Shown here in pieces: positions 1 to 64,000 of a stretch of DNA of 64,000 bases. Numbering within the stretch: position 1 is the first letter of the stretch; every line of letters starts with the position of its first letter. Below the pieces are notes generated by a model. It was not told the origin of the DNA. It ran no database searches and saw only the letters and a list, made by a program, of their open reading frames with translations. A program made the translations under genes and the position numbers. Source of the DNA: Bacterioplanes sp. (GTDB taxonomy: Bacteria; Pseudomonadota; Gammaproteobacteria; Pseudomonadales; Oceanobacteraceae); contig JACUUC010000006.1 in the NCBI GenBank assembly GCA_014859445.1, positions 1 to 64,000 on the forward strand, in the 5' to 3' direction.

Positions 1-494
1 CTAGCATTTAATAGTGGACTTGCGCCTAAGAAGCCACCTTCTGATACTGTATCTACAGTGCCATCCAATTCAACAATAGCATTAAAAACTTGCCCGTTTT
101 TAGAGATTTTTACAGGAATACTAATTGTTTGAGTCGTTAAATACTTAGAGCCAGTACTTCTATAAAACTTACCATTCACATAAGAAACATTAATTGTACA
201 ATTCCCGACAGAAATACATGTACTCTTTGCTTCTTGACCACGAACAGTAAGTATATCAGTTTCTCCAGGGATGATTTGAGTAGGAGGCATAACTGTTACT
301 GCACCAACAATTGCTTCAACAAGCTTGTCATAAATATCATCAACAGATGTTGTTGCACTACCAACATTGTATTCATAAGTAAGTGTTACTGGCTGAAATC
401 CAGTATCCATCGGCTGAACTGGTTGGCAACCTACAATAAGAGCTGAAGTTGCCACCGAAGCCAAAACAGCTAAATTACGTACTTTTTTCCACAT
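1..494 (-). CDS. Putative lipoprotein, partial (C-terminus beyond the left edge)
   Basis: The reverse strand from an ATG at 494 stays open for 164 codons and leaves the window without a stop. The first residues (MWKKVRNLAVLASV) form a signal peptide ending in a lipobox, LIVGC, at about residue 23, so the product should be a lipid-anchored envelope protein. An AAGGA ribosome-binding site lies 8 bases before the ATG. The visible mature part is rich in Thr, Val and Ser and has a Cys pair around STCISVGNC, suggesting a beta-rich exported domain. I do not recognise a family. G+C is roughly 35%, well below the window's ~50%, which suggests recent acquisition. The function is unknown. Confidence 0.75.
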   Translation of the reverse strand, partial: MWKKVRNLAVLASVATSALIVGCQPVQPMDTGFQPVTLTYEYNVGSATTSVDDIYDKLVEAIVGAVTVMPPTQIIPGETDILTVRGQEAKSTCISVGNCTINVSYVNGKFYRSTGSKYLTTQTISIPVKISKNGQVFNAIVELDGTVDTVSEGGFLGASPLLNA

Positions 495-616
495 AAGGGA
501 ATTCCTTTATAAAGATAATGATCCAGTGCATAAATGCTTCGATATAATAAATCCAAGGACAAAGTGACACAACATTTACATTGTATAAATAAGTGACAAA
601 CAGAAAATAAATCGCT
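495..616. other. AT-rich intergenic stretch upstream of the lipoprotein gene
   Basis: These 122 bases separate the serine hydrolase stop from the lipoprotein start and are clearly AT-rich. They should hold the lipoprotein promoter and perhaps the end of the hydrolase transcript. I see no hairpin with a T-tract and no promoter good enough to place. Confidence 0.4.
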
Positions 617-1984
617 TTAAAACCAGCTCATGATCTCCGCCATGTTGGCATCGGTCGGGTACTTGCTGGGTGACCAGCCCAAACGAACCATCACCAATTC
701 CTGATCGGGCAATACCATTAAGCGCTGTTCACGATTGCCTTGTGCCGCAAACGCATTGCTCGGTAAGCTTGGCCAGCGAGCATGGCTGTGACCGTGGTTT
801 AACCACCACTGATAGCCAAAATCGGGGCGATTACTCGAACTGTTGGGCTGCAACGATTGCTCGACCCACTCTTTACTGACAAAGCGCACGCCATTCAGCT
901 CGCCTTGATTCAGCATCAATTGACCAAACTTGGCCCAATCACGGGCGCTGGCATACAGATATGAGCTAGCCATCAGCAAACCCGCATTGTCGGTTTCGTA
1001 CAACGCATGCGTCATACCCAGCGGCTGGAAGAAGGTTTCGGCAATGACCGACACAGCGGTATAGCTGGGTTCGGCCAGTCGCTGTTGTACTAAATGGGCC
1101 AATAGGTTGGAGGCACCCGAAGAGTATTCATACACACGGCCTGGCGTATGGCGCAACGGTAACGACAACATGAAATCGGCGGCACTGGGCTCTTGAAAAA
1201 ACATGCGTGGAGCGACTTTACCCGGATCGTAAATTTCGTCATACGCCAAGCCATCGGTCATGTGCAATAAATGCTGCAATTGAATAGAACGGCGTTCGTC
1301 TTGCCATTGCGGGAATAAATGGTCTTCGTCCACCTGCATGCGCCCTTGCAGCACTTGCTGGCCCACCAACAAGCCATTCACACTTTTGGTCATCGACCAG
1401 CCCAAAAAAAGACTGTTTTCATCGTAACCTGGGGCATAGGCCTCGGCCACAACGCGTCCCTGATGCACCACCAATAGCGCGCGCGTATCCTGACCTTGCT
1501 CGTTATCGCGTTGTAACATGGCAACTAAACGCGACTGCAACAGCGGATCGAGTTCGTCCACATGATGCCCTTGTGGCCAAGGTGCGGAGGCTTGATGACC
1601 ATTTCGCCAAACCACCCGCTCTCGTACATCCTCATCGTACTGTAGGGCGCAACCGGTATTGGGTAAAAAATCGGCCTGACGACGAAATGGGCCCATGGCC
1701 GCCGTAACCTGTTGCTGCTGATCGTCGTACTCATAGCGCAGTAACCCCAATAAGGGTGAATAAACGCGAATATCACTGGCGGCTTGTTGTTCGTCGTGTG
1801 CCATCACATAGCGCATGGAACACGCCAATTTTGCACCAATACCCGTGGCAACACTGGGGGCGTTATACAAATAACGCGGTGAATAACCTAACGCCGCGTA
1901 GGCCACCAGTAACAGCACGCCAAGGGCCAGCAACAGCACGACAATGGAACGTGCCGTTGTCAAAAAAATGCGCTTTAACACCAT
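617..1984 (-). CDS. Membrane-anchored serine hydrolase, beta-lactamase class C/esterase family
   Basis: This 455-residue protein belongs to the serine beta-lactamase-like hydrolases (class C beta-lactamase, esterase, 6-aminohexanoate-dimer hydrolase group). A single N-terminal membrane segment (about residues 13-33) anchors it, leaving the catalytic domain in the periplasm. The Ser-x-x-Lys motif is SMTK at residues 197-200 and the Tyr motif is YSS near 287. The third motif near the C-terminus reads AQGNREQ rather than KTG, as in esterase-like members. The substrate cannot be deduced. It is transcribed alone, downstream of and codirectional with btuF. A true antibiotic-inactivating beta-lactamase is unlikely given the altered third motif and membrane anchor. 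Confidence 0.85.
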   Translation of the reverse strand: MVLKRIFLTTARSIVVLLLALGVLLLVAYAALGYSPRYLYNAPSVATGIGAKLACSMRYVMAHDEQQAASDIRVYSPLLGLLRYEYDDQQQQVTAAMGPFRRQADFLPNTGCALQYDEDVRERVVWRNGHQASAPWPQGHHVDELDPLLQSRLVAMLQRDNEQGQDTRALLVVHQGRVVAEAYAPGYDENSLFLGWSMTKSVNGLLVGQQVLQGRMQVDEDHLFPQWQDERRSIQLQHLLHMTDGLAYDEIYDPGKVAPRMFFQEPSAADFMLSLPLRHTPGRVYEYSSGASNLLAHLVQQRLAEPSYTAVSVIAETFFQPLGMTHALYETDNAGLLMASSYLYASARDWAKFGQLMLNQGELNGVRFVSKEWVEQSLQPNSSSNRPDFGYQWWLNHGHSHARWPSLPSNAFAAQGNREQRLMVLPDQELVMVRLGWSPSKYPTDANMAEIMSWF

Positions 1985-2072
1985 GTTATTCGTCCTTATT
2001 CCATCATCTGATTATGCAAAAATGTGTGGTTATTTCAGCCTATGACACCCACATGACGAGGCCATGACAACC

Positions 2073-2984
2073 TTACAACGCAAGGCGCTTGCGTGTTTGT
2101 TGCAGCGCGCTGCAGAGCTGTTCCGTACCGAGTAAAAACCGAGGGGTGGGTCGGTGAAATAGATCGGGATGAATATGGTACAAACTCTCGCTGCGTACCG
2201 CTTTTAGCTGCCCGTAGCGACGCCAGTCATCCAACCAGTCAGGACGACTTTCACCCATACCCGAGGCCACAATCACATCGGGATTCGCCAGCAGCACCGA
2301 TTCTAGGCTAATTTGCGGTGATTGCATGGGCAAATCGGCATACACATTGATGCCACCGCACAAGGAAATAGCCTGAGAAATAAACGTATTGCCGTTTTGA
2401 GTCATCAACGGTTGATGCCAGACCTGATAAAACACCGTTAACGGCGTCTGTTGCTGATAGCGCTCACGTAAAAGTTGTACTCGTTCGCGCAGGTCATTGG
2501 CCACTTGGCTTGCCGTTTCCCGATGCCCCGTTAGTTCACCGAGGCGCTCGATGTTGCGCGCGATGTCGTCGTAGGTTTGCGGACCAGACACAAATAAGCG
2601 ATAACCCAAACGTTTTAATTGCTCCAACTCTCGACGTTGGTTGCCTTCAGGCCACACCAAAATCAATTGCGGCTTGAGGGCGATGACGTGTTCAATGTGA
2701 ATGCCGCTGTACCCCCCCACACGCGGCACCGCCAAAGCGGCTTCGGGGTAGTCTGAGTATTCCACCGCACCAACCAGCGCGTCACCACCACCCGCGGCAA
2801 ACAGTAACTCACTGCCATGCGGTATAAGGCTGACAACGCGAGTTAACGGCTGCTCAAATTCAAACCATTCACCGGCATCGTCTTGTACGCGAATCGTTTC
2901 GGCTAAGCTCAGTTGCACCACACCGATCAGCAACACACTGATTTTCGCTAAGCACTGCAGTGTCCAATAAAGACGTCGCATCAT
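2073..2984 (-). CDS. btuF: Vitamin B12-binding periplasmic protein BtuF
   Basis: This 303-residue periplasmic binding protein follows the BtuF pattern. It has a signal peptide ending near SLA at residue 28, then RVVSLIPHGSELLFAAG, a VGAVEYSDYP stretch, and the C-lobe GGINVYADLP. BtuF captures cobalamin or cobinamide in the periplasm and delivers it to the BtuCD ABC transporter. btuC and btuD are not in this window. The start codon overlaps the cobD stop by four bases (ATGA), so it is translationally coupled as the third gene of cbiB-cobD-btuF. A second in-frame Met directly follows the first. Coupling to cobD and cbiB suggests a role in corrinoid salvage. Confidence 0.88.
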   Translation of the reverse strand: MMRRLYWTLQCLAKISVLLIGVVQLSLAETIRVQDDAGEWFEFEQPLTRVVSLIPHGSELLFAAGGGDALVGAVEYSDYPEAALAVPRVGGYSGIHIEHVIALKPQLILVWPEGNQRRELEQLKRLGYRLFVSGPQTYDDIARNIERLGELTGHRETASQVANDLRERVQLLRERYQQQTPLTVFYQVWHQPLMTQNGNTFISQAISLCGGINVYADLPMQSPQISLESVLLANPDVIVASGMGESRPDWLDDWRRYGQLKAVRSESLYHIHPDLFHRPTPRFLLGTEQLCSALQQTRKRLAL

Positions 2985-4024
2985 AATCCTTGAATCTCAT
3001 TCAATGTCTGTTGTAACCGCTGCCATGCCAATTCATGCGATGGCAGCCCCAAACGTAAGCGCTGTTGCTGTGGAAATACTCGTGTCCAAATGCGTTGTTG
3101 TGCGAATGCCTGATGCCAACGAAGCACCTCGGCACTGTCCAGCGTGACAAACAAAGGATGTATGGTCAGCACGGGCCAGCTCGAAAATACCGTTTGCGCG
3201 CGCTGTTGTTGCACCAGTAACCGTTGGCGTTGTGAACACTGCCAAGCACGGTCATCTAACACACATTCGACCAACCATTGACTGGCACCGGTAAGCGGCC
3301 AAGGACCGAGTAATATATCCAACGCTTGTTGTAGGTGCGGCGCTGCGAACACCACACCCAAGCGCGCGCCCGCTAAGCCAAAAAATTTACCCAGCGAGCG
3401 TAACACGATGACGTTATCAGCAGCCTCGTCCGTGGCATGCTGCAACCAACTGTGTTCAGGAGTGCAGTCCATAAACGCTTCATCCAGCAACAGCCAGCCG
3501 CCGCGTGCCTGCAACCCTTGTTGCCAATATCGCAATTGCTCCATGGGGTAACGATGACCGCTGGGGTTATCGGGATTCACCAGCAGCAAGACATCCGGCC
3601 AATGCGCCAATGGCTGTTGCAAGACTTGGTAGAGCTCAGGGAGTGACCATTCAATCACCGTATGCCCTGCTTGCTGCCAATGGTAGGCGTGCTCACCGTA
3701 ACTGCCCGCTAGCAGCCATACCGTGCAAGGTTGTAAGGTGCGCGGCAGGGCCATAATCACGGCCTGACTACCGGCACACAACCTACCGTCGTATGGATAA
3801 GTCGAACCATAATAGCGACGACACACCGTCGGCCATGAGCGACTCGCTTGCGGTAAGTGATGCCAAACCGTGTCCGGTATTGGCGGAATGGGCCACGCAT
3901 CGGCATTGATGGCTGAGGACAAATCCAACCACTCGCTCGGTTCACCGCCATAACGATCCATCGCCTGTTGCAGATTGCCGCCATGCGCCGGTGGCGACAG
4001 CGTGCTCATTCGTAACTGAGGCAT
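2981..4024 (-). CDS. cobD: Threonine-phosphate decarboxylase (CobD; CobC in Pseudomonas naming)
   Basis: This PLP-dependent aminotransferase-fold enzyme makes (R)-1-amino-2-propanol phosphate, the linker of the cobalamin nucleotide loop, from L-threonine phosphate. Family signs are HGGNLQQAMDRYG near the N-terminus, NPDNPSG, the WLLLDEAF segment, and the lysine motif SLGKFFGLAGARLG that would hold PLP. I place the start at the ATG at 4024, because a GGGAG site lies 8 bases upstream and it falls 4 bases after the cbiB stop. A GTG at 4039 would overlap cbiB by 11 bases. The usual D-x-S-x-x-x-N-P segment reads SSAINADAWP, a mild divergence. Neighbouring cbiB uses the product. Confidence 0.88.
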   Translation of the reverse strand: MPQLRMSTLSPPAHGGNLQQAMDRYGGEPSEWLDLSSAINADAWPIPPIPDTVWHHLPQASRSWPTVCRRYYGSTYPYDGRLCAGSQAVIMALPRTLQPCTVWLLAGSYGEHAYHWQQAGHTVIEWSLPELYQVLQQPLAHWPDVLLLVNPDNPSGHRYPMEQLRYWQQGLQARGGWLLLDEAFMDCTPEHSWLQHATDEAADNVIVLRSLGKFFGLAGARLGVVFAAPHLQQALDILLGPWPLTGASQWLVECVLDDRAWQCSQRQRLLVQQQRAQTVFSSWPVLTIHPLFVTLDSAEVLRWHQAFAQQRIWTRVFPQQQRLRLGLPSHELAWQRLQQTLNEIQGL

Positions 4025-4028
4025 GCCG

Positions 4029-5075
4029 TTAACTCCCACCTAACCGGACGTAGGCGAGGCTGATCACAGCGAACAGCACCCACGCTGCCAGCCCCCATAA
4101 CAACGCAGCCCGAATGAGTTGAATAGCAGATGCTAGGGTTTGAGGCGTCGCCGCGTCGCCACACCCCATCGTGGGCTTCGCCTGCCACTGGCCGTGATAA
4201 TACGCTCCGTCACTCAGACGCACGTGCAACACACACGCTCCCACACACATCACGACGCCGCCATTTGGGCTGACACATTGTGGCGCTTGCTCACGCCACC
4301 CCTGCCAACCACGCGAAACGGCCTGAGTACCGTATCGAACCCAAGCCGCCAACAGAAACAGCAACGCCAAGATGCGCGCCGGTAACCAATTCATCACATC
4401 GTCGGCACGCGCGGCCGCCCAGCCCCAATAACGCCATTGCGGCGTTTTGTAGCCCCACATGGCATCCAAGGTATTGACCCAACGATGCAATAACGCCCCC
4501 ACTGGGCCCGCCAACACAAACCAAAACACGCTGGCAAACACCGCATCAGCGCTGTTTTCGAGTAAGGTTTCGGTATTGGCTTGGGCAATTTGCTGGGCAT
4601 CTAAGCGGTCGGTATCGCGACTGACAATCCAACTCAAACGCTGGCGCGCTAAGGGTAAATCCTGTTGCAGCAGGGCTGAATTCACAGCCAGCACATGGGC
4701 TTTCAAACTGTGCCAGCCTAAGCAACTGTATAAAACAACGATCCCTGCCAACCAACTTAGCCATGGCGACAACGACTCAAGCGCTAGCAGCAAAGCGATG
4801 ACAATGGATACAGGTGCCAGCGCCACCAGCAAAGCCAATACACCCGCCACACGCCCCAACCAGGGTCGCGCTTGGCTCGAAGCCGGACATAATAGGCGTT
4901 GCCAGCGTGTTGCCCAATGGGCGAACCCCACCAAGGGATGATATCGTTTCGGTTCGCCCAACCACGCGTCGAGTCCCATCGCCAGCACCACAGCAACGAT
5001 ACCGCCAACGCCGAACAACGGCGCATTCAGTAGCGCTCCGGCGTGATCGAAAAAAAATTCCACAGACAAAGACAA
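4029..5075 (-). CDS. cbiB: Adenosylcobinamide-phosphate synthase CbiB
   Basis: This integral membrane enzyme attaches aminopropanol phosphate to adenosylcobyric acid (CbiB; CobD in Pseudomonas naming). It has several hydrophobic segments, the family N-terminus LDAWLGEPKRYHPLVGFAHW, the conserved SRDTDRLD and ENSADAVFASVFWFVLAG blocks, and a late PNGGVVM stretch. Its length of 348 residues is slightly above the usual ~320. The start is uncertain: the longest frame begins with TTG at 5075 and I see no clear ribosome-binding site there. A GTG four codons later is an alternative. It is the first gene of cbiB-cobD-btuF and diverges from cobQ with only 57 bases between them. Confidence 0.88.
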   Translation of the reverse strand: MSLSVEFFFDHAGALLNAPLFGVGGIVAVVLAMGLDAWLGEPKRYHPLVGFAHWATRWQRLLCPASSQARPWLGRVAGVLALLVALAPVSIVIALLLALESLSPWLSWLAGIVVLYSCLGWHSLKAHVLAVNSALLQQDLPLARQRLSWIVSRDTDRLDAQQIAQANTETLLENSADAVFASVFWFVLAGPVGALLHRWVNTLDAMWGYKTPQWRYWGWAAARADDVMNWLPARILALLFLLAAWVRYGTQAVSRGWQGWREQAPQCVSPNGGVVMCVGACVLHVRLSDGAYYHGQWQAKPTMGCGDAATPQTLASAIQLIRAALLWGLAAWVLFAVISLAYVRLGGS

Positions 5076-5132
5076 TGGTAGTACTCTGGGCGGCTAAAAC
5101 GCGCAGTGTACCAGATGCCTTTCGATAAGTGA

Positions 5133-6683
5133 GTGACTCCCTTGCCCTCTCTCGACCACACCTCATCCCAGACCTTGACTCTCATGGTGCAAGGCACCAC
5201 GTCCGATGCGGGCAAAAGTACGCTTGTCAGTGCATTGGGTCGGCTATTGCGCCAGCAAGGCATCACTTGTGTGCCCTTTAAGCCGCAAAATATGGCGCTC
5301 AACAGTGCCGTCACCACGGACGGTGGTGAAATTGGCCGCGCGCAAGCGTTGCAAGCCCAAGCCTGCGGACTGGCACCCCATACCGATATGAATCCGGTAC
5401 TGCTGAAACCCAGCAGTGACATGGGAGCGCAAGTCATTATTCATGGCAAAGCCGTAGGCCACTTATCGGCACTGGATTATCACCACTACAAGCAAACGGC
5501 AATGAACGCGGTATTGGATTCGTATCAACGACTTAGCCAGCAATACCCGTGGGTTCTGGTCGAAGGCGCTGGTAGCCCAGCGGAAGTCAACTTACGCGCC
5601 AACGACATTGCCAATATGGGGTTTGCCGAAGCGGTGGATTGTCCGGTGATTTTGATTGCCGACATTGATCGCGGCGGTGTTTTTGCGCACCTCATTGGCA
5701 CACTGGCGTGTTTAAGCCAAGGTGAACAAGATCGTATTTTAGGATTTGTGATCAATCGTTTTCGCGGCGACATCGCGTTACTGCAAGACGGCTTGGATTG
5801 GTTAGAAGCGAAAACCGGCAAGCCTGTTTTCGGTGTTCTGCCCTATTTACACGGCTTGTATTTGGATGCCGAAGACGCTATTGCCAATGAGCAAGTCAGC
5901 CAGCATGGCGGTCAGCGCCTGCGCGTAGTCGTGCCGGTGTATCCGCGCATCAGCAATCACACCGATTTCGATAGTTTGCGCTTGCATCCGCAAGTCGACC
6001 TGATATTCGTTGGCCCTGAGCAAACGCCACCACCGGCGGATTGGGTGATACTGCCCGGTTCGAAAAACACCCGTGCCGATTTACACTGGCTCAACACCAG
6101 TCGCGGACAATGGTCGACCTATTTACAGCGTCATTTGCGTTATGGCGGTAAGATCTTAGGCATTTGTGGCGGTATGCAAATGCTGGGAGAAACGATTCAC
6201 GACCCTCTGGGGCTAGAAGGCGATGCGGGCAGCATGACCGGTTTGAATCTATTACCCTTGAGTACTACCCTTGCAGCCGAGAAAACCCTTCGTCAACAGC
6301 AGGGCAAATTGTCGTTACCCAATCAAGAAGCTTGCCACATCGATGGCTATGAAATTCATCATGGACAGACGGTTATTGGCGATAATCTAACCGCCGTTAT
6401 GCACGATTCGCAGCAACAACCGCAGGGTTGGCTCAGCCCCGATCACGCCATCATGGCCAGTTATTGGCATGGTTTACTGGATCATCCCGAAGCACTACAG
6501 GCATTGTTATGCTGGGCCGGTTTACAGCAGGTACAGGCACTCGACAGCAACGCGCTGCGTGAACAGCAACTGGATCGTTTGGCCGATACCACCCAACAAC
6601 ACCTTGATTGGCCAAGGTTGGCGCAAGCCGTCACAGCCTTTTATCGTGAACGCCTTGCTGGCTCCGACCCGAGGCAGGGCTAA
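5133..6683 (+). CDS. cobQ: Cobyric acid synthase CobQ
   Basis: This enzyme amidates four carboxylates of adenosylcobyrinic acid a,c-diamide using glutamine and ATP. The N-terminal P-loop domain has [19 protein letters not shown], then PQNMALNS and [11 protein letters not shown]. The C-terminal amidotransferase domain has the nucleophile Cys in [12 protein letters not shown] and the closing His in [11 protein letters not shown]. The GTG at 5133 gives 17 residues before the family's usual MVQGTTS start; the ATG at 5184 is the shorter alternative, and neither has a strong ribosome-binding site. It diverges from cbiB over 57 bases that contain no recognisable cobalamin riboswitch. Confidence 0.92.
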
Positions 6684-6781
6684 ATTCTGCACTCGCTGTC
6701 ATTCGTCCAGAGCGCATTACAATATGATACGGAAGTCGCTTTGCAATATACGGCCAAAGGGATTACCCTCGCCGCCCTTTG

Positions 6782-7204
6782 ATGGATAGTGACAAGGTAA
6801 TCAAAATGGTCGATGCCGATTTGGTATTTCAAAGCTATGGCCGCAGCTGCAACAAGGCCGCTTTTTATGAAGATTTTTACAGCGAATTCATGAATCAATC
6901 GGATGACATTCGCGCTCTATTCCAAGACACGAACATGGACGCCCAGCGCGGATTGTTGCGTGGCGGTATCATGTGGCTGGTGATGCACGCGCGTGGTATG
7001 TCGGATAGCAAAATCCGTGCACTGGGAGAAAGCCACAGTCGCAAAAAGATGAACATTCACCCAAGCCATTATGGTTTGTGGGTGAACGCCCTCATGACCA
7101 CGTTGGCTCGACACGACCCCGAATTTTCACCCCAACTGGAACGCACATGGCGCGCCACCATTGGCCCCAGCATTGAGCTAATTCAAAGCTTGTACGAACA
7201 CTGA
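6782..7204 (+). CDS. Single-domain bacterial globin
   Basis: This 140-residue protein has a globin fold pattern: FYEDFYSEFM in the A/B helices, IRALFQ with the likely CD1 Phe, a GGIMWLVMHA E-helix, GESHSRKKMNIHPSHY holding the proximal His (most likely the His of GESH), and a WRATIGPSIELI H-helix. It should bind haem b and oxygen or NO. No reductase domain is fused, unlike flavohaemoglobins. I chose the ATG at 6782 over the adjoining TTG at 6779. It lies between cobQ and the convergent cobS, 9 bases from the cobS stop, so the cobalamin neighbours may be incidental. The ~98 bases upstream show no clear promoter. Confidence 0.82.
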   Translation: MDSDKVIKMVDADLVFQSYGRSCNKAAFYEDFYSEFMNQSDDIRALFQDTNMDAQRGLLRGGIMWLVMHARGMSDSKIRALGESHSRKKMNIHPSHYGLWVNALMTTLARHDPEFSPQLERTWRATIGPSIELIQSLYEH

Positions 7205-7213
7205 TTGCTCAAT

Positions 7214-7984
7214 TCAGCCCAACGCCAAGGCCAGCAATACACTGACTTCAATCAGTTCGATGCTGGCCCCTAAGGTATCCCCCGTACACCCACCCAAGCG
7301 CTGTATCATCACCTGTCGTAACGCCAGTGACACCACGATCACCACCAACAGCATCATCAACGTGTAGGTCTGCAACAGCACCACACTCAATAACACCATT
7401 GGCACCAACATCCACAACAAACGACCATACTGCGCACCCGTGATCAGTGGGCTGGCTAAACCTTGTTGGCGCACGTAGGTCATGCTCGCCAATAACCAAG
7501 GAATCGCGCCGCGCGCCAACATAGGGACAGCCACTAACGACGTACACAACCACCAAGCTGATCCCGGAAATGCGGTCAATAAACTGCCCAGCGCGGCAAA
7601 TTTCAGCAACAACACCAAGACAATAGCGATAACCCCCATCGGCCCCGACTGAGGGTCTTTCATAATGGCCAAACTGCGCTGGCGATCGCCCATGCCGCCC
7701 ACCCAGGCATCGGCACTGTCGGCCAAACCGTCTAAATGCAAACCGCCACTCAACGCGGTATGAATCACCACCACCAACGCCGCCAGCAACCAAGGCGATA
7801 CCAATGGATTATGCCAGACCGCCAAGGCCACCAGCGCGGCACTGATCATGCCCATCAACAAGCCAATCAACGGATAAAACAACAACGAGCGTGCCGCCAC
7901 GGGCGTATCCACCCGCTGTAAATACGGTGTGGGTAGACGCGTTAAAAACGCCACGGCGTACCAAAACGCCCACCAATAGCTCAT
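7214..7984 (-). CDS. cobS: Adenosylcobinamide-GDP ribazoletransferase CobS (cobalamin synthase)
   Basis: This membrane enzyme joins adenosylcobinamide-GDP to alpha-ribazole (phosphate), the last condensation of cobalamin synthesis. The hallmark HLDGLADSADAW follows LSGG at about residues 80-95, then KDPQSGPMG. Several hydrophobic helices fill the remainder of its 256 residues, the usual length. Its start overlaps the cobC stop by four bases. It is last in the run cobU-cobT-cobC-cobS, and together these four genes make and attach the lower ligand. Confidence 0.93.
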   Translation of the reverse strand: MSYWWAFWYAVAFLTRLPTPYLQRVDTPVAARSLLFYPLIGLLMGMISAALVALAVWHNPLVSPWLLAALVVVIHTALSGGLHLDGLADSADAWVGGMGDRQRSLAIMKDPQSGPMGVIAIVLVLLLKFAALGSLLTAFPGSAWWLCTSLVAVPMLARGAIPWLLASMTYVRQQGLASPLITGAQYGRLLWMLVPMVLLSVVLLQTYTLMMLLVVIVVSLALRQVMIQRLGGCTGDTLGASIELIEVSVLLALALG

Positions 7985-8622
7985 AGTGATAACTCCCGAT
8001 CACTCAATTCGCTGCCATCCAGTAGCGCCAAACTGAGCCAGTCCGACGGTGTCGCGTCGTCCTCACTGTGATCCACACGTAAACGCACAAATGCGGCATA
8101 GGGTAAATCAAAGCGATTCATCGCCACAGCTGGCATGGCCAATAACTGTTGCAGCAACACACGTAACACACCGCCGTGACACACCACCAGCACACGCTCA
8201 CCACGATGCTGTAACAACAAATCTTGCCACGCGTTTAAAATGCGCTGTTGAAAGTCGGGTACCGATTCGCCATTGGGCGCACAAAACGACAAGGGGTCTT
8301 GCCATAAACGCTGGGCGTGTTCGCCATGTTCCGCATAAATGTCACTGACGAGACGGTTTTCCCAATCGCCAAAATCCATTTCTTGCCATTCTGGGCGCAA
8401 CGTACAAGGCAGCGCCAAACGCTCGGCCAAGGCTTCGGCACTGGCGCGACAACGCTGCAATGGTGAGCTGTATATGGCTTGCCATGGCGACTGATGACGA
8501 GCAATTCGATGCTCAAATTGCGCTTGACCGCGTGCGGTGAGTACGACATCGGTACGGCCACGAAACACGTTACCGCCTTCGGGCTCGCCATGGCGAATCA
8601 AATCAATCCAGGTGGTTGGCAT
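7981..8622 (-). CDS. cobC: Alpha-ribazole phosphatase-type histidine phosphatase CobC
   Basis: This 213-residue protein belongs to the histidine phosphatase superfamily. The phosphohistidine motif LIRHGEPEGG is at residues 8-17, with further elements YSSPLQRCRASAEAL, EMDFGDWENR and VVCHGGVLRVLL. In this position it should remove the phosphate from alpha-ribazole 5'-phosphate or from adenosylcobalamin phosphate. It starts 2 bases after cobT stops and overlaps cobS by 4, so it is translated within the cobU-T-C-S unit. Sequence alone would only say phosphoglycerate-mutase-like; the context gives the name. Confidence 0.87.
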   Translation of the reverse strand: MPTTWIDLIRHGEPEGGNVFRGRTDVVLTARGQAQFEHRIARHQSPWQAIYSSPLQRCRASAEALAERLALPCTLRPEWQEMDFGDWENRLVSDIYAEHGEHAQRLWQDPLSFCAPNGESVPDFQQRILNAWQDLLLQHRGERVLVVCHGGVLRVLLQQLLAMPAVAMNRFDLPYAAFVRLRVDHSEDDATPSDWLSLALLDGSELSDRELSL

Positions 8623-8624
8623 GC

Positions 8625-9695
8625 CTATCCCTCACTCGCCGAACTAGACACAGCTGCTTCGGCAAAGGTTGCCATCGCACGATGCAGTAACAGTGCCTGC
8701 TGCACCAACGGATAGGCAATGGCCGCGCCGGAGCCTTCACCTAAGCGCATGCCAAGCGAAACCAACGGCTGTGCATTCAGCGCAGCTAATACGGCCTGAT
8801 GCCCCGGCTCGGCCGATTGATGTCCATACAGCACCCAGTCGGTTACGCGGGGTTGAAATCGTTGTGCTAACAGTAGGGCTGCGCTGGCAATGAAGCCGTC
8901 GACCAGACTGGGTAAACCCAGCTGCGCCGCACGTAAATAAGCACCGGTCATGGCCAGCACTTCAAAACCGCCCAGTTGCTCCGCAATGTTGAGCGCATCG
9001 TGCTCTGGCCCGATATCGGCTCGCTCAACACTGCGCGTCAGTACTTCGCATTTGTGCGCCAAGGCGGCACCTGCCAAGCCCGTTCCAGCGCCCACCAACT
9101 CCGCTACGGGTTGCTGCAGCAATGCCGCCGCCAACACCGTGGCACAGGAGGTATTGCCAATCCCCATTTCACCGACCAGCAGCAAATCACAGCCTTGTTG
9201 ATGAGCGTGTTCTGCCTGTTCTGCGCCCAAGGCCAAGGCCTGTTGCGCTTGCTCTGTGGTCATCGCTGGCTGCTGAGAAAAATCCGCTGTACCCAGAGCA
9301 ATAGGTCGGTGCAATACACCCGTTACTTGTTCACAAGGAATGGCGGTGCCGCAATTCACTAATGTCAGGGGCATACCATGATGCTGAGTCAATACCGACA
9401 TGGCCGCTCCGCCATGGACAAAATTCTTCAACATTTCAACCGTTACGGCCTGCGGAAACGCCGACACGCCTTGCGCCACCACGCCATGATCCGCCGCAAA
9501 CAACACTGCGTGCGGTTGGGTAATAGACGGCTGCACCTGTCCTTGCCACGCAGCACATTGAATGGCGACCTGCTCTAAGCGTCCTAACGCACCTAAGGGT
9601 TTGGTGAGTTCGGCTTGGCGCTGTGCCGCTTGTTCAGCAATACCCGTTTGTAACGGAGCACAAGGGGCTAACCACCAAGTGTTTTCCATTGTCAT
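8625..9695 (-). CDS. cobT: Nicotinate-nucleotide--dimethylbenzimidazole phosphoribosyltransferase CobT
   Basis: CobT activates 5,6-dimethylbenzimidazole with nicotinate mononucleotide to give alpha-ribazole phosphate. Recognisable blocks are TKPLGALGRLEQ, the VLFAADHGVVAQGVSAFP segment, NFVHGGAAM, LLVGEMGIGNTS and the catalytic-end stretch LGMRLGEGSGAA. Its 356 residues are the standard length. The start at 9695 has GGAG spaced 6 bases upstream and overlaps the cobU stop by four bases (ATGA). A second Met two codons later is possible. Confidence 0.95.
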   Translation of the reverse strand: MTMENTWWLAPCAPLQTGIAEQAAQRQAELTKPLGALGRLEQVAIQCAAWQGQVQPSITQPHAVLFAADHGVVAQGVSAFPQAVTVEMLKNFVHGGAAMSVLTQHHGMPLTLVNCGTAIPCEQVTGVLHRPIALGTADFSQQPAMTTEQAQQALALGAEQAEHAHQQGCDLLLVGEMGIGNTSCATVLAAALLQQPVAELVGAGTGLAGAALAHKCEVLTRSVERADIGPEHDALNIAEQLGGFEVLAMTGAYLRAAQLGLPSLVDGFIASAALLLAQRFQPRVTDWVLYGHQSAEPGHQAVLAALNAQPLVSLGMRLGEGSGAAIAYPLVQQALLLHRAMATFAEAAVSSSASEG

Positions 9696-10255
9696 TGTTT
9701 GCTCCTTATTGATCCTAATTGACGGTGAGTGGCATGGGATTTCACGAACATGGGGATACCGGCCACCATCAAGGTCACCCCATCGGCTTGCGCGGCAATG
9801 GCCTGATGCAACCAGCCACTCTCGTCGACAAAGCGACGACTCAATTCACCCAGCGGTACGATCCCATGACCGACTTCATTTGAGACCAACCATAACGGTT
9901 GTGTTAGCTGTGGCAACAATCGCAACAAGGCGTCTTTTTGGGACGACCAGCAGTCGCCATCGGCTAACAGGCAATTGGTAACCCATAAGGTCAAACAGTC
10001 CACCAAAATCGCGGCATTTGGATCACTCGTGCTGACCTGCTGAATGGCATCGGCCAAGGCAATAGGCTGTTCGATGGTGCGCCAATGCGCGGGGCGTTGC
10101 TGTTGATGACGTTGAATACGCTGCTGCATTTCTCCATCTAACGCTTGTGCGGTGGCAATATAGATCACGTCTGTGCCCGCCTGCAGCAATTGCTGCTCCG
10201 CATAGCGACTTTTTCCTGATCGCGCACCGCCTAAAATCAATTCTATTCTGCCCAT
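9692..10255 (-). CDS. cobU: Adenosylcobinamide kinase/guanylyltransferase CobU
   Basis: CobU phosphorylates adenosylcobinamide and then transfers GMP to it, preparing it for CobS. The P-loop is GGARSGKSRYAE at residues 9-20, followed by VIYIATAQALDGEM, the RHQQQRPAHWRTIE segment that contains the guanylylated His, and LVDCLTLWVTN. Its 187 residues match the family. It is the first gene of the minus-strand cobU-cobT-cobC-cobS run and diverges from the PilZ gene over about 54 bases that must hold both promoters. It belongs to the same salvage or late pathway as cbiB and cobD. Confidence 0.94.
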   Translation of the reverse strand: MGRIELILGGARSGKSRYAEQQLLQAGTDVIYIATAQALDGEMQQRIQRHQQQRPAHWRTIEQPIALADAIQQVSTSDPNAAILVDCLTLWVTNCLLADGDCWSSQKDALLRLLPQLTQPLWLVSNEVGHGIVPLGELSRRFVDESGWLHQAIAAQADGVTLMVAGIPMFVKSHATHRQLGSIRSKQ

Positions 10256-10309
10256 TCGGCCATCTCTGATCTAAACTAAGATTATGTGTTGATACAACAG
10301 GATACGAAC

Positions 10310-10672
10310 ATGAGCAATGAGATGCACGTCGATCACCGTTTGGCACCACGCTGGGCTGCGCAAAGCACGGTCAGCGTGTTTCGCCATGATACCAAGGAAT
10401 ACATTGGATTATTGGTTGATTGCTCAGAAAGTGGCATCATGCTGTCCAGTTATGAGCAAATAGCACCAGGGACTGAACTCGATCTCGATTTAGTCGATGT
10501 TCCTGCCAACATCAACACACGGCGAACCGGAACCTGCCATGCCAAGGTGGTGTGGTGCGATAAGCTCACGCCCAGCTTGTTTGCCAATGGCTGCCAAATC
10601 AGTGCTGCTGATGACATGCTCAATACCATGTTTCATTGCTACGCCGATCAGCACAAATCATCAAACGGCTGA
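10310..10672 (+). CDS. PilZ-domain cyclic-di-GMP receptor protein
   Basis: This 120-residue protein consists essentially of one PilZ domain. The cyclic-di-GMP signature is present as RLAPR (RxxxR) near residue 10 and DCSESG (DxSxxG) about 30 residues later, followed by beta-strands of the small barrel. The ATG at 10310 is preferred because AGGA sits 7 bases before it; an in-frame GTG at 10286 lacks this. It should sense the second messenger that the cyclase at 15865 makes and that LapD reads. The target is unknown. It is codirectional with the sugar kinase 32 bases downstream. Confidence 0.82.
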   Translation: MSNEMHVDHRLAPRWAAQSTVSVFRHDTKEYIGLLVDCSESGIMLSSYEQIAPGTELDLDLVDVPANINTRRTGTCHAKVVWCDKLTPSLFANGCQISAADDMLNTMFHCYADQHKSSNG

Positions 10673-10704
10673 ATCCGTATTTTTGCCATTTACAGTGAGT
10701 CAAC

Positions 10705-11631
10705 ATGCTGCAATTCGGAATCGATTTGGGTGGTACAAAAACCGAAATCATTGCATTAGATGCCGAAGGTAACACCCATCTACGCCAACGCATTGCTACC
10801 CCTAGCCATGATTACTACGCCATCATTGACGCCATTTCTGGGTTGATACAACAGGCAAAAAGCGACTGCCACACCACCGATTTTAGTCTCGGCATTGGCA
10901 TTCCAGGGGCCATCAGCCCAGCGACTGGCCTCATCAAAAACGCCAATACCACATGCCTTATTGGCAAACCGTTCCAGCACGACTTGCAACACGCGTTGCA
11001 ACACGAGGTAACCTTGGCAAACGATGCCGATTGCTTTGCTCTGTCCGAAGCCACCGATGGTGCCGCCGCCGGATACGCCAGTGTGTTTGGCGTCATCCTT
11101 GGTACAGGCTGTGGCGGCGGCATTGTGATCCACGGGCAATTATTGAACGGCCCCAATGCCATTGCCGGTGAGTGGGGTCATAATCCCCTGCCGTGGCTTT
11201 CCGAACAGGACCACGCCAACCCCTGCTACTGTGGCCAACACGGCTGTATCGAAACGTTTCTGTCAGGACCTGGCTTACAACGACATGCCATGACGCTGAC
11301 AGGCATTGAGTTATCCGTGCCGCAATGGCAACAACGCGCGCTGACGCAAGATCGGCACGCCTTAGCGGTATTCGATTACTACAACCACTGTTTGGCGCGC
11401 GCACTCGCCAGTGTCATTAATGTGCTCGACCCAGCCGCCATTGTATTGGGGGGTGGCTTATCTAACTTACCCGACCTGTACCATGAAGTGCCTCGCCGTT
11501 GGCAGTCATGGGCGTTCTCTGACAGCATCAACACCCCCTTATTACCAGCCCACCATGGCGATTCCAGTGGTGTGCGCGGGGCCGCTTGGTTGGGTGCACA
11601 AGCGGCACGCCAAGTAAGGAACTACGCATGA
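10705..11631 (+). CDS. ROK-family sugar kinase, fructokinase (Mak)-like
   Basis: This 308-residue ROK kinase has the phosphate-1 motif DLGGTKTE at residues 7-14, a second nucleotide motif GTGCGGG, the substrate segment EWGHNPLPW, and the zinc-binding CYCGQHGCIETF. The HGDSSGVRGAAWL C-terminus closely matches E. coli Mak, a fructose/mannose kinase, so fructokinase is the best guess. N-acetylglucosamine kinase (NagK) is related and cannot be excluded. Its stop overlaps the ampD start (ATGA), so a sugar kinase is coupled here to cell-wall recycling genes. That context makes a recycled amino sugar a reasonable alternative substrate. Confidence 0.82.
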   Translation: MLQFGIDLGGTKTEIIALDAEGNTHLRQRIATPSHDYYAIIDAISGLIQQAKSDCHTTDFSLGIGIPGAISPATGLIKNANTTCLIGKPFQHDLQHALQHEVTLANDADCFALSEATDGAAAGYASVFGVILGTGCGGGIVIHGQLLNGPNAIAGEWGHNPLPWLSEQDHANPCYCGQHGCIETFLSGPGLQRHAMTLTGIELSVPQWQQRALTQDRHALAVFDYYNHCLARALASVINVLDPAAIVLGGGLSNLPDLYHEVPRRWQSWAFSDSINTPLLPAHHGDSSGVRGAAWLGAQAARQVRNYA

Positions 11632-12206
11632 TCATCGACGGACGGCTAGCAGACGCCCTTTGGCATCCTTCACCCAATTTCAATGCCCGCCCTGAGGGGT
11701 GCGAACCCAACTTGATTGTGATTCACAACATCAGCTTGCCTCCTCGACAGTTTGGCACGCCGTATGTGACGGATTTTTTTCTCAATAAGCTCGACCCGAA
11801 CGCGCACGAGTACTTTGCCAGCATTGCTCACTTACAGGTATCCAGCCATGTATTGATTGATCGCACAGGAACGGTACACCAATACGTGCGTTTTGATGAT
11901 CGTGCATGGCATGCCGGCGCGTCCCGTTATCGTGGACAAGAGAACTGCAACGACTTTGCCATTGGCATTGAGCTAGAAGGCTGTGATGATGTGCCCTACC
12001 GCGATGCTCAATATCAACAACTGGTGAACGTCATTCGACAACTACAAACCACGTATCCGGCCATTGGTAATCGCATTACCGGCCATGAGCACATTGCGCC
12101 ACAACGTAAAACCGATCCCGGTGCCGCCTTTGATTGGCGCTTGCTCGAACACCATTTGCAACAAACGCTGGCGATTGACGCCGAGCACTTAGGAGATTTA
12201 TCGTGA
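11628..12206 (+). CDS. ampD: 1,6-anhydro-N-acetylmuramyl-L-alanine amidase AmpD
   Basis: AmpD is the cytoplasmic zinc amidase that cleaves anhydro-muropeptides during peptidoglycan recycling. The zinc ligands appear as the His in IVIHNISLPP, the His in ITGHEHIAP and the Asp in RKTDPG; the central region has HYLIDR-like HVLIDRTGTVHQYV and RAWHAGASRYRG. The true start is the ATG at 11628, with AAGGA 7 bases upstream and an ATGA overlap with the kinase stop. Its 192 residues are standard. It is followed by ampE with a four-base GTGA overlap. Loss of AmpD is known to derepress AmpC beta-lactamases in relatives; no ampR or ampC is visible here. Confidence 0.93.
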   Translation: MIIDGRLADALWHPSPNFNARPEGCEPNLIVIHNISLPPRQFGTPYVTDFFLNKLDPNAHEYFASIAHLQVSSHVLIDRTGTVHQYVRFDDRAWHAGASRYRGQENCNDFAIGIELEGCDDVPYRDAQYQQLVNVIRQLQTTYPAIGNRITGHEHIAPQRKTDPGAAFDWRLLEHHLQQTLAIDAEHLGDLS

Positions 12207-13063
12207 AATTTTTAGTGGTCTTTATTGCCTTGTTGCTGAAACGACAACTGCCCTTGCCGGAAGGCAATCGAACCAGTCGTAGTTACACGGCATGGCACCA
12301 GCTATGGCAAAAATGGTCCAGCTTTGCTCGTCTACCACGCCTCGTGAAATACACGCTGTTGGTCGTCATGCCGATGCTGTTGTTGACGTATGCGGTCTAC
12401 AGCATTCAATCGGTCGCGTGGGGGCTGGTGGCGTTGGTCATCGAGGTGGCCTTATTGCTGTATGTGTTGTCGCACATTGGTTTGGAATCCCATTACCGCG
12501 ATTACCGTCACGAATTGCAACAAGGCGATTTAGACAACGCCTATCAATGCGCGGGACGTTACTTATCGTGCGTCAATGACGTTGCCAAAGACGATGCCAA
12601 AGCACTCAACGAACAAGTGGTACGCGGTTTTTTGCATCGCTGGTTTAAGTATTTCTTTTTGATGGTGTTTTGGTACATGGTCGCCGATGTGGCTGGCGTA
12701 TTATTGGCATGGTTCACCGTCCAGTATGCCAACACCAGCCAATGTGATGAGCGTGCATGGCGTTACTTACACTGGGTCGAGTGGATTCCCGTTCGATTGC
12801 TGGGTTTAACGTATGGATTGGCCGGACACATGGGCAAAGCGCTACCGGTTTGGCAGTCGTATGTATGGCAAAAAGACGCCCACGGTGCCGACATTTTGTA
12901 CAACGTCGCCTGTGCCTCACTGGACTGCCCTGAAACTGAGGCCAATTCCGATACCGAATTTGCCCTTAAACAGTTGGATCAGTGGACACAATTACACCTG
13001 CGAAGCATCTCCATCTGGCTGGTCATGATTGCGGTTGCCACTCTCGGTGGCTGGCTGTTGTAA
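12203..13063 (+). CDS. ampE: AmpE-like inner-membrane protein
   Basis: This 286-residue protein has four or more hydrophobic segments (about residues 2-12, 50-92, 150-175 and 268-286) and a conserved RWFKYFFLMVFWYMVADVAG block typical of the AmpE/CobD-related family. AmpE is described as a signalling partner of AmpD; its biochemical activity is not established. The start is GTG at 12203, overlapping the ampD stop. Its last 72 bases overlap the 3' end of lapD on the other strand, so both C-termini share the same DNA. Confidence 0.85.
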   Translation: MKFLVVFIALLLKRQLPLPEGNRTSRSYTAWHQLWQKWSSFARLPRLVKYTLLVVMPMLLLTYAVYSIQSVAWGLVALVIEVALLLYVLSHIGLESHYRDYRHELQQGDLDNAYQCAGRYLSCVNDVAKDDAKALNEQVVRGFLHRWFKYFFLMVFWYMVADVAGVLLAWFTVQYANTSQCDERAWRYLHWVEWIPVRLLGLTYGLAGHMGKALPVWQSYVWQKDAHGADILYNVACASLDCPETEANSDTEFALKQLDQWTQLHLRSISIWLVMIAVATLGGWLL

Positions 13064-15046
13064 TCGATCCACCCAATCCGATACTTGCTGCAAGGTGGCC
13101 AACGGTTGCGTCAGTACATAACCACTGTGTCCGTCGATTCCCATTTGCAGCAAGCTGTCCACATCTTCGCGTTGCTCTACGCCCTCAGCCATCACAATCA
13201 AGTCGAGGCTATGCGCAATTTGCAGCATGGCTTGCACAAAAAACTGATGATCGGGCGTTTGGTAGACGCCGCGATTGAACGAGCCATCTAGCCGTATGTA
13301 ATGCAGTGGTAAGCGCTGTAACCACGCAAAGGCCATGTTGCCGGTGCCCACTTGATCGACGCCAAGCGAGACGCCTAAGTCGGCTAACTCCTGTGCTAAT
13401 GCGGGCAAGTACGCTTCTATGGTTGTTAGCGCGCCTTCCGGAAATTCAAACGCCAGATTGGCGGACACGGGCTGATAACGGCGTAGCAAACGCAATAAAG
13501 CCGGTTGAAAACGCGCGTCTCGTAATGAGGCCGCCGACACATTCAAGCAATATTTCATACCCAGACCCACTTGATGGCCCGGATCGTGCTCACTCAAGCA
13601 AGAAAGTACTTTTTCAATGATGCAGAGATCGAAATCCGCGGCCAGCCCCCACTGCTCCACCAATGGCCAAAAACGGGCGGCGGAGATAGTATGGCCTTGC
13701 CACTCAACACGGCTGTATACTTCGATTTGCACCAATCGTTGATGACGATTCAGCACCGGCATGAACTGCAATTCGATGGCCTGCTCCAGCAATACCTGAG
13801 ACAGTAAATGCTGCCATTGTGTGGCACTTAACTCGTCTTGGTTGCGTTCAGCATCGGCGCATTGATACAGCTGCACAGCCCCTTGATTGTGGCGCTGCGC
13901 CTGTCGCAACGCCACATCGGCACGGCTTAGTGCTTGACTTAAATCGGCTTGCTGCCCCTGCAAAAAGACGCCACCCAGATGCATCACCGGATGTTGTTGT
14001 TGCGCCGCCGCACGACTGGACAGTGCCGCATACACATCATTCACGGTTTGTTGCGCCTGCGCCAAATGCGCACAAGAGACAAACAACGCAAAATCAGCCC
14101 CACTTCGTCGTCCAATAATGCACAAACTGTGATGTTCACAGGCTTGCTGTAAGCACTGCGCCAACGAGACCAACCACGCGTCGCCCGCCTCACGTCCTTC
14201 TACGCTGTTGTAGGCGGCAAAGTCCTGAAGTTGCAACAACATCAGCACGCCACTGTGTTCTTCGTTGCGAGTTAATACATGCTGCACGCGCTGATCAAAC
14301 CCACGTCGATTGAGCAGCCCGGTCACACTGTCGAGATAGCTGTCTTCACGCAGCTGATCGGCTAACGCCAGCTGTTCGCTGAACATGGATTGCAATTTCG
14401 CCACCATATTGTTCATCGCCAACACCACGCGACGCAGTTCACGCGGCTTGGGTAGTGTTTCTTGTTGCTGCCATTGTCGCTCACAAATGGCATTGGCTTG
14501 CGCTTCGACTTGCACCAACGGACGCAGCATCCAGCCCAGAAACACATGCAACAACGACAACGCCAACAACAAAACCAGCAGTGACCACCCTAGTTCGGCT
14601 TGCATCGTGCGCCACAAATGCTGATACGCCAGCTGCTGATCACTGAGTACCTCTATGCGGCCAAGTTGCTGCCATTGCTGGGTCACATCCGCAGCGGCTC
14701 GTTCGTGATGCAATGGCAATAGGGTCGGTAGCCACGATGGAAAGGCGCCCGTTAACTCTTCGCGGCGACGCTCAATCACATCGCCAGACAGTTTCACAAA
14801 GCGAATCTCGGCAAAAAATCCGCGATCGTAAAGAGCGTCCATCAATCGACTCACATGAACATCGCTAGGATCTTGCAATTGACTCATGGCCACCGCCAAC
14901 GACGTGGCGGCATCGTAGGCGCGCGCATGCAGTTGTTGCTCTGCCGATGCGCGACCATGACTGAGAGTGACGTACAGATTGCCCAGTAACAAAACCACGA
15001 CCAACGCACTGGTTAACCATGAAAACTGTTGTCGTAAACTCATCAT
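12992..15046 (-). CDS. lapD: LapD-like cyclic-di-GMP receptor (degenerate GGDEF and EAL)
   Basis: This 684-residue inner-membrane protein has the LapD architecture: a membrane helix at the N-terminus, a periplasmic LapD/MoxY output domain (to about residue 135), a second helix, a HAMP segment ending in LRRVVLAMNNMV, then GGDEF and EAL domains. Both enzymatic domains are degenerate. GGDEF reads SGADF, the EAL motif reads EVYSR, and the usual DDFGTG reads VDQVGTG. This fits a receptor that binds cyclic-di-GMP without making or degrading it. It would sequester the protease LapG when the messenger is bound. I chose the ATG at 15046, with AGGAAGG just upstream and 8 bases after lapG. The 3' end overlaps ampE by 72 bases. 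Confidence 0.9.
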   Translation of the reverse strand: MMSLRQQFSWLTSALVVVLLLGNLYVTLSHGRASAEQQLHARAYDAATSLAVAMSQLQDPSDVHVSRLMDALYDRGFFAEIRFVKLSGDVIERRREELTGAFPSWLPTLLPLHHERAAADVTQQWQQLGRIEVLSDQQLAYQHLWRTMQAELGWSLLVLLLALSLLHVFLGWMLRPLVQVEAQANAICERQWQQQETLPKPRELRRVVLAMNNMVAKLQSMFSEQLALADQLREDSYLDSVTGLLNRRGFDQRVQHVLTRNEEHSGVLMLLQLQDFAAYNSVEGREAGDAWLVSLAQCLQQACEHHSLCIIGRRSGADFALFVSCAHLAQAQQTVNDVYAALSSRAAAQQQHPVMHLGGVFLQGQQADLSQALSRADVALRQAQRHNQGAVQLYQCADAERNQDELSATQWQHLLSQVLLEQAIELQFMPVLNRHQRLVQIEVYSRVEWQGHTISAARFWPLVEQWGLAADFDLCIIEKVLSCLSEHDPGHQVGLGMKYCLNVSAASLRDARFQPALLRLLRRYQPVSANLAFEFPEGALTTIEAYLPALAQELADLGVSLGVDQVGTGNMAFAWLQRLPLHYIRLDGSFNRGVYQTPDHQFFVQAMLQIAHSLDLIVMAEGVEQREDVDSLLQMGIDGHSGYVLTQPLATLQQVSDWVDRLQQPATESGNRNHDQPDGDASQV

Positions 15047-15054
15047 TGACCTTC

Positions 15055-15717
15055 CTATAGGTTCATTCCGTCTGCGTGCATTCGTAGCCGCAAATCGGTC
15101 CATAAATCGAGATTATTGGGATTGCCCATGCGAATGCCTTCCCCTTTCATTCGCTCTAACCACATACCCTGTGCATTGAAACTGTAAACAGGCACTAAAT
15201 CAGGACGTTGGCTGGCAGACGCGATGGGATCGATCAAGTTGTCCAACACCAAAGGAATGGCATCCGGCGTCGGGAAATAGGTCAGCACCATGTGTGCCTC
15301 ATTCAATCGAACCGCCTTGACGTAGGTAATACGCAGTTTATTAACATCTACGCCCAGCGCCAACAGCGAATAATACTTGGCGATGACGTAATCTTCACAA
15401 TCGCCACCGTGAGTGACCAATGATTCAAACGGTGTTGCCCAGTAGTCGTCTTGTTGCCAGTGACTGATATCACTGCGAAACGGAATCTGATCATTAAAAA
15501 ACTGATTCACGACCTGTAGTTGTTCCATTTCACTCAAGCCACGCGCTTCTTGCAATACTTGTTGCCAAGCCAATACGCGGGCCGCGGCTTCGGCGCCGTA
15601 TTCGTTATTTGCCCGAACAATCAACGCATCGGGCACCCACTGCTGCACATCGGCCAGCAGCCGATGCATCCCAATGAATGCCATACACAATAAGATTAAG
15701 ACAACGGTTGATTTCAT
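15055..15717 (-). CDS. lapG: Periplasmic cysteine protease LapG
   Basis: This 220-residue protein has an N-terminal signal segment (about residues 5-22) and the transglutaminase-like cysteine protease triad Cys107 (GGDCEDYV), His142 (NEAHMVL) and Asp159 (LVLDN). LapG cleaves the N-terminal region of large adhesins such as LapA, releasing cells from biofilm; LapD holds it inactive at high cyclic-di-GMP. It lies directly upstream of lapD on the same strand with an 8-base gap. No adhesin gene is in the window. The promoter is likely the extended -10 at 15760-15768. Confidence 0.93.
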   Translation of the reverse strand: MKSTVVLILLCMAFIGMHRLLADVQQWVPDALIVRANNEYGAEAAARVLAWQQVLQEARGLSEMEQLQVVNQFFNDQIPFRSDISHWQQDDYWATPFESLVTHGGDCEDYVIAKYYSLLALGVDVNKLRITYVKAVRLNEAHMVLTYFPTPDAIPLVLDNLIDPIASASQRPDLVPVYSFNAQGMWLERMKGEGIRMGNPNNLDLWTDLRLRMHADGMNL

Positions 15718-15759
15718 GAATACGGTTGTTAAAGACCTAAGAAAACATAACGTGCTTTC

Positions 15760-15768
15760 ACTATAGCA
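15760..15768 (-). promoter_or_regulatory. Likely extended -10 promoter for lapG-lapD
   Basis: Read on the minus strand this is TGCTATAGT, an extended -10 element with a near-consensus TATAGT hexamer. No good -35 is present, as expected for extended -10 promoters. It lies about 43 bases before the lapG start, within the region shared with the divergent cyclase gene. Confidence 0.4.
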
Positions 15769-15864
15769 GCGCCATCAACGAATGCCGATGATTCATGCAC
15801 GGACACTTTTCTCACCGTGGTTTCCTGCTACACTGAGATCATTGTTAACTAGGTAGCATTGGAC

Positions 15865-17460
15865 ATGAGTGAGCAAATCTCGGCCGCCGAGCGCATGAAG
15901 CAGCATTTTTCCAATCGCGTCATCAATCAGGTGCGTCAGGTTTTGGAGTTGTGGCGTCATTTGCCAGAGCAACAATGGACCGCGAATAGCTTAACGGACT
16001 TTACCTTAGCTACGGAAAAACTGGCTCGTTTTGCCCAACGTTTTGATGCTGACCAACACGCCCTACTGGCCAATGAGCTGCTATCCACATTATCGAGTCT
16101 TCGTGCCGGCCGTAGTCCCAATAGCGAACAATTGACCAAACTCAACAGCATCATTGTACAACTCAGTCAAACGGCATTACGACAAAGTGACCAAGCCGGT
16201 TGCGAACAACTGATTCCAGAAAAAAAACCCGTTTATATCGCCTTAGAAGACACCAGCCACGCGTTAGTGCTGGCCGAACAAATGCAATACTTTGGCTTAA
16301 TTCCAGAATTGCATCGCAGTGTGGTTGATTTCAATCAGGCGCTCTTGCGTCGCCATCCGGCGGCGGTGGTGATTGATCTGGATTTTCATGAACCCAACTA
16401 CGGCATTGCCTTAGCGGAAAAAATCCAGCAACGGCGCGATCAGCCCTTACCGATTTTATTCACCTATCAACAACAAGCACCTTCGATCGAGCAGCGTTTA
16501 GCCGCTTTGCGTACCGGTGGTTTGGGAATTTACCAACAGCAAGAAGTGCAGGCCGTGATCCGTCACTTAGAAGACGTATTGGATAAAACGCCGCAACCGC
16601 CTATGCGGATTGTGATTGTCGATGACTCGCGCGCGCAAGCCATGCACTCCAGCCAAGTGTTGAATAAAGCCGGTTTGCTGACCGAAATGGTTAACGACCC
16701 GTTGCAAGTATTGGATGTGATGGCGCAGTTTGAACCCGATCTGGTGTTGATGGACATGTACATGCCCGGTTGCAATGGCATGGAATTGGCTAAAGTGATT
16801 CGCCAACAGCGTGAATACCTGAATTTGCCGATTATTTACCTGTCAGGCGAAGAAGATCGAGAACGCCAGCTGGCCGCCATGGCCGAAGGCGGTGATGACT
16901 TCCTCACCAAACCGGTCGAAGCCAGTCACTTAATTACCACAGTGACAACACGAGTAAAGCGAGCGCGCCAGCTTCAGGACCTGATCATTCGTGACAGCTT
17001 AACGGGCTTATTGAACCACACGCATACGCTCGAAACCTTGCAAAACATTCTCGATAAGCAGCCAACGCATCCGGTGTGCTTCATCATGGTGGACATTGAT
17101 CACTTTAAAAATGTCAACGATCAATACGGTCATCCCGTAGGCGATGTGGTGATCAAGAACTTAGCGCTTTTTTTACGGCAGCGTTTGCGTAAATCCGACC
17201 CCATTGGCCGCTACGGTGGTGAAGAATTTGCATTAATTCTACAAAACACCAATGCCGAACAAGCGGTCAAAATTCTCGATAACATTCGCCAGAATTTCGC
17301 CAATTTGATTCACGACAGCGACAGCGCCCTTCAAGTCACCTTCTCCTGCGGTGTTGCAGAGTGGCATGGACAAGCACTGTCACAATTGGTCGAACAGGCC
17401 GATCAGGCGTTGTATGAAGCCAAACGCCGTGGCCGTAATTGCGTGTGTCGAGCCGGATAG
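15865..17460 (+). CDS. Response-regulator diguanylate cyclase (receiver-receiver-GGDEF)
   Basis: This 531-residue cytoplasmic protein has an all-helical N-terminus (to about 112, HPt-like but without a recognisable phospho-His), a degenerate receiver-like domain (about 115-240), a good receiver (about 247-365, phospho-Asp at 297 in LVLMDMYMP, Lys in FLTKPV) and a GGDEF domain. The active site is GGEEF at 451-455, with an inhibitory RKSD site at 442-445, so it should be an active, product-inhibited cyclase. The ATG at 15865 is preferred over a TTG two codons upstream. It diverges from lapG across 147 bases, making it a plausible source of cyclic-di-GMP for LapD. Its cognate kinase is not identified. 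Confidence 0.9.
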   Translation: MSEQISAAERMKQHFSNRVINQVRQVLELWRHLPEQQWTANSLTDFTLATEKLARFAQRFDADQHALLANELLSTLSSLRAGRSPNSEQLTKLNSIIVQLSQTALRQSDQAGCEQLIPEKKPVYIALEDTSHALVLAEQMQYFGLIPELHRSVVDFNQALLRRHPAAVVIDLDFHEPNYGIALAEKIQQRRDQPLPILFTYQQQAPSIEQRLAALRTGGLGIYQQQEVQAVIRHLEDVLDKTPQPPMRIVIVDDSRAQAMHSSQVLNKAGLLTEMVNDPLQVLDVMAQFEPDLVLMDMYMPGCNGMELAKVIRQQREYLNLPIIYLSGEEDRERQLAAMAEGGDDFLTKPVEASHLITTVTTRVKRARQLQDLIIRDSLTGLLNHTHTLETLQNILDKQPTHPVCFIMVDIDHFKNVNDQYGHPVGDVVIKNLALFLRQRLRKSDPIGRYGGEEFALILQNTNAEQAVKILDNIRQNFANLIHDSDSALQVTFSCGVAEWHGQALSQLVEQADQALYEAKRRGRNCVCRAG

Positions 17461-17534
17461 CCACTAGACGCTGCCAGCGCTTTACGGCAAACTCGCCGGT
17501 TATTCTTTCCACCAGCGCGACGGGGTAGTTTCTC

Positions 17535-17984
17535 ATGGCATCCATTTTGGTACTGCAAGGCCCTAATCTGAATTTATTGGGCACGCGCGAGCCGCACATT
17601 TACGGTGCCACAACCTTGGCCGATATCGAACTGCGTCTGCAGCAGCAGGCACAGGCGCTTGGATACGATTGTCAGCAATACCAAAGCAACCATGAAGGGG
17701 CATTGGTTGATCGCATCCACCAAGCCAAACGTGACGGGGTAGCATTTATTCTGATCAATCCCGCCGCCTTCACGCACACCAGCGTCGCCTTACGTGATGC
17801 CCTGGCCGCCGTTGCCATTCCCTTTATCGAAGTGCATATCTCGAATGTGCACGCTCGTGAGTCCTTTCGTCACCATTCGTATTTATCCGACCTGGCCGTT
17901 GGTGTTATTTGCGGCCTGGGTGTACAAGGCTATGAGTTGGCCCTCAATGCCGCCATTCAACAACTGCAAGAGAAGCATGCCTGA
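17535..17984 (+). CDS. aroQ: 3-dehydroquinate dehydratase type II (AroQ)
   Basis: AroQ dehydrates 3-dehydroquinate in the shikimate pathway. Type II hallmarks are [40 protein letters not shown] with the catalytic His region, and [17 protein letters not shown]. Its 149 residues are standard. In many gammaproteobacteria aroQ is followed by accB and accC before prmA. Here prmA begins inside the aroQ stop (TGATG), so accBC are absent from this position. Confidence 0.96.
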
Positions 17985-18874
17985 TGTCTTGGATTCAAAT
18001 TCGTGTACACGCTCAACAAGCCGATGTGGAAGCCGTTGAAAATGCACTACTGGGTGCCGGTGCACTGTCCGTCACCTTGCAAGATGACGCCGACCAACCC
18101 ATTTTAGAACCCGAACTGGGTACCACCCCCTTGTGGGATGACACGGAAGTGATTGGCTTGTTCGATGCGAATCAAGACAGCCAACAACTGCTCGATACGC
18201 TATTGCTGTGTTTTCAAGCGGAAGGAGGGCAACAACTGCCACCACACAAGGTCGAAATCGTCGAAGACAAAGACTGGGTGCGTGCTTGGATGGACGATTA
18301 CCATGCCATGCAATTCGGACCACGCTTATGGGTTTGCCCAAGCTGGCAAACGCCACCAGATCCCAACGCCATTAATTTATTACTGGATCCCGGCTTGGCG
18401 TTCGGCACAGGAACACACCCCACCACCGCGCTGTGCTTGACCTACTTAGATCGTACGGTTGAAGGTGGTGAAGTGGTGGTGGATTATGGTTGCGGCAGTG
18501 GCATCTTAGGCATTGCGGCTCTGTTATTGGGCGCTGAACGCATGGTGGGAACAGACATCGACCCACAAGCACTGACCGCAACTCGCGATAACGCGCAGCG
18601 TAATCGCATTGCCGACGACCGCTATCAGGTGTACTTACCAGCCGACACCCCCGCCGTGGAAGCCGATATTATGGTGGCGAACATTTTGGCTGGACCGCTG
18701 ACCGCACTTGCTCCCGACATTGCACGCCTCACCAAATCTGGCGGTCGTCTGGCGTTATCAGGGCTCTTGTCCGAACAAGCGGCCGATGTGACGGCGTGTT
18801 ATCAGGAATGGTTTGATATGGATGAACCCACTTTCTTAGACGATTGGACGCTGCTTAGCGGTACCAAGCGCTAA
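17984..18874 (+). CDS. prmA: Ribosomal protein L11 methyltransferase PrmA
   Basis: PrmA trimethylates lysines and the N-terminus of ribosomal protein L11 using S-adenosylmethionine. The 296 residues comprise a substrate-recognition N-terminal domain, a linker, and a methyltransferase domain with DPGLAFGTGTHPTT, VDYGCGSGILGIAA (SAM motif I) and MVANILAGPL. The start ATG shares its first base with the aroQ stop. It precedes the zinc-ribbon DUF3426 gene by 17 bases, an order also known in Pseudomonas. Confidence 0.96.
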   Translation: MSWIQIRVHAQQADVEAVENALLGAGALSVTLQDDADQPILEPELGTTPLWDDTEVIGLFDANQDSQQLLDTLLLCFQAEGGQQLPPHKVEIVEDKDWVRAWMDDYHAMQFGPRLWVCPSWQTPPDPNAINLLLDPGLAFGTGTHPTTALCLTYLDRTVEGGEVVVDYGCGSGILGIAALLLGAERMVGTDIDPQALTATRDNAQRNRIADDRYQVYLPADTPAVEADIMVANILAGPLTALAPDIARLTKSGGRLALSGLLSEQAADVTACYQEWFDMDEPTFLDDWTLLSGTKR

Positions 18875-18891
18875 TTACAACAGGATGTGTT

Positions 18892-20232
18892 ATGGCTATT
18901 CATTTAACTCGATGCCCTCATTGCCGTACGACGTTTCGAGTTCGTGACGAGCATTTAACCATTGCCAAAGGGGCCGTACGTTGTGGTTCTTGTTTGCAGG
19001 TGTTTGCGGCGGCCGACCACTTTGTTGAAGCCGAACCACTTACGCCAACCACGACATCCACGGCGGCAGCCCAAACCACCAGCAAGGCCGCAGCGCCAGT
19101 TCATACGATAAGCCAAGAAAACAGCCAAGACGATGACGACGATTTTGGCTTGATTCATGACGACATGGATCTCGATGATGAACCCGAACAAATCGTCAAA
19201 TCCACCAAAACAACTGTCGATGATGAGTTAATCGCCGACGATATGTTCAACGACTTTGGCATTCGCAGCGACAGCAATAAACGCAAAGAACCCAGTGGGA
19301 TCGACATTGATACCAGCGTATTTGCGCTGCGCGATGCCAAGCACGGTGGTTTGCATTTCCTTGATGGCGATACCCATGAAGAACCCGGTCTGGAAGACGA
19401 AGCGTGGACAACCGCGCTATTAAAAGAAGAAGCCGAAGCCGAGGCCGAAGCGGAACGCTTACGTCAAGAAGCCGCCGCCCGTCCTGTTATTGATGAAAGT
19501 GAATTTAATTACGACCGCCCAGCACCAGAAATCGACGACTTTGCTGGATTCGATTTTGATGACGACATCCATGATGCGATGACTGATGACAATGATTTGG
19601 ATCATCCGGCCGCCGCCATCCCATCAGGAAAAAATCGCAAGCCTACTGCGCGTGACATGACAGGAAGTGACGAGTTAATGGAAGTCGTCATTCCAGCGCC
19701 GTCATTAGAGTCCCTGCAAGACGACCCACTTGAGTTCGCACCGCCTACCGCCACGCGCTGGCCTTGGGGCTGGCTACTGGGTTGCCTACTGATGATACTG
19801 CTGGCTGCCGGACAAGCCTTGTATTTCCAATTCAACGATTGGTCGCGTCATCCACAATGGCGGCCGCTGTACAGTCAATTGTGTCAATTGTTCGATTGTC
19901 GCCTACCGGCACTGCAAAACGTGCATGTCATTGAAGCGCAGCACTTGGTTGTCCGGCCTCATCCGCGCATACAAAATGCACTCATGCTCGATACGCTGCT
20001 ATTTAATCGCGCCGAACACAGTCAACCCTTCCCGGATCTGGCCTTGGTGTTTCGCGACCTCAATCAAAAGGTGGTTGCCTCTCGTACGTTTAAGCCACAC
20101 GAATATCTCTCGGGTGAAATGGCCGGACAACTGGACATGCCCAGTCGAACCGGAATTCACATCGCGCTCGAACTGGTTGACCCAGGTCCCGAAGGCGTCA
20201 GTTACGCCATTCACTTTGTTGCCAATCAATAA
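18892..20232 (+). CDS. Zinc-ribbon and DUF3426 domain membrane protein
   Basis: This 446-residue protein starts with a zinc-ribbon of the MJ0042 type (CPHCRTTFRV...CGSCLQVF, four Cys within residues 8-40). It continues through a long acidic, low-complexity linker (about 60-270), one membrane helix (WGWLLGCLLMILLAAG, about 292-312) and a periplasmic C-terminal DUF3426 domain. The family's function is unknown; the topology suggests a cytoplasmic metal-binding head tethered to an envelope domain. The linker is unusually rich in Asp/Glu, including a repeated Glu-Ala run near residue 180. Its position between prmA and dusB matches Pseudomonas genomes. Confidence 0.85.
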   Translation: MAIHLTRCPHCRTTFRVRDEHLTIAKGAVRCGSCLQVFAAADHFVEAEPLTPTTTSTAAAQTTSKAAAPVHTISQENSQDDDDDFGLIHDDMDLDDEPEQIVKSTKTTVDDELIADDMFNDFGIRSDSNKRKEPSGIDIDTSVFALRDAKHGGLHFLDGDTHEEPGLEDEAWTTALLKEEAEAEAEAERLRQEAAARPVIDESEFNYDRPAPEIDDFAGFDFDDDIHDAMTDDNDLDHPAAAIPSGKNRKPTARDMTGSDELMEVVIPAPSLESLQDDPLEFAPPTATRWPWGWLLGCLLMILLAAGQALYFQFNDWSRHPQWRPLYSQLCQLFDCRLPALQNVHVIEAQHLVVRPHPRIQNALMLDTLLFNRAEHSQPFPDLALVFRDLNQKVVASRTFKPHEYLSGEMAGQLDMPSRTGIHIALELVDPGPEGVSYAIHFVANQ

Positions 20233-20255
20233 TTTTCGACTTGACCACCCACATT

Positions 20256-20283
20256 GGGCAAATTAGTGGATTTGCCCCTTTAT
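20256..20283 (+). terminator. Weak hairpin terminator after the DUF3426 gene
   Basis: GGGCAAAT and ATTTGCCC form a perfect 8-bp stem around a 6-base loop, followed by the modest T-tract CTTTATT. It lies 24 bases after the stop of the DUF3426 gene and just before the dusB promoter candidate. The short T-tract makes termination efficiency doubtful. Confidence 0.45.
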
Positions 20284-20307
20284 TCCCCTCGACCTTATGA
20301 GTATCAT
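20279..20307 (+). promoter_or_regulatory. Candidate sigma-70 promoter for dusB-fis
   Basis: TATCAT (20302-20307) is a fair -10 and TTTATT (20279-20284) a poor -35 with 17-base spacing. The -10 is followed by a GC-rich ACCGCCC discriminator, a feature associated with stringent control of fis promoters in enterobacteria. The weak -35 and its overlap with the preceding hairpin's T-tract keep confidence low. Confidence 0.35.
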
Positions 20308-20357
20308 ACCGCCCTCATTTTGCATCGCACATTTTTTGATCAACGAGCCGCGACGGT

Positions 20358-21347
20358 ATGCCCAAGATTGGTTGTTACACTTTGCCAAATCCCGTGATAT
20401 TGGCTCCCATGGCCGGCGTGACAGATTTGCCTTTTCGTCGTCTCTGTCGACGCTTAGGCGCGGGCTTAGTGGTGGGCGAAATGGTGGCTTCCAATCCGGC
20501 ATTACGACACACACGCAAATCGCAATTGCGGTTAGATCACCGTGATGAACCGGAGCCTATTGCGGTGCAAATTGTCGGGGGAGATCCCCACATGCTGGCC
20601 GAAAGCGCACGATTTAATGTCGCCAATGGCGCGCAAATCATCGACATCAATATGGGCTGCCCAGCAAAGAAAGTGTGTAACAAAGCGGCGGGTTCGGCAT
20701 TGCTGCGAGATGAAAAGCTGGTTAACGAGATTTTGCTACGCGTGGTCGAGTCCGTCGACGTGCCGGTTACGTTAAAAATTCGTACCGGCTGGGATACCGA
20801 CAATCGTAATGGGCCACGCATTGCTGAGCTGGCCCAAAAAGCAGGCATTGCTTCATTAGCCGTGCATGGTCGTACGCGAGCGTGTCGTTATCAAAACACC
20901 GTAGAATACGACACCATCAAAACCATTAAGCAATACGTCGACATCCCCGTGTTTGCCAATGGCGATATTACCAGTGCGGAAAAAGCCGCTGACGTCATGG
21001 CGTATACCGGTGCCGATGGTGTCTTGATTGGTCGTGCCGCCCAAGGACGACCTTGGATTTTCCGTGAAATCGTGCATTATTTGAACACCGGTAAACAACT
21101 GACGGCACCGCCATCGGCGGAGATTGAAGCCATTTTGTTAGAACACCTGCAGGCGCTCTATGACTTTTATGGTGAATTAATGGGCGTTCGTATTGCCCGT
21201 AAGCATGTCAGTTGGTATTTGCAAGAACAGCCCGATCATTTGGCATTTCGCCACTATTTTAATGGTTTGCAAAGCCCGCAAGAGCAAAGCCAAGCCATTC
21301 ACACGTTTTTTAAGGACAGTTTCAATTCGAAGGAGCATGCCGCATGA
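20358..21347 (+). CDS. dusB: tRNA-dihydrouridine synthase DusB
   Basis: DusB is a flavoenzyme that reduces uridines in the tRNA D-loop. It has the FMN-barrel N-terminus [13 protein letters not shown], the catalytic Cys in [29 protein letters not shown], and [10 protein letters not shown] followed by [11 protein letters not shown]. Its 329 residues are standard. It overlaps fis by four bases (ATGA), the conserved dusB-fis arrangement in which fis is expressed from the dusB promoter. Confidence 0.96.
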
Positions 21348-21658
21348 ACATCGACACAATGGTAAGGAAGGTTGACACAGTGACCGATTCAACAGATCTA
21401 CAGCAACATCTACGCGCTCCTATCGAGCCAACCCACACACTGCGTGACAGTGTGGAAAAAGCATTACAGAACTACTTTGACCAACTGGATGGGCAGGACA
21501 TTGTCGATTTGTACGACATGGTATTGTCTGAAGTGGAAGCGCCTTTGCTGGAAACCGTCATGAAATACACCCGTGACAACCAAACCAAAGCCTCTCATGT
21601 ACTGGGCTTAAACCGTGGTACCTTGCGCAAAAAGTTAAAACAGTTCGGCATGCTTTAA
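21344..21658 (+). CDS. fis: DNA-binding protein Fis
   Basis: Fis is a nucleoid-associated regulator that bends DNA and activates stable RNA promoters. The conserved [19 protein letters not shown] and the C-terminal helix-turn-helix ([22 protein letters not shown]) are intact. The start at 21344 has GAAGGAG 8 bases upstream and overlaps dusB. An internal GTG at 21380, itself preceded by AAGGAAGG, could give a shorter form nearer to enterobacterial Fis length. Confidence 0.95.
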
Positions 21659-21718
21659 TCGCTTTTCCTTTAAATGACGGCCGCTTTCGCTGCCATCCAG
21701 CTATTACTACAGGTAGTT

Positions 21719-23320
21719 ATGACTGACATTAGCCCTATTCGTCGCGCACTCATCAGTGTTTCTGATAAAACCGGCATCGTTGAATTTGCTCACGCATTAA
21801 GTACCGCAGGCGTGGAAATTTTATCCACCGGTGGTACCTATCAATTATTGGTTAACCATCAAATTCCAGCGATTGAAGTGTCCGACTATACCGGCTTCGC
21901 GGAAATGATGGATGGCCGTGTGAAAACACTGCATCCGAAAATTCATGGCGGCATTTTAGGTCGTCGCGGCCAAGACGATGCCATCATGGCCGAACACAAC
22001 ATCGGTCCGATTGATTTGGTGGTGGTGAATTTATACCCATTCGCAGCCACCGTCGCTCGTGCCGATTGTGATTTGCCCATGGCCATTGAAAATATCGACA
22101 TTGGTGGCCCAACCATGGTGCGTTCGGCGGCCAAAAACCATGCCCACGTCGGTATTGTCGTGAATGCCTCTGATTACGATCGGGTACTGGCGGAACTGGC
22201 TCAGCATAACGGCTTGGCATTAACCACCCGCTTTGATTTGGCGCTAAAAGCGTTTGAACACACCGCCGCCTACGACGGCATGATTGCGAACTACCTAGGC
22301 ACCATCAATCAACAAGCCGATGCCTTGACGAATGACGCGCGCCTGCCTTTCCCGCGCACGTTCAATAGCCAATTCATCAAAGCGCAAGACATGCGCTATG
22401 GGGAAAACCCTCATCAAAAAGCCGCTTTTTATGTGGAGAACAACCCGCAAGAAGCGTCGATCGCAACCGCCAAGCAACTGCAAGGAAAAGAGCTGTCATA
22501 CAATAATGTGGCCGATACCGATGCCGCATTAGAGTGTGTGAAATCATTCGTGAAACCAGCCTGTGTGATTGTAAAACACGCCAATCCCTGCGGTGTTGCA
22601 GTGGTTCCTGAAGACGAAGGTGGCATTCGCAAAGCGTACGACTTGGCCTACGCAACCGACAGTGAATCCGCCTTTGGTGGCATCATTGCGTTTAACCGTG
22701 AGTTGGATGCCGAGACCGCGCAAGCCATTATTGATCGTCAATTTGTTGAGGTGATCATTGCGCCATCCGTGAGCGATGAAGCCTTAGCCGTAGTGGCTAA
22801 CAAGCAAAATGTTCGTCTATTGGCATGTGGCGAATGGTCTGCCCAACGCGTACAAGATTTTGACTTTAAACGCGTCAATGGCGGCTTGCTGGTACAAGAT
22901 CGTGATAATGGTATGATTTCGGCCGATGACCTTACGGTGGTCACGCAACGCCAACCCAGCGAAGCCGAATTGCATGATTTGATTTTTGCGTGGAAAGTGG
23001 CCAAGTTTGTGAAATCCAATGCCATTGTGTATGCCAAAAATCGTCAGACGGTCGGTGTCGGCGCCGGACAAATGAGCCGTGTTAACTCCGCTCGTATTGC
23101 GGCGATCAAAGCGGAACATGCCGGTTTGGTAGTCGAAGGTGCTGTCATGGCTTCCGATGCCTTCTTCCCATTCCGTGATGGCATTGACAATGCGGCGAAC
23201 GCCGGCATCAAAGCAATCATCCAACCAGGTGGTTCGATGCGCGATGCCGAAGTGATTGCCGCAGCCGATGAAGCCGGTATTGCCATGGTATTCACTGGCA
23301 TGCGTCACTTCCGTCATTAA
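21719..23320 (+). CDS. purH: Bifunctional AICAR transformylase/IMP cyclohydrolase PurH
   Basis: PurH carries out the last two steps of IMP synthesis. The N-terminal cyclohydrolase domain has [17 protein letters not shown] and [17 protein letters not shown]; the transformylase domain has [37 protein letters not shown] and the C-terminal [16 protein letters not shown] use the ATG at 21719 (AGGT upstream), which gives the family's [11 protein letters not shown] start; the open frame continues upstream without support. Its 533 residues are standard. Confidence 0.96.
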
Positions 23321-23327
23321 TGATCGG

Positions 23328-23376
23328 CATGGGCAACGCCCGTGACCATGCTGACACATCGCGGGCAATGCCCGCG
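23328..23376. repeat. Two tandem short-loop hairpins between purH and purD
   Basis: CATGGGC-aac-GCCCGTG (23328-23344, one G-T wobble) and CGCGGGC-aat-GCCCGCG (23360-23376, perfect) are two near-identical 7-bp stems with three-base loops, 15 bases apart. No T-tract follows, so they are not ordinary terminators. They may be a REP-like element or mRNA stabilisers in the purH-purD transcript. I did not see the same core elsewhere in the window. Confidence 0.55.
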
Positions 23377-23394
23377 ACTGAAAAGGAACAGAGT

Positions 23395-24681
23395 ATGAAC
23401 GTATTGATTATTGGCTCAGGCGGTCGTGAACACGCCTTAGCATGGAAAGCCTTGCAGTCTCCCTTGGTCGATAAAGTCTTCGTTGCCCCTGGTAACGCCG
23501 GTACGGCCATGGAAGCCGGTATCGAAAACATCCACATCGACGTCATGGCATTCGATGCGCTACAAACGTTTGCCCAACAAAATGACATTGGCTTAACCAT
23601 TGTCGGCCCAGAAGCGCCGTTAGTGGGTGGCATTGTCAATCAATTCGAAGCCGCGGGTTTAAAGATCTTTGGTCCACGTCAGGGCGCTGCGCAATTGGAA
23701 GGTTCCAAAGCCTTCACCAAAGACTTTTTGGCGCGTCATCAGATCCCAACGGCCGATTATCAGAACTTCACTGAGGTTGAACCAGCGTTAGCGTATTTAC
23801 GTGAAAAAGGCGCTCCGATTGTGATCAAAGCCGATGGCTTAGCCGCTGGTAAAGGCGTGATCGTTGCAGAAACCCTCGCACAAGCCGAAGACGCCGTCAA
23901 AGACATGCTGTCGGGTAACTCCTTTGGCGATGCCGGTTGCCGTGTGGTCATCGAAGAGTTTTTAGCCGGTGAAGAAGCCTCGTTCATCGTCATGGTGGAT
24001 GGCAACAATGTTTTGGCCATGGCCACCAGTCAAGACCATAAGCGCGTTGGCGATCAAGACACTGGCCCTAACACCGGTGGCATGGGCGCGTATTCACCCG
24101 CTCCAGTGGTTGATCAGGCCATCCATGATCGAGTCATGCGCGATGTGATTCGTCCCACTGTCGATGGCATGGCCGCCGAAGGCAATGATTACACCGGTTT
24201 CTTGTATGCGGGTTTGATGATTGATGAGACTGGCGCACCCAAGGTCATCGAATACAATTGCCGTTTTGGTGACCCTGAGACGCAACCCATCATGATGCGT
24301 ATGCAGTCCGACTTGGTCGCCCATTGCTTGGCCGCTCTGGAGGGTAAGCTAGATCAAGAAGTCGCTCAGTGGGATCCTCGCCCCGCCTTGGGCGTGGTGT
24401 TAGCTGCTGCGGGGTATCCTGGTAACTACCCGAAAGGGGATGTCATGACGTTACCCACCGAGCAAGTTGCCGATCGAAAAGTGTTCCATGCAGGGACGGC
24501 ATTCAATGAACAAGGCTTGCCGGTCACGGCTGGTGGTCGTGTGTTGTGTGCCACAGCCCTCGGCAATACGGTCAGCGAAGCTCAACAAGCGGCGTATGAA
24601 CTGTGCTCGCAAGTGCATTGGGATGGCGTGTTCTATCGCTCTGATATTGGTTATCGTGCTATTGCGCGCGAGCAATCGTAA
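23395..24681 (+). CDS. purD: Phosphoribosylamine--glycine ligase PurD
   Basis: PurD ligates glycine to phosphoribosylamine using ATP in purine synthesis. It has VLIIGSGGREHALAWK at the start, GPEAPLVGGIVN, the ATP-grasp segments VIKADGLAAGKGV and VVIEEFLAGEEASFIV, TGGMGAYSPAPV and NCRFGDPETQ. The ATG at 23395, with AAGGA 7 bases upstream, gives 428 residues, the usual length; an upstream in-frame extension through the tandem hairpins is not supported. It is codirectional with the RetS-like gene 27 bases downstream. Confidence 0.96.
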   Translation: MNVLIIGSGGREHALAWKALQSPLVDKVFVAPGNAGTAMEAGIENIHIDVMAFDALQTFAQQNDIGLTIVGPEAPLVGGIVNQFEAAGLKIFGPRQGAAQLEGSKAFTKDFLARHQIPTADYQNFTEVEPALAYLREKGAPIVIKADGLAAGKGVIVAETLAQAEDAVKDMLSGNSFGDAGCRVVIEEFLAGEEASFIVMVDGNNVLAMATSQDHKRVGDQDTGPNTGGMGAYSPAPVVDQAIHDRVMRDVIRPTVDGMAAEGNDYTGFLYAGLMIDETGAPKVIEYNCRFGDPETQPIMMRMQSDLVAHCLAALEGKLDQEVAQWDPRPALGVVLAAAGYPGNYPKGDVMTLPTEQVADRKVFHAGTAFNEQGLPVTAGGRVLCATALGNTVSEAQQAAYELCSQVHWDGVFYRSDIGYRAIAREQS

Positions 24682-24708
24682 GGGTTTTTCTCGCTAGGAG
24701 TATCACGG

Positions 24709-27027
24709 ATGATGATCAAACGCGCACTACTGCTGATGCTGTTGTTTTGCCTCGCTGGCAATACCGCATCAGCCAATGGGCCGGTATTAATTCCTAGCGA
24801 GTCCTTTGATTCTGTCATTACGCCGTATGTGTCGGTCTTTGAAGACGACACATCACGACTCTCTATTCAAGATGTTTTACAGCGTGAAGTGCAACTGCGC
24901 TTTGCCCCGATTCATAATGACCAGCTGAAATTCGGTTTGTCATCATCCGCGTATTGGTTACGCCTTAGTATCAGCAATCCTTATAATCGAGAGCAGCCTT
25001 TGGTGTTGAGCTTAGCCAACAGTCGCTTAAGCCATGTCGATTTGTACCAAGTCATCCAAGATCCACTGCAACCAGACGTCGCCATTATTCACAAGGAAGG
25101 CATACTCGAAGGTGGTTTTCCTCAGGCGTACCCGTTCTTGATTAAGGTTCCAGCACAAACCACACACAACTATCTGCTGCGCATTCAATCTCAATCCTTG
25201 TTCAGCACCAGCGTACGTTTGGGCAGTGTCGAGCAGTTTTTGCATAACGAACAACGACACTTTTTACTGAAAGGCTTAGGCTTAGGCTGGATCTTAGCCA
25301 CCTTCATTTTATTCGTCTTTGTGGGCTGGACACGCCAACAAGCGTTGGCGTGGGCCGCCGCGGTGTATTGTCTCAGTGCCCTCATGTTCATTCCGGCCTG
25401 GACCGGAGTCACCAATTTATTGCTGTCACTGCCCATCGCTTGGGGGTCAGCAACCACCGCCTTATTTCTCGGGTGTTCCGCCATTTTGCATAACATCATC
25501 GTGTTACTCATTGGCTGGCAAACGCATGCACCACGTCGATTGCTGATTCTTCAGTCGCTGTTATTGATGCCAATCACCCTACTGAGCACGTGGCGTGCTG
25601 ATGGCATTGGTGAACTCTGGATGGGCTTTGCGATTACCCTGAATGAATGGTTGTTATTGATCTTGCTCTCTTGTTATCGCAGTCAGCAAGCAACGGCTCA
25701 ACACGCCTTATTGTTGGGTGTCATGGTCGCGGCATTCGGCATTCCATTAACGCTACTGACCGAGCTAAACTTGCTTGCGTTTAATAGTTACAGCGACTGG
25801 TCCATTCTGATTGTGCCACTGCTGCTGATCACCAGCTTTGGCGCCGCGTTACTGTCATTACCGACAGCCTCTGGTCTCCATCCACGAAACAGTAACAGCG
25901 TTGCCACAAGCCCAGTGTTACTGGCGCAAATGACGCATGAGCTACGCACGCCGATCAATGGGGTGATTGGCATGACCGAACTATTACAAGACACACCGTT
26001 AAGCAACAATCAGCGCGATTACATCGACACCGTTGGGCTAGCAGGTCATGACCTGCGGCTCATTACTAACGAGATTTCTGACTACGCCAAACTCACCAGC
26101 GATCAATTGGAGTTCGATCAAGAAACGTTGTGTATTATCCCGCTGCTTGACCAAACGCTGTCAGCCTTCCAACAAGAAGCCATTCGGAAGCAAATGGAGC
26201 TGATGCTGGATTGTTCAGACACCCTAGCGACACACTATGTGTTTGATCGTGCGCGCTTACAAACCATCTTACAAAATGTGCTCCACCGTACCCTCGCCTA
26301 TGCCGAGCACGGTGAGTTACGTATCACCGCCATGCATTACCACAACGACAACAATAGTGGCGTGCGTATCCAGATTCAGCTTACAGCGCACTTGGCGCAG
26401 CAAGACGAATTCAAGTCGGTGTTCCGTTTGATGCAGCCCAGTGAGCCTGACCAAGATGCGCACCATGGGCGTTATTGGAATCTATGGGTCGTCAAACAAT
26501 TGCTCATGCGCATGCATGCCACTTTGGAACTCGACAGCATGTCCGCTCAAGGCGGTTCCATCACATTGTATCTGCCCTTGTTTGCAGAACAATTTGCTGA
26601 ACCGAAGGATCAAGATAATAGTCTATCTGGCTTACGAGTACTGATTGTCGATGACAATGCGTCATTACGCAATGTCATCGAAAAGCAACTTAAGCGTTGG
26701 GGCATGCAAACGGAAAGTACCTACAGCGGCAAAGAAGCGCTGGCCATGTTACGCAGTCAAATTCATCTTGGTTCACCGTACGACATTATTCTTATCGACC
26801 AAGACATGCCAATGATGAATGGCTTACAGCTGGCAGAACGGATCAACAATGATGCAGACATTCCTCATAAGCCCGCGCAGCTCATGCTGACAGGCATGAA
26901 CACCAACAGCGTCAAACACGACGCCTTCAATTTGGGCATTCAGCAAGTGGTGGCGAAACCCGCTACCGGTGATAGCCTGCGGCGGGCCTTACTCGCACTC
27001 AGCCAACCCCAAAGCAGTGAACACTAG
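24709..27027 (+). CDS. RetS-like hybrid sensor protein with degenerate kinase domain
   Basis: This 772-residue protein has a signal peptide (to about residue 23), a periplasmic 7TMR-DISM sensory domain (about 30-175), seven membrane helices (about 185-380), a HisKA domain with His410 (THELRTP), an ATPase-like domain and one receiver (Asp648/649, phospho-Asp697, Lys in VVAKPAT). The ATPase region looks dead: the N-box Asn before Ala is Arg (LHRTL), no DxGxG G1 box is visible, and the G2 box reads GRYWNLW instead of GTGLGL. Its place after purD matches retS of P. aeruginosa, which inhibits GacS by direct contact. RetS there has two receivers; this has one. A regulatory, non-catalytic role is inferred. 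Confidence 0.82.
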   Translation: MMIKRALLLMLLFCLAGNTASANGPVLIPSESFDSVITPYVSVFEDDTSRLSIQDVLQREVQLRFAPIHNDQLKFGLSSSAYWLRLSISNPYNREQPLVLSLANSRLSHVDLYQVIQDPLQPDVAIIHKEGILEGGFPQAYPFLIKVPAQTTHNYLLRIQSQSLFSTSVRLGSVEQFLHNEQRHFLLKGLGLGWILATFILFVFVGWTRQQALAWAAAVYCLSALMFIPAWTGVTNLLLSLPIAWGSATTALFLGCSAILHNIIVLLIGWQTHAPRRLLILQSLLLMPITLLSTWRADGIGELWMGFAITLNEWLLLILLSCYRSQQATAQHALLLGVMVAAFGIPLTLLTELNLLAFNSYSDWSILIVPLLLITSFGAALLSLPTASGLHPRNSNSVATSPVLLAQMTHELRTPINGVIGMTELLQDTPLSNNQRDYIDTVGLAGHDLRLITNEISDYAKLTSDQLEFDQETLCIIPLLDQTLSAFQQEAIRKQMELMLDCSDTLATHYVFDRARLQTILQNVLHRTLAYAEHGELRITAMHYHNDNNSGVRIQIQLTAHLAQQDEFKSVFRLMQPSEPDQDAHHGRYWNLWVVKQLLMRMHATLELDSMSAQGGSITLYLPLFAEQFAEPKDQDNSLSGLRVLIVDDNASLRNVIEKQLKRWGMQTESTYSGKEALAMLRSQIHLGSPYDIILIDQDMPMMNGLQLAERINNDADIPHKPAQLMLTGMNTNSVKHDAFNLGIQQVVAKPATGDSLRRALLALSQPQSSEH

Positions 27028-28493
27028 TCCGCATTGACTGCTCGGTCTTTCGCCCAATGACGCAACGCTTGTAACCGTTCGGCCATGGTAACGGACAAAG
27101 GTTGAGTACGCTGAATTTCACCCAACAAGGTATCGGTATTGATACTGTGTTGCTGGTTGCTGACGGCATGCCATGCCGACACCACCACTTGTTCAAGCTC
27201 GGCCCCTGAATAACCCTCACTCATGTCTGCCAGCAGGGGTAAATCAAAGGCCTCTACATCAAACCCTCGCTTTCGCAAATGAATGGCCAAAATGGCCTGA
27301 CGCACCGGAGCCTGTGGCAAATCGACAAAGAACAATTCGTCTAAACGACCTTTACGAATCAGCTCTGGTGGCAGCGCCTGAATATTATTGGCGGTAGCGA
27401 CAATAAACACTGGTTTCTTATGCTCGGCCAACCAAGTCAGTAATGTACCCAATAAACGTTGGCTCACACCCGCGTCATTGCTGTCTTGACCAAGCCCCTT
27501 TTCCACTTCGTCCATCCAGACCACGCAAGGCGACATGGTTTCCGCCAAGGCTAAGGCCTCACGCAGGTTACGCTCGGTTTCACCAAAAAACTTGTTATAC
27601 AGCGCACCAAAATCCAGCCGCAATAACGGCACCCCCCAAGAACCGGCGACGGCTTTTGCCGCCAAACTTTTGCCGCTACCTTGCACACCAAATAACATCA
27701 TCCCACGTGGGCGAAGACTATCGTCGGCACTTAAAAATGCGTTTTGACGGCGAGCTAACCACTCTTTCATCACGGTTAAACCAGCAACTTCGCTAAAGCG
27801 CGCGGTATCGAACTCAAAACTCATCACGCCATCCATGTCCAACAACTTCATCTTCGCTTGGCTAATGGCTGGCACATCGTCTTGCGTGATCGCTCCGTCA
27901 TCGACAATCACACCGCGCACCAAGCGCCGCGCATCGGATAACGTTAAACCACGTAAATTGGCCACAATTTGGCGTAACGTATTGGGGTCGGTTTTCACAC
28001 GACGACCGGTGCTGCGAGAAAAACGTTGCGCTTCTTCCCGTACCAAGGCGGTCAATTGCGCTTCGTCGGGCAAGTGGAGAGTAAAACTGGCAGACAGCCG
28101 CTGCAATTCAGCAGGCGCTTTCAATTGATGACTGAGTAACACAATGGTTTTACCAAGACGTTCGTATTGCAACGCAATGTCCTTAACAAGGCGAATAACC
28201 AACGGCTCTTCTAAAAAAGGATGCAAATCACAAAAGACAAACAAACCACCATGATCTCGTTGTTTGAGTGCTTTTAACGCATCCACTGGCGCTTCGGTAC
28301 TTTTTTCGGCGACGTCTTCGCCAAATCCTAAGCGACGTAGGCCATCGGTCATGGTCCACTGTTGCAGAGCCTGACCGCGCTGCACGGCAAGACGAGTCAA
28401 CAGCTCTAAAGCACGCGCTTCTTCGTGAGTCTCAATCAATAAAATGGGAATATGGCGGTCCAATAATAGGTTGAGGTCGTGTATGTCTTGCAT
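27024..28493 (-). CDS. AAA+ ATPase, Ycf46-like
   Basis: This 489-residue protein resembles the bacterial/cyanobacterial Ycf46-type AAA family. The N-terminal half (to about 240) lacks a P-loop. The C-terminal AAA module has Walker A GVQGSGKS, the pore-type LYNKFFGETERNLREAL, Walker B VVWMDEVEKGL, sensor IVATANNI and the arginine-finger region ELIRKGRLDE. Its biological role is not known. It ends four bases inside the convergent RetS-like gene and is divergent from coq7. Confidence 0.83.
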   Translation of the reverse strand: MQDIHDLNLLLDRHIPILLIETHEEARALELLTRLAVQRGQALQQWTMTDGLRRLGFGEDVAEKSTEAPVDALKALKQRDHGGLFVFCDLHPFLEEPLVIRLVKDIALQYERLGKTIVLLSHQLKAPAELQRLSASFTLHLPDEAQLTALVREEAQRFSRSTGRRVKTDPNTLRQIVANLRGLTLSDARRLVRGVIVDDGAITQDDVPAISQAKMKLLDMDGVMSFEFDTARFSEVAGLTVMKEWLARRQNAFLSADDSLRPRGMMLFGVQGSGKSLAAKAVAGSWGVPLLRLDFGALYNKFFGETERNLREALALAETMSPCVVWMDEVEKGLGQDSNDAGVSQRLLGTLLTWLAEHKKPVFIVATANNIQALPPELIRKGRLDELFFVDLPQAPVRQAILAIHLRKRGFDVEAFDLPLLADMSEGYSGAELEQVVVSAWHAVSNQQHSINTDTLLGEIQRTQPLSVTMAERLQALRHWAKDRAVNAD

Positions 28494-28596
28494 GTTGCCT
28501 GTCGTCCTTACCCAAGATGAATGTTTACTATACCTGATTTAACTCATGCGTCGCGTGCGCAGATCACGTAAAATGAGGAAAATTTCGGAGGTTGTT

Positions 28597-29247
28597 ATGA
28601 CTGCAAAGAACCGTCAATACTCGCTGGTTGATCGTTTCATTCAAAATGCCGACCAAGCTTTGCGCACCTTGATTCCAGGTGCGGCCAATGCCGATCGTCC
28701 ATCGCCGGCGTTACAACGCCCTCATGCAACACTCGATGAGCAAGAGCGTAAACATGCTGCCGGGCTGATGCGCATCAATCACACCGGTGAAGTCTGTGCA
28801 CAAGCCTTGTATCAAGGCCAAGCCTTAACAGCAAAACTGCCGGAAGTCCGTGCTGCAATGGACGAAGCCGCCCGTGAAGAAATCGATCATCTGGTGTGGT
28901 GTGAGCAACGATTGCATCAGTTGAACAGTCATACCAGCCTTTTGAATCCCGTATTTTATGGGTTGTCATTCGGCATTGGCGCAGTGGCCGGTAAAATCAG
29001 CGACCGAGTGAGTTTGGGGTTTGTTGCCGCGACCGAGCAGCAAGTGTGTAAGCACCTAACTCAGCACATGACAGAGTTACCGGTACAGGATGAACAAAGC
29101 AAAGCCGTGTTGTTGCAAATGCTCGAAGACGAAGCCAAGCATGCCGCAACGGCACTCGATGCTGGCGGTCATGTGTTTCCTTGGCCGGTTAAGCTAGTGA
29201 TGACAGGGCTGTCTAAGGTGATGACGAAATCGGTCTATCGCGTTTAG
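28597..29247 (+). CDS. coq7: Demethoxyubiquinone hydroxylase Coq7
   Basis: This di-iron hydroxylase adds the last hydroxyl in ubiquinone synthesis. The iron-binding Glu/His motifs are visible in [29 protein letters not shown], and [13 protein letters not shown] near the C-terminus. The ATG at 28597 with GGAGGT 4 bases upstream gives 216 residues, the family length; the upstream frame is not needed. It is followed by a strong bidirectional terminator that also serves ilvIH. Confidence 0.94.
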
Positions 29248-29262
29248 CTGCATAGCGAACAA

Positions 29263-29292
29263 AAAAAGGGCCATATTAAAATGGCCCTTTTT
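29263..29292. terminator. Bidirectional terminator between coq7 and ilvH
   Basis: A perfect 12-bp stem (AAAAAGGGCCAT / ATGGCCCTTTTT) with a 6-base loop lies between the convergent coq7 and ilvH genes. A- and T-runs at the ends allow Rho-independent termination in either direction. Confidence 0.85.
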
Positions 29293-29336
29293 GTCGTACT
29301 CGGTTGATGCCGTTTTGACACCAACCACGCCGATAC

Positions 29337-29828
29337 TTACAAGCTCAACACTTTCTCGCCGCGAGCAATACCCGACACACCGGTACGCACTGTTTCCAGG
29401 ACACAACCTGGGCCAATGGCTTCAATAAAGGCTTCAAGTTTGTCACTCGTTCCTGTCAATTGAATGGTGTATACGCTCGGGCTCACGTCAACTATCTGAC
29501 CGCGAAAAATGTCCGCCGTACGTTTGATTTCTGCGCGCTGCGCCCCCACGGCTTTGATTTTAATCAGCATTAACTCACGTTCAATGTGAGCGCCTTCTGA
29601 CAAATCCACCAGTTTCACCACTTCGATCAATTTGTTCAGATGCTTGGTGATCTGTTCAATTTTATGATCATCACCTGTGGTGGTCATGGTCAAACGAGAC
29701 AAGGTCGAATCTTCCGTTGGCGCAACGGTTAGCGTTTCAATGTTGTAACCACGTTGCGCAAACAAGCCAACCACGCGCGACAGTGCCCCAGGTTCGTTTT
29801 CTAACAAAATCGAAATAATGTGTCTCAT
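29337..29828 (-). CDS. ilvH: Acetolactate synthase small (regulatory) subunit
   Basis: This ACT-domain subunit gives valine feedback control and full activity to acetolactate synthase. The N-terminal ACT domain has ISILLENEPGALSRVVGLFAQRGYNIETLTV; the C-terminal half carries the second ACT-like domain. The ATG at 29828 gives MRHIISILL, the family start, and lies 2 bases after the ilvI stop; the frame extending into ilvI is discounted. Its 163 residues are standard. Cotranscription with ilvI is clear. Confidence 0.95.
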   Translation of the reverse strand: MRHIISILLENEPGALSRVVGLFAQRGYNIETLTVAPTEDSTLSRLTMTTTGDDHKIEQITKHLNKLIEVVKLVDLSEGAHIERELMLIKIKAVGAQRAEIKRTADIFRGQIVDVSPSVYTIQLTGTSDKLEAFIEAIGPGCVLETVRTGVSGIARGEKVLSL

Positions 29829-29830
29829 GA

Positions 29831-31555
29831 TTAGGTCCGCTCCGTCTTGCTCAACCACATATCGCGCATAGAACCTAATGGTACCTGCATGGGGTATACG
29901 TGCTCTTCTGGATCAACAGCAACATCCAAAAACACCAGACGATCATTGTATTTGGTAAAGGTATCTTCCAACGCTTGCGCTAGATTATCGCGCTCGGTCA
30001 CTTTAATACCAATATGACCATAGGCTTCAACCAACTTCACAAAGTCGGGTAATGACTCCATGTACGAGTTGGAATGACGGCCTTCGTAATTCATGTCTTG
30101 CCACTGACGAACCATACCCAGTGAACCATTATTCAGACACAGAATTTTCACCGGAATGCCATACTGCAAGCAGGTAGACAATTCTTGAATGTTCATCTGA
30201 ATGGAACCTTCGCCGGTAACACACACCACCATGTCATCCGGGAAATTCATTTTGATACCCATCGCTGCTGGGAAACCAAAGCCCATAGTGCCCAAGCCAC
30301 CGGAGTTGATCCAACGATTGGGCTTATCAAACTTGTAGTATTGCGCCGCAAACATTTGATGCTGACCTACATCCGACGTGATAAACGCATCGCCTTTGGT
30401 GGCTGTCCACAGGGCTTCAATCACCTCTTGTGGTTTCATCAGCTGGCTTTCGTTTTTATCGAAACGGCCACCATGACGCAAACGCCACTCGTCAATTTGC
30501 TTCCACCAAGACGCAATGGCCGCTTCATCGGGCTGCTCATTGGCTTCATCCAACAGCGCCATCATTTCATCCAATACGTTACCGACTGGGCCAACAATGG
30601 GCACGTCGGCAATGATGGTTTTTGAAATCGACGATGGGTCGATGTCGATGTGAATGAACTTGGCATCAGGACAGAACTTACTGGTCGCATTGGTCACGCG
30701 ATCGTCGAAACGAGCACCAATACAAACGACGACGTCGGCATGATGCATGGCCATATTGGCCTCGTAACTACCGTGCATACCCAACATACCTAAGAAACGT
30801 TGGCCCGTACCTGGATAGGCACCTAAGCCCATCAAGGTATTGGTGCAGGGGTAATTCAAGCGATCAACTAATGCACGCAACTTGTCGGAGCTGCCATCAA
30901 TAATCACGCCACCACCGGAATAGATAACGGGACGCTTGGCTTTTAAAATTAACTCAACGGCCTTTTTAATTTGACCTGAGTGACCGCGCTGCGGTGGCGA
31001 GTACGAACGCAACTTCACCTTTTTCGGGTAGTTGTACTCATAACGCTCATTCGGCATGGTCATGTCTTTTGGAATATCAATCACCACCGGCCCAGGACGA
31101 CCTGTGCCAGCAATGTAAAATGCCTTGGCAACAATTTCAGGAATGTCTTCAGGACGCTTAACACTGAAGCTGTGTTTCACAATCGGACGAGACACGCCCA
31201 GCATGTCGGTTTCTTGGAAGGCGTCGTCACCTACCAAATGGCTCATTACCTGACCGGCAATGACCACCATAGGAATCGAGTCGGTAAACGCGGTAGCAAT
31301 ACCGGTAATTGTATTGGTCGCACCAGGACCCGACGTTACCATGACCACACCCGGTTTACCGGTTGCGCGTGCATAACCATCGGCCATGTGCGCAGCAGCC
31401 TGCTCATGACGCACCAACACGTGCTTAACAGCACTTTGTTTATACACGGCATCATAGACGTGCAATAACGAACCGCCTGGGTAACCATAAATATATTCAA
31501 CACCGGACTCGTGTAGCGCCCGTACTAACATTTCTCCGCCGGAAAGTAATTCCAC
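29831..31555 (-). CDS. ilvI: Acetolactate synthase large (catalytic) subunit
   Basis: This thiamine-diphosphate enzyme makes acetolactate or acetohydroxybutyrate, the first common step to Val, Leu and Ile. It has [14 protein letters not shown] with the catalytic Glu region [33 protein letters not shown], and the ThDP-binding [19 protein letters not shown]...[13 protein letters not shown] place the start at GTG 31555, because AGAGGA lies 7 bases upstream; an upstream GTG at 31573 would add six residues and overlap that site. The product is 574 residues. A long, structured leader precedes it. Confidence 0.95.
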
Positions 31556-31800
31556 CGTACTATCCTCTTTCACAAGCTCTGGGATGAGCGTAATAACTGA
31601 ATGGTCTGTGCGATACTGAGCCCTATCAACTGAGGTGCTCTCAGGCTGGATGATTAACTTTTAGTTACTCATCAGGTTCTCGTGGCCTGGTCGAGGACGT
31701 CGAGTCTGAACTGGGTCGGAGGATAACCGCACCAGAGGCCGTCGTTTCAAGTCAGCGGCATGGGTGAGCCGTCTGGTGTGTTCTTGAAAAAGGCCATGCA
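31556..31800 (-). promoter_or_regulatory. Structured leader of ilvIH, possible attenuator
   Basis: About 240 bases of leader separate the promoter from ilvI. On the minus strand three inverted repeats are visible: an 11-bp arm pair with one mismatch and a 3-base loop (31649-31673), a 5-bp stem (31630-31644), and a 7-bp pair CACCAGA/TCTGGTG (31730-31736 with 31772-31778). A short reading frame of 23 codons (GTG at 31732, stop at 31661-31663) ends inside the first hairpin. It contains some Leu and Val but is not rich in them. A translation-coupled attenuator or conserved cis-RNA is inferred. Confidence 0.5.
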
Positions 31801-31828
31801 ATTCTAGCAGCAACGAACAAATTGTCCA
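31801..31828 (-). promoter_or_regulatory. Sigma-70 promoter for ilvIH
   Basis: On the minus strand TGGACA (31828-31823) and TAGAAT (31806-31801) are separated by 16 bases, each differing from consensus at one position. Transcription would begin near 31794, leaving a leader of roughly 240 bases before ilvI. Confidence 0.6.
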
Positions 31829-31916
31829 CCCTAAAAAACCCCTGAAAACCTTGACAATTCGTAGGGTTTATCTCATGTTCGTCGATCGAATCATCAACGC
31901 TAACTAGGAGAGTGAC
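31829..31916. other. Upstream region of the DUF4124 gene, remainder of a >300-base gap
   Basis: This completes the 361-base gap between ilvI and the DUF4124 gene. A perfect TTGACA occurs at 31851-31856 on the plus strand, but no convincing -10 lies 16-18 bases beyond it. AGGAG at the end is the ribosome-binding site of the next gene. Confidence 0.4.
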
Positions 31917-32360
31917 GTGGGATTTTACCGTTCTTCGTTGTTATTGATCGGCCTACTGAGCATGGCAGCCATCACACACGCACAAACGGTGTATCGTTGG
32001 GTCGATGAACACGGCCAAACGCATTTCAGCGAACACCCTCGTCCCGGAATGAACGATGAGAGCATCACCCTCAAAGTAACGCCCGCTCGCCCGGCGACAC
32101 AGGGTGATCATCACGAGCAAGGCAACACACAATCCGTTACAACACGAACACCACCCCAAGAACCCGAAAAAACCGTCGCACTGAGTCCGGCACAAGCACA
32201 GCAACTTTGCCGCGATGCACGACAGGCACTGACCCTATTGAGTGAACGTTTTAATCGTCGTTTTGTGCAACCAGATGGCAGTGTACGACCATTAACGGAT
32301 GAAGAGCGTGCCGCACAAACCCGAACAGCCAACGACGCCATTGCACGGTACTGTCGTTAA
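31917..32360 (+). CDS. Exported DUF4124 domain protein
   Basis: This 147-residue protein begins with a signal peptide (cleavage likely after THA, residue 22), followed by a DUF4124 domain (VYRWVDEHGQTHFSEHPRPG), a Pro/Thr-rich middle and a basic C-terminal helix. DUF4124 proteins are small periplasmic proteins of unknown role, common in gammaproteobacteria. The GTG start has AGGAG 6 bases upstream. It sits between ilvI and the convergent pgeF, 19 bases from the pgeF stop. Confidence 0.8.
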   Translation: MGFYRSSLLLIGLLSMAAITHAQTVYRWVDEHGQTHFSEHPRPGMNDESITLKVTPARPATQGDHHEQGNTQSVTTRTPPQEPEKTVALSPAQAQQLCRDARQALTLLSERFNRRFVQPDGSVRPLTDEERAAQTRTANDAIARYCR

Positions 32361-32379
32361 TCGTACGTTCGTTAAAGAA

Positions 32380-33096
32380 TCAATAACGCCAAATCAGGCT
32401 GGCCATACGTCCAGTGACAGACAGTCGGCGATACGAATAATATCGATCATCACTGACACTGCATTGATCGCCACCATAGACGTGAGTCACGCCACAACGA
32501 TGCAACTGCCAGCGTGCCAGTGCGTATAAGTCCGCAAAATAGCGATCGCCTTGTCCTTTACGAAAACAGGCACTTGGCGCTTGCGCAAATGCGGCTTTCA
32601 CCTCAGGCCCCACCTCAAACGCATTAGGGCCAATCGCCACCCCCAGATACGCCCAAATCGGCACCTGTCGATCAAACCGCGCCAATGCTTGTATCACAAT
32701 ACCCGCCGCCAATCCACGCCAACCGGCATGCACGGCAGCCACTTGTCGACCATCAGCACTGGCGAACAATATGGGCAAGCAGTCGGCGGTCAATACCGCA
32801 CAGGCCATGCCCATTTCGTTGGTATAACAACCGTCAGCTTCTAGCGTCACGCGATTCGAGCATGCTCGAACCACCTCGGTTCCATGCACTTGCTGCAACC
32901 ATTGAATATGGCGCACACCCACCAAATCTCGCCACAGCTGTTGTCGCTGGCAAAGCACTCGCTTGGCATCGTCATCAACGTGCAAGGCCAAGTTATGTGT
33001 GCCATACGGATTATCGACACCGATGGCCTCATCACTACACGTTAACGCAATGGCAATACCGGCGGGCATTGGCCAGGCGGGGTAGATCACCGCCAT
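32380..33096 (-). CDS. pgeF: Peptidoglycan editing factor PgeF (YfiH, laccase-domain)
   Basis: This 238-residue protein of the DUF152/YfiH family has the metal-binding residues in QQVHGTEV, TADCLPILFA and VAAVHAGWRGLAAG, and a closing CSVSDDRYYSYRR. The family has been assigned peptidoglycan editing (removal of mis-incorporated L-Ser) and nucleoside-cleaving activity; the older laccase label is doubtful. It lies 16 bases after rluD on the same strand, the common rluD-pgeF order. clpB, which often follows, is absent; the DUF4124 gene occupies that side. Confidence 0.92.
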   Translation of the reverse strand: MAVIYPAWPMPAGIAIALTCSDEAIGVDNPYGTHNLALHVDDDAKRVLCQRQQLWRDLVGVRHIQWLQQVHGTEVVRACSNRVTLEADGCYTNEMGMACAVLTADCLPILFASADGRQVAAVHAGWRGLAAGIVIQALARFDRQVPIWAYLGVAIGPNAFEVGPEVKAAFAQAPSACFRKGQGDRYFADLYALARWQLHRCGVTHVYGGDQCSVSDDRYYSYRRLSVTGRMASLIWRY

Positions 33097-33112
33097 GTGT
33101 TAACCATCGCCA

Positions 33113-34081
33113 TCAATATTCGTCATCACGAGTGCTGGCATCGGCGGCCAGTACTGCCAATAAATGCTGAAAATCGTCGGGTAAATCGCTACTCCACTCC
33201 ATCCACTCTTCGGTTTCTGGGTGCAATAGCCCAAGCTCCCGCGCATGCAAAGCTTGCCGTGGGAAGCTGGCCAGTAAATCGCGCAGCTCTGTACCCACCC
33301 CTTTGGCGAGTCGAGTCCGTGCCGCGTAAGCCGCATCCCCCACCAACGGATGACCAATATGCGCCATGTGCACACGAATTTGATGGGTGCGGCCGGTTTC
33401 TAATTTACAGCGCACATGCGTATGGGTAGGAAATTTCTTGATGACACGGTAATGAGTAATGGATTCTTTCCCCATCGGATTCACTGCCATTTTGGTTCGC
33501 TGTGTACCATGACGACTGATGGGTTCATCAACAACGCCACCGCCAGTCATGTGCCCTTGCACGACGGCTTCGTATTCGCGCCCCATGGTGCGTTTTTGCA
33601 ACTGCTTCACCAAGCTGGTTTGCGCCTGTAGTGTTTTCGCCACCACCATCAAACCGGTCGTATCTTTATCCAATCGGTGCACAATGCCGGCACGAGGAAT
33701 ATTGATTAACCCCGGAATATGATGCAGCAAGCCGTTTAACAAGGTGCCTTGACGATTACCCGCCGCTGGGTGAACCACCAAACCGGCCGGTTTATTGAGG
33801 ACGAGAATGTGTTCATCTTCAAAAACGATGTTCAACGGTATGTCTTCGGCCAACCATTCGCCTTCGGCTTGCAATTCGGTACTGAGTTGCAGCACCTCCC
33901 CCCCCACCAACTTATCGCGACCGCGCCAAACCTTGCCGTCGACGGTCAACTGTCCATCTTTAATCCACTGCTGCAATCGTGAACGGGAGTACGTTGGAAA
34001 TAACTGCGCCGCCACTTGATCAAGGCGTTTGTTTCCGGCATCGAACGGTACATCGACACGTTCTGTAATCTGATTTGACAT
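33113..34081 (-). CDS. rluD: 23S rRNA pseudouridine synthase RluD
   Basis: RluD makes pseudouridines 1911, 1915 and 1917 in helix 69 of 23S rRNA. An S4-like RNA-binding domain (RLDQVAAQLFPTYSRSRLQQWI) precedes the catalytic domain with the active-site Asp in HRLDKDTTGLMVVAK, and TGRTHQIRVHMAHIGHPLVGD. The ATG at 34081 is preferred over a TTG at 34096. It is divergent from bamD across 113 bases, an arrangement widely conserved in gammaproteobacteria. Confidence 0.94.
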   Translation of the reverse strand: MSNQITERVDVPFDAGNKRLDQVAAQLFPTYSRSRLQQWIKDGQLTVDGKVWRGRDKLVGGEVLQLSTELQAEGEWLAEDIPLNIVFEDEHILVLNKPAGLVVHPAAGNRQGTLLNGLLHHIPGLINIPRAGIVHRLDKDTTGLMVVAKTLQAQTSLVKQLQKRTMGREYEAVVQGHMTGGGVVDEPISRHGTQRTKMAVNPMGKESITHYRVIKKFPTHTHVRCKLETGRTHQIRVHMAHIGHPLVGDAAYAARTRLAKGVGTELRDLLASFPRQALHARELGLLHPETEEWMEWSSDLPDDFQHLLAVLAADASTRDDEY

Positions 34082-34194
34082 AGTAACTCGGAACAATAGG
34101 CCCTAGAGCGTATCGAACAACTCTGTGTTGGGGCCGTTAAGGGAATGTGCTTTAATGCATCGACTGAATTATACCACTATTAGGAACAGACTCC

Positions 34195-35013
34195 ATGAAA
34201 GCCCGTTGGTTGCTGCTAGTTGCCCTTGTGCTGTTGAGCGCGTGCTCCGGTAAAAACACTCAAACACAAGAGTTAAGCGAGCAACAATATTACCAAGAAG
34301 CGCAAAAAGCCTTAGATAACAACAACTTCCTAGTAGCCATTGATCGCTTGCGGCAATTAGAGGCGCGCTACCCTTTTGGTATCTACGCCGAACAAGCGCA
34401 ACTCGAAATGATGTACGCGCAGTACAAAATGTCAGACCTAGCCAGCGTATTAGCCATTTCTGAACGTTTCATTCGCTTACACCCACTGCATCCACAAGTG
34501 GATTATGCCTATTATTTACGCGGCGTGGCCACATACGAAATGGGTTTTGCGTTTATGGATCGTTACTTTAATGATGGCAACATGGAACGTGATCCGACGC
34601 CATTACGAGATGCGTTTCAGCACTTTAATGAGTTACTACTGCGCTATCCAGACAGTCAGTATGCAGCCGATGCGCGCGCGCGTATGGTGTATATCAAACA
34701 ACGTCTTGCCACACATGAAATCAGTGTCGCCCAGTATCAAATGAAGCGACATTCATTCATTGCCGCGGCCAACCGTGCCAGCCATGTGATCACAAGCTAT
34801 CCACGCACACCGGCTGTAGCCGATGCGCTGGCCCTGCAGGTAGAAGCGTATCGTCAACTGCAGTTGTTTGAAGAAGCCGACAAGGCACTGGCTTTACTCA
34901 AACTCAACTTCCCCAATCATGTTCAGTTGCGAGACGGACGTTTCATTGACAGCGGATTAGCCGAAGTCGATAGACGCTCATTGTTGAGCGTCATCACCTT
35001 CGGTTTGCTCTAA
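34195..35013 (+). CDS. bamD: Outer membrane assembly lipoprotein BamD
   Basis: BamD is the essential lipoprotein of the beta-barrel assembly machine. It has a signal peptide with the lipobox LLSAC (Cys at about residue 18) and TPR-type repeats: YYQEAQKALDNNNF, AIDRLRQLEARYPFG, then FQHFNELLLRYPDSQYAADARARM. Its 272 residues are standard. AGGA lies 9 bases before the ATG. It is divergent from rluD and convergent with nadE, 24 bases away. Confidence 0.95.
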   Translation: MKARWLLLVALVLLSACSGKNTQTQELSEQQYYQEAQKALDNNNFLVAIDRLRQLEARYPFGIYAEQAQLEMMYAQYKMSDLASVLAISERFIRLHPLHPQVDYAYYLRGVATYEMGFAFMDRYFNDGNMERDPTPLRDAFQHFNELLLRYPDSQYAADARARMVYIKQRLATHEISVAQYQMKRHSFIAAANRASHVITSYPRTPAVADALALQVEAYRQLQLFEEADKALALLKLNFPNHVQLRDGRFIDSGLAEVDRRSLLSVITFGLL

Positions 35014-35037
35014 GACACCGTTAATAAAGCGCGCAGG

Positions 35038-36675
35038 CTACATACCAGCGCGCCAACCTTGCGTAATCGGGTAACGACGATCACGACCAAAGCCACGCTG
35101 ACTGACCCGCACACCGATCGGTGCTTGGCGACGCTTGTATTCGCTCAAATCCACTAAGCGCAGCACGCGCAATACATCCTCAGTGGCAAAACCTTGCGCC
35201 ACAATGGCATCCGCGCTCAAATCTTGCTCAATATAAGCGTGCAAAATGGCATCCAATACCGGATAAGGTGGCAGGCTATCTTCATCGCGCTGATCCGGTG
35301 CCAGTTCTGCTGAGGGTGGGCGATCAATCACCCGCTGCGGGATCACATAGCCTAATTCATTGCGATAACGCGCCAACTCAAACACCTGTGTTTTATACAC
35401 ATCTTTGAGTGCGTTGTAGCCACCGCACATATCACCATAGAGTGTGGCATAACCGACGGCCATTTCACTTTTATTGCCCGTAGTCAGTACCATTGAGCCG
35501 GTTTTATTGGACAGTGCCATCAACAACACCGCACGACAGCGCGATTGTAAATTTTCTTCGGTGGTGTCTTTTGGCAGTCCCGCAAAACTCGGTGCCAAGG
35601 TCGTTAAAAATGCATCAACCATGGGCTCGATGGATAATGATTGATAACGCACGCCCATGCGTTCAGCTTGCTCTGCCGCATCGGTTTTACTCATATCCGA
35701 CGTATACGCATACGGCATCATCACCGCATGAACTCGCTCGGCCCCTAGCGCATCGACAGCAATGGCCAGTGACAAGGCCGAATCAATGCCGCCCGATAAG
35801 CCCAGCAACACACCGTGAAATCCATTAAATTGCACATAGTCGCGCAAACCAACCACCAGCGCTTGATACACATTCGCGAGCGTTGAGGTTTCCAGTTCGG
35901 TGGTGGCCGATAGCGCCTCGCAAGTGGAGGGCTGTCCCGTGTTTGGTTGCCAACGCCAGAGTCCCAAAGCGGTTTGCCAACTGGGCAAACGCAGAAACAC
36001 CTCACCTTCGGCATCGACCGCGAAAGAATGACCATCAAACACCAATTCATCCTGACCACCGACTTGATTCACATACACAATCGGCGTCTGGTGACGACGG
36101 GCATGGTGACTCACCAATTGCTCGCGCTGAATGGCTTTTTCGCTGTGAAACGGCGACGCATTCAAATTCAAAATCAGTTCAGCCCCAGCAGCCACACTGT
36201 CCGCAATCGGCTCGTCGTGCCAAATGTCTTCACACACCGTTAGAGCAATGCGATGACCCATGACATCAACGACTAAGGGAGCATCACCCGAGGTAAAATA
36301 GCGCTGCTCATCGAACACTTGATAATTCGGCAGGCAACGCTTGCGATACACTCCTAAGCACTGCCCCTCATGCCAGATAGCGGCACAGTTATACAGCTTA
36401 CCTTCTCGCCGAAGTGGATAACCAATGGCAATGGCGATGTCGTGACTGGCTTTCGCAACAACCGTTAAGGCGTGCTCAACACGAGCCTGCAAACTGGGCC
36501 TTAATAACAAATCTTCCGGCGGATAACCGGTTAACGCCAACTCACTGAACACCACCAGTTGCGCCCCAGCATCAGCCGCTTGACGTGCAACATCCAGTAC
36601 TTGCTGGCTATTTTCAGGAATACTTCCCACACGGAAATTACGTTGGGCCATAGCAATGATCAGTGACTGTGTCAT
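35038..36675 (-). CDS. nadE: Glutamine-dependent NAD+ synthetase NadE
   Basis: NadE amidates deamido-NAD using ammonia from glutamine. The N-terminal nitrilase-type glutaminase domain shows the triad Glu in FSELALTGYPPEDLLLR, Lys in YRKRCLPNYQVFDEQRYF and Cys in LTVCEDIW. The C-terminal synthetase domain begins with the P-loop LSGGIDSALSLAIAVDALG and includes TGNKSEMAVGYATLYGDMCGG. Its 545 residues are typical of the two-domain form. It diverges from pilS with only 21 bases between starts. Confidence 0.96.
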   Translation of the reverse strand: MTQSLIIAMAQRNFRVGSIPENSQQVLDVARQAADAGAQLVVFSELALTGYPPEDLLLRPSLQARVEHALTVVAKASHDIAIAIGYPLRREGKLYNCAAIWHEGQCLGVYRKRCLPNYQVFDEQRYFTSGDAPLVVDVMGHRIALTVCEDIWHDEPIADSVAAGAELILNLNASPFHSEKAIQREQLVSHHARRHQTPIVYVNQVGGQDELVFDGHSFAVDAEGEVFLRLPSWQTALGLWRWQPNTGQPSTCEALSATTELETSTLANVYQALVVGLRDYVQFNGFHGVLLGLSGGIDSALSLAIAVDALGAERVHAVMMPYAYTSDMSKTDAAEQAERMGVRYQSLSIEPMVDAFLTTLAPSFAGLPKDTTEENLQSRCRAVLLMALSNKTGSMVLTTGNKSEMAVGYATLYGDMCGGYNALKDVYKTQVFELARYRNELGYVIPQRVIDRPPSAELAPDQRDEDSLPPYPVLDAILHAYIEQDLSADAIVAQGFATEDVLRVLRLVDLSEYKRRQAPIGVRVSQRGFGRDRRYPITQGWRAGM

Positions 36676-36696
36676 GCGCTCAGGGTACTCTTTACA

Positions 36697-38307
36697 ATGA
36701 ATAGAGAAAGAAGACGCGTATTGTCGGGAAAATACGTGCGTGACGCAAATACTGGATTGCTTGTGAACTTAACCTCTGAATTGCTCGTACGCGGCCATCG
36801 CTTACTGCGCTTATACAGCTATTACTCGTTATTTTTGGCGTTGTTATTGATATTGGTGAACAGCGTAGACACCGGACGCGCCATCATCGGTAGCCATCAT
36901 GCCATGCTGTTTTCCATAACGGTGGCCGTGTATGTCTTTTGCGCCAGTGTGTTTGTCGTTGTTGCCAGTCGCAATCCCGATGTCGAGCTCGCCACCAGCT
37001 ACGTCTTTATTGAAACCGCCTTATTGGCACAACTGATGTTTGCCAGTGGCGGCCTTGACTCCGGATTTTCGAGTTTGTTGCTGATTCCAGTCGTGATTGC
37101 GAACTTACTGACACCCGGTGTGCTCGGCTATGCCGTAGCGGCTTGGACAGCCCTCGCCATCATGTTCTGGCAACATCTATGGCCAGAGCATTACCACACC
37201 CCCGACTTGGTGAATGCTGGAACGTATGGATTCCTATGCTTTCTTTTGGCAGGACTGACGCAAGCCCTATCTCGTCGGTTAAAAAGTGCGCTGCAATTGG
37301 CCAATCAACAAAGCCAACGATTAAAGCGCTTGCAAAAACTCAGCCGTCAAGCCGTCATGGACCTTCCTTATGGGATGGTTGCCTGCGATCAAGAACAGCG
37401 AGTGATTTTTGCGAATGAGGTTGCGATGCAACATTTTGTGTTGCAAGAAGGAAAGCCGCTCCCCGACCGTTTATGTTCTCTGCGAGCACAGTTTACCATC
37501 GAACATGATCATCAACGCTGGAACGTACGCCGCCAACCGCTGAACGACCAAAGCGGTGATGCCTTATTACTGATTGAAGATGAGGCACGAATCGCCGCTC
37601 GTGCGCAGCAACTCAAATTGGCCTCACTGGGGCAATTAAGTGCCAGCATTGCTCACGAAATCCGTAATCCACTCAGTGCCATGCGACATGCCGCACAGTT
37701 ATTGGCCGAAACGTCTTATCTAGCAACAGAGGAACAGCAGTTAACACGCATGATTGAACAACACAGCATGCGCATCAATCGTACCATTGAAGACATGCTG
37801 CAACTGGCTCGGCGGCGCCCAACCGACATTGGCATGATCGCTTTGCCAGCATGGTTAGAGCGTTTTCAAGAACACTTCCGTAGTCGCCACGATACCATTT
37901 CACTCAAGTGGACACTGCATTGCGACCCCAGCCTATGTATTCGTTTTGATGCCCACCAACTTGAACAAGTACTAGAGAATTTATGCAGCAATGGACTTCG
38001 CCATGCTCGGCAGGCCAATCCCAACAGCCCACGCCTTACCATACAAGCCAGAGCGTTATCCAATCGTCGTGTACAAATTGATGTCATTGATAATGGCAAC
38101 GGCGTTAGTGAAGAACAGCAAGCGCACTTATTTGAGCCTTTTTTCACTACCGAACAGCAAGGGACGGGGCTGGGTTTGTACTTGTGTCGCGAATTGTGTG
38201 AAGCCAATCACGCCAATATTCACTATCATTTCTTGAATCAAGGCAGTTGTTTTCGCATTATCGCCAACCACGCCACTCCCGAATCTTTATTACCTGTGAC
38301 ACAGTGA
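36697..38307 (+). CDS. pilS: Sensor histidine kinase PilS
   Basis: This 536-residue kinase has about six membrane helices (residues 42-195), a PAS-like linker (about 215-300), a HisKA domain with SIAHEIRNPLSAMRHAAQLL and an intact ATPase domain: N-box ENLCSNGLRHA, G1 DNGNGV, F-box FEPFFTT, G2 GTGLGL. It lies between bamD/nadE and a PilR-like gene, as pilS does in Pseudomonas, where PilS/PilR control pilin (pilA) transcription. The exact start is uncertain because the ribosome-binding site is weak. pilR follows after 7 bases. Confidence 0.92.
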   Translation: MNRERRRVLSGKYVRDANTGLLVNLTSELLVRGHRLLRLYSYYSLFLALLLILVNSVDTGRAIIGSHHAMLFSITVAVYVFCASVFVVVASRNPDVELATSYVFIETALLAQLMFASGGLDSGFSSLLLIPVVIANLLTPGVLGYAVAAWTALAIMFWQHLWPEHYHTPDLVNAGTYGFLCFLLAGLTQALSRRLKSALQLANQQSQRLKRLQKLSRQAVMDLPYGMVACDQEQRVIFANEVAMQHFVLQEGKPLPDRLCSLRAQFTIEHDHQRWNVRRQPLNDQSGDALLLIEDEARIAARAQQLKLASLGQLSASIAHEIRNPLSAMRHAAQLLAETSYLATEEQQLTRMIEQHSMRINRTIEDMLQLARRRPTDIGMIALPAWLERFQEHFRSRHDTISLKWTLHCDPSLCIRFDAHQLEQVLENLCSNGLRHARQANPNSPRLTIQARALSNRRVQIDVIDNGNGVSEEQQAHLFEPFFTTEQQGTGLGLYLCRELCEANHANIHYHFLNQGSCFRIIANHATPESLLPVTQ

Positions 38308-38314
38308 GAAACGC

Positions 38315-39622
38315 ATGAGCCAACTAACCGCCCTCATTATTGATGACGAACCGGATATCCGAGAGCTTATTGCCATCACGCTGCAACGCATGGATTTGCA
38401 CTGCTACCAAGCGGGCACCGTTCGCCAAGCATTGAATTTGTTAAAAGAGCGTCGCTATCACTTTTGCATCACCGACATGAAACTGCCAGATGGACATGGC
38501 CTGGATTTGATTCAATTGTGCAATCGCCAATACCCCGACATGCCCATTGCCATGATTACCGCATTCGGCAATATGGATTTGGCGATTTCAGCCATGAAAA
38601 CGGGGGCCTTTGACTTTGTTGCCAAACCGCTGGATATCGAACGCTTACGAGAATTGGTGAACGCGGCACTGGCCTTAACCAAAGTGCCGGTCAATATCAA
38701 CAGTTTGCCCTCAAAAGATGTCCTTATTGGTGACACGCCGATCATGATGTCGCTAAAACAACAATTGCATAAAGTAGCCCGTACTCAGGCGCCGGTCTGT
38801 ATTCAAGGCCCCAGCGGTAGCGGGAAGAATCTTGTTGCGCAATTACTGCATCATCAAAGCTCTCGGGCAGATCATGCCGTCATCACCGTTGATTGCCAAC
38901 ACTTGGCTCGCCAACAAGAAATGACGTTTGAGTCCTTGTTACAACAAGCAAAATCAGGCACGTTGATTTTGCACAATATTGACGCACTCACAGCCGACTT
39001 ACAGGCACAGTTACTGACCTTACTTCAGCACAATCCACTGCATCCAAATGGCCAAACAAGAGATGTTCGTCTCATCAGCAGCAGCCAACGGAATACCGAA
39101 CAACTTTTGGCAAATGGTATTCGACAAGATTTGTTGCTGCACCTCAATGTCGTACAGCTGCAGCTACCCGCCTTGAGCGAACGACGCGCAGACATTCCGT
39201 TATTGGCTCAGCATTATCTGAATAAATACGCCGACGAATGGGACATGCCCGTGTTACCCCTTAGTAGCAAAGCATTGGATGCGTTATTAACACACCCTTT
39301 CACGAACAATGTGCACGAATTAATCAACATCGTACAGCGCGCGTTTAGTTTGGCAGAGGGCGACAAAATTGAGCTTAACGACCTGCAGCTGACGCCCAAC
39401 ACATCGACCATCAACACCGTATCGACTGACAGCAACGACGAAACAAGCCCGATCGTGCCCAAGGAAATTGCTAATTTAGAAGCGTATTTAGAAAACATTG
39501 AACGTCAGGCGATCACCAACGCATTATCAGCCACACGCTGGAACAAAACCGCCGCCGCGGAAAAACTGGGCATCAGCTTTCGTGCGTTACGATATCGCTG
39601 TAAAAAATTGGCCATCGACTAA
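38315..39622 (+). CDS. pilR: PilR-like response regulator with degenerate AAA+ domain
   Basis: This 435-residue protein has an intact receiver (IIDDEPD, phospho-Asp in ITDMKLPDG, Lys in AKPLD) and an intact C-terminal Fis-type helix-turn-helix (NKTAAAEKLGISFRALRYRCKKL). The AAA+ middle is degenerate. Walker A is GPSGSGKN (165-172), but the GAFTGA sigma-54 loop is missing, with about 15 residues lost before GTLILHN (215-221). The Walker B Asp-Glu is His220-Asn221, the Arg of RxDLYYRL is His276, and the Arg of GNVREL is His334. It should bind DNA under PilS control but probably not activate sigma-54. The pilS context supports the name. Confidence 0.85.
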   Translation: MSQLTALIIDDEPDIRELIAITLQRMDLHCYQAGTVRQALNLLKERRYHFCITDMKLPDGHGLDLIQLCNRQYPDMPIAMITAFGNMDLAISAMKTGAFDFVAKPLDIERLRELVNAALALTKVPVNINSLPSKDVLIGDTPIMMSLKQQLHKVARTQAPVCIQGPSGSGKNLVAQLLHHQSSRADHAVITVDCQHLARQQEMTFESLLQQAKSGTLILHNIDALTADLQAQLLTLLQHNPLHPNGQTRDVRLISSSQRNTEQLLANGIRQDLLLHLNVVQLQLPALSERRADIPLLAQHYLNKYADEWDMPVLPLSSKALDALLTHPFTNNVHELINIVQRAFSLAEGDKIELNDLQLTPNTSTINTVSTDSNDETSPIVPKEIANLEAYLENIERQAITNALSATRWNKTAAAEKLGISFRALRYRCKKLAID

Positions 39623-39708
39623 AAAATACGCCGTTTTTTGTAGAGACAAACTCACACCAGCATCCTACATTGTCATTGTCAGGCAATGGCGATGCACAAG
39701 GAGTGACT

Positions 39709-40317
39709 ATGTCTCGGACGACAACGACGATAACAAAAACAATACGCGCTCATCACACCCCCCAAAGACCTAACAAGGACCACGGACAAACGCTGATTGA
39801 ACTGTGTGTTTGTCTGGTCATTGTGGCCACACTGGCAGTAGCCGCAGCACCCAACATGCACCGCTGGCACCAACGCCATCATCACGACCGCCACTTTCTG
39901 CCATTACAAAACACCTTACAATTTGCCCGCCAGCAAGCCGTGTTACTGAATAGCTCGATCACAGTTTGCCCTCTGAATGCTCAGAACCACTGCCATGCGA
40001 ACTGGCATGACCCGATTTCGGTGTTCGAAGACCGCAATCGCAATCGCCAGCGCGAGCCTGACGACACCCTACTGCAACAGATACCCAAAGCCCCTCACGA
40101 TAGCCTGAGACATTACTGGCGTGATGCCATTGTGTTTGACAATAAAGGATTCGCTGGATTTACCAACGGTACACTGAGTCATTGCTTTCAACAAAATAAC
40201 ACCTACAGCGCCACCGTCATTACCATTAGCCGCTTAGGTCGTATGCGCATTCATCGCGAATACCAACAAAATCAACCTGCCAAAAACACTCAGGGCAACG
40301 ATATTCCCTGCAATTAA
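39709..40317 (+). CDS. GspH/FimT-family pseudopilin (first copy)
   Basis: This 202-residue prepilin-like protein has a long basic, His- and Thr-rich leader, a prepilin cleavage site before GQTLIELCVCLV (Glu5 present; position 1 is Gln rather than Phe or Met) and a GspH-type C-terminal domain with paired Cys. Such minor pilins prime type IV pilus assembly. The ATG at 39709 has AAGGAG 5 bases upstream. It corresponds in position to fimT after pilR. The Cys pair in the transmembrane helix and the Gln at position 1 are unusual. Confidence 0.78.
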   Translation: MSRTTTTITKTIRAHHTPQRPNKDHGQTLIELCVCLVIVATLAVAAAPNMHRWHQRHHHDRHFLPLQNTLQFARQQAVLLNSSITVCPLNAQNHCHANWHDPISVFEDRNRNRQREPDDTLLQQIPKAPHDSLRHYWRDAIVFDNKGFAGFTNGTLSHCFQQNNTYSATVITISRLGRMRIHREYQQNQPAKNTQGNDIPCN

Positions 40318-40428
40318 CCGCCTAATCGCTGCACTCAACCGCTAGTCCAGAAAGACTGGCCAAATGCAATACGCCCATTATGATAGGGGTTAATCATATC
40401 AGTGCCATTTTCGTAACGAGGCCGAACG
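40318..40428. other. Gap between the first FimT-like gene and pilX
   Basis: In these 111 bases I see a short inverted repeat (TATGAT / ATCATA around 40378-40397) and GAGG before the pilX start. No terminator and no sigma-54-type promoter with GG-N10-GC was found. Confidence 0.4.
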
Positions 40429-41025
40429 ATGCAACCATTCAAAACTCAGCCAACCGCACGCACATCGGCGCCCTTTGGGGTGGCAACCCTAACAGGGCTA
40501 CAACAACGCGGATCTGCCCTAGTCATCAGTTTAGTGGTGCTGACCGCCATCACCATGGGCGCCATGGTGGCCATGCAACGGTCCACCTTACAAACGCGCA
40601 TGATCGGCAACATGCAGCACCAACAAGCTATTTTTAATGCGACTTACAGCAACATTAACTTCTTCTATCAGAACCTAGAAAGACCACAAGTGGCCACGCG
40701 CATCCTAGGTGACATCATCAATCAAGAATTAGCACTGCCAGAAGGTACCGTCATTGGCAGCGTTGTGATTCAACCGTATGACAAAGCCTACGAAAGCCTG
40801 ATTAGACCACCCGCCATAGGCGCAGGCGTAGCACGAGTAGACAACGAGTTGCGTATGCTGCGCATGACCACCTCCGGTTCATTAAAAGAACACGCAGGCA
40901 GCAGCACAGGCACCGAAGTACCGTACTACTTTGCCAGCAATGCTCAAGGCATGGATGGCAGTAATAACACACGATCAAGACAAGAAATGGGCTTTCGTTA
41001 CATGGCACCGGCGCCACAGCAATGA
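40429..41025 (+). CDS. pilX: Minor pilin PilX, copy 1
   Basis: This 198-residue protein has the PilX N-terminus: cleavage after QQRG and a hydrophobic helix SALVISLVVLTAITMGAMVAMQ without the Glu5 of other pilins, then QTRMIGNMQHQQAIFNATYS. PilX-type minor pilins act with PilY1 at the pilus tip. It has a 24-residue leader. GAGG lies 7 bases before the ATG. Unlike the Pseudomonas order, it precedes PilY1 without PilV and PilW upstream; those follow PilY1 here. Confidence 0.82.
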   Translation: MQPFKTQPTARTSAPFGVATLTGLQQRGSALVISLVVLTAITMGAMVAMQRSTLQTRMIGNMQHQQAIFNATYSNINFFYQNLERPQVATRILGDIINQELALPEGTVIGSVVIQPYDKAYESLIRPPAIGAGVARVDNELRMLRMTTSGSLKEHAGSSTGTEVPYYFASNAQGMDGSNNTRSRQEMGFRYMAPAPQQ

Positions 41026-41076
41026 AGCTCATAACGAAAACAACCGATTAGAACTCATCGAAATGAGGGACAACAT

Positions 41077-41472
41077 ATGACACGAATGATCAAACAGCCA
41101 ATCACCATCGTGCTAACTCTGCTTTTGCTGAGCACCAGCACGATGGTATTCGCCGCTCGCAATAACTTAATCAACTTTGTTGAATTTCAATTACCGACGG
41201 CTCAATTACTGAGCTTTTCCAGCCAAGGGGTTCGGGTAAATCGCTGCCCCAGTTGCGCCATCGATGAATGGCGCATAGATCAAGACACACAGTTTTACGA
41301 TCAAAACCAAGCCGTGGACCTGCAAACAGCGACCCACTTATTCGTCACCAAACCTTACTCGCATGTGTCGTTATTTGTCGATCGTCAACAAGGTCGAGTC
41401 AGCAAGGTCGTATTTGGTGGTTTTATTGAAATAGCCCCTATCAACCACGAACTACGCTCCAGCGCACAATAA
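41077..41472 (+). CDS. Small exported protein in the pilus cluster, unknown family
   Basis: This 131-residue protein starts with a signal peptide (cleavage likely after VFA, residue 26) and has a CPSC motif at about residue 58, otherwise beta-rich sequence (FVTKPYSHVSLFV, VVFGGFIEI). GAGGGA lies 6 bases before the ATG and the stop is 11 bases before pilY1. I do not recognise its family. In P. aeruginosa a small exported protein, PilY2, accompanies PilY1, so a similar role is possible by position only. No counterpart is present in the second cluster. Confidence 0.7.
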   Translation: MTRMIKQPITIVLTLLLLSTSTMVFAARNNLINFVEFQLPTAQLLSFSSQGVRVNRCPSCAIDEWRIDQDTQFYDQNQAVDLQTATHLFVTKPYSHVSLFVDRQQGRVSKVVFGGFIEIAPINHELRSSAQ

Positions 41473-41483
41473 GGAGAACGTTT

Positions 41484-44400
41484 ATGAAAATGCATTATTA
41501 TCTCACTGCGCTGATCGCCAGTAGCTTAAGCTTGCCATTGTTAGCCGACGATACCGAAATCTACTTGGGTACCGCCGATCGCGTAAATCCCAACGTCATC
41601 TTTATTTTCGACACATCGGGTAGTATGGCTTTTGATGCTGGCGGTGAATCACGAATGTCCATCACCCAGCGAGCAGCGATTGATACATTAAATGATATCT
41701 CAGGAATTAATATTGCACTGATGCGCTACAATCCAAAACGTCTCTACGTTGAAACCGGAGTGGATAAAGAATATCGTGGCGGTTCTTTTAACACACCGAT
41801 GTTGAATATCGACGCAGGTAATAATAGACAAATCATCAGAGATATCATTAACGCTTACCCCGCAGATGGCGGCACACCCTTAACTGAAAGCGTCCATGAG
41901 GCATATAATTTCTTTTTAGGAAATCCTGTAAATTACGGAAGAGAATTCGAACGCGGTGAGTGTATTAACTGGCAGGGACCGTGGTGGAATCAGCAGTGCA
42001 GCGAATATTCATATATCATAGGTTACTCAAGCCATTCTGAAACACACAACAACGGCACCTACATTTCACCCATCGTGGATGAATGCCAAAAAAATCACAT
42101 TGTTTTATTCACCGATGGCGATTCCAGTGTCGATGGTGAAAGTAATGAAGCCATTCGAAGTATGCTAAGTGCACTACCTGGCTTTACCTCAAATGAGCTG
42201 ATTCAAAAAGGCCTCTCGACAACATGTGAATCAAATCCAGGTGGAAATAAGGCGATTACTGACAGTTGTTTAGAAGAACTGGCTTTTGTGATGAATAATC
42301 GAGATGCTCGCTCCGACCTTCCTGGAAGACAGAATGTTCAGTTTCATACTGTAGGCGGATTTATAAGCGGAAATAGCCAAGTATTCTTAGATAATGCAGC
42401 ACTTCATGGCGGTGGCATCTCAGCCAACGCGCAAAACTATGATGAGTTGCGCCGTGCATTGACTAAAATCTTTGACGACATCGTGCAATCGGCTGGCACA
42501 TTTTCTGCGCCTGCGGTGGCCGTTAACGCCTTCAACAGCCTTGAACAGTTAGATCAATTGTATTACTCCGTCTTCAAACCCAGTGATAACGTCGGTTGGA
42601 GTGGTAACGTCAAACGTTTCCGCCTGTCTAGCGATGGCATTATCGTGGACAGCAAAGGGAACCCCGCCGTTGATCCTGCCACGGGTTTTTTTAGCACGAA
42701 TGCACAAAGCTATTGGACACTGAATGATGATGCCCCTGATGGCGACAACGTCGAACGCGGTGGTATGGCCAGTCGCTTAACCACCAATCGCAATGTTTAC
42801 ACCAACATTACTAGCAACGATTTAGCAGTAGAAAAAAATCGTGTCCATGAAACCACTCCCGATTTAAAAACCCACTTCAACACCTCCTTAACCGGTGAAA
42901 ACTTCGTTAAGCTGGTTAAATGGGCTCGCGGGGTTTTAGTCGACAGCAATGGCAACGACATCCCCCGCCGTAGCATGGAAGATCCGCTACACAGCCGCCC
43001 AGTATTGCTTAACTACGGTCGCATCACCATCGATGGCAAAGACGTTCCTGATAGCACACTGTTCATTGGCACCAACTCTGGGTACTTACATGCCTTTGAC
43101 ACCCACGAGAAACAACCTCGTGAGCGCTTTGCCTTTATTCCGAAAGAACTATTGCCGGTTGTTGCCCAATACTATGAGCGTTCAGGTACCAAGCAGTACG
43201 GTCTCGATGGCCCTATCAGTGTTTGGCATGACGATAAGAACCGCAATCAAATCATTGATAATCGCGAACAAGCCATTTTGTACATTGGTATGCGTCGTGG
43301 TGGCAGCAGCTACTACGCACTGGATGTCAGCAACCGCGATCAACCGCGTTTACTTTGGCAAATCGATGGTCGCAACCCATTGGCGGGCAACAGCACCACA
43401 TCCGGTTTTGAGCGTTTAGGGCAGACTTGGTCGCGCATGATTCCTGCCACCATTAATTGGACCGATGGTAAAGATCGTAAAGTTTTATTCTTTGGCGGTG
43501 GTTACGACCCGAAAGAAGACGATTACTTAGTACGAACTAACCATGAACAAGGCAATGCCATTTTCATGGTGGATGCAACAACCGGACAGCTGTTATGGCG
43601 AGCAACGGATAAAAACAGCCCTGCAAACTTCCGTCACGACAATATGACCAGCAGCTTTGCCAGCGATTTGGTGGTGGTCGATGATAACGGCGATGGATTA
43701 GCCAACATCATTTATGCCGCCGATTTAGGAGGTCGTATTTGGCGACTCGACATTAATCACACAGCAAAAACAGCCAACGACTTTGTTAACGGTGGTGTCA
43801 TTGCTGATTTAGGTGCCGACGGAAGTCGTGCCAACAACGTTCGCTTTTACAACAAACCCGACGTTATTTACACCGAGTACGGCACCATTTGGGACGTAGA
43901 TGACAAAGGCAACAAAAGAGAAGTGGGCAAACGCGGCCGCTACCAAATCGCCATTGGTTCTGGTTTCCGTGCACACCCGTTAAATAACGAAGCCATCGAT
44001 CATTTCTACGTGATCAATGATTACAATACCAACGGTGCACCGGAATCGTACAACACACTTCGTAAATCTGATTTAGCCGATTTTGATCGCTACAATCTGG
44101 AAAGCATGGATAAAAAAATGAATGGTCTTTTTTACAAGCTGCCCAACGTGGGTGAAAAAGTTCTGAGTAATTCAGTTACCATTCGAGATACCATTTATTT
44201 CAGCACCTACAGACCGAACGATAAGACAACCCGCTCCGGTTGTGATGCCGATACCGGTATCGCCCGTACTTACACCATTAAGCCAGTAACCGACCCAAAT
44301 GACCTTGAGCGCGTGATTGACAGTAAAACATTACGTCAGTCTGGTATCGTATCGGAGCCTGTGTTGGTACGTACCAACCCGGATCCCGATAACCCAGACA

Positions 44401-44501
44401 GCAAGCGTGAAGAAGGCATTCTCATTGGCGCTGAACTCGTCATTATCGAAGACAGCGAGCCGCCCGTGAAACGTACCTACTGGCGTGAACAAGAACTTTA
44501 A
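41484..44501 (+). CDS. pilY1: Type IV pilus tip protein PilY1, copy 1
   Basis: This 1005-residue exported protein has a signal peptide (to about residue 21), a von Willebrand factor A domain with the MIDAS motif DTSGS at 43-47, and a C-terminal beta-propeller. The propeller has SMEDPLHSRPVLL, GFERLGQTWS and two EF-hand-like calcium loops, one at about 733-741 (DDNGDG) before AADLGGRIWRLD. PilY1 acts as adhesin and mechanosensor at the pilus tip. The VWA coding region (about 41640-42430) is AT-rich, near 38% G+C in sampled lines, against 50-60% downstream, suggesting a recombined domain. It is a paralogue of the gene at 49133. Confidence 0.9.
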   Translation: MKMHYYLTALIASSLSLPLLADDTEIYLGTADRVNPNVIFIFDTSGSMAFDAGGESRMSITQRAAIDTLNDISGINIALMRYNPKRLYVETGVDKEYRGGSFNTPMLNIDAGNNRQIIRDIINAYPADGGTPLTESVHEAYNFFLGNPVNYGREFERGECINWQGPWWNQQCSEYSYIIGYSSHSETHNNGTYISPIVDECQKNHIVLFTDGDSSVDGESNEAIRSMLSALPGFTSNELIQKGLSTTCESNPGGNKAITDSCLEELAFVMNNRDARSDLPGRQNVQFHTVGGFISGNSQVFLDNAALHGGGISANAQNYDELRRALTKIFDDIVQSAGTFSAPAVAVNAFNSLEQLDQLYYSVFKPSDNVGWSGNVKRFRLSSDGIIVDSKGNPAVDPATGFFSTNAQSYWTLNDDAPDGDNVERGGMASRLTTNRNVYTNITSNDLAVEKNRVHETTPDLKTHFNTSLTGENFVKLVKWARGVLVDSNGNDIPRRSMEDPLHSRPVLLNYGRITIDGKDVPDSTLFIGTNSGYLHAFDTHEKQPRERFAFIPKELLPVVAQYYERSGTKQYGLDGPISVWHDDKNRNQIIDNREQAILYIGMRRGGSSYYALDVSNRDQPRLLWQIDGRNPLAGNSTTSGFERLGQTWSRMIPATINWTDGKDRKVLFFGGGYDPKEDDYLVRTNHEQGNAIFMVDATTGQLLWRATDKNSPANFRHDNMTSSFASDLVVVDDNGDGLANIIYAADLGGRIWRLDINHTAKTANDFVNGGVIADLGADGSRANNVRFYNKPDVIYTEYGTIWDVDDKGNKREVGKRGRYQIAIGSGFRAHPLNNEAIDHFYVINDYNTNGAPESYNTLRKSDLADFDRYNLESMDKKMNGLFYKLPNVGEKVLSNSVTIRDTIYFSTYRPNDKTTRSGCDADTGIARTYTIKPVTDPNDLERVIDSKTLRQSGIVSEPVLVRTNPDPDNPDSKREEGILIGAELVIIEDSEPPVKRTYWREQEL

Positions 44502-44511
44502 ATGAGGTAAC

Positions 44512-44540
44512 CTGCAAGCTGTCTTGTTGATGGCTTGCAG
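44512..44540 (+). promoter_or_regulatory. Hairpin between pilY1 copy 1 and the FimU-like gene
   Basis: CTGCAAGC and GCTTGCAG form a perfect 8-bp stem around 13 bases. The downstream arm touches the AGGA ribosome-binding site of the next gene and no T-tract follows, so it may modulate translation or processing rather than terminate transcription. Confidence 0.55.
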
Positions 44541-44550
44541 GAAAAACATA

Positions 44551-45045
44551 ATGACAGTATTCCGATTACAACGCGGCGTAACCCTGATTGAGCTGATGGT
44601 CGTATTGGCCATTATTGCCATTCTACTGGGCGTGGGTTTGCCCTCGTTTCAGTCATTCACACTCAATCGTTTAGCCGACCGATTAGTACAACAACTGCAA
44701 CTCGACATCAGCTATGCGCGTAATCACGCCATTACGCACTCGATGCCGATTACGGTCACCCCAATGAACAACAATTGGAATTTGGGCTGGGAAGTTCGCA
44801 GTAATGCCAATGCCGATGGTTTACTTCGCCAACGCGGCAGTATTGACCGACCTCTCGCCGACGCAGGAACGATTACCTCGGTTGAATATACGCAAGCCAA
44901 CCCAATTGCGTTTGATACCCAAGGGCGCTCTCAACGTATTGGTAGCTTGGTGATTGATGTGGATGGTTGTACCGGCATGCGAGAGCGCACGCTGCGCATT
45001 AATTTTATTGGACAAATCGTTATCGAAGAGGCGTTGTGCCAATGA
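44551..45045 (+). CDS. fimU: GspH/FimU-family minor pilin
   Basis: This 164-residue minor pilin has a short basic leader ending in Gly, cleaved before VTLIELMVVLAIIAILLGVG (Glu5 present), then the GspH/FimU fold with RNHAITHS, WNLGWEV and a closing Cys pair (DVDGC...ALC). It is the FimU candidate that would link the tip complex to major pilin. The ATG at 44551 has AGGA 8 bases upstream. It overlaps pilV by four bases. It could equally be named FimT2. Confidence 0.83.
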   Translation: MTVFRLQRGVTLIELMVVLAIIAILLGVGLPSFQSFTLNRLADRLVQQLQLDISYARNHAITHSMPITVTPMNNNWNLGWEVRSNANADGLLRQRGSIDRPLADAGTITSVEYTQANPIAFDTQGRSQRIGSLVIDVDGCTGMRERTLRINFIGQIVIEEALCQ

Positions 45046-45635
45046 CCCTAACAAAGCAACGCGGTGTCAACTTAATTGAGGTGATGGTCACCATCGCCAT
45101 TACCTCCATTGGTTTACTGGGATTAGGCTCGTTGCAATTGCAAGCCAACCGAACCACCGCCGATGCGGGCAATCGTTCGCAAGCCGTATGGATGCTCGAA
45201 GACCTCACCAACCGTATTCGCGCCAATGTGGTCGCAGTCAGCGATTACGATACCAGCGGTGTCTACCAATGCCCGAGTAGTCGTCCTACTCCGGTTTGTA
45301 GCCCATTCCATAATGGTACAACACGTGTCAACGCTAACCTGAACTGCACCAATACACAGTTAGCGATCGCTGACCTTTGGGAAGTGGCGTGTGCATCAAC
45401 CACCGCCGTGCCTAACAGCAACCTAACGCGTGCCAGTGCCGCCGATTTCATCGCGAACCCTGAATTAACCGTAGCGGTGGCCGCAAACAATGCCGTTACC
45501 CTCACGCTATCGTGGGATGTTCGCACCAGCGGTACCGATGCCGACGGCAACACCGTCTACATGGTGGATCAAGGCCGCGGACAAAGCAGCATCACCACAC
45601 GCCGTGCCACTATTACCACGGAGTTTCAACCATGA
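45042..45635 (+). CDS. pilV: Minor pilin PilV, copy 1
   Basis: This 197-residue minor pilin has leader MTLTKQRG and mature start VNLIEVMVTIAITSIGLLGLGSLQLQ, followed by MLEDLTNRIRANV and a C-terminal domain with four Cys, the PilV pattern. The start overlaps the fimU stop (ATGA) and its stop overlaps the pilW start (ATGA), so fimU-pilV-pilW are translated together. PilV, W and X form the tip core that recruits PilY1. Confidence 0.87.
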   Translation: MTLTKQRGVNLIEVMVTIAITSIGLLGLGSLQLQANRTTADAGNRSQAVWMLEDLTNRIRANVVAVSDYDTSGVYQCPSSRPTPVCSPFHNGTTRVNANLNCTNTQLAIADLWEVACASTTAVPNSNLTRASAADFIANPELTVAVAANNAVTLTLSWDVRTSGTDADGNTVYMVDQGRGQSSITTRRATITTEFQP

Positions 45636-46471
45636 TTCGCCTTCAGCAGCAACGCGGTATCACGCTCATTGAGCTCATGGTGGCAGGTGTTCTCGGTGTC
45701 ATCATTACCTATTTCATTTTTAATATCATGATCACCAGCACTCGTACCGCGACTCAAGCGGACGGCTTAGCGCAAGCACAAGAAAACGGTCGCTTTGTGA
45801 CCAGTTGGCTGCATGGAGAAATACGCCGCGCAGGCTACACGCCCGATTTTACCGACCCACGAATACAACCCTTTGCTAACACCTGTGCACCGGGTGCGCC
45901 GGTTCCACCCGCGAACAGCGGTCATTGCAGCTTCAATAGTAATAATAACGACAGCGATCGCATCGCGATCCGTCGCACTTACACCGCTGCGACCACACTT
46001 CGCGATCGGCAAGACTGCACTGGGGTTGACCTGAGTACACTCGGCACACCGCCCAGCGAAGGCGATGTGTTAGTGGATATGTATTGGGTCGAACCTGACA
46101 CCAGTGCCAATCCAGACAACTTTAGCGACATTCTTCGCTGTGTGACTTACCTCGATAATACAGGTATTCCTGTTGCGCCCGCGCAAGTGATCGCTAATGG
46201 GGTGCAAGGCTTTCAGGTTTTGTATGGCGAAAGCACAACCCCCATTGTCGGCAACCAAACCAATGTGACTCGTTACGTCAACGCCGATGAAGTGACCAAT
46301 TGGAACAACGTGTATGCGGCTCGTATCAGCGTATTAACCCGTTCTTTTTTACCCACGGGACTAGACCAAGCCATACGCAGCTATGTACTCTTAGATGCAA
46401 ACCCTTATACCTTTGATGATCGTATTGCCCGTCATATTCAAGGCACGACCATTTATTTACCCAATCAATAA
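45632..46471 (+). CDS. pilW: Minor pilin PilW, copy 1
   Basis: This 279-residue minor pilin has leader MIRLQQQRG, mature start ITLIELMVAGVLGVIITYFIFN, the conserved ENGRFVTSWLHGEIRRAGY and a C-terminal RSYVLLDANPYTFDDRI typical of PilW. The ATG at 45632 overlaps the pilV stop; a longer upstream frame lies inside pilV and is discounted. It is followed by pilE after 12 bases. Confidence 0.87.
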   Translation: MIRLQQQRGITLIELMVAGVLGVIITYFIFNIMITSTRTATQADGLAQAQENGRFVTSWLHGEIRRAGYTPDFTDPRIQPFANTCAPGAPVPPANSGHCSFNSNNNDSDRIAIRRTYTAATTLRDRQDCTGVDLSTLGTPPSEGDVLVDMYWVEPDTSANPDNFSDILRCVTYLDNTGIPVAPAQVIANGVQGFQVLYGESTTPIVGNQTNVTRYVNADEVTNWNNVYAARISVLTRSFLPTGLDQAIRSYVLLDANPYTFDDRIARHIQGTTIYLPNQ

Positions 46472-46483
46472 ACGGACATTTTT

Positions 46484-46915
46484 ATGCGCATACACCTTGG
46501 CTTTACGTTAGTTGAATTGATGGTAGTGGTGGCCATCGTCGCCATCTTAAGTTCCGTTGCACTCCCTTGGTACGGCCAATACGTGCAACGGGGGGTGCGC
46601 GGTGATGGCATCAGCAGTTTACAAGCCATTCTCGATGCGCAAGAGCGTTTTTATACCGACAACATCAGATACACAACCAATTTAGCAGACTTAGGCTTAA
46701 CGGTGAATGGGAATGGTTTTTACATCACCCCGAATGAAGATTATGCGATTCGCGCCGAAGTGTGCACCGTTGGTGGTAACCCAGCACCTTTAACTCAGTG
46801 CGTGCAATTGCGCGCCGAACCGCAAGGTGGACAAGTTGCTGACGGTATTTTAGAAATTAACAGCATTGGTATGCAGCGACGAATATTACCCAACAATACG
46901 GTCGTTGATTGGTAG
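46484..46915 (+). CDS. pilE: Minor pilin PilE
   Basis: This 143-residue pilin has a very short leader (MRIHLG), mature start FTLVELMVVVAIVAILSSVALPWYGQYVQR, and a compact C-terminal domain with a Cys pair (EVCTVG...LTQCVQL). Phe1 and Glu5 are present. It matches PilE, the minor pilin that ends the Pseudomonas minor pilin operon and joins tip complex and filament; the major pilin PilA is less likely given context. A strong terminator follows. Confidence 0.87.
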   Translation: MRIHLGFTLVELMVVVAIVAILSSVALPWYGQYVQRGVRGDGISSLQAILDAQERFYTDNIRYTTNLADLGLTVNGNGFYITPNEDYAIRAEVCTVGGNPAPLTQCVQLRAEPQGGQVADGILEINSIGMQRRILPNNTVVDW

Positions 46916-46987
46916 TAAATTGATGATGGGGTGATGATAAAGCTGTATAGCCCCGTTGAATTGATCTTATCTTTTTATCCTATCAAT

Positions 46988-47028
46988 ATGGCATGTCTCT
47001 GCTAATGAGACGTGCCATTTTTGTTTTC
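46988..47028 (+). terminator. Rho-independent terminator after pilE
   Basis: ATGGCATGTCTC and GAGACGTGCCAT pair over 12 bp (one T-G wobble) around a 7-base loop, followed by a T-rich tract. It ends the first pilus operon and isolates the second, which therefore needs its own promoter. Confidence 0.88.
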
Positions 47029-47240
47029 AGCCTCTTCTTCTCTGTATTTTTTGCTTTTTTTCGATTCTTTTTTCCATTCGTTTACAAAGCAACCGCTCAA
47101 CTTTCGTTTTTAACCCCTGATCGAATTTTTCCGGCTAAATACAGTCCCACAGCATGAGTTTCAATACAGTTACATTGACTTACATTAAGTAGCAAGTACT
47201 CTTGTGCCGTAATCCAATGGACTGGGAATTTTTGCTATTT
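47029..47240 (+). promoter_or_regulatory. AT-rich upstream region of the second minor pilin operon
   Basis: The first ~100 bases are runs of T (polypyrimidine). A candidate sigma-70 promoter is TTGACT (47175-47180), 16 bases, TACTCT (47197-47202). The -10 is weak, and TACATT just inside the spacer is an alternative. No GG-N10-GC sigma-54 site was found. Together with the terminator this fills the 325-base gap before pilV copy 2. Confidence 0.35.
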
Positions 47241-47807
47241 ATGTCTTCGCAACGAACCAATGTCACCATCTTCACACAGGCTCAGCAGCGCGGCGTCAGC
47301 TTGGTCGAGGTGTTAGTAACCATCGTCCTGAGTGTGGTTGGCTTAGTGGGACTGAGCCAAATGCAATTAACCTCGTTACGGGCTCACGAAGACGCTCACC
47401 AGCAAGCTCAAGCTATTTGGTTAGCCCATGATCTCAGTAATCGTATCCGTGCTAATGAAGTAGGCCGCCAACACTACGTTGCCGAAAGCCCCATCGAATG
47501 CAAAAACAGACCCAGTCAATTGACCAGCTGTTCAGCCTATCAAAGTCAAAACCGTTGGGGCCCTGCGACCACGTGCACTGCTCAGCAGATGGCCGAATTT
47601 GATGTCTGGCATACGCTCTGTGGTTATGGGCGAACGGCTGGTACATGGAGTAACAATAGTGATTATCTGGCCAACCCCTCTCTGACCGTTACCCTACAAG
47701 CAGATGCAAGCTATTTAATCGAATTGCAATGGGATGTCCGCGCTCAATCCGCTGTATTTAATCAGGCCATTGCGCGCTCAAGTTATCGTTTGGTGGTGTA
47801 TCCATGA
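47241..47807 (+). CDS. pilV: Minor pilin PilV, copy 2
   Basis: This 188-residue minor pilin resembles copy 1: leader ending QAQQRG, mature start VSLVEVLVTIVLSVVGLVGLSQMQL, then WLAHDLSNRIRANEVG and a C-terminal four-Cys domain ending in a beta-strand. The start is uncertain. The ATG at 47241 gives an 18-residue leader; the ATG at 47217 or TTG at 47202 would lengthen it with acidic and hydrophobic residues unlike a prepilin leader. Its stop overlaps pilW copy 2 by four bases. It is the first gene of the second operon. Confidence 0.83.
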   Translation: MSSQRTNVTIFTQAQQRGVSLVEVLVTIVLSVVGLVGLSQMQLTSLRAHEDAHQQAQAIWLAHDLSNRIRANEVGRQHYVAESPIECKNRPSQLTSCSAYQSQNRWGPATTCTAQQMAEFDVWHTLCGYGRTAGTWSNNSDYLANPSLTVTLQADASYLIELQWDVRAQSAVFNQAIARSSYRLVVYP

Positions 47808-48595
47808 ACACATTACACCGTCAACGTGGCCTAACCTTAATGGAGCTGCTCATTGCAGGCACCCTAGGTTTAATCGTATCAGCTGCCGTCATGAGTTTGG
47901 TCATTAGCAGCAATCGCACGGCAGTGCGTGCTGAACAGCAAGCCTACGCGCACGAAACGGCCCGTCTCGCTATACAGTATTTAGCACAAGCTCTGCGTTC
48001 GGCAGGTATGAGCGTGGAGGACGGTGATCTTGATCCGTTTTCCGCACCCTGCGCTGGCTCGTCCTTGGCCATCGGCTGTAGCGATGAACGCAGCGATTTC
48101 GGTGGCGACCGCATCAGTTTGTTACGTGTCATGGACGCCGCCAACAATATTGCCTGCAACGGCCTGCCTTTTCCGAATTTGCAAGGACAAGTGGTCGCGG
48201 ACGATTACTGGGTCGATCAAGATACACAAGGCCGCTGGGGATTGTTTTGCCAAACATCTCACCAGAAAAACGCCCTGTTTGAGCCGCAGATGCTCGCTCA
48301 AGGCATCATCGCCTTACACGCCTTATATGGACAAAGCTCTGCTATTTCGCCCCTGAATGCGCGTAATGTCGATCGTTACTCTCCACTTCATGAACTGGAA
48401 ACAAACAGTATTGGTGACATCGACTGGCAACGCGTCTACGCCATTCGTATTGCTCTACTCAGTGAGGCCACCCTTGATTTAGGGCTGCAGCGTGCGCTAC
48501 GACGTTTCGTCTTGCTTGATTCCGATACTTACGAATTTGACGATGGCATAAGCCGCAGTGTCATGACCACCACCATAACCCGAAACAGCTTTTAA
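47804..48595 (+). CDS. pilW: Minor pilin PilW, copy 2
   Basis: This 263-residue minor pilin has leader MNTLHRQRG, mature start LTLMELLIAGTLGLIVSAAVMSL, HETARLAIQYLAQALRSAGM and a C-terminal RRFVLLDSDTYEFDDGISR that parallels copy 1. Met4-Glu5 keeps the key Glu. The ATGA overlap with pilV and 11-base gap to pilX show cotranscription. Divergence from copy 1 is considerable, so the duplication is old or one set was acquired. Confidence 0.87.
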   Translation: MNTLHRQRGLTLMELLIAGTLGLIVSAAVMSLVISSNRTAVRAEQQAYAHETARLAIQYLAQALRSAGMSVEDGDLDPFSAPCAGSSLAIGCSDERSDFGGDRISLLRVMDAANNIACNGLPFPNLQGQVVADDYWVDQDTQGRWGLFCQTSHQKNALFEPQMLAQGIIALHALYGQSSAISPLNARNVDRYSPLHELETNSIGDIDWQRVYAIRIALLSEATLDLGLQRALRRFVLLDSDTYEFDDGISRSVMTTTITRNSF

Positions 48596-48606
48596 GGAGA
48601 AAAGCC

Positions 48607-49131
48607 ATGAAACATCAATCCGGATCGGTGTTGCTGCTCACACTGGTGATGCTCACGGGCGTGACCATGATGGCCATGGTTGCGTTGCAGCGCTCCAGTG
48701 TACAGATTCGCATGGTCGGCAACAGTCAGATCAAAGAAGCCACTTTTCAAACGGCACTTAATGAATTGGATGCCAAATACCGCAGGCTTGGGCAAGAGGT
48801 TCAAGGCAGTAAGATGCTGATCGATGCACTTCGCAGCGTACAACTTGATCAAGATGGCAGCCCGCAGATTAATCCAAACACCGGCAGCGTTGTATTTTTA
48901 CCTGCCGCACTCACCCCAGAACAACATCCGGTGCGCGCATACTTAACCGTTTCCTCGCAAATTCAATACACAGGCAATGGTGCGCAGTTTAATCACAGCT
49001 TTGCCGATGACAGCAGCCAGACGTTGTTTCAGCAATATCGATTTTCGTTACTTGCTAACGCTGAAGCGCAACACGTTATTGCCTCGCAACAAACGCTGGG
49101 TGTGTCGTATTTAGCCGCAAAAGGACAATAA
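48607..49131 (+). CDS. pilX: Minor pilin PilX, copy 2
   Basis: This 174-residue protein has a very short leader (MKHQSG), the Glu5-less hydrophobic helix SVLLLTLVMLTGVTMMAMVALQ and RSSVQIRMVGNSQIKEATFQTALNE, as in copy 1. AAGGAG lies upstream of the ATG. It sits directly before PilY1 copy 2 with one base between stop and start, the canonical pilV-W-X-Y1 order, which copy 1 has lost. Confidence 0.86.
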   Translation: MKHQSGSVLLLTLVMLTGVTMMAMVALQRSSVQIRMVGNSQIKEATFQTALNELDAKYRRLGQEVQGSKMLIDALRSVQLDQDGSPQINPNTGSVVFLPAALTPEQHPVRAYLTVSSQIQYTGNGAQFNHSFADDSSQTLFQQYRFSLLANAEAQHVIASQQTLGVSYLAAKGQ

Positions 49132-49132
49132 G

Positions 49133-52100
49133 ATGATAGGACATCGCTTAACCATCACCGCTGTATTTGCCAGCTTGCTACTCAGTGGACTGACGCAAAC
49201 TCACGCAGATGACATTGAAATTTTCATGGGTGGCAATGCCCAAGCCACGCCGAATATTCTGTTTGTTTTCGACACATCACGTAGTATGTCCATTGATGAA
49301 GAAATCGACCTAGGCCCATACGACCCCAGCGTGACTTACCCTGTCCCTATCAACGGCTATGTACCCGACGGCTTATATCTTTCACGATCAACCGGTGTGC
49401 TCTACAACGGCAATGGCTCGACCGACACAGAAACCAACACCATCCGTAAAAATCGAATCCATCCCGACTCGATTCGTTGCCCGGGCGTCCTGAACAGTGT
49501 TGCACAAAGCGGCAGCTGGAGCGGCAAGCTGAAACGTTGGGAAAGCGGTCAAGGCTGGAGCGGGCCACTATTGGCCACGTTTGGCTTATTGTACAGCACG
49601 CGCATGGATGCCAATGACATCCTCGATTGTGATCGTTCTAGCTACACGCACAATGGCAGCCAATACAACTACATGACCAATCTGATTCATCACGCAAACA
49701 CCCCCTACACCAACACTTGGTTACGTCGCATGACAGCCATTGACTGGATTGAAGGCTATTACAACCGCGTTTTCAGTGGTAATTATCTGAACTATCACTT
49801 AATGGCCAATAACAGCAGCACAAAATTCACGCTCGATCGCATGACCATTTCACGTTCGGCCGCCAAAGATGCCCTTAACAGCGTCAGCAACATTAATTTA
49901 GGATTAATGAAATTTGATACCAGCAAAATTTTAGATTGGAGTGCTATTTTTGACGGGGGCGAAGGCGGATTCATTGATATTCCGATTCAACCCATCGAGT
50001 CCATGCGCGCCACGTTTGCCGAAAAGGTCGACGCTTATTTTCCTTGGGGTGCTACACCACTGGTTGAAAGTTATCACGAAGCCATGCTGTATTTCACCGG
50101 AGGTCGCTTAAAATACGGCTTGGATACCCATTCGCGTCAACCGGGTAATATTGTTGATCGCCAAAATACCAATCTGGGCGGCACCAAAGGTCTGATTATT
50201 TCCGATATCGGCGGACGCTACATTCACACACCCAGCGTACCCGAATCGTATGATGCCGTGACCAAACGCTATCATGCTCCCACAGTGGCCGAATGCACGG
50301 CCAGTGAAATCATTCTATTTACTGACGGCTTTCCAAATAAGGACACCTCCAGTAATGCCGCGATTCGCGAACTCATCAAAGACATGCCGCTTCCCTTAGG
50401 ATTATCAAGAAATTGTGGCGGCGAAGGCGGCTGTGGTCGTGAGTTAGCCTATTATCTGGCCAATACCGATCATCATCCAGATGTTCCCGGAGTGCAACGC
50501 ATCCGAACCCACACCATTGGTAGCTTTTTACGCGGTAACGAAGGCGGTAAGGCCAAAACGCTGCTACGTGAAATTGCCTATTACGGCGATGGCAAATACA
50601 TTGAAGCCGACGATTACGTCAGTCTACGACAAGCCATCGAAGACTTACTCACTGCGTCATTGGAGACACCATCCACCTTTACGGCACCGACTGTCACCAT
50701 CAATTCATTCAACAGTTTTGATCACAGTGACGAAATCTACTTTTCGGTTTTCCGACCAAGTTCAACCCAACGCTGGCAAGGAAACCTTAAACGCTACCGT
50801 TTAAATGATCGCGGTGTCATTGTTGATACCCATGGCAATCCCGCCATCAACAGCAAGGGGTTCTTTCATGATAATGCGCACAGTATTTGGACACTAGGAA
50901 ACGAGCCTGATGGCGCCAATGTGGCATCTGGGGGCGCAGCAAGCCGACTCATCTTGCCGCGCAACGTGTTCACAACCGATGGCACTCAGGTACGGCCCTT
51001 ATCAACGTCGCTCGCCAGTGTCAGTAAAGCTCGTTTAGGCATCGAACACCAAACCGATGACTATCGACAGCGGCTAATTCGCTGGGCCATGGGCATCAAT
51101 GAAGATGATAGCCCTCGTACCAGCATGGAAGATCCATTACACAGCCAGCCGTTGGTTATACATTATGGTCCTGACGACAGCATCGTGTTGATCTCGACCA
51201 ACAGTGGCTTTATTCATGCGTTTTCTACCGACGAGACTTGGCCCAAAGAGCATTTTTCGCTCATCCCGCAAGAGCTATTAGACAATCTCGATGCCTACTA
51301 CTCTGGGGGCAATGCGGGTGAGCTGAAACGTTACGGTATGGATGGCCAGATGACGCACTGGCATATCGATCACAACCGCAACGGCATCGTCGACGGCAAC
51401 GACAAAGTCTATTTATTTGTCGGGATGCGTCGCGGTGGACATAGCTATTATGCGCTTGATATCACCGAACGCAGTCAACCTAAAATCGTTTGGCAAATTC
51501 ATGGGGAGTATCCCGCTCATCGCATCAATGCACCGACGGTAACACCCGGTTTTGAACGGCTTGGGCAAACCTGGTCAGCTTTGATTCCTGCCGAAATCAT
51601 GTGGCAAGGGCAGCGTAAAACGGTGCTATTCACCAGTGGTGGTTATGACATCCGTGAAGATGGTACCGACATGAGTGGGCCCAGCCAACGTCTAGCTCAT
51701 GCTCAAGGCAACACGCTGTATATGATTGACGCACTCACAGGCAAACCACTCTGGAATGCGTACGATCATGCCACCTTAACCGACACCATGAGCAGCAGCT
51801 TCGTCAGCAACCCAGTACCCGTTGATCGAAATAACAATGGTTTGATTGATTTGCTGTACGCAGCGGATGTCGGAGGTCGCGTATGGCGATTTGATATTAA
51901 CGAAGATGGCAATACCCCAGTCAGCTTTGCCAAAGGTGGTGTGATTGCCGATTTAAACGATGACACCACACTTGGCAACCGTCGTTTCTATAACAGCCCT
52001 GATATTTCTTATTATCGCAATAATGGCGATGACTTTGTACTGATCAGTATCGGTTCTGGCTATCGAGCCCATCCATTGTATAACGGCGTGCAAGACTATC

Positions 52101-52609
52101 ACTTCTTGATCAAAGATCGTCATGCCAAAGAAACGCCCGATGACTACCAAGCCATCACCTTGAATGATCTAAAAGAGTGGGGGCAAGATGACAGCGAACA
52201 CGGTTGGTATGTATCGCTACGCTACGGTGAGAAAGTGCTTGCTAATTCCTCGACGTTACGCGGAACCGTTGCGTTCACCACCTACACTCCGAACGATCCA
52301 GCCACCACGGTCGCCTGCGATGGTGATTTAGGTACCGCCCGCATGTACACCTTGGATATCCACAGCAAAGGACAACAAGCAAAAACGGAACAGGTCTTAC
52401 AACAAACGGGCATTCCCCCCACTCCGGTGATCATTACCCCCAGCAATCCGATCCATCAACCTGAAACACCACCAGGAGAGGAAACACCACCCCCCCTCGA
52501 CTGCCAAAGCTTTGGCAGCCAACTGCTGGTTGGTCCAGAAGCCATTGCCGCCGATTTAAACCGCTGCGGTCAAATTCGACGTACGTTTTGGCGGGAAAAA
52601 CCGCTCTAA
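49133..52609 (+). CDS. pilY1: Type IV pilus tip protein PilY1, copy 2
   Basis: This 1158-residue exported protein has a signal peptide (to about residue 25), a VWA domain with MIDAS DTSRS at 47-51, and the C-terminal propeller with SMEDPLHSQPLVI, GFERLGQTWS and calcium loops (DHNRNGIVD, and DRNNNGLID near 898) before AADVGGRVWRFD. It is longer than copy 1 because of an insertion of about 150 residues after the MIDAS motif and a Pro-rich stretch (TPVIITPSNP...PETPPGEETPPP) near the C-terminus. Both copies end in a WRE tail. Base composition is even, unlike copy 1. A terminator follows. Confidence 0.9.
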   Translation: MIGHRLTITAVFASLLLSGLTQTHADDIEIFMGGNAQATPNILFVFDTSRSMSIDEEIDLGPYDPSVTYPVPINGYVPDGLYLSRSTGVLYNGNGSTDTETNTIRKNRIHPDSIRCPGVLNSVAQSGSWSGKLKRWESGQGWSGPLLATFGLLYSTRMDANDILDCDRSSYTHNGSQYNYMTNLIHHANTPYTNTWLRRMTAIDWIEGYYNRVFSGNYLNYHLMANNSSTKFTLDRMTISRSAAKDALNSVSNINLGLMKFDTSKILDWSAIFDGGEGGFIDIPIQPIESMRATFAEKVDAYFPWGATPLVESYHEAMLYFTGGRLKYGLDTHSRQPGNIVDRQNTNLGGTKGLIISDIGGRYIHTPSVPESYDAVTKRYHAPTVAECTASEIILFTDGFPNKDTSSNAAIRELIKDMPLPLGLSRNCGGEGGCGRELAYYLANTDHHPDVPGVQRIRTHTIGSFLRGNEGGKAKTLLREIAYYGDGKYIEADDYVSLRQAIEDLLTASLETPSTFTAPTVTINSFNSFDHSDEIYFSVFRPSSTQRWQGNLKRYRLNDRGVIVDTHGNPAINSKGFFHDNAHSIWTLGNEPDGANVASGGAASRLILPRNVFTTDGTQVRPLSTSLASVSKARLGIEHQTDDYRQRLIRWAMGINEDDSPRTSMEDPLHSQPLVIHYGPDDSIVLISTNSGFIHAFSTDETWPKEHFSLIPQELLDNLDAYYSGGNAGELKRYGMDGQMTHWHIDHNRNGIVDGNDKVYLFVGMRRGGHSYYALDITERSQPKIVWQIHGEYPAHRINAPTVTPGFERLGQTWSALIPAEIMWQGQRKTVLFTSGGYDIREDGTDMSGPSQRLAHAQGNTLYMIDALTGKPLWNAYDHATLTDTMSSSFVSNPVPVDRNNNGLIDLLYAADVGGRVWRFDINEDGNTPVSFAKGGVIADLNDDTTLGNRRFYNSPDISYYRNNGDDFVLISIGSGYRAHPLYNGVQDYHFLIKDRHAKETPDDYQAITLNDLKEWGQDDSEHGWYVSLRYGEKVLANSSTLRGTVAFTTYTPNDPATTVACDGDLGTARMYTLDIHSKGQQAKTEQVLQQTGIPPTPVIITPSNPIHQPETPPGEETPPPLDCQSFGSQLLVGPEAIAADLNRCGQIRRTFWREKPL

Positions 52610-52618
52610 TAGCACGAC

Positions 52619-52657
52619 AAAAAGCCCTCGCATCAATGACTGACCGAGGGCTTTTTT
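52619..52657. terminator. Terminator between pilY1 copy 2 and ispH
   Basis: AAAAAGCCCTCG and CGAGGGCTTTTT pair over 12 bp around 14 bases with a following T. It ends the second pilus operon and, by symmetry, can end the convergent housekeeping transcript reaching ispH. Confidence 0.87.
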
Positions 52658-52736
52658 GTGTCTGGATGATCGTTTTAATCGCTGTTTCGACAATCGCGTG
52701 GACACTCTACGGACTGCCAAAAAATGGCTCTGCACC

Positions 52737-53684
52737 TTATTCAATCGTCGTTAAGCGCAGCTCTTTTGGTAATGAAAACACCACATTTTCAGGAATGCCT
52801 TGCAGCTCTTGCGGTTCTTCACCACCTAAACTGATCAGTTTTTGTATCACTTCTTGCACCAAGACATCGGGGGCTGAGGCACCGGCAGTCACCCCCACGG
52901 CATGAACACCTTGCAACCATGACGGATCAATTTCGGCCGCATTATCAATCAAAAAGGCACGTGCTCCCATACGCTCACCCAGCTCTCGTAGTCGATTTGA
53001 GTTTGAACTGTTGGGAGAACCCACCACCAACAACAAATCACAGTCGGCGGCTAAGGTTTTTACGGCATCTTGACGGTTTTGTGTGGCATAGCAAATGTCG
53101 TCTTTACGCGGCCCTTCAATGGCCGGAAACTTCGCCCGTAATGCATCAATCACCCGTGCGGTATCGTCCATCGACAGTGTGGTTTGGGTGACATAGGACA
53201 ATTTGTTTGGATTATTGACCACCAGCTCTGCCACATCGGCTTCGTCTTCGACCAAATAAATATGCCCACCAAGGCGACCATCATACTGCCCCATTGTGCC
53301 TTCCACTTCAGGGTGCCCTTTGTGGCCAATAAGGATGCACTCGCTGCCGTCAGCACTGTAGCGAGTGACTTCCAAATGCACCTTGGTCACCAATGGACAC
53401 GTCGCATCAAATACGCGCAAACCACGTTCATCCGCTTGCTGACGAACGGCCTGCGATACGCCGTGCGCCGAAAAGATCACAATGCTGTTGTCCGGTACTT
53501 CGTGCAGCTCGTCCACAAAGATCGCACCGCGTTCACGCAAGCCATTCACCACAAATTTGTTGTGTACGACCTCATGTCGAACATAAATGGGTGGCTCAAA
53601 CAAATCCAACGCTCGATTGACAATATCAATGGCGCGATCAACACCCGCGCAAAAACCGCGCGGATTGGCCAGCTTAATTTGCAT
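52737..53684 (-). CDS. ispH: 4-hydroxy-3-methylbut-2-enyl diphosphate reductase IspH
   Basis: IspH (LytB) is the [4Fe-4S] enzyme of the last step of the non-mevalonate isoprenoid pathway. The three cluster Cys are visible in [25 protein letters not shown] and [11 protein letters not shown]; also present are [20 protein letters not shown] and the late [12 protein letters not shown] use the ATG at 53684 (GAGGT 5 bases upstream), giving [10 protein letters not shown], the family start, and 315 residues. It overlaps fkpB by 11 bases. It is last of the minus-strand block. Confidence 0.96.
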
Positions 53685-54117
53685 CGCGCACCTCAAGGAT
53701 TTGTACTTCAAATTGCAGCGTTTGCCCGGCCAATGGATGATTAAAATCCACCGTGACCCAATCACCTTGAACAGCGCTAATAACGCCTGGTAGTTCAGCC
53801 CCTTGCGCGTCTGCGAATGACACCATCAAGCCAGGAGCAACCGGCATATCCACCGCAAAACTGCTGCGTTTCATTTCTTGAATATTTTGCGGATTGGGCT
53901 GCCCAAAGGCTTGTTCAGGAGGTACGTCAAACGTCTGATGGTCGCCGACTTTCAAGCCCAACAACAAGCGCTCAAACCCTTCTAATAGATTGCCATCCCC
54001 GATGGTTAATGAGGCGGGTTTTTGCTCGAAGGTCGAATCAATAATCTGACCGTCAGCCATCTTCAAGGCAAAGTTCAAGGTCACTTGACTGTTATTGCTA
54101 ATGCTTGCTAACGACAT
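53674..54117 (-). CDS. fkpB: FKBP-type peptidyl-prolyl isomerase FkpB
   Basis: This 147-residue SlyD/FkpB-type isomerase has [57 protein letters not shown] and the inserted-flap region followed by [23 protein letters not shown]. The His-rich tail of SlyD is absent, favouring FkpB (SlpA). The lspA-fkpB-ispH order is conserved across gammaproteobacteria. It overlaps ispH by 11 bases. Confidence 0.93.
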
Positions 54118-54140
54118 GATTCATACTCTCTAGTTACACA

Positions 54141-54656
54141 TTAAGACGATGAGTTATTCGCACTGGCGCCACGACGCATGTCACGAATCACATCCACAAT
54201 CATCATCGCCGCACCGACACTGATGGCCGAATCAGCGATGTTAAAGGCCGGAAAAAAACGCCCGTTGTAATGTACGGAAATAAAATCAATGACATAGCCA
54301 TACACCACCCGATCGAACAAGTTGCCGACCGCGCCCCCCAAAATCAAGGCTAATGCCACAGGCAGCCAGACTTGCTCGCGTGGCGTCCGTACGATCCACA
54401 CCACCAGCATCACGCTGACACCAGCGGCAATCAACGATAAAAAACAGCGTTGCCAACCCGGCTGATTGGCAAGCATGCTGAACGCCGCACCAGGGTTATG
54501 CAACAAGGTAAAGTCCAGCACGGGTAATATTTCAACCGGACGAGCGTAGATTAACCACGCCGACGCCATTTGCTTGGTCGCGATGTCCAGCACAAACACC
54601 AGTAAGGACAACCACAACCACCGCACGGCCGATTGATTGATAGTGGGTAACGTCAT
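54141..54656 (-). CDS. lspA: Lipoprotein signal peptidase LspA
   Basis: This four-helix inner-membrane aspartyl protease removes signal peptides from prolipoproteins such as BamD. Conserved features are DIATKQMASAWL, HNPGAAFSML, GGAVGNLFDRVVYGYVIDFI with one catalytic Asp, and FPAFNIADSAISVGA with the other. Its 171 residues are standard. It begins 3 bases after ileS, a conserved pair. Confidence 0.96.
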   Translation of the reverse strand: MTLPTINQSAVRWLWLSLLVFVLDIATKQMASAWLIYARPVEILPVLDFTLLHNPGAAFSMLANQPGWQRCFLSLIAAGVSVMLVVWIVRTPREQVWLPVALALILGGAVGNLFDRVVYGYVIDFISVHYNGRFFPAFNIADSAISVGAAMMIVDVIRDMRRGASANNSSS

Positions 54657-54659
54657 GAT

Positions 54660-57551
54660 TTAAGCAAAGCGACGGACTTCACCATCGCCCTCCACGTTTT
54701 CAACACAACGACCACACAAGGTTGGATGCGCAGCATGCTGCCCGATGTCATCGCTGTGATGCCAGCAGCGCTCACACTTTTCATGCTCTGATGGGAGCAC
54801 CGCAACTCGCAGCGACGCCAGTTCGGTGGCATCGCCACCTTCATCGCTCAACGGATGCAAGTGCACCGCCGAGGTAATCAAGACAAAACGCAATTCATCG
54901 TCCAGTGAAGACAAGGCGTCCAATAACTCAGGTGCCGCATACAAATCAATGACGGCACCCAAGCTGGCACCGATGGTTTTATCATTGCGCGCTTTTTCCA
55001 GAGCGCCGTTCACGGCTTCTTTGACATCCATGATGGTACGCCAGAACGCGTCGTCTTGCTGACGAGCGAGCTGCGGGAAGCCATCATACCACTCGGCCAA
55101 TTGCGCCGACGCTAGGCGTTCGCCTGGCAAACACTGCCAAATCTCTTCCGCCGTAAACGACAAGATAGGCGCAATCCAACGCACCATGGCTTCCACCACG
55201 TGATACAGGGCCGTTTGCGCACTGCGACGCGGTAAACTATCGGCTTTGCAGGTGTACTGACGGTCTTTAATGATGTCGAGATAAAACGCACCCAATTCCG
55301 TCACACAGAAATTCATCAGGGCTTTGGTCAAGCCTTTGAAATCGTACTGCTGATAGTAGGCAATCACACTGCGTTGCAGGGTTTCCGTGTGGGCCACCAT
55401 CCATGCATCCAATGGTAGCAAGTCGGCACCACTGACCAAGTCGGTTTTCGGGTTAAAGCCATTCAAATTGGCCAACAAGAAACGACAGGTATTTCGCACA
55501 CGGCGATAGGCATCGGCATTGCGCTTGAGAATTTCGTCCGAGACCGTCATTTCACTGCTGTAATCGGTGTCGGCCACCCACCAACGCAAAATATCCGCAC
55601 CCAGTTCATTGATCTTTGCTTGTGGTTCAATGGTATTACCCAGCGATTTGGACATCTTTCGTCCTTGCCCATCCACCGTAAAACCATGGGTTAACGCCGT
55701 ATGGTAAGGTGCTTTACCATACGCTGCCACACTGGTCAGTAATGAGCTTTGGAACCAGCCACGGTGTTGATCCGATCCTTCCAAGTACAAATCGGCCGGC
55801 ATGCGCAACTCGTCGCGCTCCGCACACACCGCCGTGTGCGTCACACCCGAATCGAACCACACATCCAGCGTGTCGAGCACCTTGTGGTAGTGTTTTGCAT
55901 CCTCACCCAATAAGGTTTCAGGATCCAAATCAAACCACGCATCAATGCCCTGTTCTTCTACCAATGCGGCGACTTGTTCAATCAAGGACGCACTATTGGG
56001 ATGCAAGGCACTGCTTTCGTTATGAACAAATAACGCAATCGGCACACCCCATGTGCGTTGACGTGAGATACACCAATCAGGGCGGTCGGTCATCATGCTT
56101 TCAATACGCGACTTACCCCAGCTAGGACGCCAGCTGACGTGGTTCTCAACCTGCTCCATCGCCTGCGGCAATAAGCCTGCTTGATTCATGCTGATAAACC
56201 ACTGCGGTGTGGCACGGAAAATGATGGGCGTTTTATGACGCCAGCAGTGCGGATAACTGTGTACGATGTTTTCTTTTTTCAGCAATGCGCCTTTTTCTGC
56301 CAGTAACGCCAGCACACGGAAATTGCCTTTATCGGCCGTACTTAAACCACTCAGTTCTAAGGCATCGAGCGCTGGCGTACTGATAAAGCAACCGTTACCA
56401 CCGACCAACATATCATCGGATTTGACGTCAAAGCGCTTAGACACCACAAAGTCATCCGCACCGTGCATCGGTGCGGTATGCACAGAACCAGTACCCGACT
56501 CCGCCGTCACGTGATCACCGGTAATGATCGGTACCATTTTTGCACGGCCATCCGCCGCTGGCATAAACGGGTGCTGTACTACGAAAGGCGCAGCAGCCTG
56601 TCCATCGAGCTGACCAAAAGCAGCACCTTTCGCGGTAGCAACAACCTCAAAACCGTCTGCGGTAATGCCATAGCGCTGCATCGCATCATTGACCAGATCC
56701 GCCGCGAGCAGAAGAATTTCATCCTGCTCTTTCAGCCATACCAGCGAGTATTCCAGAGTCGGGTGCACAGACACCGCTTCGTTAGCTGGCAGTGTCCATG
56801 GGGTCGTCGTCCAGATAACGATACTGATTGTTTTTGTCGCTAACGATTCATCGGCGGCAAAGGCTTTTAGTAAGGCAGCGGTATCGGCAAAAGCGAATTT
56901 AACATCAATGGCAATGGATTTTTTGTCTTGGTATTCCACTTCCGCTTCCGCCAAGGCGGAACCACAATCGCTGCACCAGTTAACGGGTTTGAAGCCCTTG
57001 TGCAAATGACCGTTGTCGATGATTTTGCCCAACGTACGAATGATGTTGGCTTCAAATTTAAAATCCATGGTTAAGTATGGATTGTCCCAATCACCCAACA
57101 CCATCAAGCGTTTAAAATCGGCACGCTGTCCGTCCACTTGCTCGGCGGCATAGCTGCGGCATTCGCGACGAAACTCGCTGGCGGATACCTTATCGCCAAC
57201 TTTACCGATTTTTTCTTCGACTTTTAATTCAATAGGCAAACCATGGCAATCCCAGCCGGGGACATACGGCGCATCTTTGCCAGACAAGGTTTGCGACTTA
57301 ACGATGATGTCTTTGAGGATTTTATTCACCGCATGGCCAATGTGAATCTTACCATTGGCGTACGGAGGGCCATCGTGCAGAATGAACTGTTCACGTCCTG
57401 CCCGCGCCGCGCGAATTTGTTGGTACAAGCCAATCTCTTCCCAGCGAGCCAACATGTCAGGCTCACGTTTCGCTAAATTGCCGCGCATCGGAAAATCCGT
57501 GTCCGGCAGGTTCAGCGTCGATTTGTATTGGCTTTCTACTTTCTCATTCAT
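54660..57551 (-). CDS. ileS: Isoleucyl-tRNA synthetase IleS
   Basis: This 963-residue class I synthetase has the HIGH motif in [33 protein letters not shown], an editing domain ([14 protein letters not shown] ... [12 protein letters not shown]), KMSKS in [13 protein letters not shown], and a C-terminal zinc site CERCWHH...LCGRCVENV. It is slightly longer than the E. coli enzyme (about 938). The C-terminal zinc finger and overall form match the bacterial ileS1 type, which is usually mupirocin-sensitive. It lies between ribF and lspA. Confidence 0.97.
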
Positions 57552-57584
57552 ATTGGCGTCACTTTTTGAAAGACGAATTGCGAT

Positions 57585-58526
57585 TCAATTTACTAAGGCT
57601 GAAAAATACTGCTGGGCAGTGTGCTTATCGTGTTCGATGGCCGCACTCAGCTCGGTGAAATCATGAAATTTTTTCTCATCACGAATTTTATGTAAAAATT
57701 CGACGGTTAAATGCTGGCGATACAAATCACCATTAAAATCCAACACATGCACTTCTAGTGACGGTTCCGGTGTGCCACTGACCGTTGGCTTCACACCCAC
57801 ATTCGCCACACCGTGATAACACGTACCACGTTCTTCATGCACAACCGAGACCGCATACACACCCGTCAAAGGCAAAGCACGGCGTTTTACCATCACATTG
57901 GCGGTCGGCGTGTTGAGTGTGCGTCCCAGTTGGCGACCGTAAGCAATACGTCCCGACATGCGATAAGGCCGCCCCAGCAAATGCGCTACACGCGCTAAGT
58001 TATTACTGGCTAACTCGCTGCGTACGCGGGTACTGCTAATGCGTTCGCTGTCCCATTCATGCGTCGGGGTATCTTGCACCTCGAACTGATGACGCTGTCC
58101 TGCGGCCACTAACGCCGCATAATCACCGCGACGATCACAACCGAAGCGAAAATCATCACCCACAATCAAGTGCTGCACTTTAAGCGCATTCACCAGAATG
58201 TGCTCAATAAAGTCATCGGCCGACATGGAGCGTAATGCCTGATTAAACGGCAAGCACAAGACATAATCGACACCTTGCTGCCGTAAGTCGTCGATTTTCT
58301 CACGCATGTTGGCCAATCGCGGCGGCGCCGCTTCCGGCGCAAAAAACTCACGCGGCTGTGGTTCAAACAACATCACCAACGTGGGTGCCGACAAACGCTG
58401 AGCCTGAGCACGTAACGTTTGCAAAATGGCTTGATGCCCCAAATGAACACCGTCAAAATTCCCGATGGTTGCTACACAACCAGAGAATGATGTTGGTACA
58501 TTGTGCAAACCACGCAAAACGCGCAT
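57585..58526 (-). CDS. ribF: Bifunctional riboflavin kinase/FAD synthetase RibF
   Basis: RibF turns riboflavin into FMN and FAD. The N-terminal nucleotidyltransferase domain has VATIGNFDGVHLGHQAIL and VGDDFRFGCDRRGD; the C-terminal kinase domain has GRPYRMSGRIAYGRQLGRTLNTPTAN and VANVGVKPTV. Its 313 residues are standard. It sits 33 bases upstream of ileS on the same strand. Confidence 0.96.
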   Translation of the reverse strand: MRVLRGLHNVPTSFSGCVATIGNFDGVHLGHQAILQTLRAQAQRLSAPTLVMLFEPQPREFFAPEAAPPRLANMREKIDDLRQQGVDYVLCLPFNQALRSMSADDFIEHILVNALKVQHLIVGDDFRFGCDRRGDYAALVAAGQRHQFEVQDTPTHEWDSERISSTRVRSELASNNLARVAHLLGRPYRMSGRIAYGRQLGRTLNTPTANVMVKRRALPLTGVYAVSVVHEERGTCYHGVANVGVKPTVSGTPEPSLEVHVLDFNGDLYRQHLTVEFLHKIRDEKKFHDFTELSAAIEHDKHTAQQYFSALVN

Positions 58527-58599
58527 GAGACCGTATCCCGTAAATAAAGGGCTGAATTATAGCCAACTGCAAGCGGCAGTAACAGCTTTCACCACCCGA

Positions 58600-60210
58600 T
58601 CAAAATAAAGAGCCGCGCAAATGACGCATGCGCAAGCCTGCGAGCAACAACACCAGTGCATACGTCACACCACCGGCAACGACCAACAGCGCCATCCAAC
58701 TTGCACGAACACCGGCACTGGCTTCCAACCATTGACCGGCGTCACCCATCAACCACCACAAAACAACCGTCATAACCGTATTGGCGGCCATCATTTTCAT
58801 GAAAAAAGACAACCAGCCGGACTGAGCTTGGTAAATGCCCGTTTTGCGCAAACCCCGATACAACCAATACGCATTGAAATACGCGGCCAGGGTCGTGGCT
58901 AAGGCCAACCCGACGTGCTGCAACGGCATCACCAACGCCAAGTTCAGCACCATGTTGACCACCATGGCCTGTATACCAATTTTCACTGGTGTTTTGATGT
59001 CTTGACGCGCGTAATAACCCGGAGCCAACACTTTAATCAACATAAAGGCGGCGATGCCACTGGCATAGGCTTGCAAACTCATGCTCATTTGCAGCACGTC
59101 GTAGCGCGTCATTTCACCGTAAAAGAAAATGGTGGCCATCAGCGGGGTCGCCAACATGACCAAGGCCAAAGCCGCAGGAAAGGCAATCAACAACACCATA
59201 CGCACCGCCCAATCCAAGGTACGGGCAAACTCGGTGGTGTTGTTTTGCGCATGGCGTTGTGACAAGGCCGGTAAAATCACCACGCCGATGGCAATGGCGA
59301 AAATACCCAATGGCAAGTTACTCAACCGATCCGAATAATACAGCCAGCTGACACTGCCACTTTCCAGAAAAGACGCCAACAAGGTATCGAGCAGTAAATT
59401 GATCTGGCTAACCGACACACCAAACAGCGCTGGGATCATCAAGCCACCAATGCGTTTGACGCCTTCATCACGTGGTTGCCACTGCGGCCTTACCAACAAC
59501 CCCAAACGAGCCACAAAAGGCAACTGAAAAAGCAGCTGAATCAATCCCGCAAAAAACACACCCCACGCCAAAGCATACAAAGGCTGATCAAACCAGGGCG
59601 TAACAAACACCGCGGCAACAATCAGACAAATATTCAAGAGTACCGGTGTGAATGCCGGAACAGCAAAGCGGCCGTAACTGTTCAAAATACTGCTGGCAAA
59701 AGCCGCTAATGAAATGAACAACAAATACGGAAAGGTAATGCGTAGCAAGTCGGCGGTCAGGGCAAATTTCTCAGGATCGGTACGAAAACCTGGCGCAAAA
59801 ATCCACGGTAACGCATCGGCAAAGAGCAGCGCCAACACGGTCACGGCCAACAGCGCCAACCCCAACGCACCCGACACTCGAGCAATCAACAGCCTCACAT
59901 CATCAAGCGTTCGTTGCGTTCGGTATTCGCTCAACACGGGAACAAAGGCCACCGAAAAAGCGCCTTCGGCAAACAAACGCCGAAAGAAATTCGGGATTTT
60001 GAATGCCACGAAAAACGCATCGGCACGCGAACCAAAGTAATGAGCAATCACCACGTCGCGCACCAAACCCAGAATGCGACTGAGCAAGGTCATGATACTG
60101 ACGATCGACGATGACCGCAGCAAGCTGGGTGTTGGCGACGACTGAGTAGACCGTTCTGGTGTCGGTGACTCAGGTGTCGGTGGTTCTGGTGGCGCGCTGG
60201 ATGTACTCAT
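58600..60210 (-). CDS. murJ: Lipid II flippase MurJ
   Basis: MurJ flips lipid II across the inner membrane for peptidoglycan synthesis. The protein has about 14 membrane helices and the family N-terminus SSSIVSIMTLLSRILGLVRDVVIAHYFG, followed by FFRRLFAEGAFSVAFVPVLSEYR. I use the ATG at 60210 over a TTG at 60216. It gives a Pro-, Thr- and Ser-rich extension of about 30 residues (PEPPTPESPTPERS and similar) before the first helix, which most MurJ proteins lack. It is the first gene after rpsT on the strand, 114 bases beyond the rpsT terminator region. Confidence 0.94.
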   Translation of the reverse strand: MSTSSAPPEPPTPESPTPERSTQSSPTPSLLRSSSIVSIMTLLSRILGLVRDVVIAHYFGSRADAFFVAFKIPNFFRRLFAEGAFSVAFVPVLSEYRTQRTLDDVRLLIARVSGALGLALLAVTVLALLFADALPWIFAPGFRTDPEKFALTADLLRITFPYLLFISLAAFASSILNSYGRFAVPAFTPVLLNICLIVAAVFVTPWFDQPLYALAWGVFFAGLIQLLFQLPFVARLGLLVRPQWQPRDEGVKRIGGLMIPALFGVSVSQINLLLDTLLASFLESGSVSWLYYSDRLSNLPLGIFAIAIGVVILPALSQRHAQNNTTEFARTLDWAVRMVLLIAFPAALALVMLATPLMATIFFYGEMTRYDVLQMSMSLQAYASGIAAFMLIKVLAPGYYARQDIKTPVKIGIQAMVVNMVLNLALVMPLQHVGLALATTLAAYFNAYWLYRGLRKTGIYQAQSGWLSFFMKMMAANTVMTVVLWWLMGDAGQWLEASAGVRASWMALLVVAGGVTYALVLLLAGLRMRHLRGSLF

Positions 60211-60291
60211 CAACAATTCTCAAAGAGAAGGACAAATCCTATCAAACATTCCCCTCAAACGATGCCTTTCGTGCGCACATCGTCAGAAACA

Positions 60292-60317
60292 AAAAAACCC
60301 GCCGTAGCGGGTTTTTT
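60292..60317 (-). terminator. Rho-independent terminator after rpsT
   Basis: CCCGC and GCGGG with flanking A/T runs form an 11-bp stem around the 4-base loop CGTA (minus strand TACG); read on the minus strand a T-tract follows. It lies 14 bases past the rpsT stop and separates rpsT from murJ. Confidence 0.88.
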
Positions 60318-60330
60318 CTCGAACTGAAAA

Positions 60331-60597
60331 TTAACCTTTCAGTGCGAATACCTTAGCATTAAGACGACTCTTGATGCGACCGGCCGTATTCTTATGCAGA
60401 ATACCTTTGTTCACCATCTTGTCGATGTAAGGCTGTGATTTTGTAAACGCAGCTTGAGCTTGCTCATAATCACCTGCAACAACAGCGGATTTTACTTTCT
60501 TAATGTAAGTACGCACCATTGAACGCAAAGCGACAGTACGAGCACGACGCTTGATGGCCTGACGGGCGCGTTTACGAGAACCAGCAGAATTTGCCAC
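60331..60597 (-). CDS. rpsT: 30S ribosomal protein S20
   Basis: This 88-residue basic protein binds 16S rRNA early in small-subunit assembly. It has ANSAGSRKRARQAIKRRAR and the closing KNTAGRIKSRLNAKV typical of S20. Translation begins at GTG (60597) with GGAG 6 bases upstream; E. coli rpsT also uses a non-ATG start, which matters for its autoregulation. It has its own promoter and terminator and is a monocistronic unit. Confidence 0.97.
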   Translation of the reverse strand: MANSAGSRKRARQAIKRRARTVALRSMVRTYIKKVKSAVVAGDYEQAQAAFTKSQPYIDKMVNKGILHKNTAGRIKSRLNAKVFALKG

Positions 60598-60635
60598 AGT
60601 CGGCTCCTCAAAATTGGTTGATCAGTCAAATAATA

Positions 60636-60664
60636 GGGTCGAGATTATCCAGAGTTCTCGACCC
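60636..60664. repeat. Perfect inverted repeat within the rpsT promoter
   Basis: GGGTCGAGA and TCTCGACCC form a perfect 9-bp inverted repeat around 11 bases. On the minus strand it lies 17 bases after the kdsA stop and is followed by TATTATTT, so it could be the kdsA terminator. It also spans the spacer and -10 of the rpsT promoter, so it could instead be an operator. Confidence 0.6.
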
Positions 60665-60672
60665 AGTGTCAA
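60644..60672 (-). promoter_or_regulatory. Strong sigma-70 promoter for rpsT
   Basis: On the minus strand a perfect TTGACA (60672-60667), a 17-base spacer and GATAAT (60649-60644) form a near-ideal promoter. Transcription would start near 60637, leaving a leader of about 40 bases. The -35 lies before the end of the short gap after kdsA. Confidence 0.8.
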
Positions 60673-60681
60673 CAGCTGATA

Positions 60682-61551
<870 letters not shown>

Positions 61552-61569
61552 CTATCGACAAAACGGGCG

Positions 61570-62709
61570 TTACAAAACCACCAAGTTATCGCGATGAATC
61601 ATTTCTGGCTCGGCAACAACACCCAGCAATTGCTCTAATTCGCGCGTTGGCGTACGCACTATTTTTTGCGCATCGCGCACATTGTAATTCACCAAGCCCT
61701 TGGCAATTGCATGACCTTGCTGATCCTTACACACCACCAATTGACCCCGTTCAAAACGACCGGATGCAGACAATACGCCAATTGGCAGCAAACTGCGACC
61801 TCCTTGACGCAACGCCTGTACCGCGCCGTCATCCAAAATCAGCTCACCCTGACTTTGCAAATGCCCCGCTAGCCACTGTTTACGGGCCGCTTCTGGCTCA
61901 CGATCCGCCAACAACAGCGTGCCCAACACTTCACCAGCGCGCAATCGAGTCAATACATTATCAACACGACCACCGACAATGATGGTATCCGCCCCTGAAC
62001 GAGCGGCCAGCGTAGCTGCACGTACTTTCGTCACCATGCCGCCACGCCCCAACGCCCCACCGCCGCCAGCCATTTCAGCAAAGCGCGCATCGGAGGCTTG
62101 CCCCTGATGAATTAACTCAGCGTCGGCATGATGACGGGGATCGGCGGTAAACAATCCTTGCTGATCGGTTAAAATCACCAGCACATCCGCTTCAACCAAG
62201 TTAGCGACCAACGCGCCTAAGGTGTCGTTGTCACCAAAGCAAATCTCGTCGGTGACGACGGTGTCGTTTTCATTGATAACAGGCACCACACCCAATGCCA
62301 ATAACGTGCGAAGGGTGCTGCGAGCATTCAAATAACGCTTGCGGTCACTTAAGTCATCGTGAGTCAGCAACACCTGAGCCGTGGTGCGCTGATGCCGCAT
62401 AAACGCGGTTTCATAGGCCTGTACCAGCCCCATCTGACCCACTGCAGCAGCGGCCTGCAACTGATGAACCTCATCCGGACGACGAGACCAACCCAACCGC
62501 GTCATTCCTTCCGCCACTGAACCGGAGGACACCAGTACGACCTCGTGTCCCTGCGTCAGTAAATCGGCAATCTGGTCAACCCAGCTTTGCATGCCATCAC
62601 GATTCAAACCGCGACCATCGTTGGTTAATAACGCACTGCCAATCTTGATGACCCAGCGCTTCTGACCAACCAGTTTACGCCGAGTTTGTTGCCATTCCGC
62701 CATACTCAT
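61570..62709 (-). CDS. proB: Glutamate 5-kinase ProB
   Basis: ProB phosphorylates glutamate in proline synthesis. The amino-acid kinase domain has [51 protein letters not shown] and [10 protein letters not shown]; a C-terminal PUA domain follows (from about residue 285, GRSLLPIGV). Its 379 residues are standard. Start codons at 62709 and 62703 are both possible. It follows obgE after 6 bases, the conserved obgE-proB pair. Confidence 0.96.
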
Positions 62710-62715
62710 GGATGC

Positions 62716-63927
<1,212 letters not shown>

Positions 63928-63935
63928 TTATTGCA

Positions 63936-63979
63936 AACAAAAACGCCCCGACTGCAAAGTATTCTTTGTAGTCGGGGCG
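63936..63979 (-). terminator. Rho-independent terminator upstream of obgE (end of an rplU-rpmA-like unit)
   Basis: A 16-bp stem (CGCCCCGACTGCAAAG with one G-T wobble) around the 4-base loop TATT is followed, on the minus strand, by TTTTTGTT. It lies about 20 bases before the obgE start, so it ends a transcript coming from the right edge, presumably the ribosomal genes that usually precede obgE. Confidence 0.85.
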
Positions 63980-64000
63980 CTGTCGTTGAACCAGTGTCTA

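Follow-up and report, generated by a model that had tools for sequence, protein, structure and literature searches.

Loss of the sigma-54 contact loop in PilR regulators of Gammaproteobacteria is matched by loss of the -24/-12 promoter at pilA

The pilS-pilR locus and the degenerate AAA+ domain

The window analysed here, a 64,000-nucleotide stretch of a Bacterioplanes sp. genome (contig JACUUC010000006.1), carries pilS (36697-38307) directly upstream of pilR (38315-39622), followed by a minor-pilin/PilY1-like gene cluster; pilS, pilR and all the PilR features described below lie on the plus strand. PilS is a six-TM sensor kinase with 6TM_PilS, HisKA and HATPase_c domains, in agreement with the initial annotation, which had considered it fully intact. 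The pilR frame runs without interruption along its full length and encodes a response regulator of 435 residues that, according to the reading frame, Pfam matches and the orthologue alignment, is devoid of the sigma-54 machinery. Its assignment as a PilR orthologue is supported by the adjoining pilS with its 6TM_PilS domain, by the pilus genes alongside, by clustering with the PilR proteins of the family, by the conserved receiver and HTH domains and by the absence of a better candidate in the genome. The genome itself is a 2.89-Mb draft in 73 contigs and belongs to the family of Thalassolituus, Oceanobacter, Bacterioplanes and Oleispira. No relative was found among viral contigs. A PilR-like regulator with 40% identity is encoded on an 88-kb plasmid of Legionella adelaidensis (NZ_LR134421.1:23712-25049).

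The layout of the protein is that of the NtrC class. Pfam identifies a receiver (Response_reg, residues 7-115, 38333-38659, E-value 2e-26), an AAA+ domain (Sigma54_activat/Sigma54_activ_2, residues 138-287, in a core taken as residues 137-287, 38723-39175), a lid domain (AAA_lid_14, residues 289-360, 39179-39394) and a Fis-type HTH (HTH_8, residues 392-432, 39488-39610). The receiver keeps D11, D54, T82 and K104, and the view that both the receiver and the DNA-binding domain are intact is thus upheld. The AAA+ core is degenerate. The PF00158 match is split into two stretches with model columns 64-87 absent, and in the orthologue alignment a 15-column gap (QEMTF-gap-ESLL) stands where relatives have FGHxKGSFTGAxxxKxGFF, so that the L1 loop with its GAFTGA motif is missing at about residues 199-206 (38909-38932). 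The 50 residues between Walker A and the GTL segment, initially judged to be about 15 fewer than in NtrC, are by alignment some 15-16 fewer than in relatives. Walker A (GPSGSGKN, residues 165-172, 38807-38830) is intact, whereas the former Walker B segment reads GTLILHNI (38957-38980; D220H, E221N) instead of the GTLFLDEV of relatives, and Gln has replaced the His of sensor I at position 258. R252 is intact. In the R-finger segment RQDLLLH (39122-39142) R270, the leading Arg of FRxDLYYR, is kept, and R276 has become His; the sensor II Arg of GNVREL is likewise His (H334, NNVHEL, 39314-39316). The alignment and the residue table therefore confirm the loss of GAFTGA and each of the substitutions at positions 220-221, 276 and 334 that had been read from the sequence. 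By the criteria of a sigma-54 activator (group I bEBP), this PilR meets the one for Walker A, fails the one for a GAFTGA L1 loop and, owing to H220, N221, Q258, H276 and H334, also fails the one for Walker B, sensor and R-finger residues of ATP hydrolysis, of which R270 is kept. It does meet one criterion of the sigma-54-independent Rhodobacter capsulatus NtrC/VpsR type, namely NtrC-class layout with a defective GAFTGA.

The fold prediction that had been proposed as a search for a remaining loop revealed none. In the AlphaFold model, built from 38 sequences (mean pLDDT 88.7), the AAA+ domain still folds, with most of its core at a pLDDT of about 90, and the helix at residues 194-199 leads straight to that at 205-212. 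A Foldseek search with this model placed NtrX and NtrC1 on top by E-value; the highest query TM-score among the matches listed belonged to VpsR, which is itself devoid of GAFTGA. The window protein shares with intact relatives 72% of its receiver residues and 89% of those in the HTH region (residues 386-435) but only 43% of the AAA+ core, compared with 73-83% for the AAA+ core among the intact relatives themselves. The dN/dS ratio of the degenerate AAA+ domain is 0.03-0.04 in three close species, and judging by this ratio the domain remains under constraint (purifying selection).

The cell as a whole has not given up sigma-54. The rpoN gene is still present, together with six intact sigma-54 activators besides PilR, one of which is NtrC (above the NCBIfam cut-off), and for this reason we rejected the idea that the organism has lost sigma-54. 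The search for a second, intact PilR, which had been recommended along with that for rpoN, returned none in this genome, the other activators being only 30-35% identical. The cell very probably continues to use sigma-54, with PilR as the exception, which places the change in PilR and pilA.

Recurrent loss of the L1 loop

Most PilR proteins of the family have GSFTGA or GAFTGA and GTLFLDEV. However, the L1 loop is also absent from PilR of two further genomes, G007 and G063, and from a clade that includes Thalassolituus maritimus and Oleibacter (G001, G008, G013, G018, G028 and G060). Outside the family, it is missing in Microbulbifer and in a Kangiella MAG. Altogether, the degenerate set comprises 18 PilR proteins, one per genome, and 67 intact ones served for the comparison of residues. 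Low-scoring PilRs of ten other families of the order (f37, f13, f43, f25, f46, f39, f18, f6, f42 and f45) were considered as degenerate and rejected, as they turned out to be intact and merely divergent. The 32 genomes concerned were picked mostly by a low PilR score, so the fractions do not estimate prevalence.

Using a tree based on PilS, the receiver and the HTH, with the AAA+ domain excluded, we found that the distribution of L1 loss corresponds to six independent changes, each forced by well-supported branches: four in the family of the window genome, one in Microbulbifer and one in the Kangiella MAG. Bootstrap trees of the family also require four separate losses. The window genome is sister to Bacterioplanes sanyensis, which has an intact PilR (support 99/96), and G063 is sister to G032, again with an intact PilR (100/100). 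The question whether relatives had suffered the same losses, raised at the outset, can thus be answered in the affirmative for L1.

Other residues have fared unequally. The AAA+ residues of our conservation table are invariant in the 67 intact PilRs. Among the 18 degenerate ones, D11, D54, T82, K104 and the Walker A Lys are kept in all and R270 in 17, while the Walker B Asp is lost in 9, the Walker B Glu in 10 and the sensor I His in 16. Such a pattern would fit a protein that binds ATP and oligomerises without hydrolysing it. Because the Walker B DE pair is still present in G063 and in most degenerate Microbulbifer PilRs, the comparison suggests that the L1 loop was lost earlier than the ATPase site decayed.

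The upstream region of pilA

The PF00114 profile gave no pilin match, and the pilin gene was located next to pilB instead. In the window genome pilA adjoins pilB on another contig (C28; locus L130:6346-6828, to which the L130 coordinates below also refer). A -24/-12 promoter precedes pilA in nearly all intact-PilR genomes examined. Upstream of pilA, intact genomes of the family have -24/-12 elements such as AGCTTGGCACACTCTTCGCACTGTCA, whereas the window genome has AGCTTGGCACACTGCCTTCACTGTCG: the -24 hexamer TTGGCA is kept (L130:6252-6257) and the -12 GC has changed to TC (L130:6266-6267). Other lineages have lost the element in their own ways, through GC to TC in G063, G to C in the T. maritimus clade, altered spacing in G007 and GG to GC in Microbulbifer. 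Within the latter genus, the promoter is present in 3 intact species and absent from 8 degenerate ones. A sigma-54 activator would be expected to have a target with -24/-12, and at the orthologous position of pilA this is not the case. The caveat is a weak -24/-12-like site in the window genome (TGGCCAATTTTTTGC, L130:6092-6107) at -253 from pilA, which scores 24.7 (p=0.01 against shuffles), is placed outside the distances at which intact promoters occur and is not evidently matched in relatives.

The best sigma-54 score at pilA ranges from 18.7 to 24.7 in degenerate and from 22.7 to 29 in intact genomes (Mann-Whitney p=1.4e-7, not corrected for phylogeny). In phylogenetically independent pairs, a test resting on six events, the degenerate member is without the promoter at the orthologous position in 6 out of 6 (p=0.031); when the pairs were scored blind, 5 agreed, none disagreed and 1 showed no difference, the last because of the -253 site. 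The association is not without exceptions: Dasania has an intact PilR yet a weak pilA promoter (22.7), and in several intact-PilR genomes the -12 element reads GT or GA. Within the 64-kb window, sigma-54 sites are no more frequent than expected by chance (33 versus 34.5). In another Bacterioplanes genome (G006, L190), a gene for a large spermidine-synthase-like membrane protein lies between pilA and pilB and sets pilA apart, and the sigma-54 promoter of pilA is kept.

What replaces the -24/-12 promoter is less clear. Upstream of pilA in the window genome no sigma-70 -10/-35 pair passes the scan, and within the family, degenerate genomes show no clear advantage over intact ones in the -10-like hexamers that follow TTGGCA. 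The idea that TTGGCA has been reused as a sigma-70 -35 element is attractive, the hexamer being kept also in a genome without PilR (G033, below), but only suggestive: the -10 scores give it no support. We also observed that the 8 degenerate Microbulbifer species share a new pilA core, which in most of them reads TTGCGC-N18-TAT[TC]GTAA, stands in place of -24/-12 and does not occur in the 3 intact species (upstream regions L195, L196, L271, L273-L275, L277 and L278). A further element, CTTGC-N14-(A)AGCTTGGCA (L130:6232-6257 and its family counterparts), is kept whether PilR is intact, degenerate or absent.

Further upstream, nearly all intact genomes have a dyad TGACA-N5-TGTCA (typically TGACAATATTTGTCA) about 90-160 bp from the -24 box, mostly matching at 10/10 positions. 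An earlier reading of it, TTGTCA-N5-TGACAA, was a shifted version of the site that failed in the window genome and was abandoned in favour of the present one, which fits nearly all genomes. All 18 degenerate genomes keep the dyad at 9-10 of 10 positions and at about unchanged spacing to the old core, approximately 115 bp in the family and 125 bp in Microbulbifer. In the window genome it reads TGACCTTTTTTGTCA (L130:6137-6151), precedes the old -24 box by about 115 bp and lies downstream of the -253 site. In the family alignment, retention in degenerate genomes amounts to 92% for the dyad bases and 100% for TTGGCA, against 55% for the background and 42% for the -12 GC. A family member with a 95%-complete genome (G033, L164) has pilA-pilB and pilus genes but no PilR, and there the dyad is lost (7/10 positions, no better than shuffles). 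The -12 element is also gone in G033, and TTGGCA is kept, with a CTTGC box 19 bp upstream. As degenerate genomes retain the dyad and the PilR-less genome has lost it, we take it to be the presumed PilR site, although binding is inferred from conservation alone. Dyad sites within the 64-kb window show no excess over chance, so the argument about the PilR target depends on pilA. PilR sites of Pseudomonas aeruginosa have been described as NifA-like TGT-N11-AGA plus GTCT elements (PMC6058289), and the dyad resembles them only loosely.

Possible mechanism and relation to known systems

The coupled change of PilR and pilA points to a single gene switch having been rewired repeatedly. In its classic form, PilR controls pilA together with sigma-54 (PMC6058289). 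We consider it likely that PilR of the window genome has ceased to work through sigma-54 and, as a response regulator bound to an enhancer, serves a non-sigma-54 promoter of pilA. The best reading is that it is controlled by phosphorylation and probably binds ATP without hydrolysing it, like R. capsulatus NtrC; DNA binding, the use of sigma-70 and the sign of regulation are all inferred. In such a scheme, PilS would phosphorylate PilR, and PilR-P would oligomerise, probably in an ATP-bound state, and occupy the dyad. Through DNA looping it might then recruit or stabilise RNA polymerase with the housekeeping sigma factor (sigma-70) at a pilA core promoter that has been rebuilt. R. capsulatus NtrC is reported to act in this manner. 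The missing sigma-70 consensus would, by inference, fit a weak, activator-dependent promoter. As to the order of events, the L1 loop and the -12 element would have gone first, as G063, which diverged recently, and Microbulbifer show, with Walker B and other ATPase residues decaying later. The proposal of the initial annotation that PilR has become a DNA-binding switch of pilus genes independent of sigma-54 is, in the absence of bench data, supported by the recurrent loss of L1, the matched loss of -24/-12, the retained presumed enhancer and purifying selection.

The same annotation allowed for a repressor, and this alternative, while not excluded, seems unlikely to us. PilR might act independently of sigma-54 as a repressor or dual regulator that lowers pilA expression from the same dyad, pilA being otherwise driven by a constitutive promoter. 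GAFTGA-less NtrC proteins can indeed repress (Caulobacter NtrC represses itself as well as hvyA and sciP; PMC10274813), and activation by the window PilR has not been demonstrated. However, the distance of the retained site from the old core, in the family as in Microbulbifer, is unusual for an operator; the site has the position of an enhancer, which makes repression the less likely role. In addition, the feedback logic of PilS, which activates when pilin is low (PMC6058289), would need to be inverted.

Slightly less probable still is simple decay, with pilA now constitutive and PilR heading for loss as in pathogenic Neisseria, in which Npa is truncated and pilE is on sigma-70 (PMC6528607, PMC6755734). 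G033, having neither PilR nor the -12 element, speaks for such a process. Nonetheless, the identity of the receiver and HTH to those of intact relatives, the dN/dS of about 0.04 even in the degenerate AAA+ domain of three close species, the catalytic receiver residues kept in 18 of 18 and the dyad that persists in every degenerate genome and is lost from G033 all speak against a protein on its way out.

It is quite improbable that sigma-54 still acts at pilA, with the degenerate PilR joining a different activator in mixed hexamers, or serving it as a docking protein, at the -24 box that remains or at the weak -253 site. The means are available, considering RpoN, the six intact activators, the fully kept TTGGCA and the score of the -253 site. 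Against this, each lineage has lost the promoter by different changes, the -253 site is upstream of the dyad and apparently private to the window genome, and TTGGCA is kept even where there is no PilR. Finally, an error of sequencing or assembly, or a pseudogene whose frame was restored, is conceivable in a draft of this kind but can be practically dismissed. The same loss, accompanied by pilA promoter changes, is seen in five other lineages, in genomes from other projects (single-contig G007, T. maritimus DSM 24913, Microbulbifer); the pilR frame is uninterrupted, several separate substitutions are among the changes, and the promoter change sits on another contig.

Extending the likely rewiring of PilR to the other lineages, we regard it as probable, albeit with somewhat less assurance than for the window genome alone, that PilR-controlled pilin promoters were converted several times from sigma-54 to another form of polymerase by loss of L1 and of -24/-12. 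The distal enhancer and the two-component input would have been kept, PilR turning into a catalytically dead, ATP-binding enhancer switch. Annotations of PilR as 'sigma-54-dependent' are then likely wrong in these lineages. GAFTGA-less relatives of sigma-54 activators have been known one by one, and the joint exit of a regulator and its promoter has until now been hard to study. At least six escapes on a known tree, with close intact sisters, the early-stage G063 beside G032, the contrast within Microbulbifer and G033 as a PilR-less control, allow both the mechanism and the sequence of events to be tested directly. Our literature search, which left most subscription journals outside its scope, returned no report of GAFTGA loss in PilR or of repeated loss with a retained enhancer.

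The system shares with PilS-PilR of P. aeruginosa and its relatives the pilS-pilR order beside minor pilin genes, the REC-AAA+-HTH layout and a presumed pilA target with a distal enhancer, and its HTH is nearly identical to that of family orthologues. Unlike classic PilR, the regulator has neither GAFTGA nor Walker B, and the -12 element is gone from its presumed target. In the Nps-Npa/RpoN system of Neisseria, the pilE promoter depends on sigma-54 in commensals and on sigma-70 in pathogens (PMC6528607, PMC6755734); there, the regulator of N. meningitidis is truncated and RpoN is atypical, whereas the window genome keeps the regulator, its presumed site and RpoN. A defective GAFTGA in an NtrC-class protein is also found in TyrR, DhaR and HupR, for which the accompanying loss of sigma-54 dependence is established, and in VpsR of Vibrio cholerae, for which it has been proposed (PMC3162934). 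These proteins respond to other signals and have other targets, and the cited papers do not describe recurrent losses with a retained enhancer. R. capsulatus NtrC has no GAFTGA either; it works with sigma-70 and must bind ATP but need not hydrolyse it (PMC10274813). Like the PilR described here, it and Caulobacter NtrC are NtrC-class response regulators with a deleted L1; these two NtrCs act at sigma-70 promoters. However, they are nitrogen regulators of Alphaproteobacteria, of which the Caulobacter protein appears to need Walker B, whereas the present case concerns PilR of Gammaproteobacteria, where the loss occurred several times independently and is paired with a change of the promoter.
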